A stretch of 43,522 nucleotides of DNA, taken from the NCBI GenBank assembly GCA_002773845.1, contig PEZZ01000017.1:6816-50337 (forward strand), given 5' to 3'. The translations under genes were made by a program, and so were the position numbers. Origin of the DNA: Candidatus Buchananbacteria bacterium CG10_big_fil_rev_8_21_14_0_10_42_9 (GTDB lineage: Bacteria; Patescibacteriota; Patescibacteriia; Buchananbacterales; 21-14-0-10-42-9). Under the pieces are notes generated by a model that was not told the DNA's origin, ran no database searches, and worked only from the letters and a program-made list of their open reading frames with translations. Below are positions 1 through 43,522 of this stretch, piece after piece (position 1 is the stretch's first letter; each line of letters begins with the position of its first letter).

Positions 1-1020
1 GGCCATAATCGCGCCGGTGCCGTAAGAAATCAAAACATAATCAGCCACCCAAACAAGAATTTCTTTATTGTTGACTGGGTTAACCGCCTTGACACCTTTT
101 AATTCAACTCCGGTTTTAATTTTACTCTCGTCAGTCCTATCAATATCGGTTTTCAATTGAGATGCCTCAATATAAGCAGCAACTTCTTTATAATTATCAA
201 TTTTATCTTTTAATTTATGAATAATTTGATGCTCTGGAGCGACCACAATGTATGTTGCGCCAAACAAAGTATCTGGGCGCGTGGTAAAAACATTTAATTT
301 TTCGTCACTACCTTTTATTTTAAAATCAACGTTGGCGCCATAACTTTTCCCAATCCAATTGCGCTGCATTAATTTGATTGGTTCAGGCCAATCCAAATAT
401 TCTAAATCGTCCAGCAAACGGTCGGCGTAATCAGTAATTTTTAAAAGCCACTGCTTTAAATTTTTTAGCTCAACTTTTGTGCCACAGCGATCGCATTTAC
501 CGTCAACTACTTCTTCGTTGGCGAGTCCCGTTTTATCTTGCGGACACCAATTGATAGGGATTTCCGCCTCATAGGCGAGTCCCTTCCCCCATAGTTTAAG
601 AAAAATCCACTGTGTCCATTTGTAGTAATTTGGATCAGTGGTGTTGATTTCCCGGTCCCAATCATAGGCAAAACCAAGCGATTGAATTTGGCGTTTAAAA
701 TTTTTAATATTATCTTCTGTCGTTTGTTTCGGATGCGTGCCGGTTTTAATCGCGTAATTTTCCGCCGGCAAACCAAACGCGTCCCAGCCCATCGGATGCA
801 ATACGTCAAAACCTCTCATAGTTAAAAAACGGGTTAAAATATCAGAGGCCGTATAGCCTTCCGGGTGGCCAACGTGTAATCCGTGAGCTGAAGGATATGG
901 GAACATATCTAAAACGTACATATTTGGCCGGCTGGATTCGTCTTTAACTGAAAACGTTTTATATTTGGCCCAATATTTTTGCCATTTAGCTTCTATTTTT
1001 TGATGGTCGTATTTTGGCAT
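1..1020 (-). CDS. leuS: Leucyl-tRNA synthetase, N-terminal part (runs off the window)
   Basis: Class Ia synthetase that charges tRNA-Leu in the cytoplasm. Only the first 340 codons are inside the window; the 3' part lies beyond position 1. Translating the minus strand from the ATG at 1020 gives the HIGH-like motif HGLHVGH (about residues 46-52), [18 protein letters not shown], a zinc-knuckle-like CPQDKTG...CDRCG segment (159-180), and the start of the CP1 editing domain with [12 protein letters not shown] (247-257) and GTGAIMA at the edge. The family is usually 800-850 aa, so more than half is missing only because of the window. No Shine-Dalgarno is evident; a family B palindrome lies directly upstream. 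The window also holds tRNA-Leu(CAG), a substrate. Confidence 0.95.
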
Positions 1021-1030
1021 ACTTGTGGCA

Positions 1031-1064
1031 TCCCCCTTAATTTAAGGGGGAGTTGAGGGGGTTA
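1031..1064 (+). repeat. Family B palindromic element, right arm
   Basis: Hairpin TCCCCCTTAATTTAAGGGGG followed by AGTTGAGGGGGTTA. It forms an inverted pair with the arm at 1400-1437, whose reverse complement has the same order: hairpin, GGGG run, then AGTTACT. The DUF559 remnant's stop codon (1062-1064) lies inside this arm, so the repeat and the gene end are continuous. Confidence 0.75.
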
Positions 1065-1151
1065 CTTAATAAAATCATTTAACTTCTCAAATACTCCTTC
1101 AATATTACCAGTTATTTCAATATTCCAAAACATGCTAACTTTTACTATCAT
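1062..1151 (-). pseudogene. C-terminal remnant of a DUF559 (Vsr/YcjD-like) endonuclease
   Basis: A 29-codon open stretch on the minus strand reads MIVKVSMFWNIEITGNIEGV followed by FEKLNDFIK. This resembles the conserved C-terminus of DUF559 proteins as I recall it (V.RFWNNEI..NIEGV...). DUF559 proteins are about 110-130 aa and belong to the Vsr-like/PD-(D/E)XK nuclease group; the N-terminal catalytic part is missing. Upstream, family A-like and family C repeat sequence replaces the rest of the gene. The fragment and its stop merge into a family B palindrome arm, and the matching inverted arm lies about 250 bp upstream of the fragment, where a start codon would be expected. Likely dead. The identification rests on motif recall, not a search. 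Confidence 0.5.
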
Positions 1152-1182
1152 TCCTCACTGGGGGTGAGGCGGGGTGGGGGTT

Positions 1183-1296
1183 GTCATCCTGAGCGGAGCG
1201 TAAGCGGAGCCGAAGGATCTCATCATAGGTGAAGTTAACAGAGGTGAGATTTCTCGACGGAGTTTACCCCGTACTTGATACGGGGCTCGAAATGAC
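1183..1296. repeat. Family C element (GTCATCCTGAGC...AATGAC)
   Basis: Imperfect long inverted repeat. It opens GTCATCCTGAGCGGAGCG, contains AAGGATCTC and the complementary GAGATTTCTC, includes an inserted smaller palindrome (CCCCGTACTTGATACGGGG), and closes TCGAAATGAC. Related copies lie at 18999-19090, 21519-21640 and 28074-28172. The core resembles a repeat seen in many unrelated bacterial genomes. No coding potential was seen. Confidence 0.8.
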
Positions 1297-1399
1297 AAAT
1301 TGTTTAGCTTTAACACCCCTATCCCCTCTTATGCTAAGCGGGGAACACGCTATTAATGGTACTAGTTGCCTATCAATAAATTAAAAATCCATTTTGAGT

Positions 1400-1437
1400 A
1401 ACTCCCTTACCCCTCTTAAATTAAGAGGGGGATCATC
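1400..1437 (-). repeat. Family B palindromic element, left arm
   Basis: AACTCCCTTACCCCTCTTAA followed by ATTAAGAGGGGGATCATC. Read on the minus strand this is a TCCCCCTCTTAA-type hairpin followed by a G-rich stretch and AGTTACTC, the inverted counterpart of the arm at 1031-1064. The 444-bp gap between leuS and uvrA (1021-1464) is filled by these two arms, the DUF559 remnant and a family C element. I see no intact gene in it. Confidence 0.75.
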
Positions 1438-1464
1438 TAAAAATATTTTTTCATTCTCCATTAG

Positions 1465-4329
1465 CTATTTACCATTCGCCTTTTTCAATTTCATCTCTTC
1501 CTTCAAATATTTACCAGTGTAACTTTTTTTCTCTTTAACAATATCTTCCGGGCGGCCTTCGGCTACAATCTCACCGCCTCGATCGCCGCCTTCCGGCCCT
1601 AAGTCAATCACCCAATCGGCGGATTTAATCACATCCAAATTGTGCTCAATAATCATCACGGTATTACCTTTATCAACCAATTTATTTAACACGTTTAAAA
1701 GGCAGGCAATGTCGGCAAAATGCAAACCAGTGGTTGGTTCATCTAAGATGTATAAAGTTTTACCGGTCGCTCGGCGGGACAATTCAGTTGCTAATTTAAC
1801 CCGTTGAGCCTCTCCGCCGGACAAAGTCGTGGCCGATTGTCCTAACTTCAAATAACCCAGTCCAACATCAAACAAAGTTTTTAACTTATCAAAAATTATA
1901 TCATTCCCTTTAAAAAAATGCATCGCTTCTTCTACCGACATGCTTAAAACATCGGCAATATTTTTTCCTTTAAAATGAATTTCTAAAACTTCTTTTTGGT
2001 AACGCTGGCCATGGCATTCTTCACATTTAACATAGACGTCCGGTAAAAACTGCATTTCCACCTTGACGTAGCCTTCGCCGGCGCACGTTTCACAACGCCC
2101 GCCTTTGGCGTTAAAACTAAATACGCCGACATTGTAACCGCGAATTTTGGCTTCGGGAGTATTGGCAAATAAATCACGGATGTATGTAAACACACCAGTG
2201 TAAGTCGCTGGATTTGACCGCGGGGTACGGCCGATTGGCGATTGGTCAATCGTAATTACTTTATCAATATTTTCTATGCCATTAATGTCTTTGTGTTTAC
2301 CCGGAATATCTTTGGCGCGGTAAAACCTTTTGGCTAGCGCCCTGGCTAAAATATCCAACATTAAAGTTGACTTACCTGATCCTGAAACTCCAGTTAAGCA
2401 CACCAGCATGCCGAGCGGTACCTTAACATTAATATTTTTTAAATTAAATTCTTGCGCGCCGATTACTTCCAAAAACTTCTTATTGCCTTCTCTACGTTTT
2501 GTCGGCGGTTCAATTTTTTCTTTACCCGAAAGATAACGACCGGTAATAGAATTATTGTTTTTTAATATTTGGGCTGGACTGCCAGAAGCAATCACTTCGC
2601 CGCCATTTTCTCCAGCGCCCGGACCCATATCAATAACATGATCAGCCGCTAAGATGGTCATGGAGTCATGCTCTACCACTAATACAGTATTATCCAAATC
2701 GCGTAAATGCCGCAAGGTATCAATTAATTTTTGGTTATCTTTTTGATGCAAACCAATTGACGGCTCATCTAAAATGTAAACAATGCCAGTTAGATTCAAG
2801 CCTAATTGGGTTGCCAGCCGAATGCGCTGTAATTCTCCGCCAGATAGTGTCGTGGAAGTACGGTGCAAGGTAAGATAATTCAAACCAACGTTTTGCAAAA
2901 ATTGCAAACGCTGATGAATTTCTTTAATAATTGAGGTGGCAATTTTTTTATCCTTTTCATCCAAGCTGAGCTTACCTTTAATCTTGCCGTTACTAATACC
3001 AGCAAAAAATTTAACCAGTTCGTCAATTGTCATCGCCGTTAAATCAGCAATATTTTTATCAGAAATTGTAACTAGCAACATATCGCTTTTCAATCTTTTG
3101 CCTTGGCAAACCGGGCAAATGGCCGTACGCATATATTTTTCTAGCTCTTGCTTTAAATATTCAGAGGTTGTTTCTAAATATTTTTCTTCCAGCATCGGGA
3201 TGGCTCCGGGAAAAGTCATGCCGCCATCCACGTCATACTTTTGTTCGCTACTGCCGTGCAACACAATGTTTAAAGCTTCCGCAGATAAATCACTAATCGC
3301 ATCATCTAATAAAAAATTATGGACTTTCGCCACTGCCTCTAACAGCTTCCAGTATTTCGCTTGATTGGAAAAATTTCTAGCCCATGGCTTGATTGCGCCT
3401 TGGGCTAATGTTAATTTTTTGTTTGGAATAACTAGTTCGGGATCAATTTCCAAACACGTGCCAATTCCCAAACATCGGTTACAAGCACCCGCCGGGCTAT
3501 TAAATGAAAAGTTCCTTGGTTCAATGTTGGGTAAGTTAATATTGCACCTTGGGCAATTAAAATATTGCGAGAATAAAATATCCTTGTCCGCACTCGTTAA
3601 CACAATTAGTTGGCCATTGCCTAAATCTAAGGCTAAATCCACCGCTTGGGCTAAATCACGGCGCAGATCGCGCGTTTGGTTGTATTGACTCGCTTTAAAT
3701 TGACTAACTAATATTTCCAAAGTCGGACTGCTATTCCAATCAATATTGCCAGTTAGAGCCGCGTCAATTTTCATAAGTTGACGATTTATTCTAACTTGAC
3801 TATAGCCGGCTTTTTTAATTTCTTTTAAAGTTGAGCTGCGGTCAGATTTTTTATCTTCGTCAACCGGAGATAAAATTGAAATTTCTTTTTCCTTTTTAGT
3901 AATCTCTGTTGCCTGATTGATGATTTGAGTCGGCGTAAGTTTACTCACCTCCTGGCCGCAACGAGGGCAATGTAATTTACCAACACGTGAATAAAGCAAC
4001 CGCAAATAATCATAAATTTCGGTGATTGTTCCGACCGTTGAGCGCGGATTGGTGGCTGAAGTGTGTTGGTCGATTGAAATCGTGGGTGATAATCCATCAA
4101 TCCTATCAACGTCTGGTTTGTCCGCCAAACCTAAAAATTGTTTAGCGTAAGTTGACATGCTTTCAACATATCGCCTCTGGCCCTCAGCAAAAATTGTGTC
4201 AAAGGCTAATGATGATTTGCCCGAACCTGAAAGTCCGGTAATTACCACAAACTTGCCTTGCTCAATATCAACAGAGATGTTTTTTAAATTATTAACGCGA
4301 GCGCGTTTGATAGAGATCACTTTTGGCAT
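1465..4329 (-). CDS. uvrA: UvrABC system protein A (excision nuclease ATPase)
   Basis: Damage-sensing ABC ATPase of nucleotide excision repair; it loads UvrB on lesions. The 954-aa product has two ABC modules. The first Walker A is GLSGSGKSS at about residues 32-40, followed by a CPRCGQ zinc module near 121 and the CPRC...CNRC finger. Two ABC signatures of the LSGGE type are present ([10 protein letters not shown] and [10 protein letters not shown]). The second Walker A is GVSGSGKST, and the C-terminal zinc finger is CETC...CEEC. I chose the ATG at 4329 ([17 protein letters not shown]), which is the usual family start. A longer reading frame from 4377 would begin inside the -35 box of its own promoter (4349-4377). 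Length is normal for UvrA. Monocistronic, divergent from the orphan gene at 4505. Confidence 0.97.
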
Positions 4330-4348
4330 AAATACAAAACAGGAAACC

Positions 4349-4377
4349 AGCTTACCACAAATTCCAGCGACTGTCAA
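4349..4377 (-). promoter_or_regulatory. uvrA promoter
   Basis: On the minus strand, TTGACA (4377-4372), a 17-bp spacer, then TAAGCT (4354-4349). The expected start is about 13 nt before the uvrA ATG at 4329. A 6-bp-arm palindrome, CCTTGG-N8-CCAAGG (4380-4399), lies between this -35 and the divergent -35 at 4400 and could be an operator. Confidence 0.65.
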
Positions 4378-4399
4378 ACCCTTGGTCTATCCGCCAAGG

Positions 4400-4428
4400 T
4401 TGACATTTTCCCTTAATTTTGCTAAATT
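4400..4428 (+). promoter_or_regulatory. Promoter of the orphan GC-rich gene
   Basis: TTGACA (4400-4405), 17-bp spacer, TAAATT (4423-4428). The predicted start near 4435 falls just before a 5'-UTR hairpin whose outer arms are GCGCCAG (4438-4444) and CTGGCGC (4470-4476), with an inner GGCG...CGCC stem. Confidence 0.65.
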
Positions 4429-4437
4429 ATCCGGTTC

Positions 4438-4476
4438 GCGCCAGATATTTAGGGAGGGCGTTGGACCGCCTGGCGC
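4438..4476 (+). promoter_or_regulatory. 5'-UTR hairpin of the orphan gene
   Basis: GCGCCAG...CTGGCGC with a nested GGCG-TTGGAC-CGCC. It sits almost at the predicted 5' end of the transcript, where such stems can stabilise mRNA. It ends about 14 nt before the GAGGGGAG Shine-Dalgarno. Function is inferred from position only. Confidence 0.5.
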
Positions 4477-4504
4477 AGGGCCAGGTCGTTGAGGGGAGAC
4501 TATC

Positions 4505-4918
4505 ATGCAATACCTGCACCCAGGCCGGACGCTGTCCGGACTGTTCATAACCTTGGCCATAATCGGCGCGATTATGTACTTTGCCGCGCCTGTGTGGGCC
4601 GAGGAGACGGCAGAGGCCGGCGCGTGGGTCGGCGATTTCTTCGTCTACGACGAGGGAGCCGACGAGTCGCAGTGGTTTTGCGGCTCGTTCGCCGAACAAG
4701 CGCCACCGCGGCCTTGCGCCGATGTTCGCGAAGAGCTCCAAGACGAACTGCTCCGCCAAGAAGAGCAGTTTCTTGATCACCTTCAAGAGTTCGAGCGTGA
4801 AATGCTCCAACTCGAAAAGGAGATGAGGAAAAACCCGGACCGTTTCCGGGAGGAGCTTGTTTTAGGACCCCATGCGGCTACGGCTGTAGTGGGGTCCAAC
4901 TGCTTTATAGGTAGTTAA
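4505..4918 (+). CDS. Orphan GC-rich secreted or membrane-anchored protein, unknown family
   Basis: Encodes 137 aa of unknown function. Residues 11-31 form a hydrophobic segment followed by PVWAEE, resembling a signal peptide with an AWA/E-type cleavage site. The middle is acidic (ADVREELQDELLRQEEQF) and residues about 75-120 are strongly helical or coiled coil. Sampled lines of the gene are about 67% G+C, far above neighbouring genes, and codons end in G/C. It has its own -35/-10, a 5' hairpin and a strong Shine-Dalgarno (GAGGGG, spacing about 8), unlike most genes here. A long hairpin (4865-4897) lies inside the last codons, so the C-terminus may be an add-on or the true stop may have been lost. 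It overlaps the convergent gene at 4915 by 4 bp. Probably acquired; real rather than spurious because of the full expression signals. Confidence 0.65.
   Translation: MQYLHPGRTLSGLFITLAIIGAIMYFAAPVWAEETAEAGAWVGDFFVYDEGADESQWFCGSFAEQAPPRPCADVREELQDELLRQEEQFLDHLQEFEREMLQLEKEMRKNPDRFREELVLGPHAATAVVGSNCFIGS
4865..4897 (+). terminator. Strong hairpin at the end of the orphan gene
   Basis: GGACCCCA (4865-4872) pairs with TGGGGTCC (4890-4897) around a loop that itself contains CGGCTACGGCTG. There is no clear T-tract (AACTGCTTTATAG follows), so termination is uncertain. It lies within the open frame, before the TAA at 4916-4918. Confidence 0.4.
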
Positions 4919-5082
4919 ACTCGATCAACGATAAATTTGTATAAGACAAAACCAGTAATTAAAGCTAAAGCGCCCTTAACCCAAAACCCCCCTGAATAAA
5001 TCTCATACGCCCAAGACAACACCGCAAACATAGCGCCAAACGCAGAGAGAAAAATCCAATAGTGCTTAGCCTTATTTTTCAT
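4915..5082 (-). CDS. Small two-helix membrane protein coupled to the DsbA-like gene
   Basis: A 55-aa ORF starting MKNKAKHYWIFLSAFGAMFA. Two hydrophobic helices are visible (about residues 8-26 and 37-52), ending YKFIVDRV. The ATG overlaps the TAA of the upstream DsbA-like gene by one base (TAATG), a classic translational-coupling arrangement, which supports it being real. It is the last gene of a two-gene operon and ends against the convergent orphan gene. No family was recognised. Confidence 0.65.
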   Translation of the reverse strand: MKNKAKHYWIFLSAFGAMFAVLSWAYEIYSGGFWVKGALALITGFVLYKFIVDRV

Positions 5083-5837
5083 TAAAGTAATGATTCAATA
5101 ATTTGGGTCAATTGTTTTTCAAGAATGACGCCCTCAAATTTCTGGCCATTGATAAAAAAGGTGGGTGTGGCTTTAACGCCGCGGCTAATACCTTCCTCAA
5201 ATTCGGCATTGACGTCGTCAAAGTATTTGTTGGAATCCAAGCACTCATTAAATTGAAAGCTATCCAGGCCGAGCTGAAAAGCGCCGCGTTTCAAATCAGT
5301 CGCAGATAACTTACTTTGGTCAGCGAACATTAAGTCATGAAACTCCCAAAATTGAGCTTGTTCAAAAGCGCACCGGCCAGCAAGGGCGGCCACCAAGGCG
5401 TTACTATGAATATTAATTAAAGGAAAATCTTTATAAATAAACTGTATTTTATCGCCAAATTTCTCGACCACTTTTTTTAGTATCGGGGCGGCCTGTTGGC
5501 AAAAAGGACACTCAAAATCTGAATACTCTTCAATCACTACTTTGGCTTCTGGATTACCTTTGAACCGCGGCGTAGCTTGGCTAACAGCCGGGGAAGAAGG
5601 GGGTGATAAAGTTTGAGGTAAATTATTTAAAACCGTTTGTCCACCATGTCCATTAACAATATTATTCGGCTCCAAATTGTTTGAATTAGCAGCAAATTTT
5701 CCTACTAGTAGCGCGCTGGCATATAAAACTACAAACGCCCCCAAAAAAATTGCTGGCGCCAAAACAAAGCAGTTACGATACCAACGCCGATTTTTTTTCC
5801 GCGGCTGCTCAAAAGTGGTAAAATTATTGTCGACCAT
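5082..5837 (-). CDS. Membrane-anchored DsbA-family thiol:disulfide oxidoreductase
   Basis: 251 aa. A basic N-terminus (QPRKKNRRWYRN) precedes one transmembrane segment (about residues 25-48), then a Ser/Pro-rich linker and a DsbA/BdbD-type thioredoxin fold. The active site is CPFC within YSDFECPFCQQAAP. The helical insertion follows, then the cis-Pro loop GVKATPTFFINGQ. It probably acts outside the membrane in oxidising or isomerising disulfides and may pair with the DsbB at 14304. The ATG at 5837 is preceded by TATAAT (5851-5846) with only 8 bp between, implying a very short leader. The 3' neighbour at 4915 is translationally coupled. Confidence 0.9.
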   Translation of the reverse strand: MVDNNFTTFEQPRKKNRRWYRNCFVLAPAIFLGAFVVLYASALLVGKFAANSNNLEPNNIVNGHGGQTVLNNLPQTLSPPSSPAVSQATPRFKGNPEAKVVIEEYSDFECPFCQQAAPILKKVVEKFGDKIQFIYKDFPLINIHSNALVAALAGRCAFEQAQFWEFHDLMFADQSKLSATDLKRGAFQLGLDSFQFNECLDSNKYFDDVNAEFEEGISRGVKATPTFFINGQKFEGVILEKQLTQIIESLL

Positions 5838-5845
5838 ACCAAAAT

Positions 5846-5853
5846 ATTATACT
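5846..5853. promoter_or_regulatory. Overlapping divergent -10 boxes
   Basis: ATTATACT reads TATAAT on the minus strand (5851-5846, 8 bp before the DsbA-like ATG) and TATACT on the plus strand (5848-5853, toward the small basic ORF at 5912). The two cannot be occupied at once. The -35 boxes are poor. Confidence 0.45.
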
Positions 5854-5911
5854 ATTTAATCAGCTAGGACAAATTAGCCAACTGTTTAAATTACAACTAT
5901 CCCAAAGGCAT

Positions 5912-6073
5912 ATGGCAACTCTAAAAGATGAGGAGCTAGAAAAACTGGCCCGGAAACAAAATCGGCAAAAACGAGGACGGGCAAAAATGAAAGTTACCGG
6001 CAAACAAAATTTAAAATTACAAAAAATAATCGCTAAAAAAGCCTTTAAATCAAAACCCGAGGGCAAGGCTTGA
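5912..6073 (+). CDS. Small, highly basic protein, unknown
   Basis: 53 aa, starting MATLKDEELEKLARKQNRQK and continuing with many Lys/Arg residues to KSKPEGKA. It has amphipathic helical character, no cysteines and no membrane segment. A weak AAAGG lies before the ATG. The frame stays open upstream to near the divergent promoter, but without an ATG, GTG or TTG. Its TGA overlaps the -35 of the secG promoter. The composition suggests nucleic-acid or ribosome binding, but this is a guess. It could be a chance ORF. Confidence 0.4.
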   Translation: MATLKDEELEKLARKQNRQKRGRAKMKVTGKQNLKLQKIIAKKAFKSKPEGKA

Positions 6074-6098
6074 CAATTATGACTCTTCCTGCTATCAT
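6070..6098 (+). promoter_or_regulatory. Promoter of secG and downstream genes
   Basis: TTGACA (6070-6075), 17-bp spacer, TATCAT (6093-6098), a near-consensus sigma-70-type promoter. It leaves a leader of about 70 nt before the secG ATG. It probably drives secG, the peptide-binding protein, tRNA-Leu and the MazG-like gene, which follow closely. Confidence 0.75.
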
Positions 6099-6174
6099 AA
6101 GCGCAACGTTTTCATCTCGCATACCTACTCTTTAATAACAATACGAATATTAATTTCATTTCGAATATTTCTCT

Positions 6175-6387
6175 ATGCTTTTAGATGTTTTACAAGTTGT
6201 TGTTTCAATTATTTTGATTATTGTCATAATTTTGCAAAACCGGGGTGCTGGCCTTGGGGCAGCCTTTGGGGGAGAGGGCAATGTTTACCGAACTAAACGC
6301 GGCTTAGAAAAAATTCTTTACACTTTGACTATCGTTTTTGCTACCGCTTTCATGGTAGTGTCTTTTTTAAATATTGTGACTGTTTAA
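6175..6387 (+). CDS. secG: Preprotein translocase subunit SecG
   Basis: 70-aa auxiliary subunit of the SecYEG channel. Two transmembrane helices (about residues 3-20 and 48-67) flank the cytoplasmic loop QNRGAGLGAAFGGEGNVYRT, which is the SecG hallmark. Length is normal. First gene after the promoter at 6070; the next gene starts 6 bp after its stop. Confidence 0.92.
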   Translation: MLLDVLQVVVSIILIIVIILQNRGAGLGAAFGGEGNVYRTKRGLEKILYTLTIVFATAFMVVSFLNIVTV

Positions 6388-6393
6388 TACCCC

Positions 6394-8367
6394 GTGGACA
6401 CAACCCAATCCCCGATCCCGGAGGAGGAAACCCGCGACAATTCTGGGCCATCAAGCAAAATGGCTTGGCGCGAGTATTTTAAAAAAAGACCCAATTTCCA
6501 ACAGCTTAAAGAGATAAAAAAATTTTTATCCCCCCAAGAGCTTTGGGCGACCAAACTGCTATTAGCGGCAATCACTCTGAGCACCGTTTGGCTCGGCACA
6601 CAGTTGTACCAAGACAATGTGACTAAAGTGCCAATGGCTGGAGGCACATATGTAGAAGCTTTAATTGGCGCGCCAAAGTTTATTAACCCCCTGCTGGCCC
6701 AAACCAATGATGTTGACACTGATATATCCCGCCTAGTTTTTTCCGGCCTTTTAAAATTTGATGCCGATTTAAACTTAGTTCCAGACCTAGCAACGAGTTA
6801 TAAAATTTCAGAGGATAAATTAACTTACACTTTTTTCCTTAAACCGAATGCTTTTTGGCATACCCGGGGGAGCGAAGAGGCCAAGCCGGTCACAAGCGAC
6901 GATATAATTTTGACCTTTGAAAACATCCAAGACCCTGATTTTAAAAGCCCTTTAATTGTAAGCTTTCGGGGCGTTCAAATTAAAAAAGTTGACAACTTAA
7001 CAGTTCAATTTATTTTACCTGAGCCATTTGAGCCATTTTTGGAGAGCATGACATTTGGCATTTTACCAGCCCATGTTTGGCAAGAAATCCCAAACACTAC
7101 CGCGAATTTAGCAGAAGCAAATATTCGCCCGGTTGGCTCAGGTCCGTGGCAATTTTCAACGCTCACTCGCGATAAACTAGGCAATATTAAATCCTATACT
7201 TTGGTACCGTTTGAAAAATATTATGACAACCCGCCTTTAATCCAAAAACTAACATTCAAATTTTACCCAAACTTTGAAGAGGCGGTCGGGGCTTTGATTA
7301 ACAACAACGTTGAGGGCATTAGCTTTTTGCCCAAGGCGCTCAAGGAACGGTTGATTAGCGAATCCGATATAAATTTTTACTCCTTTGACTTGCCGCAATA
7401 TACTGGCGTCTTTTTCAACCAAAAAATAAATTCTATTTTAAAAGACAAAAATGTTAAACAAGCCTTAGCCTATGCGATTGATAAAACTAAAATCATATCC
7501 GAAGCCTTAAGCTTAGAAGGTCAAATTGTCGATGGACCAATTTTACCAGGATATGAAGGTTATAATGAAAATATTGAAAAGTATGATTTTGACCCCGACA
7601 AAGCGAACCAAATACTAAATGAAGCGCAATGGCAAATTATCACCGCCGATGAATACAAGCAAAAATTAGCCGAAAAGATTAGCCAAGAAAGAATTGATTT
7701 GCAAGCAGAGCTTAGTCAAGGCGAAGATGTAGCACCCGAAACTATTGAAGAAGAAGTTTTTACCGCACCGACTAGCACTGAACAAATTTTGGAAGAAATT
7801 ATTTTAGATCCTAACCAAAACATTTTCCGTTCCAAAAATGACGAAATTTTAGAAATAACTTTGACAACAGTTAATCAGCCAGAAAACGTAACAGCGGCCA
7901 CATTGGTAAAAAAAATGTGGCAAGATGTTGGCGCATCGGTCAATTTAGAAATTGTGGACCCTAACCGCATTGGCCGCGAAATCATTAAGCCGAGAAATTA
8001 TGAAGCTTTGCTGTTTGGCGAAAACTTGGGTGCCAGCCCCGACCCTTTTCCATTTTGGCATTCCTCGCAAAATCAAGACCCGGGATTAAATTTAGCTGTC
8101 TTTTCTAATCGGAACGTTGATAAATTGCTTGAAGACGCCAGAATTGAAGCTGATTCAGCCAAGCGCGATGAATTGTATCAAGAATTCCAAAATATTATTA
8201 TTAGCGAAATCCCAGCCATCTTTTTATACCGGCCGACATACACTTACGTGATAAGCGATAAAATTAAAGGTTTAAATGTTTCGCAAGTGATTGTGCCAGC
8301 CGATCGGTTTAACAATATTACGGGTTGGTACATAAAAACTAAAGCCAGCTTCGCCAAGGAAAACTAA
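6394..8367 (+). CDS. Membrane-anchored peptide/oligopeptide-binding protein (SBP_bac_5 family)
   Basis: 657 aa, OppA/DppA-like extracellular solute-binding protein. An N-terminal cytoplasmic tail of about 50 residues and one transmembrane segment (around 52-68) tether it, instead of a lipobox. The mature domain begins GGTYVEALIGAPKFINPLLA, followed by LVFSGLLKFD, AYAIDKTKI and, near the end, FQNIIISEIPAIFLYRP, all typical of the family. An acidic insertion (about residues 430-475) interrupts the lobe. No permease or ATPase genes are adjacent, so it may act with components encoded elsewhere or in surface scavenging. The start is GTG at 6394, 6 bp after secG; an internal ATG at 6460 is the alternative. 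Confidence 0.85.
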   Translation: MDTTQSPIPEEETRDNSGPSSKMAWREYFKKRPNFQQLKEIKKFLSPQELWATKLLLAAITLSTVWLGTQLYQDNVTKVPMAGGTYVEALIGAPKFINPLLAQTNDVDTDISRLVFSGLLKFDADLNLVPDLATSYKISEDKLTYTFFLKPNAFWHTRGSEEAKPVTSDDIILTFENIQDPDFKSPLIVSFRGVQIKKVDNLTVQFILPEPFEPFLESMTFGILPAHVWQEIPNTTANLAEANIRPVGSGPWQFSTLTRDKLGNIKSYTLVPFEKYYDNPPLIQKLTFKFYPNFEEAVGALINNNVEGISFLPKALKERLISESDINFYSFDLPQYTGVFFNQKINSILKDKNVKQALAYAIDKTKIISEALSLEGQIVDGPILPGYEGYNENIEKYDFDPDKANQILNEAQWQIITADEYKQKLAEKISQERIDLQAELSQGEDVAPETIEEEVFTAPTSTEQILEEIILDPNQNIFRSKNDEILEITLTTVNQPENVTAATLVKKMWQDVGASVNLEIVDPNRIGREIIKPRNYEALLFGENLGASPDPFPFWHSSQNQDPGLNLAVFSNRNVDKLLEDARIEADSAKRDELYQEFQNIIISEIPAIFLYRPTYTYVISDKIKGLNVSQVIVPADRFNNITGWYIKTKASFAKEN

Positions 8368-8368
8368 C

Positions 8369-8453
8369 GCCGATGTGGTGAAATTGGTATACACGCACGC
8401 TTCAGGAGCGTGTGCCGCGAGGCTTGTGGGTTCGAGTCCCACCATCGGCACCA
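8369..8453 (+). tRNA. tRNA-Leu(CAG)
   Basis: An 85-nt cloverleaf. Acceptor strands GCCGATG (8369-8375) and CATCGGC (8443-8449), discriminator A and encoded CCA. The anticodon stem is CACGC/GCGTG with loop TTCAGGA, anticodon CAG. A long variable arm (GCC...GGC) marks a class II leucine tRNA. The T-arm is GTGGG-TTCGAGT-CCCAC. It begins 2 nt after the preceding stop codon, so it is probably processed from the secG transcript. Confidence 0.96.
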
Positions 8454-8467
8454 ATGCATAATGCTAT

Positions 8468-8749
8468 ATGGCAAAAAGTATCAAAGAACTGCAAACCTTA
8501 ATGGTTGAACAATTAAATAGGCGAGGATTTTATCCTAAGGACGATAAAGAAGTACTGCTTAGGCTCGGCGAGGAAGTTGGCGAGGTTATGGAGGCGGTTA
8601 GGGAAGACCGTAGTAAAACTGATTTGAGTTATGAAATAGTGGATGTATTTTGGAATTTACTCAGATTAGCTGAACTTAAAAATATAGACTTAGAAAAAGC
8701 ATTTATTGAAAAATGGGAAAAGAATGAAAAACGTCCCATTGATAACTAA
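8468..8749 (+). CDS. MazG-like nucleotide pyrophosphohydrolase
   Basis: 93 aa, a single all-alpha NTP-PPase (MazG/dCTPase-like) domain. The metal-binding pattern is EEVGEVMEAVRED, with E-E-x-x-E, followed by a second helix YEIVDVFWNLL, with E-x-x-D. Such enzymes hydrolyse (d)NTPs to monophosphates plus pyrophosphate and clean the nucleotide pool; the exact substrate cannot be read from the sequence. It follows the tRNA by 14 nt and precedes RNase J. Confidence 0.85.
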   Translation: MAKSIKELQTLMVEQLNRRGFYPKDDKEVLLRLGEEVGEVMEAVREDRSKTDLSYEIVDVFWNLLRLAELKNIDLEKAFIEKWEKNEKRPIDN

Positions 8750-8773
8750 TTAAATTATTACTTCACAGAAAAT

Positions 8774-10585
8774 ATGGTAACTAAAAAAAATGCTGCTCGC
8801 CCTGCCTCCAACAAGCAGACTAGCAGCAAAGCGACAACTAAACGTACGGCCAAGCCAACCAGGCAAAAATCTAGAACTATAAAAAAGCCTGGAGTTTCAA
8901 CCGGAGAAAAACAAACTGTCAAATCGGGTAAATTAAACATTATCCCAGTCGGTGGCTTTGAAGAAGTTGGGCGGAATTGCGTCATTTTTGAGTATGGTAA
9001 CGACATTATCATTGTTGATTTGGGCTTACAGTTTCCGGAAGAAGAAATGCACGGCATTGACTATATTATCCCTGATTTAAGCTATCTCAAAGGCAAGGAA
9101 AAAAATATACGAGGCGTGCTCATCACTCACGGACATTACGACCATATTGGCGCGGTTCCCCACGTGATGAAAGCCATTGGCAATCCGCCGATTTACACCG
9201 GGGATTTAACCGCCGGTATTATCAAAAAGCGCCAAGAAGAATATAAAGAAGCGCCGCCTTTAAAATTGCAGGTTGTGCGCGGCGGTGATAAAGTTAGGCT
9301 GGGCTGTTTTGATGTTGAGTTTGTGCCAGTCAACCACAATATTCCGAACTCTTTTGCGATTTTAATTCGCACGCCGGTCGGCAACATTATCCATACCGGC
9401 GACTTTAAATTGGATAAAGCGCCGATTAACGACGCCCCGGTGGACTTGCAAAAATTTGCCCTGATTGGCGCTGAAGGAATTTTGGCCCTTATGGCCGACA
9501 GCACTAACGCCTGGCAAAAAGGACATCAGTTATCTGAAACTGAGGTGGGCGTAGATTTGGAAAAACTAATTGAAAACGCTAAGGGGCGAATGATTATCGG
9601 TACATTTGCGTCATTGCTGTCGCGGATTCAGCAAATTTTAACCCTCGCCGAAAAGCACGGCCGCAAAGTAATGTTTGAGGGCCGCAGCATCAAAACGAAC
9701 GTGGAAGTAGCAAAAGAATTAGGTTATCTAAAATTTGATAACAAAACAATAGTGGAACAGCATAACTTTAAAGATGTTGATGATGACAAACTGATAATTA
9801 TTTGTACTGGCGCGCAAGGTGAAAAAAATGCGGTGCTCATGCGCATTGCCGAAGGCAACCATCGATTTATAAAATTTAAATCAAACGATACGGTTATCTT
9901 TTCCTCTTCGGTTATTCCGGGGAATGAACGCACGGTGCAAAATTTGCAGGACGCGATTTACCGCTATGGAGCGTCGGTAGTGAACTATAAAATGTTAGAC
10001 GTCCACGCCGGCGGGCACGCCAAAGAGCAAGATATTAAATTGCTGTTGCAGCTAGTGCGGCCAAAATATTTTATCCCGATTGAAGGCAACCACTTCATGT
10101 TGCGCATCAATGGCCAAAACGCCAAAATTATTGGACTAAAAGACGAACACATTATTGTCGCTGAAAACGGCCAAGTAATTGAAGCTGACAAAGAAAAAGT
10201 GGCGCTAACTCAAAGGCGAATTTCAACTGAATATGTATTTGTGGATGGCCTTGGCGTTGGCGATGTGTCGCACATTGTGCTTCGGGACCGTAAACTCATG
10301 GCCGAAGACGGTATGATTGTGATTATTGCTACTATCTATAAAAAATCCGGCGAACCGGTGCAAAACCCGGATATAATCTCTCGCGGCTTTGTGTATATGC
10401 GCGAAAATAAAAAATTGATTGAAGATGTGCGCCATAAAGTCAAAAGCATGCTTAAAGAAACCGATAACCGTTCTCCAGCCTTTGAGAATTACATCAAAGA
10501 GCGCATTCGCAACGAAATCGGCCAGTATGTTTACTCCAAAACGCATCGCCGCCCGATGGTTTTACCGGTTTTGATAGAAGTTTAG
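8774..10585 (+). CDS. rnj: Ribonuclease J
   Basis: 603-aa metallo-beta-lactamase/beta-CASP RNase (5'-3' exo- and endonuclease) for mRNA decay and rRNA processing. The metal motif THGHYDHIGAVPH is at about residues 117-129. NHNIPNSFAI, IIHTGDFKLD, the beta-CASP segment MFEGRSIKTNVEVA, and DVHAGGHAKEQD are also present. The first 50 residues are a Lys/Thr/Ala-rich, probably disordered extension beyond the catalytic domain. No close in-frame downstream start fits better. It ends with a terminator at 10685-10717. Confidence 0.95.
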   Translation: MVTKKNAARPASNKQTSSKATTKRTAKPTRQKSRTIKKPGVSTGEKQTVKSGKLNIIPVGGFEEVGRNCVIFEYGNDIIIVDLGLQFPEEEMHGIDYIIPDLSYLKGKEKNIRGVLITHGHYDHIGAVPHVMKAIGNPPIYTGDLTAGIIKKRQEEYKEAPPLKLQVVRGGDKVRLGCFDVEFVPVNHNIPNSFAILIRTPVGNIIHTGDFKLDKAPINDAPVDLQKFALIGAEGILALMADSTNAWQKGHQLSETEVGVDLEKLIENAKGRMIIGTFASLLSRIQQILTLAEKHGRKVMFEGRSIKTNVEVAKELGYLKFDNKTIVEQHNFKDVDDDKLIIICTGAQGEKNAVLMRIAEGNHRFIKFKSNDTVIFSSSVIPGNERTVQNLQDAIYRYGASVVNYKMLDVHAGGHAKEQDIKLLLQLVRPKYFIPIEGNHFMLRINGQNAKIIGLKDEHIIVAENGQVIEADKEKVALTQRRISTEYVFVDGLGVGDVSHIVLRDRKLMAEDGMIVIIATIYKKSGEPVQNPDIISRGFVYMRENKKLIEDVRHKVKSMLKETDNRSPAFENYIKERIRNEIGQYVYSKTHRRPMVLPVLIEV

Positions 10586-10684
10586 GCGATAAAAATACAA
10601 CTCGGATAAAATAAGGAAAAATTGTATTCTTGACAAATTTTTCTAACTAATTCTAGGTAAATTTTTAGCCTCCAGGACAAAATG

Positions 10685-10717
10685 AGGACGCATCCAGATT
10701 GACTTCGTCCTTTTTTT
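10685..10717 (+). terminator. Terminator after RNase J
   Basis: AGGACG (10685-10690) pairs with CGTCCT (10706-10711), followed by a run of seven T's. The 3' arm and T-run lie inside the spacer of the downstream promoter at 10699-10727. Confidence 0.8.
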
Positions 10718-10727
10718 GCGATATAAT
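10699..10727 (+). promoter_or_regulatory. Promoter of the zinc-ribbon/nrdDG region
   Basis: TTGACT (10699-10704), 17-bp spacer, TATAAT (10722-10727): nearly consensus. It is embedded in the RNase J terminator, so RNA polymerase reading through could occlude it. Confidence 0.75.
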
Positions 10728-10755
10728 GACTAAACCCTCCCTTGGGTAAGTCGTT

Positions 10756-10962
10756 ATGACCAATCATGAAAACATCGGGCGAGAATATAGATGTCCTGAC
10801 TGCAATAAATTGTTGTTTAAAGGTATTTTGGTAGATAGCGACGTGGAAATAAAGTGCAAACGTTGTAATGAATTAAAAATTATCAAAGGCGAGCCGGGAA
10901 ATAAGTATATTTGCCTGGTCTACCCATGCACTAATCGCATAGAAGCCAAAACTAATAAATAA
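10756..10962 (+). CDS. Com-like zinc-ribbon protein
   Basis: 68 aa with two zinc-knuckle pairs: YRCPDCNKLLFKG (C-x2-C) and IKCKRCNELKIIKG (C-x2-C), about 20 residues apart. The spacing and the DCNKLLFKG...KCKRC pattern resemble the phage Mu Com family of small RNA-binding translational regulators. The C-terminus has two more cysteines (YICLVYPCTN). It has its own promoter and is followed by a hairpin terminator before nrdD. A regulatory role on nrdDG is possible from position but unproven. Confidence 0.7.
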   Translation: MTNHENIGREYRCPDCNKLLFKGILVDSDVEIKCKRCNELKIIKGEPGNKYICLVYPCTNRIEAKTNK

Positions 10963-10988
10963 ATTAGAAACTCGCGAAGCTCTTGAAG

Positions 10989-11011
10989 CTCACCACCCGG
11001 TGAGTTTTTTT
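10989..11011 (+). terminator. Terminator or attenuator upstream of nrdD
   Basis: CTCACC-ACCC-GGTGAG (10989-11004) followed by seven T's. It ends only 24 nt before the nrdD ATG and I see no convincing promoter in between. nrdD must therefore be read through this site, making it an attenuator candidate. Confidence 0.7.
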
Positions 11012-11035
11012 AACTAAAAAATAAATAAAAAACAT

Positions 11036-13177
11036 ATGAGCCCCATCAAAACGATTAGCCGAGACGGCACCAAGGCAACTTTTGATAAAGAGCGAATTTA
11101 TAAAGCGATTCTAAGCGCGGCGGAAGCGACCGGCGAATTTGGCAGCACTGAAGCTAGAAAGATTACCGAAATTGTAGTCTCGTTTATCAACAAGTCCAAA
11201 AAAATTAAACGTCAAATAAGTGTTGAGGAAATCCAAGATATAGTTGAATTTTCCTTGATGAGCTCTGGGTATTTCAAAACTGCTCGGGCCTATATTGTTT
11301 ACCGGGAAAAAAGATCTCAAGCGCGATCGGCTGAAAATATTGCCGTGGAAGTGGAAAAAACTATGAGCGAATATTTAGACCGCTCGGATTGGCGGGTCAA
11401 CGCTAATGCTAACCAAGGATATTCACTTGGCGGATTAATCCTCAACACCTCTGGCAAACTAATCGCTAACTATTGGTTAAATTATATTTACCCGAAAGCG
11501 GTCAGAGAGGCGCACATTGAAGGCGATTTCCATATTCATGATTTAGATATGTTTTCCGGTTATTGCGCCGGTTGGAGTTTACGCCAACTTTTAGAAGAAG
11601 GATTCAATGGCGTACCGGGAAAAGTAGAATCTAAGCCTGCCAAACATTTGGAAACGGCGGTTGGACAAATGGTGAATTTTTTAGGCACGCTCCAAAACGA
11701 GTGGGCGGGAGCGCAAGCATTTTCATCATTTGACACCTACTTAGCGCCGCTCGTAAAAAAAGATAACTTATGCTACAAGCACATCAAGCAATGCATTCAG
11801 CAATTTGTCTTTAATTTAAACGTACCCTCACGCTGGGGCACGCAAACACCGTTTACGAATATTACTTTGGATTGGGTGTGCCCGGATGACTTAAAAGACA
11901 AACATCCAAAAATCGGCGGTGAGTTACAGGACTTTAGTTATGCTGATTGCCAGCCGGAAATGGACCTAATCAACAAAGCGTTTATAGAAGTTATGACTGA
12001 AGGCGATAGCAACGGCCGCATTTTCACTTTTCCAATTCCGACTTATAACATCACCAAGGATTTTGACTGGGAGAATGAAAATGCTAAGGCACTTTTTGAA
12101 ATGACGGCAAAATTTGGCATCCCCTACTTCCAAAACTTCATAAACTCAAGCTTAAATCCGGGTGATGTACGGAGCATGTGCTGCCGCTTACAGCTTGATT
12201 TACGCGAGTTGCGTTCCCGTGGCGGCGGGCTATTTGGGTCGGTTGAAATGACGGGGAGTATCGGCGTTGTGACCATTAACTTGGCGCGCATCGGTTATGT
12301 CGCCAAAAACAAACAAGAATTCTTTGAGCGGTTGGAGCGGTTAATGGAATTGGCCAAAGAATCACTAGAACTCAAGCGTAAAGTCGTGGCTCAAAACATT
12401 GAAAGCGGCTTGTTGCCGTTTACCAAGCGCTACTTGCCTTCTTTGGACCATCACTTTGCCACGATCGGCATTAATGGTGGTAATGAGGCTTGCCAAAACT
12501 TACTCGGTAAAGATATCGCAAGTAATGAAGGCAAACAGTTTACCAAAGAGATAATGAAGTTAGTGCGTAAAAAACTGGCTGACTTTCAAGAAACTACTGG
12601 CAACATGTATAATTTAGAAGCCACACCGGCCGAAGGCACGACCTACCGTTTTGCCAAAGAAGATGCCAAGCGATTCCCGGGGATTATCCAGGCCGGCAGC
12701 GATGAAGCTCCGTATTACACCAATTCTACACATTTGCCGGTTGATTATACTGATGATCCGCTCTTTGCCTTAGATCACCAAGACGAACTGCAAACAGCTT
12801 ACACTGGCGGCACGGTGCTACACATGTTTTTGGGTGAAAAGGTAAAAGATTGGAAAACCTGCCGCAGCTTTGTTAAAAAAATCGCTAACGGCTACCGCCT
12901 GCCCTATTTCACCGTTACGCCAACGTTGAGCATCTGCCCAAATGATGGATATTTGCAAGGGGAGGTTAGAATTTGCCCCAAATGCAACGCTGAATGTGAA
13001 GTCTGGTCGCGCATTGTCGGCTATTTCCGCCCGGTCAAAGAATGGAACAAAGGTAAAAAAAGCGAATGGAAAGACCGCAAAGAATATGTCGCCGAAAAGG
13101 CTTTAGCCAGCAAAAAAAGCAAAGCAGAAACTAACCCGGCGGCCGTGGCGCTAAAAACCGGAGCGGTGGCGGCTTAA
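11036..13177 (+). CDS. nrdD: Anaerobic (class III) ribonucleoside-triphosphate reductase
   Basis: 713-aa glycyl-radical enzyme reducing NTPs to dNTPs without oxygen. Residues 1-95 are an ATP-cone allosteric domain (KTISRDGTKATFDKERIYKA). The barrel has the Cys motif SGYCAGWSLRQLL and CCRLQLDLREL. The C-terminal zinc site is CPNDG...CPKC...C, and the glycyl-radical loop is SRIVGYFRPVKEWN with Gly near residue 661. Length is typical. nrdG follows 8 bp after the stop, giving a complete NrdD-NrdG pair and implying anaerobic DNA synthesis. The tail after about residue 690 is Lys/Ala-rich. Confidence 0.97.
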   Translation: MSPIKTISRDGTKATFDKERIYKAILSAAEATGEFGSTEARKITEIVVSFINKSKKIKRQISVEEIQDIVEFSLMSSGYFKTARAYIVYREKRSQARSAENIAVEVEKTMSEYLDRSDWRVNANANQGYSLGGLILNTSGKLIANYWLNYIYPKAVREAHIEGDFHIHDLDMFSGYCAGWSLRQLLEEGFNGVPGKVESKPAKHLETAVGQMVNFLGTLQNEWAGAQAFSSFDTYLAPLVKKDNLCYKHIKQCIQQFVFNLNVPSRWGTQTPFTNITLDWVCPDDLKDKHPKIGGELQDFSYADCQPEMDLINKAFIEVMTEGDSNGRIFTFPIPTYNITKDFDWENENAKALFEMTAKFGIPYFQNFINSSLNPGDVRSMCCRLQLDLRELRSRGGGLFGSVEMTGSIGVVTINLARIGYVAKNKQEFFERLERLMELAKESLELKRKVVAQNIESGLLPFTKRYLPSLDHHFATIGINGGNEACQNLLGKDIASNEGKQFTKEIMKLVRKKLADFQETTGNMYNLEATPAEGTTYRFAKEDAKRFPGIIQAGSDEAPYYTNSTHLPVDYTDDPLFALDHQDELQTAYTGGTVLHMFLGEKVKDWKTCRSFVKKIANGYRLPYFTVTPTLSICPNDGYLQGEVRICPKCNAECEVWSRIVGYFRPVKEWNKGKKSEWKDRKEYVAEKALASKKSKAETNPAAVALKTGAVAA

Positions 13178-13185
13178 CGGCGGTG

Positions 13186-13875
13186 ATGCAATTTGGCGGG
13201 CTGCAAAAATTAAGCTTAATTGATTACCCGGAAAAAGTTGCGGCTATAGTTTTCACACAAGGTTGTCTGTTTCGCTGCCGCTATTGCCATAACCCGGAAC
13301 TCATTCCAACCTCAACGCAAAACATTGTCAGCCAAGAAGAAGTGCTGGCGTATATCTCGTTCAAAAAAGATTTTTTGGACGGCGTGTGCATTACCGGCGG
13401 GGAGCCAACCTTGCATGCCGATCTTCCTGACTTTATTAAAAAAGTTAAGGCGCTTGGCTTGTTGGTGAAACTTGATACGTCTGGAGTTAATCCGGGCATG
13501 GTTGAATCACTGCTTCGCGACGGACTAGTTGACTATTTGGCAATGGACATTAAGCACCGGTGGGAGAGCTACAACGATATTGTACAAACCGCAAACCAGC
13601 AACGAATTGACAACTGCAAAAAAACCATGCGCTTAATTCAAGAATCTGGCATTGACCATGAGTTTCGAACGACGGTATTGCCAGAATCACACACGGCGGA
13701 AGATTTTATAAGCATTGCCAAACAGTTATTGCCGGGCGAGAAATACTTTATCCAAAATATTAGTTTCGCCAAAAATTTAGACAACACCATAGATAAATCT
13801 AAACAGCTTGACGTTTCCGCCATTGTTGACATACTCAAAAAATCATTTCCTCAAGTTCAAATTGAACAACGCTAA
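13186..13875 (+). CDS. nrdG: Anaerobic ribonucleotide reductase activating protein (radical SAM)
   Basis: 229 aa; generates the glycyl radical on NrdD using SAM and a 4Fe-4S cluster. The cluster motif is GCLFRCRYCHNPELIP (C-x3-C-x2-C) near residue 27, followed by the SAM-binding GGEPTLH and MDIKHRW. An alternative GTG start lies one codon upstream (13183); I prefer the ATG. It is longer than the 150-aa E. coli type and resembles the longer NrdG/PflA-like form of anaerobes. A small hairpin (13895-13911) follows. Confidence 0.93.
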   Translation: MQFGGLQKLSLIDYPEKVAAIVFTQGCLFRCRYCHNPELIPTSTQNIVSQEEVLAYISFKKDFLDGVCITGGEPTLHADLPDFIKKVKALGLLVKLDTSGVNPGMVESLLRDGLVDYLAMDIKHRWESYNDIVQTANQQRIDNCKKTMRLIQESGIDHEFRTTVLPESHTAEDFISIAKQLLPGEKYFIQNISFAKNLDNTIDKSKQLDVSAIVDILKKSFPQVQIEQR

Positions 13876-13894
13876 AAACTGTGATATTATATTT

Positions 13895-13914
13895 AGCATT
13901 AAAATAATGCTTTA
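13895..13914 (+). terminator. Weak terminator-like hairpin after nrdG
   Basis: AGCATTA-AAA-TAATGCT (13895-13911) followed by TTATT. The stem is AT-rich, so it may be only partly effective; the Trx-like gene starts at 13920. Confidence 0.4.
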
Positions 13915-13919
13915 TTGAT

Positions 13920-14303
13920 ATGCGAAAAAAATCTAAAAATAGCTTAGTTTGGATGTTCGTGGGGATTATATTAGCTTTAGGAGTAATTTATTATATTTAT
14001 TCTGGCACCAAGCCCGGAACTTATGATGCCTTTGCCGAGTGTTTAGGCGAAAGTGGCACCACCTTCTACGGAGCCTTTTGGTGTCCGCATTGCCAAAGTC
14101 AAAAATCAAAATTCGGTCGTTCTGAAAAAAAATTGCCTTACGTTGAATGTTCTCAACCAAACGGCCAGGGCCAAACTAAAGTTTGCATTGACGCGGGCAT
14201 TGAATCTTACCCGACATGGGAATTTCCTGACGGCACGCGGGAAACCGGCGACTTGTCATTACCATACCTAGCTGAAAAAACCGGGTGTGAATTACCAAAC
14301 TAA
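13920..14303 (+). CDS. Membrane-anchored thioredoxin-like protein (VKOR/DsbB-partner type)
   Basis: 127 aa. An N-terminal basic patch plus one transmembrane helix (about residues 9-27) is followed by a compact thioredoxin-like domain with FYGAFWCPHCQSQKSKFG (CPHC active site), LPYVECS and the cis-Pro IESYPTWEFPDGTR. The domain closely resembles the Trx domain fused to bacterial VKOR proteins, here encoded separately from a DsbB. The stop TAA is directly followed by the dsbB ATG with no gap, so the two are a coupled pair. Likely role: the periplasm-side disulfide carrier that DsbB re-oxidises. Confidence 0.88.
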   Translation: MRKKSKNSLVWMFVGIILALGVIYYIYSGTKPGTYDAFAECLGESGTTFYGAFWCPHCQSQKSKFGRSEKKLPYVECSQPNGQGQTKVCIDAGIESYPTWEFPDGTRETGDLSLPYLAEKTGCELPN

Positions 14304-14846
14304 ATGGAATTATCCAACAACTTAACCTTAGTCATTTCTATTGGGACGATAGCGACTCAAATTGCAATTGGAGCAATTTTAGTGAGCATTTTTTTAACGC
14401 GCAACGGAAATAAAAATAGTGTGATAAAATTTTTTGGTTCTAAGGCTATCTTCTTTGCATTTTTAGTCGCGTTGATTGGAACTTTGGGCAGTTTAGCCTA
14501 CTCCGATATTGTCGGCTTTGAACCATGCCTGCTTTGTTGGTATCAGCGCACTATGATGTATCCAATGGTCGTAATTTTAGCTTATGCACTGTGGAAAAAA
14601 AGCGAAGCTATTGCCTTTGTCACAATCCCCCTTTCGGTAATTGGTGCTGGAATTGCCGGGATTCAATATTTCGGGCAAATGACCGGCTCAACTTTGACGT
14701 CTTGTGCCGGCATTGGTTATTCTGCCTCTTGTTCTATTCGTTACTTTTTAAGCTTCGGTTATATTACGATTCCGATGATGGCGTTAACCGGATTTTTAAT
14801 GATTATCGCCTTGATGCTTGCCTTAATGCAATACAATAAAAAATAA
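14304..14846 (+). CDS. dsbB: Disulfide bond formation protein DsbB
   Basis: 180-aa, four- or five-helix membrane protein. It carries the DsbB signature PCLLCWYQR (Cys pair 1) in the first loop and a second Cys pair, TSCAGIGYSASC, in the later loop. DsbB passes electrons from DsbA-like partners to quinone. An additional N-terminal helix precedes the canonical core. It starts immediately after the Trx-like gene's stop. The quinone partner is unclear in a CPR-like organism, so the terminal acceptor is uncertain. Confidence 0.92.
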   Translation: MELSNNLTLVISIGTIATQIAIGAILVSIFLTRNGNKNSVIKFFGSKAIFFAFLVALIGTLGSLAYSDIVGFEPCLLCWYQRTMMYPMVVILAYALWKKSEAIAFVTIPLSVIGAGIAGIQYFGQMTGSTLTSCAGIGYSASCSIRYFLSFGYITIPMMALTGFLMIIALMLALMQYNKK

Positions 14847-14848
14847 AG

Positions 14849-14905
14849 TGTGGAATTTCATCCACATTTCTCAAATAAAAAACGGCTAATTGACTAGCCG
14901 TTTTA
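14849..14905. terminator. Tandem hairpins between dsbB and the convergent membrane gene
   Basis: The first is TGTGGA-ATTTCA-TCCACA (14849-14866). The second is AAAACGGCTA...TAGCCGTTTT (14878-14904), flanked by A-runs on one side and T/A-runs on the other, so it can act as a bidirectional terminator for dsbB and for the minus-strand gene ending at 14912. Confidence 0.75.
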
Positions 14906-14911
14906 AAAATT

Positions 14912-15571
14912 TCAGATTGGTTGGTTTTTTAGGCTATAAAAATGAAAGAAAATTAAAAAGCTAAGAAACGTTGCGAAAAAACACCAAACCGAAATAAAGC
15001 CGGCGAAATATATTGTATATGAGAAAATAAATGAGCCTAAAAGCGCCAAGCCATAGACTTTTATCAGCCGGGATTGCGAAATAAAATAAGGTACCACGAA
15101 AATTATACAATAAATAAAAACCACAGCCTTCCATTGTGGTGATGTTAAAAATGGTATACCGGTACTATATGCAATGCTCCGATTAATTATTTCAGAAGCT
15201 GCTCCACCAAAAATAAACAGAGCTGAAGTTAAAAATAAACTCATAATTACACCCGACGCTACAAGAATAGCTAACATACTTTTTCTAATTTTTTCTGTTT
15301 CATTAAAATAAATACTTAGCGGATTAAAAATCGGCCAAATTAAATAAGGAAAAACAATATAGCCATAAGTTAATATGGCATAAACGGCGGGATTATTATA
15401 ATAATTGAAGTTTAGCCATGCCAAGCCTTCAATAAACTGCATAATCGCAAAAAGCATAGGGGTGCTCGCTAAAAGCAAAGCTCTTTTGCTTGGCGATCTT
15501 TTTATGCTCGCATATCCGGTCGCGCCAATGACTGATCCGGCGATGAAGCTAGCAGGGGCAGAAAAACACAT
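14912..15571 (-). CDS. Seven-helix membrane protein starting MCFSAPASF (DUF6629-like)
   Basis: 219 aa. The N-terminus MCFSAPASFIAGSVIGATGY is characteristic of a small family of polytopic proteins that I recall as DUF6629; about six or seven hydrophobic helices follow. Function is unknown. I start at the ATG at 15571 because MCFSA is the conserved start. The TTG six codons upstream abuts the TATAAT box, which lies 10 bp before this ATG and implies a very short leader. It converges on dsbB across a bidirectional terminator. Confidence 0.7.
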   Translation of the reverse strand: MCFSAPASFIAGSVIGATGYASIKRSPSKRALLLASTPMLFAIMQFIEGLAWLNFNYYNNPAVYAILTYGYIVFPYLIWPIFNPLSIYFNETEKIRKSMLAILVASGVIMSLFLTSALFIFGGAASEIINRSIAYSTGIPFLTSPQWKAVVFIYCIIFVVPYFISQSRLIKVYGLALLGSFIFSYTIYFAGFISVWCFFATFLSFLIFFHFYSLKNQPI

Positions 15572-15581
15572 AATGGGGATA

Positions 15582-15587
15582 TTATAC
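15582..15587 (-). promoter_or_regulatory. -10 box of the DUF6629-like gene
   Basis: TATAAT on the minus strand, 10 bp before the ATG at 15571. The -35 is weak (TACACG at 17 bp). The predicted leader is only about 4 nt. Confidence 0.5.
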
Positions 15588-15619
15588 AAGAAAAAAAACT
15601 TATCGTGTAGGTTCTATCC

Positions 15620-15648
15620 TTTACTTTAGGCCTGTTTCATCATACAAT
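15620..15648 (+). promoter_or_regulatory. trpS promoter, likely leaderless
   Basis: TTTACT (15620-15625), 17-bp spacer, TACAAT (15643-15648), then 7 nt to the trpS ATG at 15656. The transcription start is therefore expected at or next to the start codon. No Shine-Dalgarno is present. Confidence 0.55.
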
Positions 15649-15655
15649 TAACTGC

Positions 15656-16624
15656 ATGAAAAAAGGACGAGTACTATCTGGTATGCAGCCGACCGGGCCG
15701 CTTCACGTTGGCAACTATTTAGGTACACTGCAAAATTTTTTAGCGATTCAATCCCAATATGAGTGCTATTTTGCAATCGTTGATTACCACTCAATTACCG
15801 AGAATTACCAACCAAAAGAAAAATATAATCAAATTTTGTCGCTCGCGATGGATTATTTGGCCGCCGGCATAGACCCCAAAAAATGCGTCATTTTTTTACA
15901 ATCAGACGTGCCTGAGCATACTGAATTAGCTTGGGTTTTCAACACTATTACCCCAATGAGTGAATTGGAACGCATGACTCAATTCAAAGACAAAGCCTCT
16001 CGCCAAGCAAAAAATATAAATGCTGGCTTGTTTACCTATCCAGTCTTACAGGCGGCTGATATATTATTGTACAAAGCCAAGGCTGTGCCTGTCGGACTGG
16101 ACCAAGAGCAGCATTTAGAACTGGCTCGTAAAATCGCGCGATGGTTTAACAATAAATTTGGCCAGACATTTCCTGAGCCAGAAACTTTGTTTACTGATAC
16201 GCCCAAAGTAATGAGCTTGCAAGATCCAAATAAAAAAATGTCAAAAAGTTTGGGCGAAAATCATTGCATTTTTTTAGACGATGAGCCAAAGGTAATTGAG
16301 CAAAAAATTAAAAAGGCGGTCACTGATACCGGAGACGGCCAGGGCTCAGGTGCAAAAAACTTATTACTTTTATTTGAAAAATTTGGCGATAAAAAAACAG
16401 CAAAAAAATACAACGGGCAAAAATCAATCCGATACGCAGACTTAAAAACTGATTTAGCTAAAGCGATTATAACTTATTTTTCAGATTTTAGAAAGACAAA
16501 ATCAATCCTTTTGGCTAAACCAAAGCAGGTTGAAAAAATATTAGCCGCCGGCGCTAAAAAATCTCAAAAAATTGCTCGAACGACAATGCGCGAAGTGCGC
16601 CAAAAAATCGGTATTAGAAAGTAA
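15656..16624 (+). CDS. trpS: Tryptophanyl-tRNA synthetase
   Basis: 322-aa class Ic synthetase charging tRNA-Trp. It has RVLSGMQPTGPLHVGNYLG with the HIGH-like HVGN, QAADILLYKAKAVPVGLDQ for tryptophan/ATP binding, and KKMSKSLGEN (KMSKS). Length is normal (about 330). Its promoter places the -10 box 7 nt from the ATG. A perfect 12-bp-arm palindrome follows the stop. Confidence 0.96.
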   Translation: MKKGRVLSGMQPTGPLHVGNYLGTLQNFLAIQSQYECYFAIVDYHSITENYQPKEKYNQILSLAMDYLAAGIDPKKCVIFLQSDVPEHTELAWVFNTITPMSELERMTQFKDKASRQAKNINAGLFTYPVLQAADILLYKAKAVPVGLDQEQHLELARKIARWFNNKFGQTFPEPETLFTDTPKVMSLQDPNKKMSKSLGENHCIFLDDEPKVIEQKIKKAVTDTGDGQGSGAKNLLLLFEKFGDKKTAKKYNGQKSIRYADLKTDLAKAIITYFSDFRKTKSILLAKPKQVEKILAAGAKKSQKIARTTMREVRQKIGIRK

Positions 16625-16625
16625 G

Positions 16626-16654
16626 TGTCATCCCGGATTAAGTCCGGGATGACA
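16626..16654. repeat. Perfect palindrome TGTCATCCCGGA-TTAAG-TCCGGGATGACA
   Basis: 12-bp arms with a 5-nt loop right after trpS. It is followed by A's rather than T's, so a simple terminator role on the plus strand is doubtful. The ends share GTCATCC/GGATGAC with family C, and similar GTCATCCCGG palindromes are common in many bacterial genomes. Confidence 0.75.
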
Positions 16655-16707
16655 AAAACTGGTAACTTTTGTCACTTTACTATTTTTTACTATTATTCTA
16701 GTATAGT

Positions 16708-16853
16708 GTAATCACGAGCGACTCTGAGCTTGTAGAAGAGGAGCGTGGCGATCCAAAAAACTGGATTGCCATGTCACGACTCGCCTGACCGGTCACGTCA
16801 GGCGTGGCCACGTCGTTCCCCTGATTTACATCAAGGTCACTGCTCGCAATGAC
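16708..16853. repeat. Family C' element (GTCATTGCGAG type) with an internal palindrome
   Basis: Read on the minus strand it starts GTCATTGCGAGCA and ends TCGCTCGTGATTAC. It contains GGCAATCC...GGATCGCC and an internal CACGTCAGGCGTG palindrome flanked by GGTCA and GGCC. It resembles the widespread GTCATTGCGAGGAGC...GCAATC repeat. With the palindrome at 16626 it accounts for most of the gap between trpS and gdhA. No gene seen. Confidence 0.65.
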
Positions 16854-16870
16854 AAATAATTACATTTTTT

Positions 16871-18130
16871 ATGAACCCATTTGCTAATGCCTTAGTCCAA
16901 CTGGATAATGCAAACCAGATATTAAAACTTAAACTGGAAACTTTAGAAGCGTTAAAAAAACCAAACAAGATTTTGGAAGCCAAAATTCCAGTCAAAATGG
17001 ACAGCGGCAAAACCAAAAAGTTCGATGCTTACCGAATACAATACAATAACGCCCGCGGACCCTACAAGGGCGGCATTCGTTTTCATGAGCAAGTTGATAT
17101 TAACGAAGTCAAAGCGCTGTCGTTTTGGATGGCAATTAAATGCGCTGTAGTAAATATTCCTATGGGGGGCGGCAAGGGCGGCGTTATGGTTAATCCCAAA
17201 GAGTTAAGCACCAGCGAGTTAGAACAGCTTGCCCGTGGTTACGCCCGAGCTTTTGTCGATGACATTGGCCCAAATAAAGATGTGCCCGCTCCAGACGTTA
17301 ATACAAACCCTTTGATTATGGATTGGATGGCTGACGAATATTCTAAACTAACCGGCGATAAAACTCAGGGATCTTTTACCGGTAAATCATTAGAGTCGGG
17401 CGGTTCAGAGGGGCGTAATACTGCCACAGCCGATGGCGGATTTTTTATTTTTCAGGAACTTGCTAAAATTTTGAAACTTAAACCTAGCGAAACAGACGTC
17501 ATCATCCAGGGTTTGGGCAATGTCGGTTTTCACACCGCCCGCCTGATGGCGGAGGCAAAATATAAAATCATCGGTCTATCAGATTCTCAAGGTACTATTG
17601 TCAGCAACCGAAAAGCCCCGCTTGATCCAATAAAGGTTATGGAAGTAAAGCGGGAAAGCGGGCTGATTAACGCATGCTACTATGACGGCTCAGTTAAGGG
17701 TTATGACTGTAAGCATTTAGATCCGGCTGAATTTTTAGAATATCCGTGTGACGTACTAGTGCCAGCGGCTTTGGAAAATCAAATTACTAAAGATAACGCG
17801 GCCAACATTAAAGCTAAAATAATTTTAGAAATGGCAAACGGCCCAACCACGCCGGAAGCTGATAAAATTTTAGCCGAGCATGATACTTTAATCCTTCCTG
17901 ATGTCCTTGCCAATGCCGGCGGGGTGACAGTTTCATATTTTGAATGGTATCAAAATGTACACGATGAGAAATGGACCGAAGATCAAGTCCGTAAAAAACT
18001 AAAACCGATAATGACTAAAGCCTTCAAAGAAGTTTGGAAAGTCTCTCAAAAACACAAAATTGATATGCGCACCGCCGCCTTTGTGGTTGCGGTTAGACGC
18101 ATTGCCGACGCGATGGAGAAAAATAAATAA
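16871..18130 (+). CDS. gdhA: Glutamate dehydrogenase (Glu/Leu/Phe/Val family)
   Basis: 419 aa; reversible oxidative deamination of glutamate to 2-oxoglutarate with NAD(P). The substrate domain carries NNARGPYKGGIRFH, the glycine-rich PMGGGKGGVMVNP with the catalytic-region lysine, and PAPDVNTNPLIMDWMADEY. The Rossmann domain has IQGLGNVGFHTARLMAEA, then NAGGVTVSYFEWYQN. The length matches the hexameric class of about 420 aa. It stands alone between repeat islands. It gives the cell a route between amino-acid nitrogen and central carbon. Confidence 0.95.
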   Translation: MNPFANALVQLDNANQILKLKLETLEALKKPNKILEAKIPVKMDSGKTKKFDAYRIQYNNARGPYKGGIRFHEQVDINEVKALSFWMAIKCAVVNIPMGGGKGGVMVNPKELSTSELEQLARGYARAFVDDIGPNKDVPAPDVNTNPLIMDWMADEYSKLTGDKTQGSFTGKSLESGGSEGRNTATADGGFFIFQELAKILKLKPSETDVIIQGLGNVGFHTARLMAEAKYKIIGLSDSQGTIVSNRKAPLDPIKVMEVKRESGLINACYYDGSVKGYDCKHLDPAEFLEYPCDVLVPAALENQITKDNAANIKAKIILEMANGPTTPEADKILAEHDTLILPDVLANAGGVTVSYFEWYQNVHDEKWTEDQVRKKLKPIMTKAFKEVWKVSQKHKIDMRTAAFVVAVRRIADAMEKNK

Positions 18131-18157
18131 TTCCTAATAAAACAATCCCAATAAATT

Positions 18158-18274
18158 CCTCTCCCTTGATGGGAGAGGATAAAGGTGAGGGCGCATGAAT
18201 CTAAATGCTGACAGGTTTGAAACCTGTCCCTACAAAATTTCTTCCTCACCCAACCCTCTCCTGCCAGGAGAGGG
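18158..18274. repeat. Family A inverted pair with a nested palindrome
   Basis: Two hairpins face each other: CCTCTCCCTTGATGGGAGAGG then AAAGGTGAGGG, and CCTCACCCAA then CCCTCTCCTGCCAGGAGAGG. Between them lies the palindrome GACAGGTTTGAAACCTGTC (18210-18228). The layout is like a REPIN: two REP-type hairpins in inverted orientation. Relatives are at 34941-34976, 38156-38290 and 28301-28323. Confidence 0.8.
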
Positions 18275-18295
18275 ACTATTTATAAATTTCATCCC

Positions 18296-18997
18296 ATGCC
18301 TAAAGCATCCCAAGTAAAAAAAGAACTCAAAAAATTCACTAGCGTCAAAGGGGCTAAAACGGCCCAATGGTTTTTCAAAACCGGGCCGGGCGAATATGGC
18401 GAGGGTGACAAATTTATCGGCGTCATTGTTCCTAATCAAAGAAAAGTAGCTAAAAAATTTACCGGCTTACAGCTGAGCGAAATTCAAAAATTGTTAAATA
18501 GCCAAATCCATGAGCACCGACAAACCGGGCTTTTTATTTTGGTCGGTAATTTTTCTAAAGCTACAAATTCAAAAAAGAAAAAAATTTTTAACTTTTATTT
18601 AAAAAATGCTAAACGAGTAAATAATTGGGATTTAGTTGACTGCTCCGCTCCTTATATTGTTGGCGGTTACTTAATTAACAAGCCAAGGAAAATTTTATAC
18701 AAATTAGCAAAATCTAAAAATTTGTGGGAACGACGAATTGCTATTTTAGCGACCTTTCCGTTTATCCGCAACAAAAATTACACCGACACGCTCAAACTGG
18801 CAAAACTGCTGCTTAACGACAGCCACGACTTAATGCACAAAGCAGTTGGTTGGATGTTGCGCGAAGTTGGTAAAATGGATGAAAAAGTATTGACTAAATT
18901 CTTAGACCAAAACGCCACCAAAATGCCGCGGACTATGCTCCGCTATTCAATCGAAAAATTCCCGGAAGAGAAAAGGAAATATTATTTGAATAAATAA
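18296..18997 (+). CDS. DNA alkylation repair protein (AlkD-like, HEAT repeats)
   Basis: 233 aa, all-helical AlkD/AlkC-type DNA glycosylase fold that removes alkylated purines. KFIGVIVPNQRKVAKKF, VNNWDLVDCSAPYIVGGYL, WERRIAILATFPFI and the C-terminal HDLMHKAVGWMLREVGK...PRTMLRYSIEKF are the recognisable AlkD signatures. Full length for the family. It sits between repeat elements with no operon partner. Confidence 0.9.
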   Translation: MPKASQVKKELKKFTSVKGAKTAQWFFKTGPGEYGEGDKFIGVIVPNQRKVAKKFTGLQLSEIQKLLNSQIHEHRQTGLFILVGNFSKATNSKKKKIFNFYLKNAKRVNNWDLVDCSAPYIVGGYLINKPRKILYKLAKSKNLWERRIAILATFPFIRNKNYTDTLKLAKLLLNDSHDLMHKAVGWMLREVGKMDEKVLTKFLDQNATKMPRTMLRYSIEKFPEEKRKYYLNK

Positions 18998-18998
18998 T

Positions 18999-19090
18999 GT
19001 CATCTCGAGCGTGCCGAGAGATCTCACACTTACCAAATAAGTACGGCTGAGATTTCTTCATGCGCTCCTCTGTCGCTTAGTCGAAATGAC
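18999..19090. repeat. Family C element
   Basis: GTCATCTCGAGCGTGCCGAG...ATCTCAC...TGAGATTTCTTC...TAGTCGAAATGAC: the same outline as 1183-1296 but shorter inside. It begins immediately after the AlkD stop codon. Confidence 0.75.
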
Positions 19091-19093
19091 AAA

Positions 19094-19157
19094 TGTAAAA
19101 AGCAAAACTCCGCCGCGGCCGTAGACCAGTCAAACTGGTCATAACCTTGGCGGAGCT
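19094..19157 (-). terminator. Terminator of the small GC-rich minus-strand gene
   Basis: On the minus strand CTCCGCC...GGCGGAG forms the stem, with a nested GACCAG-TTTGA-CTGGTC palindrome in the loop. TTTTGCTTTTT follows. It ends next to the family C element. Confidence 0.65.
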
Positions 19158-19193
19158 CTGTGGCGAATGCGCGTGTCTGTAGGTGTGCCCCCG

Positions 19194-19406
19194 CTAAAAC
19201 TCGACGCTAGTGGCGCCTGGAACCTTGATTTTTCCGTTACGCTGCTTCTTACAGCGCTTCATGTCGCCATTGGCATAGAGACCGTCCAGGGTTTCAAAGT
19301 GGAGGAAAACTTCATCGCCGCCACCCTTTTCAATCTGCCGCACCCGTAGGCGCCTGCCGCCCTGAAATACGACCACGCTTCCCACTTCCAACACCGCCTT
19401 TATCAT
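19194..19406 (-). CDS. Small GC-rich orphan protein, beta-rich, unknown
   Basis: 70 aa beginning MIKAVLEVGSVVVFQGGRRL, then RVRQIEKGGGDEVFLHFETL and a basic RCKKQRNGKIKVP tail. No signal peptide. The pattern VGSVV...RVRQIE suggests a small beta-barrel (KOW/SH3-like), but I cannot name a family. A perfect AGGAGG lies 7 nt before the ATG, with a promoter (TTGACT-N17-TTAAAT) and a strong terminator, so it is a self-contained expression unit. Like the gene at 4505 it is richer in G+C (53-63% in sampled lines) than neighbouring genes and has no recognisable relatives nearby. It is divergent from thyX. Confidence 0.7.
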   Translation of the reverse strand: MIKAVLEVGSVVVFQGGRRLRVRQIEKGGGDEVFLHFETLDGLYANGDMKRCKKQRNGKIKVPGATSVEF

Positions 19407-19444
19407 CGATTTGCCTCCTCTTCTGATCTAAACGGGTTTTAGGC

Positions 19445-19473
19445 ATTTAACTATAAAAGACTCTTTTAGTCAA
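19445..19473 (-). promoter_or_regulatory. Promoter of the small GC-rich gene
   Basis: Minus strand TTGACT (19473-19468), 17-bp spacer, TTAAAT (19450-19445). Its -35 lies 1 bp from the divergent thyX -35 (19475-19480). Confidence 0.65.
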
Positions 19474-19474
19474 C

Positions 19475-19503
19475 TTGAATATGTGGCTTTGGCGCGTTAT
19501 AAT
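19475..19503 (+). promoter_or_regulatory. thyX promoter, leaderless
   Basis: TTGAAT (19475-19480), 17-bp spacer, TATAAT (19498-19503), then AGCTTGG and the ATG at 19511. Transcription should begin on the start codon. This decides the start: a longer frame from the TTG at 19475 would start inside the -35. Confidence 0.75.
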
Positions 19504-19510
19504 AGCTTGG

Positions 19511-21154
19511 ATGAAAGACGACTTTTTTGTAGATGAATTTAGCCCGGAAGAAAAAGAGGTTTTGCGGCCGTTTTGCACAAATTTAGACCGGTCGATTTTT
19601 GGTTTGCGCAATTTGCCGGAAGTGGTCAAAGGCGCGCTTTTCTCCCGCTACAGCCGAACTGATAAGTCCTTGCGGCGCGTATTGTTAGATGAATTTATCA
19701 ATGAACCAGAAATGGGATTTTCTGAAATTGTGGGCTTTGCAAAATCCCAAGGTGAAGATCAAATGGTCGCCACTCAAAAAGCGGAAGAATTTTATGACCG
19801 TGTCTTAGTTGGCTATGGTGATGATTCGGTCGCCGAATTAGGTTCAGCGCATATCGCGATTGAAAATGTTACCCATGTCGCGACAAAGTTTATGGAAGAT
19901 TCGCGCATTGGCCTAGATCCCTTAGAAAAATCCACCCGCTATGTGTATTACGACGAGAAAGTTAACGGCAAGTATAAATTTTACCGGCCGGCAGATATCA
20001 TGCAATCAGAATTTGCCAAAGACTATGAGGACTATTTGAATTTACTTTTTGAAACGTATAGCGAATGGCGCAAACCGATGCGTAAAATGATAAAAGCCAA
20101 ATTTCCACAAGACCCCGAAACCACTGACCGCGCTTATAAATCCACGGTTAAGGCCAAAGTGTGCGACAGCTTGCGGCCGCTCCTACCGGTTGGCACTGTA
20201 ACCAACATGGGTTTTTTTGGCAACGGCCGCGCGTTTGAATATTTGCTGCTCAAAATGTTTGCGAGCGACTTTCAGGAAGTGTGCGATATTGCCGAAGTTA
20301 TGAATAAAGAACTAAACAAGCTCATCCCCTCTTTTGTTAAACGAGCTAATAACGAACGCGGCCAAGCAACCCAAAAATATTTGCGTGATACCCGGGCCAA
20401 AGTCAAAGAATTAGCGGAAAAATTTGTATCGGTTACTAACACCCAAAACGAACCCCAAGTAACATTGGTGGATTATGACCAAGATGCGGAAAATAAAATT
20501 GCGGCTGACATTATTTTTGCCAATAAAGAAGTGAGTTTAGCTAAAGCACACGAAATTGCCAAAAAATTATCGGGTGAAGAAAAAACAGAGCTGCTAAATG
20601 CGTATTCAGGCGCTCGCCAAAATCGCTTTCATCGCCCGGGCCGCGCCTTTGAAGAGACTTTTTATACTTTTGAGGTGGTCGCCGACATCAACGCTTTTCG
20701 TGATATTCATCGCCATCGCATGTTAACTCAAGAACGGCAACCATACACCACCGCCCATGGATTTATCACCCCGCCAGAAATTATTGAAGCTGGCACAGTT
20801 GACGAATATAAAAAAATCATGAGCCAGGCGCATGATTTGTACCAAAAAATTGCACCGCAATTTCCCCACAGCGCACAATACTTAGTGCCGATGGGCTATT
20901 TGATTCGCTGGCGGATGAAGATGAATTTGCGTGAAGCGTATCACTTGCTTGAACTTCGCTCCGTCCCGCAAGGACACCCAACATATCGCAAAATTGCTCA
21001 AGATATGTACTTAGCCATAAAAAAAATACATCCACTATTAGCGGAAGGAATTCAATTTGTTGATATGAGCGAAAAAGATGAATTAGAACGGCTTGGCGCT
21101 GAGAAAAAAATTGATAAAAAACTAGAAACGGTTAAGGAGAAGTACGGAAATTAA
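19511..21154 (+). CDS. thyX: FAD-dependent thymidylate synthase, long two-domain form
   Basis: 547 aa, about twice the usual ThyX (210-250 aa). ThyX methylates dUMP to dTMP using methylene-THF and FAD. The C-terminal half has the flavin motif DIHRHRMLTQERQPYTTAHG (RHR at about residues 398-400) and LELRSVPQGHPTYRKIAQDM. The N-terminal half has ThyX-like features too (AELGSAHIAIENVTHVATKF, DSRIGLDPLEKSTRYVYYDE), consistent with a duplicated fold in which the two halves share the active site. This is inferred; such long forms occur in CPR genomes. It cooperates with GlyA, which makes methylene-THF. Predicted leaderless mRNA. Confidence 0.85.
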   Translation: MKDDFFVDEFSPEEKEVLRPFCTNLDRSIFGLRNLPEVVKGALFSRYSRTDKSLRRVLLDEFINEPEMGFSEIVGFAKSQGEDQMVATQKAEEFYDRVLVGYGDDSVAELGSAHIAIENVTHVATKFMEDSRIGLDPLEKSTRYVYYDEKVNGKYKFYRPADIMQSEFAKDYEDYLNLLFETYSEWRKPMRKMIKAKFPQDPETTDRAYKSTVKAKVCDSLRPLLPVGTVTNMGFFGNGRAFEYLLLKMFASDFQEVCDIAEVMNKELNKLIPSFVKRANNERGQATQKYLRDTRAKVKELAEKFVSVTNTQNEPQVTLVDYDQDAENKIAADIIFANKEVSLAKAHEIAKKLSGEEKTELLNAYSGARQNRFHRPGRAFEETFYTFEVVADINAFRDIHRHRMLTQERQPYTTAHGFITPPEIIEAGTVDEYKKIMSQAHDLYQKIAPQFPHSAQYLVPMGYLIRWRMKMNLREAYHLLELRSVPQGHPTYRKIAQDMYLAIKKIHPLLAEGIQFVDMSEKDELERLGAEKKIDKKLETVKEKYGN

Positions 21155-21252
21155 CGGGCGGCGAATGGCTACTACCACATAGCGAATTCCGTAAATTCTC
21201 ACTCGATAAAATGGTGCCTCCAACTCTACTGCCAGGTTGGTAAAATAATAGT

Positions 21253-21315
21253 CCTCCCCTTTGCCACGTCTGACGTGGCTTTGACCGCTGAAGGCGGTTA
21301 TACTAGAAGGGGAGG
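21253..21315. repeat. Palindrome with two palindromes in its loop
   Basis: Outer arms CCTCCCCTT (21253-21261) and AAGGGGAGG (21307-21315). Inside are GCCACGTCTGACGTGGC (21263-21279) and ACCGC-TGAAG-GCGGT (21284-21298). The ACGTCTGACGT core recurs at 38266-38276. The stretch 21155-21252 before it shows no recognisable feature. Confidence 0.75.
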
Positions 21316-21345
21316 TGCGGGGGGGTTTATAAATATGACCTCGGC

Positions 21346-21462
21346 CTACGCCAGAGCATGCGCTGGGAAACCCTTCGCTTCTAACTTAGTTTTCACCCAA
21401 GGATACCAACAGTATTCAGGATATCCATCCCAACAATGGACTATAATTGCTCGTTTAGACAT
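21346..21462 (-). pseudogene. N-terminal remnant of an RBBP9/YdeN-type serine hydrolase
   Basis: 38 codons starting MSKRAIIVHCWDGYPEYCWY, then PWVKTKLEAKGFPAHALA and a stop. This matches the conserved start of RBBP9/YdeN alpha/beta hydrolases (KRAIIVHGWDG.PE..WYPWLK..LE.KGF), normally about 180 aa. The nucleophile Ser (GHSLG) and catalytic His are missing. The fragment lies between the nested palindrome at 21253 and a family C element beginning 9 bp before its start, so repeats have replaced the rest of the gene and probably its promoter. Non-functional. Confidence 0.6.
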
Positions 21463-21470
21463 AATAATAG

Positions 21471-21640
21471 GTCATTGCGAGCGAAACGTAGTGAAGCGTC
21501 GCAATCTGACGCGTTAGCGTCATCCTGAGCGTAGGCCAATTTGACTGGCTGAAGCCGAAGGATCTCAAGCTGAGATTACCACGTCCCCCTGCCGGAGTTT
21601 ATCCCGTACCACGATACGGGGCAGGGGTCCTCGTAATGAC
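21471..21640. repeat. Composite family C'/C element
   Basis: Starts GTCATTGCGAGCG...GTCGCAATCTGACGCG and continues into GTCATCCTGAGCG (from 21519), GAAGGATCTCAAGCTGAGAT and a CCCTGCCGG...CGGGGCAGGGG palindrome, ending CGTAATGAC. It looks like a C' half joined to a C element. Confidence 0.7.
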
Positions 21641-21669
21641 AATTCATTTGATAATTATAAATAAGGAAA

Positions 21670-21697
21670 TCTCCCCCTTAATTTAAGAGGGGGATGA
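21670..21697. repeat. Solo family B palindrome
   Basis: TCTCCCCCTTAATTTAAGAG followed by GGGGATGA, just after the flavin reductase stop codon. It is nearly identical to the arm at 1400-1437 read on its minus strand. No coding part is attached. Confidence 0.75.
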
Positions 21698-21699
21698 TT

Positions 21700-22287
21700 T
21701 TATTTTTTGTGGTATTGACTTGGCACGTTTTCCCGCCCCCAGCGTAACGTTTTTGCCATCCAAATAAGTTCATCTAACATTCTATCAATGCGCTTATCAA
21801 AAACGGCTTTGTCCTTTGGTATGCCTTTACTATTAAATACATCTTGAACGTGAGAAACGTTTAAATCGGTAAAGGTTGCCTGCATTCCCAGCTCTCGTAC
21901 TATCGGCAATAAATTCTCAATCACCCTAACGCCGCCAAAGCCGCCGGAGGACACACCGCAAAAAGCCACCGGACGGTGAATATATTCACGCAGCAACGTA
22001 TCAAGCATAGATTTTAGCGGGCCAGGATAGCCGTGGTTATATTCAGGTGCCACGATAATTACGCCATCAGCTTTTAGGATAGCTTTGCGATATTCAGGAA
22101 ATTTACCCTTGACGGCCTCGCCGTAGTCATTAGTTGGAAACTTAAACTTGCGCGGATCAAAAAGTTTTGGTGTCGTGTCAGCTCTCGCTTTTGCGCGCTT
22201 AACTAAATACTTAGCCACCTTTTCGCTTTCTCTACCCTTTCTTATAGTCCCCAATAAAACCGGAATAAACAATTTTTTATCTTCCAT
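21700..22287 (-). CDS. NADPH-dependent FMN reductase family protein
   Basis: 195 aa flavodoxin-like fold. The FMN phosphate loop is LLGTIRKGRESEKVAKYL at about residues 12-29, and the flavin-ring loop is APEYNHGYPGPLKSMLD, followed by FCGVSSGGFGG. Such enzymes reduce free flavin or quinones with NAD(P)H. It begins 1 bp after the murI stop (TAATATG), so it is the distal gene of the minus-strand operon. A flavin link to ThyX, which needs reduced FAD, is conceivable but speculative. Confidence 0.88.
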   Translation of the reverse strand: MEDKKLFIPVLLGTIRKGRESEKVAKYLVKRAKARADTTPKLFDPRKFKFPTNDYGEAVKGKFPEYRKAILKADGVIIVAPEYNHGYPGPLKSMLDTLLREYIHRPVAFCGVSSGGFGGVRVIENLLPIVRELGMQATFTDLNVSHVQDVFNSKGIPKDKAVFDKRIDRMLDELIWMAKTLRWGRENVPSQYHKK

Positions 22288-22288
22288 A

Positions 22289-23095
22289 TTATTGTAATGT
22301 TACTTTTTCAAGCACAATTTTATGCCCTAACCATTTTACGGCATTAGCCTCAAACGTGTCGGTGACATCAGTCACAAAATACTTATGGTTCCCGCCCTTA
22401 GTTAATTTAGATTCAATATCAGGGTGGCGAACTAAGTAATCAGCTAAAGAGTCCGCTATAATTCTTGGCGCATCTAAAACATTACAGCTTTTGCCCATTA
22501 TTTTTTTAAACTGCTGATAAAGCAACGGGTAATGAGTGCAACCCAAAATTAACGTATCAACTTTTTTGTTTTTTAACTCACGAACATAATTTCTAATAAT
22601 TTTACTTGTTTCCGGCCGATTTATCATACCCTCCTCAACCAATGGCACTAATATCGGTGTGGCGACAGCATAAACTTCAATGTCTGGTTCTAATTTCCGC
22701 AACTCTTTTAAATAGGTATCTGATTTAATCGTAGCGCGTGTTCCCACTACGCCAACTCGGCCAAAACGAGAGAGCTCGGCGGCTTTCTCAGCTAATGGAA
22801 TAATTACGCCCAAAACTTTGCGGTCCGGATAATGTTTTAATAACCACTCGCGTTGAATTTTTCGTAGTGCTTCAGCTGACGCGGTGTTGCAAGCAACAAT
22901 TACCAACCCGCAACCTTGTTGAAATAAAAAGCCTAGCGCCTGAGTGGTAAATTTGTAAATTGCCTCTTGTGATCGGTTGCCGTAAGGTAAGCGCGCTGTG
23001 TCACCAAGATACATTAACTGATATTGAGGTAGTTTATGTTGAATGGCTTTAAGCACAGTTAGTCCGCCGATGCCAGAATCAAAAATACCAATCAT
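22289..23095 (-). CDS. murI: Glutamate racemase
   Basis: 268 aa; makes D-glutamate for peptidoglycan. It has MIGIFDSGIGGLTVLKAI, GDTARLPYGNRS and the two catalytic cysteines in IVACNTASAEA and LILGCTHYPLL. The start is the ATG at 23095, 1 bp after the phosphomannomutase stop; MIGIFDSG is the canonical N-terminus, and an upstream in-frame TTG (23116) would overlap the previous gene. It shows that the organism builds a peptidoglycan wall. Confidence 0.95.
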   Translation of the reverse strand: MIGIFDSGIGGLTVLKAIQHKLPQYQLMYLGDTARLPYGNRSQEAIYKFTTQALGFLFQQGCGLVIVACNTASAEALRKIQREWLLKHYPDRKVLGVIIPLAEKAAELSRFGRVGVVGTRATIKSDTYLKELRKLEPDIEVYAVATPILVPLVEEGMINRPETSKIIRNYVRELKNKKVDTLILGCTHYPLLYQQFKKIMGKSCNVLDAPRIIADSLADYLVRHPDIESKLTKGGNHKYFVTDVTDTFEANAVKWLGHKIVLEKVTLQ

Positions 23096-23096
23096 G

Positions 23097-24431
23097 TTAT
23101 TTAGACGCTTTAACAATCTTGATTAATTTTTTGATGTGTTTTTTCCACTCTCTCTTATTTGGAGCTTCAACTGTAACCCGAACCAACGGCTCAGTGCCTG
23201 ACGGGCGGACATTAAACCACCAATTTTGATAATTCACAGTTAACCCGTCTAGTTCATCTTGTTCGCCGTCGCTATATTCTTGTTTCAACTTTTCAATTAG
23301 ACTTTGAGCATCTTTAATTTCAAAATTAGTTTCCGGCTCTTTGTAATATCTTTCATATTCAGCTCGGAGCTTAGATAGCGGTTTATCACTTTGAGATAAG
23401 ATTTGTAAAAATAATAGCATAGAAATAAATCCGCCATCGCCATAAAAATTATCCTTAAAAGCGTAGTGAGCAGATAATTCTCCGGAGGCAATGGCGTCAT
23501 GTTCCAACATTGCTTGCTGCAAATTAATGTAACCGACTTTGCTACGGAACGCCTTGCCGCCAAATTTTTCTATGCACTCTGGCACTGAACGTGAACAGAC
23601 CGCGTTATACACAATTCCGGCGCCGGGTTGCTCTTGCAGCAACGCTTTAGCCATTAAAATAAACGATATATCGCCTTGCATAAAACCGCCCTTTTCATCA
23701 ATAAAAAAAGTTCTGTCTGAATCACCATCAAACATCACGCCGCAGGCAGCTTTTTCTTGACGCACTATTTTACTCGCTTTTTTATAAGCACCTGGAGCAT
23801 ACGGGTTGGACGGGCGGTTTGGAAAATTGCCATCCAGTTCATAATCCACTTCAACAAATTCAAACGGCAAATGTTTAGCCAACATTGGCATAACTTTTCC
23901 CGCCGTGCCGTTGCCGGCATCCACCACTACTTTTAAGGGTTTTAATTTGCTAATATCTACAAAACTTAATATGTGTTTGATGTATTCATCGTAATAATTA
24001 ACTGAATTTAATTTACCGCGTTTAGGTTTTTTTTCTAGTACGCCTTTCATAAACGGCAGGTAATCTTTGCCATAAATCGCTTTATTGCCTTGCCTGACTG
24101 ACTTGATACCGTTGTATTCTTTAGGGTTATGCGAAGCGGTAATAATTGTGACCGCGTCATATTGTTTGGTACCAGCGACAAAGTAAATAAAATCAGTTGG
24201 AATCAAACCTAAATCATCCACGTCACAGCCCATGTCTAAAATACCGTTGATGTATGCTTCTTTCAATTGCGGCGTGGAAACGCGCATATCACCGCCGACC
24301 GCAATTTTTTTGCCTTTAACCATCCGGACAATTCCTTGCCCAGCGGTGTAGGCAATTTGTTCAGTTAATTGGTCGGGGTAGACGCCCCGAATGTCATAAG
24401 AGCGAAAGATTGAGGTATCAATATTTTTCAT
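23097..24431 (-). CDS. manB: Phosphomannomutase/phosphoglucomutase
   Basis: 444 aa alpha-D-phosphohexomutase. The four domains carry FRSYDIRGVYPDQL, the phosphoserine loop TIITASHNPKEYNG, the metal-binding MFDGDSDRTFF and the phosphate-binding RPSGTEPLVRV. It interconverts hexose 6- and 1-phosphates for surface glycans and sugar nucleotides. Its ATG directly follows the TAA of the upstream gene (TAAATG), so it is tightly coupled with the bactofilin-like gene and murI: an envelope-building operon. The mannose/glucose preference is not resolvable by eye. Confidence 0.92.
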   Translation of the reverse strand: MKNIDTSIFRSYDIRGVYPDQLTEQIAYTAGQGIVRMVKGKKIAVGGDMRVSTPQLKEAYINGILDMGCDVDDLGLIPTDFIYFVAGTKQYDAVTIITASHNPKEYNGIKSVRQGNKAIYGKDYLPFMKGVLEKKPKRGKLNSVNYYDEYIKHILSFVDISKLKPLKVVVDAGNGTAGKVMPMLAKHLPFEFVEVDYELDGNFPNRPSNPYAPGAYKKASKIVRQEKAACGVMFDGDSDRTFFIDEKGGFMQGDISFILMAKALLQEQPGAGIVYNAVCSRSVPECIEKFGGKAFRSKVGYINLQQAMLEHDAIASGELSAHYAFKDNFYGDGGFISMLLFLQILSQSDKPLSKLRAEYERYYKEPETNFEIKDAQSLIEKLKQEYSDGEQDELDGLTVNYQNWWFNVRPSGTEPLVRVTVEAPNKREWKKHIKKLIKIVKASK

Positions 24432-25604
24432 TTATCGGTATTGCTCCAAAACTACGCGCTTAAAGGCCATCACGCCGCCCAAAGCCCACAAAATCAAAGC
24501 TATTTTTATCAATCCACCAATCAAGGGCAAGAAAGTTAGAACAATAAAAATTATCATGCCAATAATCATTGGCAAAATGAGCCCACCCGAAGGCTTATTT
24601 TTCTTAACCACTGATTGCATGAAAAGCAAACCCAAACTAATGCCAGCGAAAACCTTACTGAACCATAAAGCAATGACGTAAATCGGAATCAAAATCAATG
24701 CTAAGGGAATGCCAATAACGGTTAAAGCTAAAAGTATAATCACAAATGGTGTTACAATCGCGTAAACTAAACCCCAACCAACTTTAGTTAATGGCTTTTC
24801 TATCATGGCTTGATGAATTTGGGTCACTGCCTTTGGCGCTAAGGCCACAAAAACCAAACCAACTAAAATCAAGCTAAATAATGATATGAGTTTTAGGAAA
24901 AAGTAGCCCGCGGCAAGTTTGCGCGGATTAACCGGTATATCCTTTTTGTGTTTCGGCAATTGATAGGAAACTTCTCCGGCAATACTTCCGCCTTCCCGCA
25001 CTAACAGCTGATCTTCTTTATTGCTGTAATAGGTTACATTACCATTAATTTCACCTTCGGGATTGACAATCATTTGACCTTGGTCGTCTAGACCAACTTT
25101 AACATCTTTTTCAATAACGCTTGCCACCACTAAATTTCCGACTCCGGCCGCCACGTTACCGCCAACTGGTCCGCGGATGTCTAAACTGCCAGCCCCGGCA
25201 TATACATCCCAACCAACCGATGCGTCTTTGGCGATCGTAACTGAACCGCCGGCCGCGTTTACATTATGCGCTACATTGCCGCCAACTTCCACGGCGCTGC
25301 CGGCGACCCTGACACTGCCGCCAACATCACCGGTAATTTTTACAGTCTGCCCGGCCGCAAACACATCGCCTTCCACATCGCCGGTAACTAAAACAAAAGC
25401 CCCGGCCGCAAACACATCGCCGACTATCGTGCCATGAATTTCAATTGAATTTCCAGTGGCAATTAAATTACCGTCAACTATATCTTCTTCGCCAACATAC
25501 ACGCTTGGCCCAGTTTCAAAATTAAAGGCCAAGGCGGCTAAAGGAACAACTAAAAATGAAATTGCCGCGAGACTTAAAAAAATTTTGCGGTTGAAAAAAT
25601 GCAT
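24432..25604 (-). CDS. Bactofilin-like beta-helix protein with C-terminal membrane domain
   Basis: 390 aa. It has an N-terminal signal peptide or transmembrane helix (residues 8-27). Residues about 35-190 are short repeats with a V.G.V...AG..V.I.GDV.G periodicity (GDVFAAGAFVLVTGDVEGDV), typical of a right-handed beta-helix of the polymer-forming cytoskeletal (bactofilin-like) kind. About five hydrophobic helices follow from residue 235. Because of the signal sequence the helix is probably outside the cell or membrane-facing. It heads the operon with phosphomannomutase and murI, so a role in the envelope is likely. Gly/Ala/Val-rich composition. Confidence 0.75.
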   Translation of the reverse strand: MHFFNRKIFLSLAAISFLVVPLAALAFNFETGPSVYVGEEDIVDGNLIATGNSIEIHGTIVGDVFAAGAFVLVTGDVEGDVFAAGQTVKITGDVGGSVRVAGSAVEVGGNVAHNVNAAGGSVTIAKDASVGWDVYAGAGSLDIRGPVGGNVAAGVGNLVVASVIEKDVKVGLDDQGQMIVNPEGEINGNVTYYSNKEDQLLVREGGSIAGEVSYQLPKHKKDIPVNPRKLAAGYFFLKLISLFSLILVGLVFVALAPKAVTQIHQAMIEKPLTKVGWGLVYAIVTPFVIILLALTVIGIPLALILIPIYVIALWFSKVFAGISLGLLFMQSVVKKNKPSGGLILPMIIGMIIFIVLTFLPLIGGLIKIALILWALGGVMAFKRVVLEQYR

Positions 25605-25637
25605 ATTATTTTATTAGTATTAAACGGATATATTTTA

Positions 25638-26345
25638 TCACTTTTTGGCCACGGTGACAATGTTCCAGCCCTGCCAGACACCAACTTTTTGCCCTTTTCT
25701 AACATAGTAATTTTGCACTACCGTAAAGCCAGCTAAATGCAATAATCGTTTCACCGATGACTTGCTAAAACCGTAGTAGTATCTATTCACTACATCGCCG
25801 TGCGCTGAAAAAGGCACCCAAACCCCGCGCCAATCAAGCTCACTTTGCCCAAGTAGCTTTTTGAGCAAAGAAGCAAAATACAACCGTCGATACTTACCTT
25901 GACGTAAATTCCAATTTGTCATTATAATGTAACCCCCGCCTGATAAATGATGATATGCATTTTGGATCACTTTTAAGCGCAGTTCAGGCGACGGTATGTG
26001 ATGCAACGAGGCAATCAAAAAAATCACATCATATTTTTTCGGAAGTGAAAAATTTGTTATATCGCCGACTATGAACTTAGCTTTGGGGTAGCGCTTTTTC
26101 GCCGCTTGGATAATTGGTTCGCTAATATCAAGCCCGGTGTAATTCACCTTCGTATCGGTTAAAGCATCTAGTAAGCGCCCGTTGCCGCATCCCAAATCTA
26201 AAATCTTTGCGCCAGTCGGCACAAATTCAATAAAATCACTAAATTCTGGCCAAGCGAACCGGCGTGAATCATTAAAAAAATCACTTACCTGCTCGTAAGC
26301 TAACTTATTTTGCTGTAAAATATTTTTGACTACACTTTTTTTCAT
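25638..26345 (-). CDS. Trm9/ALKBH8-like tRNA wobble-uridine methyltransferase
   Basis: 235 aa class I SAM methyltransferase. Motif I is KILDLGCGNGRLL (47-59). The features that point to Trm9/ALKBH8 are YEQVSDFFNDSRRFAWPEF (17-35), matching the family's YD.IA..FS.TR..PWP; IASLHHI (111-117); WVPF near 176-179, like the family's VPW; and NRYYYGFSKSSVKRL (187-201), like RYYH.F..GEL. Trm9 methylates cm5U34 to mcm5U34, the step after Elp3. Here the gene is divergent from elp3 with start codons overlapping in a CATG. No other start fits without losing the conserved N-terminus. Assigned from motif memory; a different small-molecule methyltransferase cannot be excluded. Confidence 0.7.
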   Translation of the reverse strand: MKKSVVKNILQQNKLAYEQVSDFFNDSRRFAWPEFSDFIEFVPTGAKILDLGCGNGRLLDALTDTKVNYTGLDISEPIIQAAKKRYPKAKFIVGDITNFSLPKKYDVIFLIASLHHIPSPELRLKVIQNAYHHLSGGGYIIMTNWNLRQGKYRRLYFASLLKKLLGQSELDWRGVWVPFSAHGDVVNRYYYGFSKSSVKRLLHLAGFTVVQNYYVRKGQKVGVWQGWNIVTVAKK

Positions 26346-27966
26346 GAACCAAGCTCAATTAAAAAATATCATAACCAATTTGTCTAAAACCCGAATTAAA
26401 AATCGGGAGAATTTTAATACCTTAGTTAAACGTTACGCCGGTAGCTACCAAGAACCCTCGCCACTTAATTCTGAACTTTTACAAGCTTATCGTCAACTGG
26501 TCAAGTCAAAAAAAATTAAACCAAGCAAAGGCTTAGAAAAGCACTTACAGAAACGCTCGGTGCGAAGCATGTCCGGAGTAGCCGTAATTACCTGCCTCAC
26601 TAAACCAATGGGCTGTCCGCACACGTGCGTGTTTTGCCCGACCGAAGACCGCATGCCCAAAAGTTATTTATCTAATGAGCCGGCGGTGATGCGCGCGCTG
26701 ATGAATCAATGGGATCCATACCGCCAAGTTAAAACTCGACTGAAAGCGCTTAGTCGGCACGGCCACGCGACTGACAAAATCGAACTGATTGTGATTGGGG
26801 GCACCTGGTCGGCACATCCCAAACGTTATCAAGCATGGTACGTCAAAAGATTGCTGGACGCATTAAATGGTAAAACTAGCACAACCTTACTACAAGCCCA
26901 AAAGTTAAATGAAAAAGCTTCGCACCGCTGCGTCGGGCTGACGTTGGAAACCCGGCCGGATTGGATTGATGAAGCTGAAATTAAACAGCTACGTAAACTC
27001 GGTTGCACGCGAGTAGAAATTGGCATTCAAAATCCACGCGATGACATTTTAAAATTATCTCGCCGTGGCCACGGTGTGAAAGAAATTGTTCAAGCCACAA
27101 AACTATTAAAAGAAGCTGGGTTTAAAATTTGTTACCATACTATGCCGCAACTGCCCGGAAGCACCCCCGCGATTGATTTGCAAATGTACAAAGATTTGTA
27201 CGGCAAAGAAAAATTTCAACCAGATTTGGTAAAAATTTATCCAACCGCGGTAGTTAAAACTGCAGAACTATATGACTGGATGAAGCGCGGAGACTACACG
27301 CCTTATTCCGACGCTAAGTTAAAAACAGTGTTGAAAAAAGCGAAGTTACTTACTCCTGAATATGTCAGAATTGTGAGATTAATTCGCGACATCCCGGCTG
27401 AATCAATTGAAGGCGGAAACAAAATAACCAACTTAAGACAATTGATTAGCTATGAATTGAAAAAAGAAAGCAAGGCATGCCAATGCATCCGTTGTCGGGA
27501 AGTCGGGCATCAATCAGAAAATAAAAAATCGCTTGGGCAACCCATTAAACTAAGAGTTAAAAAGTACCGGGCGTCAGGCGGTACTGAATACTTTATCAGC
27601 TTCGCAAGCCAAGACAACGCTATATTGTACGCCTACGTCAGGCTACGAATTAACGACGAATCCAAAGACCACCATCTGCAAGAATTACGCAACGCGGCGC
27701 TGATTAGAGAAATTCACACTTACGGCCCGCACGTAAAATTGGGCGAGTCAGGCATGATCCAGCACACTGGCCTTGGCAAAAAATTAATGGCCGAAGCTGA
27801 ATACATCGCTGGACAAGAAAATCGTAAGCGTATTAAGGCTAAAAAATCTTCTATTGCAAAAGTGGCTGTGATTGCCGCTGCCGGAGTGCGCGAATATTAC
27901 CGCAAGCTAGGGTACCGCCTGGACGGCACGTATATGAGCAAGAGGCTATTAGCAACTGGCAAGTAG
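26344..27966 (+). CDS. elp3: Elp3: tRNA uridine-34 carboxymethyl-type radical SAM/acetyltransferase
   Basis: 540 aa. The radical SAM domain has MGCPHTCVFCPTEDRMPKSY (Cys 91, 95, 98 with an extra Cys 84), YRQVKTRLKALSRHGHATDK, GGTWSAHP, GLTLETRPDWID and VEIGIQN. The C-terminal GNAT domain has HTYGPHVKLGE, QHTGLGKKLMAEAEYIA and GVREYYRKLGYRLDGTYMSK. Elp3 builds the cm5 group on wobble uridine using SAM and acetyl-CoA. The ATG at 26344 shares two bases with the divergent methyltransferase's ATG. A TACACT -10-like box 7 nt upstream suggests a leaderless mRNA. Bacterial Elp3 acts without the other Elongator subunits. Confidence 0.93.
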   Translation: MNQAQLKNIITNLSKTRIKNRENFNTLVKRYAGSYQEPSPLNSELLQAYRQLVKSKKIKPSKGLEKHLQKRSVRSMSGVAVITCLTKPMGCPHTCVFCPTEDRMPKSYLSNEPAVMRALMNQWDPYRQVKTRLKALSRHGHATDKIELIVIGGTWSAHPKRYQAWYVKRLLDALNGKTSTTLLQAQKLNEKASHRCVGLTLETRPDWIDEAEIKQLRKLGCTRVEIGIQNPRDDILKLSRRGHGVKEIVQATKLLKEAGFKICYHTMPQLPGSTPAIDLQMYKDLYGKEKFQPDLVKIYPTAVVKTAELYDWMKRGDYTPYSDAKLKTVLKKAKLLTPEYVRIVRLIRDIPAESIEGGNKITNLRQLISYELKKESKACQCIRCREVGHQSENKKSLGQPIKLRVKKYRASGGTEYFISFASQDNAILYAYVRLRINDESKDHHLQELRNAALIREIHTYGPHVKLGESGMIQHTGLGKKLMAEAEYIAGQENRKRIKAKKSSIAKVAVIAAAGVREYYRKLGYRLDGTYMSKRLLATGK

Positions 27967-27969
27967 CAT

Positions 27970-28069
27970 GTCCCCTCTTATTTTAAGAGGGGACAGAACC
28001 TGCGCTAAAGCGAAACACAGTGCAGGACAGTTCTGTACCGAGCTCCGCTCTGGTACAGGGGGAGTTACT
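27970..28069. repeat. Family B hairpin interrupted by other palindromes
   Basis: GTCCCCTCTTATTTTAAGAG followed by GGGAC (27970-27994). Then comes an inserted hairpin set: AGAACCTGC...GCAGGACAGTTCT and TGTACC...GGTACA. Then comes GGGGGAGTTACT, which in family B normally follows the hairpin directly. This looks like a family B element split by an insertion of about 65 bp. Confidence 0.65.
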
Positions 28070-28073
28070 AAAT

Positions 28074-28172
28074 GTCATCTTGAGCGAAGCGTTAGCGGAG
28101 CCGAAAGATCTCACACATATATAACCCTACGTATGAGATTTCTCCACTCGCCTATGGCTCGGTCGAAATGAC
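28074..28172. repeat. Family C element nested in family B remnants
   Basis: GTCATCTTGAGCGAAGCG...AAAGATCTCAC...TGAGATTTCTCC...GGTCGAAATGAC. It sits between GGGGGAGTTACTAAAT and AATTAAACAACTCCCC, inverted arms of family B type, so it appears to have inserted between them. Confidence 0.75.
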
Positions 28173-28190
28173 AAATTAAACAACTCCCCT

Positions 28191-28277
28191 AGTGCCCATG
28201 AGGAAAAGTTTTACGGAACCTATATGGTCAAAGAACATAAGTACTATTTAATGGCCGATATACTTACGGAAAAGTAG
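28191..28277 (+). pseudogene. Possible gene remnant
   Basis: An open stretch after the repeats reads HEEKFYGTYMVKEHKYYLMA followed by DILTEK and a stop. It has protein-like composition but no start and no upstream continuation. It could be the C-terminal end of a gene destroyed by the repeats. No family recognised, and chance is possible. The rest of the 27967-28397 gap is repeats, ending with a family A half at 28301-28323. Confidence 0.25.
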
Positions 28278-28300
28278 TATAAGCAATAACGGGCCATATA

Positions 28301-28323
28301 CCTTCTCTCCGATTCGGAGAGGG
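28301..28323. repeat. Family A half-element
   Basis: CCTTCTCTCCGATTCGGAGA then GGG: a single hairpin without the GGTGAGG tail. Confidence 0.6.
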
Positions 28324-28397
28324 AACGACCGATTAACTTCTTCGCGATATGAAAGCGGTGTGCTAAAATGAATTTATTATAAAAGTAATCTAAAACC

Positions 28398-29693
28398 ATG
28401 GAATATCTCAAAAATCAAGATCAGGAGGTCGTTGATATACTTAATCGTGAATTGGAGCGAATCAGGGGTGGTGTGGAATTAATACCTTCTGAAAATTTCG
28501 TCTCCCGGGCAGTGATGGAAGCGATGGGCACAATTATGACGAACAAGTATTCTGAAGGTTATCCAGGTAAGCGTTATTATGGCGGTAATGAACATGTTGA
28601 TGAAGTTGAAAACTTGGCAATTGAACGCGCCAAACAACTTTTCGGCGCTGAACACGTTAATGTCCAACCCTACAGCGGTTCCCCGGCCAACATGGCGGTC
28701 TTTTTTGCACTCATGAATCCCGGCGATACGTTCATGGGGTTAGACCTCAATGCTGGCGGGCACCTAACCCATGGTTCCGCAGTAAATTTTTCCGGCCGCT
28801 TATTTAAATGCGAACCTTATAATGTCAGACCAGACACCGGATATTTAGACATGGATGAGATTCGCGAGCAGGCCAAGCGAATCAGGCCCAAAATGATTTT
28901 ATCGGGACTAACTGCCTATCCGCGGGAAATTGATTTTAAAGCCTTTCAAAAAATTGCCGATGAGGTTGGGGCTTACCACTTTGCCGATATTTCACACATT
29001 GCGGGATTGATAGCTGGCAGTGTCCATCAAAGCCCAGTGCCGCATTGCGATGTCGTAACCACAACTACCCACAAAACATTGCGCGGACCGCGTGGCGCGA
29101 TAATTATGTCTAAACTTGAAGACAAATATCATGATAAGCTCCGTCCGGACGAAAAGAAAAATTTAGCCCAGTTAATTGATTTTCACGTTTTCCCGGGCAT
29201 GCAAGGCGGCCCCCATGATCACATCACTACAGCTAAAGCGGTCGCGTTTAAAGAAGCGCTAAAACCGTCGTTTAAAAATTACGCGCAACAAATCGTTAAA
29301 AACGCTAAGCGTTTATCAGAAGAACTGATGAGCCGAGACATTGCTTTAACCAGCAATGGAACTGACAATCACTTAATGGTCATTGATTTAACCAAGTCAG
29401 ATTTAACCGGGCAAGGTAAAGACATCCAAGACGCTCTTGATGTGGTCGGAATTTTTACGAATAAAAATACTGTCCCCTATGAGCCGGCAAGCCCGTTTAA
29501 GCCTTCCGGTATTCGCATTGGAACTCCAGCCATTACTACCCGAGGACTAATTGAAGATGACATGGTTGTGATTGCCGACGGCATTGCAAAAATTATCAAA
29601 AATCATAAAAGTGAAAGCGTTAGAGGCGATGTCAAAAAATCAATCACCGAGCTGTGTGATAAATACCCGCTGTACCCTAAGCTAAAATATTAA
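28398..29693 (+). CDS. glyA: Serine hydroxymethyltransferase
   Basis: 431-aa PLP enzyme converting serine and THF to glycine and methylene-THF. It has ELIPSENFVSRAVMEAMG, NKYSEGYPGKRYYGG, the active-site VVTTTTHKTLRGPRG with the Schiff-base Lys near residue 225, and NTVPYEPASPFKPSGIRIGT. Full length. It supplies one-carbon units for ThyX. The downstream gene starts 1 bp after its stop. Confidence 0.96.
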   Translation: MEYLKNQDQEVVDILNRELERIRGGVELIPSENFVSRAVMEAMGTIMTNKYSEGYPGKRYYGGNEHVDEVENLAIERAKQLFGAEHVNVQPYSGSPANMAVFFALMNPGDTFMGLDLNAGGHLTHGSAVNFSGRLFKCEPYNVRPDTGYLDMDEIREQAKRIRPKMILSGLTAYPREIDFKAFQKIADEVGAYHFADISHIAGLIAGSVHQSPVPHCDVVTTTTHKTLRGPRGAIIMSKLEDKYHDKLRPDEKKNLAQLIDFHVFPGMQGGPHDHITTAKAVAFKEALKPSFKNYAQQIVKNAKRLSEELMSRDIALTSNGTDNHLMVIDLTKSDLTGQGKDIQDALDVVGIFTNKNTVPYEPASPFKPSGIRIGTPAITTRGLIEDDMVVIADGIAKIIKNHKSESVRGDVKKSITELCDKYPLYPKLKY

Positions 29694-29694
29694 A

Positions 29695-30327
29695 ATGCCA
29701 AAGCCTAGCCTATCAACAACCTACGGCCAAGCCATTAAGCGGATAAGCAAAGGCAGCGGCATGCCTACTCAATCTTTTATTAAGGCGCTCGGTGATGAAA
29801 TTCCCGAACTTAAACATAGTTCATACCGACCACCTTCAGAACATAAAATTAAGGCCGGCTTAAAAAAACTAGAAGCCAAAAGGGCGGCCGGAGAGCTTTC
29901 GCCAACAGTGGAGCGAGGGTTAAGAAAATACGGCCTACATGACATTAGCTCAACGGTCAGGCAATCAAAAAATGCCGCTAGATTGACCAAGGCGGATTTG
30001 GCTGATACTTCTCAAGACGTAAAAATTGAAGAGCAAATCGCCCAAGAATCAGGCGGGGCTACAAGGGCTGCGGATGTTTCTGATCCCCTTGCCGAGCGCC
30101 ACAAAACTGAATTTAAAAGCGCGGCTCGGGCTTCAGCCCAAGCTCAAAATAGAAAACAACCTGATTTTAAAACTGCCCAACGGCAATCTTATTCCAGTAT
30201 TTCAGACGTGCCCCAAAAATCACAAAAAAAGGATGAACTTGAATCTCCGAAACCAAAAATACGCATACCCGGCAAAAATAATCTATTCGTTGATGAGGCT
30301 GAATTAGAGGATATGGACATTGGCTAA
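29695..30327 (+). CDS. Disordered, charged protein of unknown function
   Basis: 210 aa with no membrane segment or cysteine. The first 100 residues are partly helical (KIKAGLKKLEAKRAAGELSP); the rest is rich in Lys, Gln, Ser and Asp and looks disordered, ending in an acidic tail (VDEAELEDMDIG). It is wedged between glyA (1 bp gap) and ychF (3 bp gap), so it is expressed with them. I recognise no family. The operon position and acidic tail are the only clues; a partner of the translation-associated ATPase YchF is speculative. Confidence 0.7.
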   Translation: MPKPSLSTTYGQAIKRISKGSGMPTQSFIKALGDEIPELKHSSYRPPSEHKIKAGLKKLEAKRAAGELSPTVERGLRKYGLHDISSTVRQSKNAARLTKADLADTSQDVKIEEQIAQESGGATRAADVSDPLAERHKTEFKSAARASAQAQNRKQPDFKTAQRQSYSSISDVPQKSQKKDELESPKPKIRIPGKNNLFVDEAELEDMDIG

Positions 30328-30330
30328 AAT

Positions 30331-31380
30331 ATGTCTTTCTCGATTGGCATTGTCGGGCTGCCTAACGTTGGCAAATCAACTCTGTTCAAAGCGCTAACTA
30401 AAGTCCAAGTTGACGCTTCTAATTTTCCCTTTTGTACGATTGAGCCTAATGTTGGAGTTGTCGCGGTCCCCGACGTGCGATTGGAAAAATTATCTCAAGT
30501 TTCTAAATCCAAAAAAACTATCCCCACCACAATTGAATTTGTGGATATTGCCGGACTCGTGGCCGGTGCGCACAAGGGAGAAGGTTTAGGCAACAAATTT
30601 TTGGCTCATATTCGCGATGTTGACGCGATTGCGGAAGTGGTCCGAAATTTTGCTGATGCAAATGTCACTCACGTGGGCGGAAAAATTGATCCTGAAGCCG
30701 ATAAAAAAACTATTGGCATTGAATTAATTTTAGCTGATATTCAAACTTTGGAAAAAGTTAGCGTTAAATTAGAAAAAGAAGCGCGCGGGCAAGATAAACA
30801 AGCCACTAAGAAATTGAGCATTGTTAAAAAAACTTTAGAGGCATTAAATAATGAGCAATTTGTTAACTCAGTTGAGCTTGATCCAGAAGAACGAAACTTA
30901 CTCAAAGAGTATAATTTGCTAACACTCAAACCAATTATTTATATTTTAAATGTTGATGAAGCTGATATTGAAAAGGCGCATGATGGCTACGTCACTGTCT
31001 CGGCAAAAATCGAATCAGAAATTGCGGAGCTAAGCGATGCGGAGATAAAAGAATATCTAGATTCCATGAACTTAAAACAAACCGGCCTAGATAGATTAAT
31101 TAGCGCGGCTTATAAAATTTTAAATTTAGACACTTTTTTCACTTCTGGACCGGAAGAATCGCGCGCTTGGACAATTACTAAAGGCACCAAGGCGCCCCAA
31201 GCGGCCGGGGCTATTCATACGGATTTTGAAAGAGGATTTATCCGAGCTGAAATTATCAATTGGGAAGACTTTGTTAGTTTGGGCGGAGAACCTCAAGCCC
31301 GAGAAGCTGGCAAATTGAGAACTGAAGGCAGAGATTACATTGTCAAGGACGGCGATGTATGCCATTTTCTATTTAATTAA
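30331..31380 (+). CDS. ychF: Ribosome-associated P-loop ATPase YchF (Obg family)
   Basis: 349 aa. It has the P-loop GLPNVGKSTLFKALTK, the switch DIAGLVAGAHKGEGLGNKFL, and NVDE in place of the NKxD guanine motif, which explains YchF's ATP preference. A helical insert and the C-terminal TGS domain (TKGTKAPQAAGAIHTDFERG) complete the family layout. Slightly shorter than the usual 363 aa. Third gene of the glyA-unknown-ychF unit. Confidence 0.95.
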   Translation: MSFSIGIVGLPNVGKSTLFKALTKVQVDASNFPFCTIEPNVGVVAVPDVRLEKLSQVSKSKKTIPTTIEFVDIAGLVAGAHKGEGLGNKFLAHIRDVDAIAEVVRNFADANVTHVGGKIDPEADKKTIGIELILADIQTLEKVSVKLEKEARGQDKQATKKLSIVKKTLEALNNEQFVNSVELDPEERNLLKEYNLLTLKPIIYILNVDEADIEKAHDGYVTVSAKIESEIAELSDAEIKEYLDSMNLKQTGLDRLISAAYKILNLDTFFTSGPEESRAWTITKGTKAPQAAGAIHTDFERGFIRAEIINWEDFVSLGGEPQAREAGKLRTEGRDYIVKDGDVCHFLFN

Positions 31381-31388
31381 ATTAGGTG

Positions 31389-31394
31389 TATAAT
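31389..31394 (+). promoter_or_regulatory. -10 box for the gene at 31401
   Basis: TATAAT followed by ATAAAT and then the ATG at 31401, implying a leaderless transcript. The -35 is poor. Confidence 0.5.
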
Positions 31395-31400
31395 ATAAAT

Positions 31401-31871
31401 ATGCAACTGGATAAGCAAAATAATGAAATAAAGAAACTGCAACGTAAAATCAGGCTTTTATTTATTTTAATGCCGGTTCTTTTTATTATTAGTTTTGCCT
31501 TATATGGTTACGGCGCGGTACAGGGCAACTACAATAAACAGACGGGCGACCAACTAACCGCTGCCGACTGGAACACATTGACTACAGATTTTGAGATTTC
31601 TTGGCAGGATGTTAATTTAACTGACAATGCGTCCTTTGACGTTAATTGCGAATATCGCATGAGTATATCCGGTGACACCTCACGTGCGTATGCTCATGTG
31701 GTGTCACCTTCCGGACTTATTTTTGAAACTTCATCGGCCTCCTTTAGGCTAGCTAGCATCCCCGCAAACGAAAAAGGATTTTTAGATATCGTTGAAGACG
31801 GAAATACAGCTAATATTATCCTCAACAACCCCTTTGCTGTTTCCAGCATCCAAAAACTTTGCCCTACATAG
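31401..31871 (+). CDS. Membrane-anchored exported protein, unknown
   Basis: 156 aa. A basic start (MQLDKQNNEIKKLQRKIR) precedes one transmembrane helix (about residues 20-40), then an exported region with QTGDQLTAADWNTLTTDF, reminiscent of pilin-like or tail-fibre-like surface proteins, and a beta-rich tail with a Cys pair (VNCEYRMS, QKLCPT). The family is unknown. The ATG at 31401 is 6 bp after a TATAAT box. It converges with the Trm11-like gene, overlapping it by 8 bp at the 3' ends. Confidence 0.7.
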   Translation: MQLDKQNNEIKKLQRKIRLLFILMPVLFIISFALYGYGAVQGNYNKQTGDQLTAADWNTLTTDFEISWQDVNLTDNASFDVNCEYRMSISGDTSRAYAHVVSPSGLIFETSSASFRLASIPANEKGFLDIVEDGNTANIILNNPFAVSSIQKLCPT

Positions 31872-33018
31872 TAAAGACGTTAATTTCCCTTACCACTTTT
31901 TGATCAACGCGGCTATAAACTAGCGGCGTTTTGTTTTGTTTAACCCATCCGTCGCCTTGAAGGGTTGGCATGATATTCATTTTTACCTCGCGATTTTTAT
32001 GCTTGAAAATTGGAAATATAATTACAACCCGACCCCCTTTTTTTAAAACTTTTTTAAATTCATCAAAGGCGTTCAAATAAAGCTGCTCCAGCTCGGCCAT
32101 TTCTTTACTTAAGCTATCCGTAGATTCGTTACCTTTTTTTGGTTTACCTAAATAAGGCTCAGAAATTATAGCGTCAACTGAATTTTTGTTAACAAAGGTA
32201 GAAATAGCTTCAGCCGGGGAATTAAAAAGCTTGAGGCTGGCTTTAATTTTGTATTTATCTTTTAGCCAAGCTAAATTGTTTTCCGTATCTTTAATTGCTT
32301 TTTCAGAGATATCGCTACCAACTACATTTTGATAGCCCATTAAAATTGCCTCTTGTAACATAGTCCCCGATCCGCAAAAAGGATCTAAGATGTTGGCATT
32401 TAGGGCGGTTTGAGACAGGTTAATCATAATTTTAGCTAGTTTCGGCGGCATTGAGCCAGAAAGCATATCTCGTTTCGGCCGGCCATAATCACGCTCGCTA
32501 AACGCTTTAAAATCTTGCACTGCGATAGTGCGGCCCCAATACCCGATGGGTTCTCCCCCTTTTGAAGGGGGAGATAAAGAGGGGGTTGATACTACTATAA
32601 TTTCAGAACCATTGGCGAGCAATTTATTTTTCTCAACTATAACTGACGACAATTGTTTTTCCTTTGACGTTACCAGCCGAGAACTAACACCTTTTTCTTT
32701 TAGTTGTTTTTTTATAGCCAGGCCAATTTTTTTATCTTCTGTGCCATACCAGCTAAAGCCAAAAAATATTTTCTTAGATTTATCAGCATTGTTCAAAATC
32801 ATCTGCTCAATATTTTCCGCACTAAATTCTTGATCCGAAGCTTGGGCAATTTTTATTGTACCGCCCAATCGTTCAATCGCCTGCCTAGGGCTAATTTCCC
32901 CCTCCACGATTAATACCGGGGGTTCAAATGACAACTTTTTAAGCCTTGGCCAAACTGCAAACACTTCCGCTTTACAAAGTTCATGATTTCGACCTAGTAT
33001 AAAGATATATTTCGCCAT
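31864..33018 (-). CDS. Trm11/Trm-G10-like tRNA guanine-N2 methyltransferase, with in-frame repeat insertion
   Basis: 384 aa. The N-terminal half is a THUMP-like RNA-binding region. The catalytic domain starts near residue 160 with YWGRTIAVQDFKAFSERDYG and MPPKLAKIMINL, then motif I LDPFCGSGTMLQEA and a motif IV variant SEPYLGK (usually DPPYG in Trm11). It likely methylates N2 of a tRNA guanosine such as G10. Residues 144-157 (STPSLSPPSKGGEP) are encoded by a family B palindrome (32551-32590) placed exactly in frame between the domains. The ATG at 33018 is 6 bp after a TATAAT box. Confidence 0.85.
   Translation of the reverse strand: MAKYIFILGRNHELCKAEVFAVWPRLKKLSFEPPVLIVEGEISPRQAIERLGGTIKIAQASDQEFSAENIEQMILNNADKSKKIFFGFSWYGTEDKKIGLAIKKQLKEKGVSSRLVTSKEKQLSSVIVEKNKLLANGSEIIVVSTPSLSPPSKGGEPIGYWGRTIAVQDFKAFSERDYGRPKRDMLSGSMPPKLAKIMINLSQTALNANILDPFCGSGTMLQEAILMGYQNVVGSDISEKAIKDTENNLAWLKDKYKIKASLKLFNSPAEAISTFVNKNSVDAIISEPYLGKPKKGNESTDSLSKEMAELEQLYLNAFDEFKKVLKKGGRVVIIFPIFKHKNREVKMNIMPTLQGDGWVKQNKTPLVYSRVDQKVVREINVFTM
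32551..32590. repeat. Family B palindrome inside a coding gene
   Basis: TTCTCCCCCTTTTGAAGGGG, then GAGATAAAGAGGGGGTTGAT. It matches the intergenic arm at 1031-1064 in order and spacing: hairpin, GAG, short link, GAGGGGGTT. It encodes Ser/Pro/Gly-rich linker residues of the Trm11-like protein without breaking the frame. Confidence 0.75.
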
Positions 33019-33024
33019 GATGAA

Positions 33025-33032
33025 ATTATAAC
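33025..33032. promoter_or_regulatory. Overlapping divergent -10 boxes
   Basis: ATTATAAC gives TATAAT on the minus strand (33030-33025, 6 bp before the Trm11-like ATG) and TATAAC on the plus strand (33027-33032, 10 bp before the ATG at 33043). This is the same design as at 5846-5853. Confidence 0.5.
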
Positions 33033-33042
33033 ATACAAAACT

Positions 33043-33403
33043 ATGCCTGAAACTGAATCATTTGAACCAAGCCAAAATGATGAACTAGAAGGGGCTCGTG
33101 AAAAACTTCAAGCTTTGGTTGAAGAAAATTTTACTCAATTTGCCCAAATTACCAATGAAATGAAAGAAATAGCCGAGAGGTTAAACCGTCGAAAACCAGC
33201 GAAAATTTTAGATACGGAGATAGCGGCAATGGAGCAATTTGCTGGGGTTAAAAAATGATCTTTTGCATCAAATTGCCGGTGCTAATTCCAACCAAGAACT
33301 GGAAGAAGTTAATAGCCAATTAAATGAGGCCAAAGTAGCTTTTGAGTCATCCAGTCAGCCGCGGAGGAAAAACCTTGAAGAGTTTGAGGCAAAAATGAAC
33401 TGA
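33043..33403 (+). pseudogene. Small coiled-coil protein gene broken by a +1 frameshift at an A6 run
   Basis: Frame one encodes 71 aa (MPETESFEPSQNDELEGARE...AAMEQFAGVKK) and stops at 33256-33258. Directly after the AAAAAA run (33250-33255) a second frame continues as NDLLHQIAGANSNQELEEVN and on to FEAKMN, stopping at 33401-33403. Both halves are similar helical, Glu/Gln-rich sequence, so one ancestral protein of about 119 aa is likely. With five A's the frames join. It could be a true mutation, an assembly or sequencing error in a homopolymer, or slippage. Family unknown. Its promoter overlaps that of the divergent Trm11-like gene. Confidence 0.6.
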
Positions 33404-33405
33404 CA

Positions 33406-33434
33406 TTGACATAAAAATCTTTATTTGCTAGGAT
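33406..33434 (+). promoter_or_regulatory. Promoter of the rpsF-ssb-rpsR operon
   Basis: TTGACA (33406-33411), 17-bp spacer, TAGGAT (33429-33434). It gives a leader of about 220 nt before rpsF, unusually long for this window. Confidence 0.65.
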
Positions 33435-33437
33435 ACT

Positions 33438-33502
33438 CCTATCCTTTCCCAATGCGTTCGCTTGAGGCGAGCTGTCCTGTGGCTTAAGACCATAGGAAAA
33501 GG
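33438..33502 (+). promoter_or_regulatory. Structured start of the rpsF leader
   Basis: CCTATCCTTTCC (33438-33449) can pair with ATAGGAAAAGG sequences (33492-33502), enclosing a CGCTTGAGGCG hairpin. The position fits an autoregulatory leader for the S6:S18 pair, but I could not confirm the known S6:S18-binding motif by eye. Confidence 0.35.
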
Positions 33503-33556
33503 TAAACTTTAAAGTCAAATTGGATAAAAAAAGTTTATTTTTTCTGCAATCTTAAG

Positions 33557-33577
33557 TCCGGCGCCAACCGGATTTTT
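33557..33577 (+). terminator. Attenuator-like terminator in the rpsF leader
   Basis: TCCGG-CGCCAA-CCGGA followed by TTTTT, about 85 nt before the rpsF ATG. It lies between the promoter and the gene, so it would have to be read through or regulated. Confidence 0.6.
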
Positions 33578-33583
33578 ATAATG

Positions 33584-33650
33584 CCTCCTCTGCCTGCCCT
33601 TTCGCCCAGAGGGCGATCCACCTCTGGCGGAAACAGGGGAACTATACACT
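33584..33650. repeat. Family D palindromic element before rpsF
   Basis: CCTCCTCTGCCTGCCC, CGCCCAGAGGGCG, CCACCTCTGGCGG and ACAGGGG together form a composite hairpin. A related element is at 34615-34686 in the same operon. Confidence 0.6.
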
Positions 33651-33660
33651 AATAAAAATT

Positions 33661-34095
33661 ATGCATTACGAATTACTTTATATCATCCCCGGCACTTTTG
33701 CCGAAAATGAAATTGACCCGGTCAGGTCAAAAGTTTCTGACTTGGTAAAACAAAGCGGCAAGGTGACAGCCGAAACCGCCCTGGGCAAAAAAAAGCTAGC
33801 TTATCCAATCAAACACATGGCCCAAGGTTATTATGAAATTGTAGAATTTGATGCTGAGCCAACAGATATGAAAAAGCTAGATACAAATTTAAAATTATAT
33901 AACGACGTATTGCGACATTTAATTGTTAAAAAGGAAATCGTCTCAGGGCCGGCTCATGTTAGCCGAGAGCGCGTACCAGACGCGCCAAAACTGGTTAAAG
34001 AAATTCCAACCAAAGATCATGCTTCAGAGAAAAAAACAAAATCAATTGACATTGATAAAAAGCTTGATGAAATATTAGAAGACAACATGTTATAA
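33661..34095 (+). CDS. rpsF: 30S ribosomal protein S6
   Basis: 144 aa; S6 binds 16S rRNA together with S18. The core is MHYELLYIIPGTFAENEIDP...GKKKLAYPIKHMAQGYYEIVEFDA...LDTNLKLYNDVLRHLIVKKE. The C-terminus has about 45 extra charged residues compared with the usual 95-100-aa core. First gene of the classic rpsF-ssb-rpsR operon. Confidence 0.95.
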   Translation: MHYELLYIIPGTFAENEIDPVRSKVSDLVKQSGKVTAETALGKKKLAYPIKHMAQGYYEIVEFDAEPTDMKKLDTNLKLYNDVLRHLIVKKEIVSGPAHVSRERVPDAPKLVKEIPTKDHASEKKTKSIDIDKKLDEILEDNML

Positions 34096-34150
34096 TTAGG
34101 GGGCGGCAAACGTTTTGAAGCGGCGCTGCTTAAATAGTAAGAACAATTTT

Positions 34151-34612
34151 ATGGATCTAAATAAAGTCATGCTCATCGGCCGATTAACGCGAGACCCCGA
34201 AGCTCGCTCAACGCCTTCGGGCCAATCAGTTTGTTCGTTTTCTGTCGCTACTAGCCGAAACTGGACCGACCAACAAGGACAAAAACAAGAAAAAACAGAA
34301 TTTCACAACATTGTTGCTTGGGGTAAATTAGCTGATATTTGCAGCCAGTATTTAAACAAGGGCAAGCAAGTCTATATTGAAGGTCGATTGCAAACTCGTG
34401 ATTGGGAAGGACAAGACGGCGTAAAGCGCTACCGCACAGAAGTGATAATGGATAATATGATTATGCTTGGATCAAAAGGCAGCGGTGGCGGAGCACCAAG
34501 CGGGCCAAGCACACCAATTATTACTGAAGATGTACCGACAGGCAAATCAGATACTGACAAGGGTAAAAAAGGCGGGGATGATGAGATTAATGTAGAAGAT
34601 ATCCCGTTTTAA
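34151..34612 (+). CDS. ssb: Single-stranded DNA-binding protein
   Basis: 153 aa. The OB fold starts [20 protein letters not shown], then [28 protein letters not shown] and [17 protein letters not shown] Gly/Ser linker and the acidic tip INVEDIPF, which recruits partner proteins, close the protein. I chose the ATG at 34151 because this is the canonical start; the frame extends upstream to 34115 but without homology. Second gene of the S6 operon. Confidence 0.95.
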
Positions 34613-34614
34613 CT

Positions 34615-34686
34615 AACCCCTCTCTGCCAAAGGCTGATCCGCCTCTGGCGGAGACTTCGCCTGCCTGCCGGCAGGCAGGCTCGGGG
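34615..34686. repeat. Family D element with a 22-bp perfect palindrome
   Basis: CTCTCTGCCAAAGGC, CCGCCTCTGGCGGA, then the perfect palindrome GCCTGCCTGCC/GGCAGGCAGGC (34659-34680) and CGGGG. It lies between ssb and rpsR, inside the operon. Confidence 0.7.
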
Positions 34687-34701
34687 AATTAATACTATTC
34701 A

Positions 34702-34935
34702 ATGAAAAAAAAGCACAAAGGGCCATTAGCCAAAGACCGTTACTGTTTCTTTTGCGTTAATGACTTCAAGGAAATTGACTATAAAAATACAAACGTTTTG
34801 AGGCGTTTTATCTCTTCTTATGCCAAAATTGTACCGCGTAAAAGAAGCGGGGTATGTGCTTGGCATCAACGTAAATTGGCCACTGCCATCAAACGCGCGC
34901 GAAGCATGGCGTTATTACCTTTCACTTCACGGTAA
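34702..34935 (+). CDS. rpsR: 30S ribosomal protein S18
   Basis: 77 aa. RYCFFCVNDFKEIDYKN, VLRRFISSYAKIVPRKRSGV and CAWHQRKLATAIKRARSMAL are diagnostic. The Cys/His set (CFFC...CAWH) makes it the zinc-binding (C+) form. Third gene of rpsF-ssb-rpsR. Confidence 0.96.
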   Translation: MKKKHKGPLAKDRYCFFCVNDFKEIDYKNTNVLRRFISSYAKIVPRKRSGVCAWHQRKLATAIKRARSMALLPFTSR

Positions 34936-34940
34936 AAACT

Positions 34941-34976
34941 CCCTCTCCCGGCGGGAGAGGGTAGGGGTGAGGTTAG
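34941..34976. repeat. Single family A element
   Basis: CCCTCTCCCGGCGGGAGAGG then GTAGGGGTGAGGTTAG, 5 bp after the rpsR stop. One arm only. Confidence 0.75.
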
Positions 34977-35019
34977 GAGTTGAAAACCAAGTGCCTCCCC
35001 TATTAAGGGTGGAGAGGAA

Positions 35020-35175
35020 GGGTTAATTCCTCCTTTTCTAAAGGAGGTACCCCGACGCTACGTCGTGGCGGAGGATTTAGACAAGTATTAAAAATCCCTC
35101 CCTCCGCCGCTATGGCGGAGTACTCCCTTTATTAAAGAGAGAATAACCACCTAAGTCCCCCTTGACAGGGGGAAA
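35020..35175. repeat. Cluster of short palindromes before efp
   Basis: Contains CTCCTTTTCTAAAGGAG, CCCCGACG...CGTCGTGG, CCTCCGCCGCTATGGCGGAG, and CCCCCTTGACAGGGGG just before efp. It appears to be a stack of different elements, some related to families B and D. No coding potential is seen and no clear promoter for efp is visible within it. Confidence 0.6.
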
Positions 35176-35184
35176 TAAAAAATT

Positions 35185-35751
35185 ATGTCAATAAACACAC
35201 TAAATGACATCAAGCAAGGCACTAACGTCCTTTATCAGGGCGAACCTTATATTGTGGTGGAAGCTAAATTTGTTCGAATGCAACAACGCAAACCGGTTAT
35301 GCAAACTAAGCTTAAGAATTTAATCTCGGGCAAAGTTGTAGAGTATAATTTCAAAGCCGGGGAAACAGTTGAGGAGGCAAATTTAAGCCGTACCAAAGCT
35401 AATTTTTTATATGCCGATGATTCTGGCTTTAACTTTATGGATGAAACAAGCTACGAACAGTTCTCGCTTGACGCTGATGTGATTGGCGATAAAAAAGACT
35501 TTCTAAAAGAAGGCAATCAAATTGACGTATTAAATTTTGAAGATAAGCCAGTTAGCATTTCTTTGCCGGCTAAAATTAATCTCAAGGTAACTTCGGCACC
35601 GGAAGGTGTTAAGGGCGACACGGCGCAGGGCCGAGTAACAAAAACTGCGGAATTAGAAACCGGCGCAACAGTGCAAGTCCCCCTCTTTATCAAAACTGGC
35701 GATACTATCAAAATCAACACTGAAACTGGAGAATACGTCGAGCGGGTATAA
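35185..35751 (+). CDS. efp: Elongation factor P with Gln at the loop tip
   Basis: 188 aa; EF-P rescues ribosomes stalled at polyproline. It has the three-barrel layout with LNDIKQGTNVLYQGEPYIVV at the start and the C-terminal domain GDTAQGRVTKTAELETGATV...NTETGEYVERV. The loop that reaches the peptidyl centre reads FVRMQQRKP; aligned without gaps to the E. coli protein, residue 34 is Gln rather than the modified Lys (or Arg in the rhamnosylated class), and residue 32 is Met. Followed 3 bp later by a small membrane-protein gene. Confidence 0.95.
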   Translation: MSINTLNDIKQGTNVLYQGEPYIVVEAKFVRMQQRKPVMQTKLKNLISGKVVEYNFKAGETVEEANLSRTKANFLYADDSGFNFMDETSYEQFSLDADVIGDKKDFLKEGNQIDVLNFEDKPVSISLPAKINLKVTSAPEGVKGDTAQGRVTKTAELETGATVQVPLFIKTGDTIKINTETGEYVERV

Positions 35752-35754
35752 TAA

Positions 35755-36279
35755 ATGAAAAATAAGACTATAAGCACAGGCAATCTTATTGTGGGCGTAT
35801 TAGTTTTTCTTGCTACCGTCATTGGATTTTTTTTTACATCAAATAAGCAGAACCTGAAAATTAATGGCGACAATAATGAACAATCACAAGATTATTATGA
35901 AGATAGCATAAAGAACGAAACAAATACTACCAATCGGTTAAATGCTGGTGATATAACTAACAGCAACGTAGCCGTTGGGGGGGATGTTAATATTGGTGAA
36001 ATTCAAGCAAGGCTAGACGATGCCTCAAAAAGTAAATTGATTAAACTAATAGACCAACATGAAATTACTCAAATATCCAGATTGATTTTAAATGCCGACA
36101 CTTTAATAACTGCCCAGGATATTATTGATGCGCTTTATATGTATGGCGTAATATTGCCGCCAAAGCATGATATAGTTTTTGATCCTCCTGTCGATACAAT
36201 AAAATTTTATCCTAACGGCGATGGTACCCATACATTACTACTGAACGTTCCGGGAGAAGGTATAGAATTTTCTCTGTAA
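35755..36279 (+). CDS. Single-pass membrane protein of unknown function
   Basis: 174 aa. One N-terminal transmembrane helix (about residues 8-27) is followed by an Asn-rich segment (INGDNNEQSQDYYEDSIKNE, TNSNVAVGGDVNIGEI) with a short beta-helix flavour, a helical region and a C-terminal beta domain. No family recognised. It starts 3 bp after efp, so it is cotranscribed. Its TAA overlaps the first base of the terminator stem. Confidence 0.65.
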   Translation: MKNKTISTGNLIVGVLVFLATVIGFFFTSNKQNLKINGDNNEQSQDYYEDSIKNETNTTNRLNAGDITNSNVAVGGDVNIGEIQARLDDASKSKLIKLIDQHEITQISRLILNADTLITAQDIIDALYMYGVILPPKHDIVFDPPVDTIKFYPNGDGTHTLLLNVPGEGIEFSL

Positions 36280-36316
36280 ATCAAAGAACCCCGCTCTATA
36301 GCGGGGTTCTTTGATT
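36279..36316. terminator. Bidirectional terminator between the efp unit and recA
   Basis: A perfect 17-bp stem, AATCAAAGAACCCCGCT (36279-36295) with AGCGGGGTTCTTTGATT (36300-36316), loop CTAT. It serves the plus-strand efp unit and the minus-strand recA, which ends at 36324. Confidence 0.85.
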
Positions 36317-36323
36317 ATTCATT

Positions 36324-37397
36324 TTATTTTTGTTCTTCTTTTTCCGGCTCCGGGCCGCCGGCTTTTGACTCTTCTTCGTCCGGCGGTACGCCTTGGCGGA
36401 CTACTTCCCAAACTTTTTTAGTAATTTCATTCATCATTTTAGTATCTTCAGCTAAGCCTTTCTTCGCGTTTTCGCGGCCGACGCCAAGCTTCGCTTCGCC
36501 ATAACTATACGAATTGCCGGACTTGGAGATAGTCCCGTAGTGCGTACCTGCGTCTAAGACATCGCCAGACCTATCAATGCCCTGGTTATACATGATGTCA
36601 AATTCAGTCGTTTTAAACGGCGCGGAAATTTTATTTTTTACAATTTTTACTTTAACGCGATTGCCAATAATAGAATCGCCTTGTTTAATCTGCGCCGAGC
36701 GGCGAACTTCAATCCTTACCGACGCGTAGAATTTAAGTGCGTTCCCCCCAGTCGTAGTTTCCGGATTGCCGAAAAAAACGCCTATTTTTTGCCGGGTTTG
36801 GTTAATGAATATAACCACGGTTTTGGATTTAGAGATAATGCCGGTCAACTTGCGTAATGCCTGACTCATCAAACGCGCCTGTAACGCCATGTGTGATTGC
36901 CCCATCTCCCCTTCTAATTCAGCCTTAGGAGTAAGCGCGGCCACCGAATCCACTACAATCACATCCACCGCGTTGGAGCGAACCAGAGTCTCCACAATAT
37001 CTAGCGCCTGTTCGCCATTGTCTGGCTGGGAGATTAATAATTCATTCACGTTCACACCGATCTTTTTCGCGTATTCTGGGTCAAGGGCGTGTTCGGCATC
37101 AACAAATGCCGCTGTACCGCCCAATTTTTGTACCTCAGTCACAATGTGTTGGGCTAATGTTGTTTTACCCGATGCTTCCGGACCATATATTTCTATAATC
37201 CGTCCGCGTGGTACGCCGCCAGCGCCAAGGGCAATGTCCAGCGATAAACTTCCGGTCGGAATCACATCCACCTTCATTGTTTTCGCTTCCCCTAATTTCA
37301 TAATCGCGCCATCGCCAAACCGTTGCTTGATTTGCTCAACGGCTTGGTTTACGCCTCCCCCCATTGTTGCTGCGCCGGTTTTAGCTTTTCGGGCCAT
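36324..37397 (-). CDS. recA: Recombinase RecA
   Basis: 357 aa. Walker [31 protein letters not shown], Walker [11 protein letters not shown], loop L1 [20 protein letters not shown], and loop L2 [31 protein letters not shown]. The tail is Glu-rich. Length is normal. It follows the RodZ-like gene by 15 bp on the minus strand. No SOS-box-like site is obvious. Confidence 0.97.
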
Positions 37398-37412
37398 AAA
37401 TTTCCTTATTTA

Positions 37413-38108
37413 TTAATTATTTTCGCTCACGACAATACGCCGATAAATGGTTTGCTCTTTGCCGTGTTTTTTATGTGCAGTTATTTTAATGATATTAGTG
37501 CCATTATGCAAATCTAGCTCTTCTGCAAAGCTGCCGTCCGCATTTGTCACAATAGTTTTACCGTTGATGGCAATTGTGACCTCGGGGTCAGTTTGGCCCA
37601 TCAGGGTCGTTACCTGGCTATTAATAACAAGGTCTTCGGCCGGACTGATAATATTTAATGTTGGAGGACTAATTATCGCTTGAACCCTAAACCCGACATA
37701 AACCACAACCGCCAGAAACGCCAAGGTAATGATACTATTTCTAACTAGCTTGGGCGTGGCTAAAAAATGCCAGCGCGAAGCCTTCATCACGGGCTTATAA
37801 TGTTTAACATTGGCAATTTTAACTTGCTTTCTGGCATTCGTCTCTTCCAAAAATAAATGCTCTAATTTTTTCACCGGTAATTCCAAAGCTTGTGCGTAAA
37901 CTCGTAAAAAATTTTTAGCGTACACTAACCCAGGCATTTTTTCGTAACTGCCGCTTTCTAAAGCCAATAAATAGTTAAACGATATTTTTGTATCTTTAGA
38001 TACTTCTTGCAAATCCAAGCCTAACTCTTGGCGCTTAGATTTTAAAGTCTCGCCAACTGTACGCTCTGATTTAATTTTTCGTACAAGAAAACTTGTCATA
38101 TTCTTCAT
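37413..38108 (-). CDS. RodZ-like protein: HTH, transmembrane helix, external beta domain
   Basis: 231 aa. Residues about 18-85 form a Xre/RodZ-type HTH (TVGETLKSKRQELGLDLQEV...LALESGSYEKMPGLVYAKNFLRVYAQAL). A transmembrane helix follows near 127-145, then an exported bacterial-Ig-like domain (ISPAEDLVINSQVTTLMGQT...GSFAEELDLHNGTNIIKITA). RodZ links MreB to the wall machinery; here it is next to recA. The start could be the ATG at 38108 or the one at 38099. Confidence 0.85.
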   Translation of the reverse strand: MKNMTSFLVRKIKSERTVGETLKSKRQELGLDLQEVSKDTKISFNYLLALESGSYEKMPGLVYAKNFLRVYAQALELPVKKLEHLFLEETNARKQVKIANVKHYKPVMKASRWHFLATPKLVRNSIITLAFLAVVVYVGFRVQAIISPPTLNIISPAEDLVINSQVTTLMGQTDPEVTIAINGKTIVTNADGSFAEELDLHNGTNIIKITAHKKHGKEQTIYRRIVVSENN

Positions 38109-38155
38109 GTAGTAGTAACAAAATTATTTTAGGATAGGCCTATACCTTTTAGGTT

Positions 38156-38290
38156 CCCTCTCCGATGACGGAGAGGGCTAGGGTGAGGTAAGGAATCACA
38201 ATCATTACTTATAAATATCCAATCTTCTAAATTCGTAACCTCACCCTGACCCTCTCCCGCAGGGGACGTCTGACGTCCCAGGGAGAGGGG
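38156..38290. repeat. Family A inverted pair with an inserted palindrome
   Basis: Arm 1 is CCCTCTCCGATGACGGAGAG followed by GGCTAGGGTGAGG. Arm 2 is CCTCACCCTGA and CCCTCTCCC...GGGAGAGGGG. The second hairpin's loop holds GGGGACGTCTGACGTCCC (38262-38279), whose ACGTCTGACGT core is identical to that at 21265-21275. It fills the gap upstream of the RodZ-like gene; no gene seen there. Confidence 0.8.
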
Positions 38291-38376
38291 ACACTCTATT
38301 TTAATACTTCTTTCAAATTTAGCTTACTTATCGTAATTTTCATTTCCTTAATTAACTATCTGCCATTCGCTATTTG

Positions 38377-40713
38377 CTATTTTTCCTCCTCTTCTTTGTA
38401 ATCACCCTCGTCTTCGCCTTCGACTTCTTCATCTTCACTGTCTTCCGTCTTTTCCTCCTCTGGCTCATCTTCACCTTCTTCGTAATCGCTCTCATCCTCA
38501 TCTTCAACTTCTAGGTCACCATGTTTTTGCTCATCATACTCTTCTTCGGCCACGGTCGGATCTAAAATTTCACGAGGTTTAGCGCCATCAGCCGGGCCAA
38601 TAAAACCTTGCTGCTCTAAAATATCTAAAATCCGAGCCGCGCGAGCATAACCCACCCTCAACCGCCGCTGCAGAAGCGAAGCTGAGGCCTTGCCGGCTTG
38701 AATAATAATTTGTTTAGCATCTCCCAAAAGCTCATCTTCACCGCCTTCATCGTCCACCCCGCTGCCAATCTCAACCCCGGTTTGTTTTTCTGTAATCCCA
38801 TCGATGTATTCAGCATTAGACTTATCTTTAAGGTAGCGGACCACTTTTTTTACTTCTTCTTCGGTGGCAAAAGCGCCCTGCAGCCTGATTGGCTTACCCA
38901 ATTCAGCGGTTAAAAACAACATGTCGCCCCGGCCCATTAATTTTTCAGCGCCTGGCAAATCAAGGATAGTGCGAGAATCAATTAAAGAAGCGACTGAAAA
39001 AGCAACTCGGGCCGGTATATTAGCTTTCATAAGGCCAGTAATTACATCAACAGACGGCCGCTGGGTGGCAAGAACCAAATGAATACCAACGGCTCTGGCC
39101 ATTTGGGCTAAGCGGATAATGCCGGCTTCAACTTCAGCTCCTGAAGTGCTCATCAAATCAGCTAACTCGTCAATAATAAATACAATAACTGGCAGTTTAT
39201 CGTGGGCCTTTTTGTTATAAGTTAAAATATTTCGGCTGCCTGACTTGGACAACAATTCAAAACGCCGCTCCATCTCAGCAATTGTCCATTTAAGCGCATT
39301 AATAGTCTTTTTAACATCAGTTATAACCGGCGTCAGCAAATGAGGGATACCGTTATACAACGGCAGCTCAACTCGTTTAGGATCCACCATAATAAATCGT
39401 AAATCCACCGGGCTATTTTGATATAGCAAGCTTAAAATTAATGTATTAATGGCTACACTTTTACCAGAGCCAGTAGCGCCGGCGATTAACAAATGCGGCA
39501 TGGTCGTTAAATCTGCCACAAAAGATTGGCCTTTAACGTTTTTCCCAAGGGCAATGGTAAGACTGCTTTTGCGTGCTTTATATTCAGGGCTTTCCAAAAG
39601 TTCACGCAAGCTAACGGTCGCGGCACTGACGTTTGGCACTTCAATACCGACCAACGATTTGCCGGGGATCGGCGCTTCAATTCTAATTGGATGAGCGGCT
39701 AAGGCCAAGGCTAAATCATTATTTAAAGACACAATTTTTGAAAGCTTGACACCTTCAGCCGGCTTTAAGGTATATTGAGTCACGGTCGGACCAACGTTCA
39801 CCTCTCCCATATCTACATTAATGTGAAAATGTTGGAGCGTGCGCTTAATAATAATTTGATTGCCCTTAATATCCCCTGAAGTCGGCTTACTGCCGTTTTT
39901 ACTTAACAAGTCCAACGGTAATTCAACTTCAGCTCCAGTGTATTGAATAGTGTGGCTATCCTGGTCAATGGTATCTCCGAGCGCAGCCTCTTCTTCGTCT
40001 TCGTCTTCCTCATCGTCCTCTGGCTCTGCCTCTTCTTCGTCTTCCTCGCCTACTTCTTTGGCGCTAAATTCTTCTTCCTCATCGTCTTCGTAATCTTCCT
40101 CGGCCTGCATATCTTTTGAGCGCTTAGCTTTTTCGTATTGCTGATCGGAAATTTTACCGCTCACTTTATCAATTAATAGCCTAGCGGAATGAATTGGGCG
40201 CAATAATGTTTCCAACGACGTATCAAAAAATAAAATTAACCCAATTAAAAATAAGGCGACTAACACGACTAGACTCACTAAAAATCCAGTGAAAGTTAGT
40301 AGTGGCCACGACAACACTAGCCCGAAATATCCGCCGCCGTATCCGAATTTGGCGGCAGTGACTAAACCGTCGCTATGCCATACTAAATGAATAAAACTTG
40401 AAAAACTGCCGACCAAAAGCAGCAAGCCAACAACATGGACGATTCTTAAATTATGCTCATCGGGCCGGAGCATTAGATAGCCCAAGGCCATAAAAACAAT
40501 AAAGATATACCAACGGACCGCCCCAAAACCAATACTCAAAATAAAATCTAACTTTTCGCCTGCCACGCCAGCCACCCCAAGAAAACTTAACAGCGCCACA
40601 ATCCCGAGTACAAAAAAAACGATAGCCAAAATTCCATTTTTGGCTTCTGTTGATAATCCTCCGATTTCATCATACCCTAGCTTTCGCCGACGCTTTGGTT
40701 TACCAAACCTCAT
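38377..40713 (-). CDS. ftsK: DNA translocase FtsK/SpoIIIE
   Basis: 778 aa. An N-terminal membrane domain with four or five helices (residues about 25-180) is followed by a very acidic linker (runs of Asp/Glu, about 200-250) and the motor: LPHLLIAGATGSGKSVAINT (Walker A near residue 414), FIMVDPKRVELPLYNGIPHL, VFIIDELADLM and LATQRPSVDVITGLMKANIP. The gamma winged helix is ASASLLQRRLRVGYARAARI. Another acidic tail of about 60 residues follows. FtsK pumps DNA at division and helps chromosome dimer resolution. Two tiny genes lie just upstream. Confidence 0.96.
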   Translation of the reverse strand: MRFGKPKRRRKLGYDEIGGLSTEAKNGILAIVFFVLGIVALLSFLGVAGVAGEKLDFILSIGFGAVRWYIFIVFMALGYLMLRPDEHNLRIVHVVGLLLLVGSFSSFIHLVWHSDGLVTAAKFGYGGGYFGLVLSWPLLTFTGFLVSLVVLVALFLIGLILFFDTSLETLLRPIHSARLLIDKVSGKISDQQYEKAKRSKDMQAEEDYEDDEEEEFSAKEVGEEDEEEAEPEDDEEDEDEEEAALGDTIDQDSHTIQYTGAEVELPLDLLSKNGSKPTSGDIKGNQIIIKRTLQHFHINVDMGEVNVGPTVTQYTLKPAEGVKLSKIVSLNNDLALALAAHPIRIEAPIPGKSLVGIEVPNVSAATVSLRELLESPEYKARKSSLTIALGKNVKGQSFVADLTTMPHLLIAGATGSGKSVAINTLILSLLYQNSPVDLRFIMVDPKRVELPLYNGIPHLLTPVITDVKKTINALKWTIAEMERRFELLSKSGSRNILTYNKKAHDKLPVIVFIIDELADLMSTSGAEVEAGIIRLAQMARAVGIHLVLATQRPSVDVITGLMKANIPARVAFSVASLIDSRTILDLPGAEKLMGRGDMLFLTAELGKPIRLQGAFATEEEVKKVVRYLKDKSNAEYIDGITEKQTGVEIGSGVDDEGGEDELLGDAKQIIIQAGKASASLLQRRLRVGYARAARILDILEQQGFIGPADGAKPREILDPTVAEEEYDEQKHGDLEVEDEDESDYEEGEDEPEEEKTEDSEDEEVEGEDEGDYKEEEEK

Positions 40714-40722
40714 AAGACTAAA

Positions 40723-40863
40723 TTATATCATAAAGACACCTATTATAACAGGCGATAAAATAGCTAAAATTAGCCACCATTTGCCCCCTGCCAATGCTTT
40801 TGATTGTGGCACTTTCCAACCGATCATACAGGGGTTATCAACTGAGTGTTTGAACCGAGTCAT
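40723..40863 (-). CDS. Tiny single-helix membrane protein upstream of ftsK
   Basis: 46 aa, MTRFKHSVDNPCMIGWKVPQ then a helix (WWLILAILSPVIIGVFMI). It begins 2 bp after the stop of the 56-aa ORF and ends 9 bp before ftsK, giving a compact three-gene layout. No family recognised. Co-location with ftsK suggests a division or envelope role, but this is inference. Confidence 0.5.
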   Translation of the reverse strand: MTRFKHSVDNPCMIGWKVPQSKALAGGKWWLILAILSPVIIGVFMI

Positions 40864-40865
40864 AA

Positions 40866-41036
40866 TTATTCTTTTAAATACAATTCAAAGTTCCATAACG
40901 AAAAACTAAGTTCGTCGCGGGCATCGCGCCAAAGATAGGGCGACCTTTCAGCTTCATTGCCGCATTGCCAGCCATGAATTACGCAATCGGTTCTGTCCAA
41001 CTCCCAATTAATTGTGGATTTATTTGCGTACTCCAT
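40866..41036 (-). CDS. Small soluble protein, unknown
   Basis: 56 aa, MEYANKSTINWELDRTDCVI then HGWQCGNEAERSPYLWRDAR; two cysteines, Trp-rich, no membrane segment. First of the three-gene set ending in ftsK. No Shine-Dalgarno is seen. The protein-like composition and 2-bp gap to the next ORF support it, but it is not proven. Confidence 0.5.
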   Translation of the reverse strand: MEYANKSTINWELDRTDCVIHGWQCGNEAERSPYLWRDARDELSFSLWNFELYLKE

Positions 41037-41079
41037 ATAAATACATTAATTAGTTAATAGACTATTTGTATTACTTAAA

Positions 41080-42585
41080 TCAACTGCCTTTAATTTTAAT
41101 GGTCTGCCCATTAATTCTAAAAGCGGCCGGGACAGTATAAGTAACCTCTAAATAAGGACGTTGGCCGTCAGTGCCTTCGCTTGAGGCCCAATTATTTTGA
41201 AAATTAGCAGGGTTGCTCACGCTTCTAAATAACAAGCCATAGTTTACGCTTGGATTATCAACCCATTTTTGTGCCGCCGAAGTTATATCAAAGCTAATAT
41301 AACGTTGGACACCCGTATCAGAAATACTTACACTGTCAACTGCCGTTGAATTATAATCAGTATCCGCCGTCAAAAGGCACACGCTTCCGGCCCAAGCTAT
41401 AGTTGCGGATTCTTTATAGTTACATGACGGTTCGCCATCTGCGGCAATAGTAGCATCGCTATTTCCTTCCGGCCACCAATTATCATTGCCGCTTAAAATC
41501 TCATACAAGGCCACAGTGTCAGCTGCGTCTAAGATATTATAAAGATACAGTGTGGCCCCCATGACTGTAGCGCCGGTCGGGATGTCGGAAGTATCAATAC
41601 GCATTACGGTATATTGCGCTCCAATGCCGTTACCGACAGCAAACGATGTGCTCGCACCAAAGTTGTAGGCGCGAGCGAATGAAAAAAAACCGTTATAGCT
41701 ATCAAGCCTGGTATCGTCCCAGCGGCCAACATAATCATCACTGGTGTTGTCGCCGAACGTGCTTGTCACAACCTCGCCAGTACCTCCTCCGGGCCCCTTA
41801 ATTATTACCTTCCTTACTCCCGGAATATAATAATCTACTTCTAAATAAGGGCGGCTACCATCAGTGCCTTCGCTTGAATGAAATTGAACTGAAGTATTAG
41901 AGGTCAATGAATCAAACCGCATAATAATGCCATAATTTGTGCTTGGATCTAAAACCCAACCTTGCACTTCGTCGGTCAAATCCAATGTAATGGTGGTGTC
42001 TGTTGTGGCGACCGGTAATGTCCCAATAGGGGTTGAATTATAATCAGTTCCGGCGGTGGCCATACCGGCACTGCCGCCCCAGGCAACGGTATTATATTCC
42101 TTATGGCTCCACGTGGGTTCATTAGCATTAGCTGTGGCCGTGCCATCACCGGCACCTTCCGGCCACCAGGCATCATTGCCAGATAAAATTTCATGTACCG
42201 GAATGCTTTCGGTTGAACTATGCAAAGATGAATCGCTGCTGTGATCATGCTCTAAATATAACGTGGCGTTGGTTACTATGGCATTACTGGGAATGTCTGA
42301 AACGTCAATCCGAATCAATTGATTAGCATCGTTACTGCTAATATTAAGACCATCTTTTTGAATTTGTAATAATGTATGAATGCCATAATTCCTGATTGTT
42401 AGATTAGTACCAAATGCGTTCATGCCGGCAATCATGGCGTCATTCCATTTTCCGGTAAAATCATCACCGGTATTATCACCAATCTTTATCGTTGCGCTGA
42501 CAGCCTCAACTGGTTCCGGCTTGTCTGGCAATAAAAAATAAACCGCCAAGCCTAAAATGATTAAAATTAACAATAACTTTTTCAT
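41080..42585 (-). CDS. Secreted protein with two DNRLRE-type domains
   Basis: 501 aa. A signal peptide or anchor (MKKLLLILIILGLAVYFLLP) is followed by two tandem repeats of about 215 residues. Each has IGDNTGDDFTGKWNDA / FGDNTSDDYVGRWDDT, the middle YEILSGNDNWWPEG, and a closing GLLFRSV / GIIMRFD...SSEGTDGxRPYLEVxY. This matches DNRLRE domains, beta-sandwich modules of surface proteins. It ends at a short RINGQTIKIKGS. Likely exposed on the cell surface. A structured hairpin region (42607-42675) precedes the gene. Confidence 0.85.
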   Translation of the reverse strand: MKKLLLILIILGLAVYFLLPDKPEPVEAVSATIKIGDNTGDDFTGKWNDAMIAGMNAFGTNLTIRNYGIHTLLQIQKDGLNISSNDANQLIRIDVSDIPSNAIVTNATLYLEHDHSSDSSLHSSTESIPVHEILSGNDAWWPEGAGDGTATANANEPTWSHKEYNTVAWGGSAGMATAGTDYNSTPIGTLPVATTDTTITLDLTDEVQGWVLDPSTNYGIIMRFDSLTSNTSVQFHSSEGTDGSRPYLEVDYYIPGVRKVIIKGPGGGTGEVVTSTFGDNTSDDYVGRWDDTRLDSYNGFFSFARAYNFGASTSFAVGNGIGAQYTVMRIDTSDIPTGATVMGATLYLYNILDAADTVALYEILSGNDNWWPEGNSDATIAADGEPSCNYKESATIAWAGSVCLLTADTDYNSTAVDSVSISDTGVQRYISFDITSAAQKWVDNPSVNYGLLFRSVSNPANFQNNWASSEGTDGQRPYLEVTYTVPAAFRINGQTIKIKGS

Positions 42586-42606
42586 ATGAAATGCTCAGAA
42601 CAAACC

Positions 42607-42675
42607 ATATCATCCGCATGCGGACGAGAATCCCTCGCCTTATCCTGGGAACCCAAATCAGGATGGGGATGATAT
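42607..42675. repeat. Branched palindrome between the MerR-like and DNRLRE genes
   Basis: The outer arms ATATCATCC and GGATGATAT enclose two inner hairpins, CCGCATGCGG and TCCTG...CAGGA, like a three-way junction. There is no T-run in the direction of transcription. It is the only feature in this 100-bp gap. Confidence 0.55.
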
Positions 42676-42685
42676 TTTAGTATCT

Positions 42686-42940
42686 TCATAAGCGACCTTT
42701 TTTGTTTAAGTCTTTAATCTCTTCTATCGTTAAACGCCTCACTTCTTGCAATTTACTTATCTTTTTAATCATCTGTACGGCATAGCTTTCTTCATACATG
42801 CGATATCCGCCTTGAGAGCGCGCCGCTTCTTGCAATAAACCTTCCTTGGTATAAAAATTAATGGTGGAAGGTAAAACTCCAACCAATTTGGATAATTGAC
42901 CAATCTTTAACAATTTTTTATTGGTCTTAAAATTAGCCAT
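42686..42940 (-). CDS. MerR-type DNA-binding regulator, short
   Basis: 84 aa, essentially only the MerR winged-helix: KIGQLSKLVGVLPSTINFYT...GLLQEAARSQGGYRMYEES, then LQEVRRLTIEEIKDL. There is no effector domain, so the signal it senses is unclear. I chose the ATG at 42940, which has a clear GGAGG 6 nt upstream; the longer frame to 43012 would be read inside the upstream gene. It overlaps the stop of the surface-protein gene by 8 bp, so it is translationally coupled. It may regulate the neighbouring surface genes. Confidence 0.85.
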   Translation of the reverse strand: MANFKTNKKLLKIGQLSKLVGVLPSTINFYTKEGLLQEAARSQGGYRMYEESYAVQMIKKISKLQEVRRLTIEEIKDLNKKGRL

Positions 42941-43522
42941 CTGATCCTCCTTCCTCATTGAGGCTCCCAATCTCCACCTCGCTAGTAGTGGTGGCAGGGG
43001 GGTTAGCTTCAACCACTATGGTGTCATCTGTGGGAGTCGGCGCAGGTTCGTCTTGGGCTAGTTCTTCGGTAGTGGTTGAGTTTTCATCCTCTGGTGTAGG
43101 GACAGGTTCATCTCCTTGGGCTACATCTGCTGAAGTGCCAATCACTGAAACGGTGGTGGTCGCAATTAAATCTGAGGCGTCGTCATACACTCTGACTTCA
43201 ATTTCCACCTCTTGAGTGTGGGGGTTAGAGTAAAAAACTAAGCCTGATTTAATGTTGCCGGAAAACTGCCCGCCCGCGCCGTTATCTGACCAGGCGTATT
43301 TAAGATCATTAGTATTATCGCCAGAAACGATAACCCAAAGTTCAGTCTCTTGGCCCTGGGCAGTGTTAAATTGAGAGATACGCCACTCTTCAATGGCGTA
43401 AGAGTTAGAGCTATTAGTGTCTGAGTTATTAGCTAGGGCGATCCAATCAAAGCCAACATCCTCATCTTGCGTTTCATTAATGACGACCCGAAATCCATTA
43501 ATGGTTTTTTCAATAACTTTAA
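42933..43522 (-). CDS. Surface or exported protein, C-terminal part (runs off the window)
   Basis: The minus-strand frame is open from the window edge to the stop at 42933 (about 195 codons). Visible are INGFRVVINETQDEDVGFDW followed by IALANN, a beta-sandwich-like domain (ELWVIVSGDNTNDLKYAWSD, then VYDDASDLIATTTVSVIG), and a Pro/Thr/Glu-rich linker (PVPTPEDENSTTTEE) ending EEGGSDG. The beta-rich domains and PT linker suggest an exported protein. Its 5' part is outside the window. The last codons carry the Shine-Dalgarno and start of the MerR-like gene. Confidence 0.75.
   Translation of the reverse strand, partial: KVIEKTINGFRVVINETQDEDVGFDWIALANNSDTNSSNSYAIEEWRISQFNTAQGQETELWVIVSGDNTNDLKYAWSDNGAGGQFSGNIKSGLVFYSNPHTQEVEIEVRVYDDASDLIATTTVSVIGTSADVAQGDEPVPTPEDENSTTTEELAQDEPAPTPTDDTIVVEANPPATTTSEVEIGSLNEEGGSDG

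Follow-up and report, generated by a model that had tools for sequence, protein, structure and literature searches.

An Elp3 and a Trm9-like methyltransferase encoded by divergent genes in a patescibacterium: a predicted two-enzyme pathway for wobble-uridine modification

The stretch of DNA analysed here (the 'window') comprises 43,522 nucleotides of a Candidatus Buchananbacteria contig (PEZZ01000017.1, positions 6816-50337; our contig C17), taken from a genome of 1.09 Mb that is 96% complete, and contains two divergent genes which meet at their start codons. On the plus strand, elp3 (26344..27966) encodes a 540-residue Elp3 protein with radical SAM and KAT (GNAT) domains, predicted from its match to TIGR01211 and its catalytic residues to form the cm5 group on tRNA U34. 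On the minus strand, a gene at 25638..26345 encodes a SAM-dependent methyltransferase of 235 residues, which we describe as Trm9-like and predict, on the basis of a family profile, substrate residues, a tree and a structural model, to methylate the carboxyl group of cm5U34. On the reverse complement, 26343-26345 form the ATG of the methyltransferase gene, and the ATG of elp3 occupies 26344-26346; two bases are thus common to both, and the divergent start codons overlap in CATG (26343..26346), as a reading of the sequence alone had proposed. Both starts agree with those of homologues (MNQAQLKN... compared with MNNNPLQN... and MQEAIQQI... for Elp3; MKKSVVKN... compared with MKEDVAKK... and MEKEIASQ... 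for the methyltransferase). A start of elp3 at a more upstream TTG (26326) is possible and was set aside for lack of support from homologues. Of 19 related pairs, 6, belonging to five families, share the identical two-base overlap, which is seen at loci L003, L009, L011, L020 and L022. Because it recurs in this manner, and because the pair is present in 42 of the 68 Elp3-encoding genomes of the phylum sample described below and is divergent in all of them, the overlap cannot be regarded as chance. The arrangement also implies that the promoters must sit inside the respective opposite gene, a placement that has not been demonstrated; a promoter scan around the start overlap yielded nothing above shuffled sequences.

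Downstream of the methyltransferase gene follow, likewise on the minus strand, genes for a bactofilin-like membrane protein (24432..25604; PF04519, 3.5e-7) and for a phosphomannomutase/phosphoglucomutase-like protein (23097..24431; NF007088, 1.6e-114). As judged by eye, an ORF of similar make-up to the bactofilin-like gene trails the methyltransferase gene in L002, and a similar mutase-like gene lies 3' of it in L002 and L003, being syntenic in Kerfeldbacteria; the bactofilin-like neighbour is probably not part of the pathway discussed below. At the other end, a perfect 12-nt inverted repeat (TGTCCCCTCTTA; 27969-27995), possibly a terminator-like or repeat element, directly follows the stop codon of elp3. 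The intergenic stretch 28075-28180, also 3' of elp3, recurs, in nearly whole or partial copies, four more times in the genome, including two copies elsewhere in the window.

By its sequence, the product of elp3 is a bona fide Elp3, for which formation of cm5U34 from acetyl-CoA is inferred. It scores 547.7 bits against the whole-length profile TIGR01211 (curated cut-off 350), and its nearest solved structures are those of MinElp3 from Methanocaldococcus infernus (6e-128) and DmcElp3 from Dehalococcoides (3e-115). The radical-SAM cluster motif CPHTCVFC (CX3CX2C) is located at residues 91-98, and K145, K261, E456, H458 and Y518 correspond to K77, K193, E386, H388 and Y441 of DmcElp3, that is, to acetyl-CoA pocket/KAT residues as compiled in PMC6367351. 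Dehalococcoides mccartyi DmcElp3 is likewise bacterial and has the same catalytic residues; unlike it, however, the window Elp3 possesses a basic N-terminal extension (15 Lys and Arg, 4 Asp and Glu among the first 70 residues), a feature known from archaeal and eukaryotic Elp3 and absent in DmcElp3 (PMC6367351).

For the methyltransferase, Pfam and NCBIfam return generic methyltransferase matches only, and all NCBIfam equivalogs score far below their cut-offs (best match 43.7 bits versus 155; UbiG 42.7 versus 102.95). When the single sequence was searched against the PDB, Trm9 came third, behind two other methyltransferases. This is resolved by a family profile (A2) built from 19 of the methyltransferases, which ranks Trm9 from Yarrowia first among all PDB chains (5cm2_Z; 1e-29, 106 bits) with an alignment that spans positions 25-221 and includes RYYH, the runner-up attaining 83 bits over positions 38-186. 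With Yarrowia Trm9 as the query, the window methyltransferase is the best match in its genome (4e-11; next 4e-6) and hence a reciprocal best match, and the strongest matches in the phylum are nearly all elp3-linked methyltransferases. The Trm9/ALKBH8-type motifs to which the sequence-only reading had pointed are real (SRRFAW, LDLGCGNG, SLHH, MTNWN, RYYYGF and a C-terminal N). In yeast Trm9, the substitutions R29A, H115A, R241A, Y243A and N271A entail a loss of both tRNA affinity and kcat (PMC5372719). All five of these residues are matched in the window methyltransferase (yeast numbering). Across the family, R29, H116, W146 and R241 are invariant in 44 of 44 members and N271 is kept in 43, with Y243 being variable; the substrate-residue pattern is not shared by seven paralogues. 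The yeast sequence in this alignment shows the right residues wherever a mutant has been published, and it is in agreement with the Yarrowia sequence derived from the PDB.

In a maximum-likelihood tree, Trm9 (yeast Trm9 included) falls within the group of elp3-linked methyltransferases, and ten other methyltransferases lie outside (branch 97/83), so that a grouping with UbiE or other small-molecule enzymes, which had been named as an outcome that would refute the assignment, is not observed. The tree contains only two Trm9 sequences besides the ten outgroup methyltransferases, the Trm9 stem is long (1.97), and no more than about 25-36% of the residues are identical to Trm9; the family itself is divergent, with 28-40% identity to the window protein. 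Comparison of a predicted structure with Trm9, which had likewise been proposed, provides support of a limited kind: the AlphaFold (AF2) model is confident (pLDDT 94.1), exhibits a class I SAM-methyltransferase fold with the lid and the C-terminal RYYH..N region, and matches 5cm2_Z in Foldseek (E 3.6e-15, TMt 0.74), but Trm9 is found only at rank 5 among many class I methyltransferases. The fold alone does not discriminate among them.

Conservation of the gene pair was assessed in a sample of 192 genomes evenly drawn from the phylum of the window, against which profile A2 was run. Elp3 is present in 68 of them, and in 42 of these, representing 28 families, the methyltransferase gene adjoins elp3, always in divergent orientation (42/42) and mostly at short distance (within 250 bp in 38, within 3.5 kb in the remaining 4); a 43rd case (G116, locus L044) is broken by a contig end. 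About one third of the Elp3 genomes lack a linked methyltransferase. A scan of GTDB species genomes with short exact peptide patterns, which yielded nothing beyond close relatives and a small number of generic methyltransferases, located the methyltransferase in two Kerfeldbacteria and in one Magasanikbacterium, all three of which have elp3 divergently adjacent to it, and 64 loci on viral contigs contained generic methyltransferases only and no elp3. Since the linkage spans 28 families, an ordinary chance placement of the methyltransferase gene can be excluded, and the absence of linkage in relatives that would have spoken against the sequence-only reading is not encountered.

Statements on the window genome as a whole rest on family searches. 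At 96% completeness, this genome yielded neither MnmG nor MnmE in searches that were positive for 9 of 14 controls, and the search for CmoB (TIGR00452) returned only a generic methyltransferase match of 34.9 bits (cut-off 275). MnmA, on the other hand, is present (1e-125), as are tRNAs Lys-UUU, Glu-UUC, Gln-UUG, Arg-UCU and Gly-UCC, i.e., the set of U34 tRNAs that carries mcm5(s2)U34 in yeast (PMC5372719). Of the 192 genomes of the phylum sample, 5 encode MnmG, 4 MnmE and 161 MnmA, and in none does MnmG or MnmE coexist with Elp3. Because genomes with MnmG are so few, mutual exclusion of MnmG and Elp3 (5 versus 68 genomes) is by itself not significant (p = 0.11) and may reflect chance alone. 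About 119 of the 192 genomes have neither MnmG nor Elp3, and U34 seems to be thiolated in most of the phylum in the absence of the canonical C5 pathway.

In yeast and humans, Elp3 and subsequently a Trm9-type enzyme act on the decoding base of tRNA. We suggest that the window pair constitutes a minimal two-enzyme pathway for the wobble uridine, leading to mcm5U34 and replacing MnmE/MnmG, a reading to which we assign a probability of about 0.86 and in which the products, the order of the reactions and activity without Trm112 are inferred. Elp3, without other Elongator subunits, would employ SAM and acetyl-CoA to generate cm5U at U34 by rSAM/KAT chemistry, the Trm9-like enzyme would use SAM to convert the carboxylate of cm5U34 into the ester mcm5U34, and MnmA would probably add the 2-thio group in Lys, Glu and Gln tRNAs, yielding mcm5s2U34. 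The Elp3 route would thereby stand in for the canonical MnmE/MnmG route to cmnm5U, which is missing from the window genome. Given that the usual U34 enzymes are lost in dozens of pair-bearing relatives, the route thought of as 'eukaryotic/archaeal' is probably the bacterial one here. The pathway, as first conjectured in the sequence-only reading, is well supported by comparison, that is, by phylogeny and linkage, in the absence of biochemical or nucleoside data: its chemistry is unshown, and there are no data on mcm5U.

Characterised Trm9/ALKBH8 enzymes need Trm112 (PMC5372719), and the methyltransferase might be a Trm9 homologue that depends on an unrecognised small partner such as a divergent Trm112-like zinc-knuckle protein, making three components in total. 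Trm112 domains, being short, can easily escape detection, and PF03966 matches above cut-off do occur in 6 of the 192 phylum genomes, two of which (G072 and G086) have the linked pair. Yet the same model, which does match in 9 of 14 control genomes, gives no hit in the window genome at a threshold as permissive as E 0.01, which extends to the whole genome the earlier remark that no Trm112 partner is seen, and no Trm112 above cut-off was found in 40 of the 42 genomes with the linked pair. Moreover, thermococcal Trm11 is active without Trm112 (PMC5372719), and Trm112-free variants of Trm112-dependent enzymes therefore exist, although we found no precedent in the literature consulted for Trm9 activity without Trm112. 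Hence, a hidden partner appears unlikely to us without being negligible, and, Trm112 not having been found, we classify the protein as a Trm9 homologue and not as a Trm9-Trm112 holoenzyme. In both G072 and G086, which also carry the linked Elp3-Trm9-like pair, a Trm112-domain match lies in one open frame with a methyltransferase domain (L068:1432-2508, 359 residues, and L071:1492-2751, 420 residues, respectively).

The methyltransferase could also act on a different U34 intermediate or at another tRNA position, its link with Elp3 then reflecting no more than a shared anticodon loop. Class I methyltransferases switch substrates easily and the family is divergent, as stated above; we nonetheless consider this improbable, the cm5U34-positioning residues known from yeast Trm9 being kept, the divergent linkage to the cm5U-making enzyme being one-to-one, and the obvious alternative, the cmo5U route, being without CmoB in the window genome. 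That an ordinary small-molecule methyltransferase of the UbiE/UbiG/BioC type adjoins elp3 by accident would be compatible with the merely generic Pfam/NCBIfam matches, but is largely refuted, and hardly credible, in view of the equivalog scores, the linkage in 28 families and a tree in which the family sides with Trm9 and not with the other methyltransferases available.

The proposed mcm5U34 pathway shares with its eukaryotic counterpart (Elongator, Elp1-6, together with Trm9-Trm112 or ALKBH8-TRMT112) (i) an Elp3 core with rSAM and KAT motifs, (ii) a Trm9-type methyltransferase with the same five substrate-binding residues, and (iii) the same predicted product. In contrast, the window pair is bacterial, consists of two genes with overlapping divergent starts, comes without a detectable Trm112 and is not expected to be accompanied by other Elongator subunits, and thiolation is predicted to depend on MnmA instead of Ncs6/Urm1. 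Archaeal Elp3 and Trm9 (Haloferax volcanii HVO_2888 and HVO_1032; PMC2584109, PMC5372719, PMC7663514) likewise feature a stand-alone Elp3, and the elp3-trm9 cluster of Sulfolobus resembles the window in that a Trm9 homologue is linked to elp3; the archaeal versions, however, usually co-occur with Trm112, and their thiolation is predicted to proceed via Tuc1, not MnmA. Grosjean et al. (PMC2584109) predicted archaeal mcm5s2U and noted the clustering in Sulfolobus, and mcm5U34 is documented in Haloferax volcanii according to work cited in PMC7663514. Bacterial MnmE-MnmG (cmnm5U34) acts on the same tRNAs, also at C5 of U34 and alongside thiolation by MnmA, but the enzymes are unrelated; the window genome lacks them, as does almost every genome of the phylum sample.

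So far, mcm5U34 has been viewed as eukaryotic and, recently, archaeal, and bacterial Elp3 as a curiosity of Dehalococcoides, the only Elp3-bearing bacterial clade named in a 2020 review (PMC7663514); a 2026 paper refers to 'numerous bacteria' with Elp3 (PMC13315578). In the literature consulted, we found nothing that links Elp3 with tRNA modification in Patescibacteria or CPR, and the pair therefore represents, so far as this literature shows, a new bacterial version of a known eukaryotic/archaeal pathway. A widespread linked Elp3-Trm9-like pair in the absence of MnmEG alters the picture of U34 modification in the phylum, and a two-protein system devoid of Elongator subunits and Trm112 would be handy for enzymology.

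Some Elp3 genomes that lack a linked Trm9-like gene have a stand-alone asparagine-synthetase domain (PF00733) encoded beside elp3 (L008:16-867, minus strand; L018:3201-4022, plus; L037:611-1405, minus; L212:2310-3110, plus; L017:3340-3780, plus). The corresponding profile (A3) yields strong matches in no more than five genomes. Each of these lies at the elp3 locus, next to elp3 in four cases and separated from it by a single gene in the fifth, and all five genomes lack a linked Trm9-like methyltransferase (p about 0.006). G073, which has the asparagine-synthetase-like gene, belongs to the same family as four genomes with the Trm9-like gene. The model of the asparagine-synthetase-like protein matches that domain of asparagine synthetase B which forms the amide. 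As the enzyme that converts cm5U to ncm5U has been described as 'not known in any organism' (PMC6412123, 2019; also PMC3110198), we regard this protein as a candidate for it, which may amidate cm5U34 to ncm5U34, an activity inferred from context and fold only. It is then tempting to speculate that, across the phylum, an Elp3 system replaced MnmEG and that the second gene sets the product, a Trm112-independent Trm9-like enzyme giving mcm5U34 and the asparagine-synthetase-like protein ncm5U34, a tentative generalization that we rate at somewhat less than even odds. If true, the asparagine-synthetase-like enzyme would be the missing ncm5U synthetase, for which the swap of partners already furnishes a testable candidate, and the pathway combined with MnmA would yield mcm5s2U34 by a hybrid bacterial/archaeal route.

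Elsewhere in the window, a methyltransferase gene on the minus strand (31864-33018) is related to TIGR01177 (93 bits; curated cut-off 316); its product is possibly archaeal Trm11/TrmG10-like and, as such, another archaeal-type tRNA methylation enzyme. In bacteria, a tRNA-Ile with anticodon UAU is unusual, AUA being mostly read by CAU with lysidine; the window genome encodes such a tRNA-Ile (UAU) on contig C27, where L079:1161-1236 and L086:1501-1576 are the same gene.
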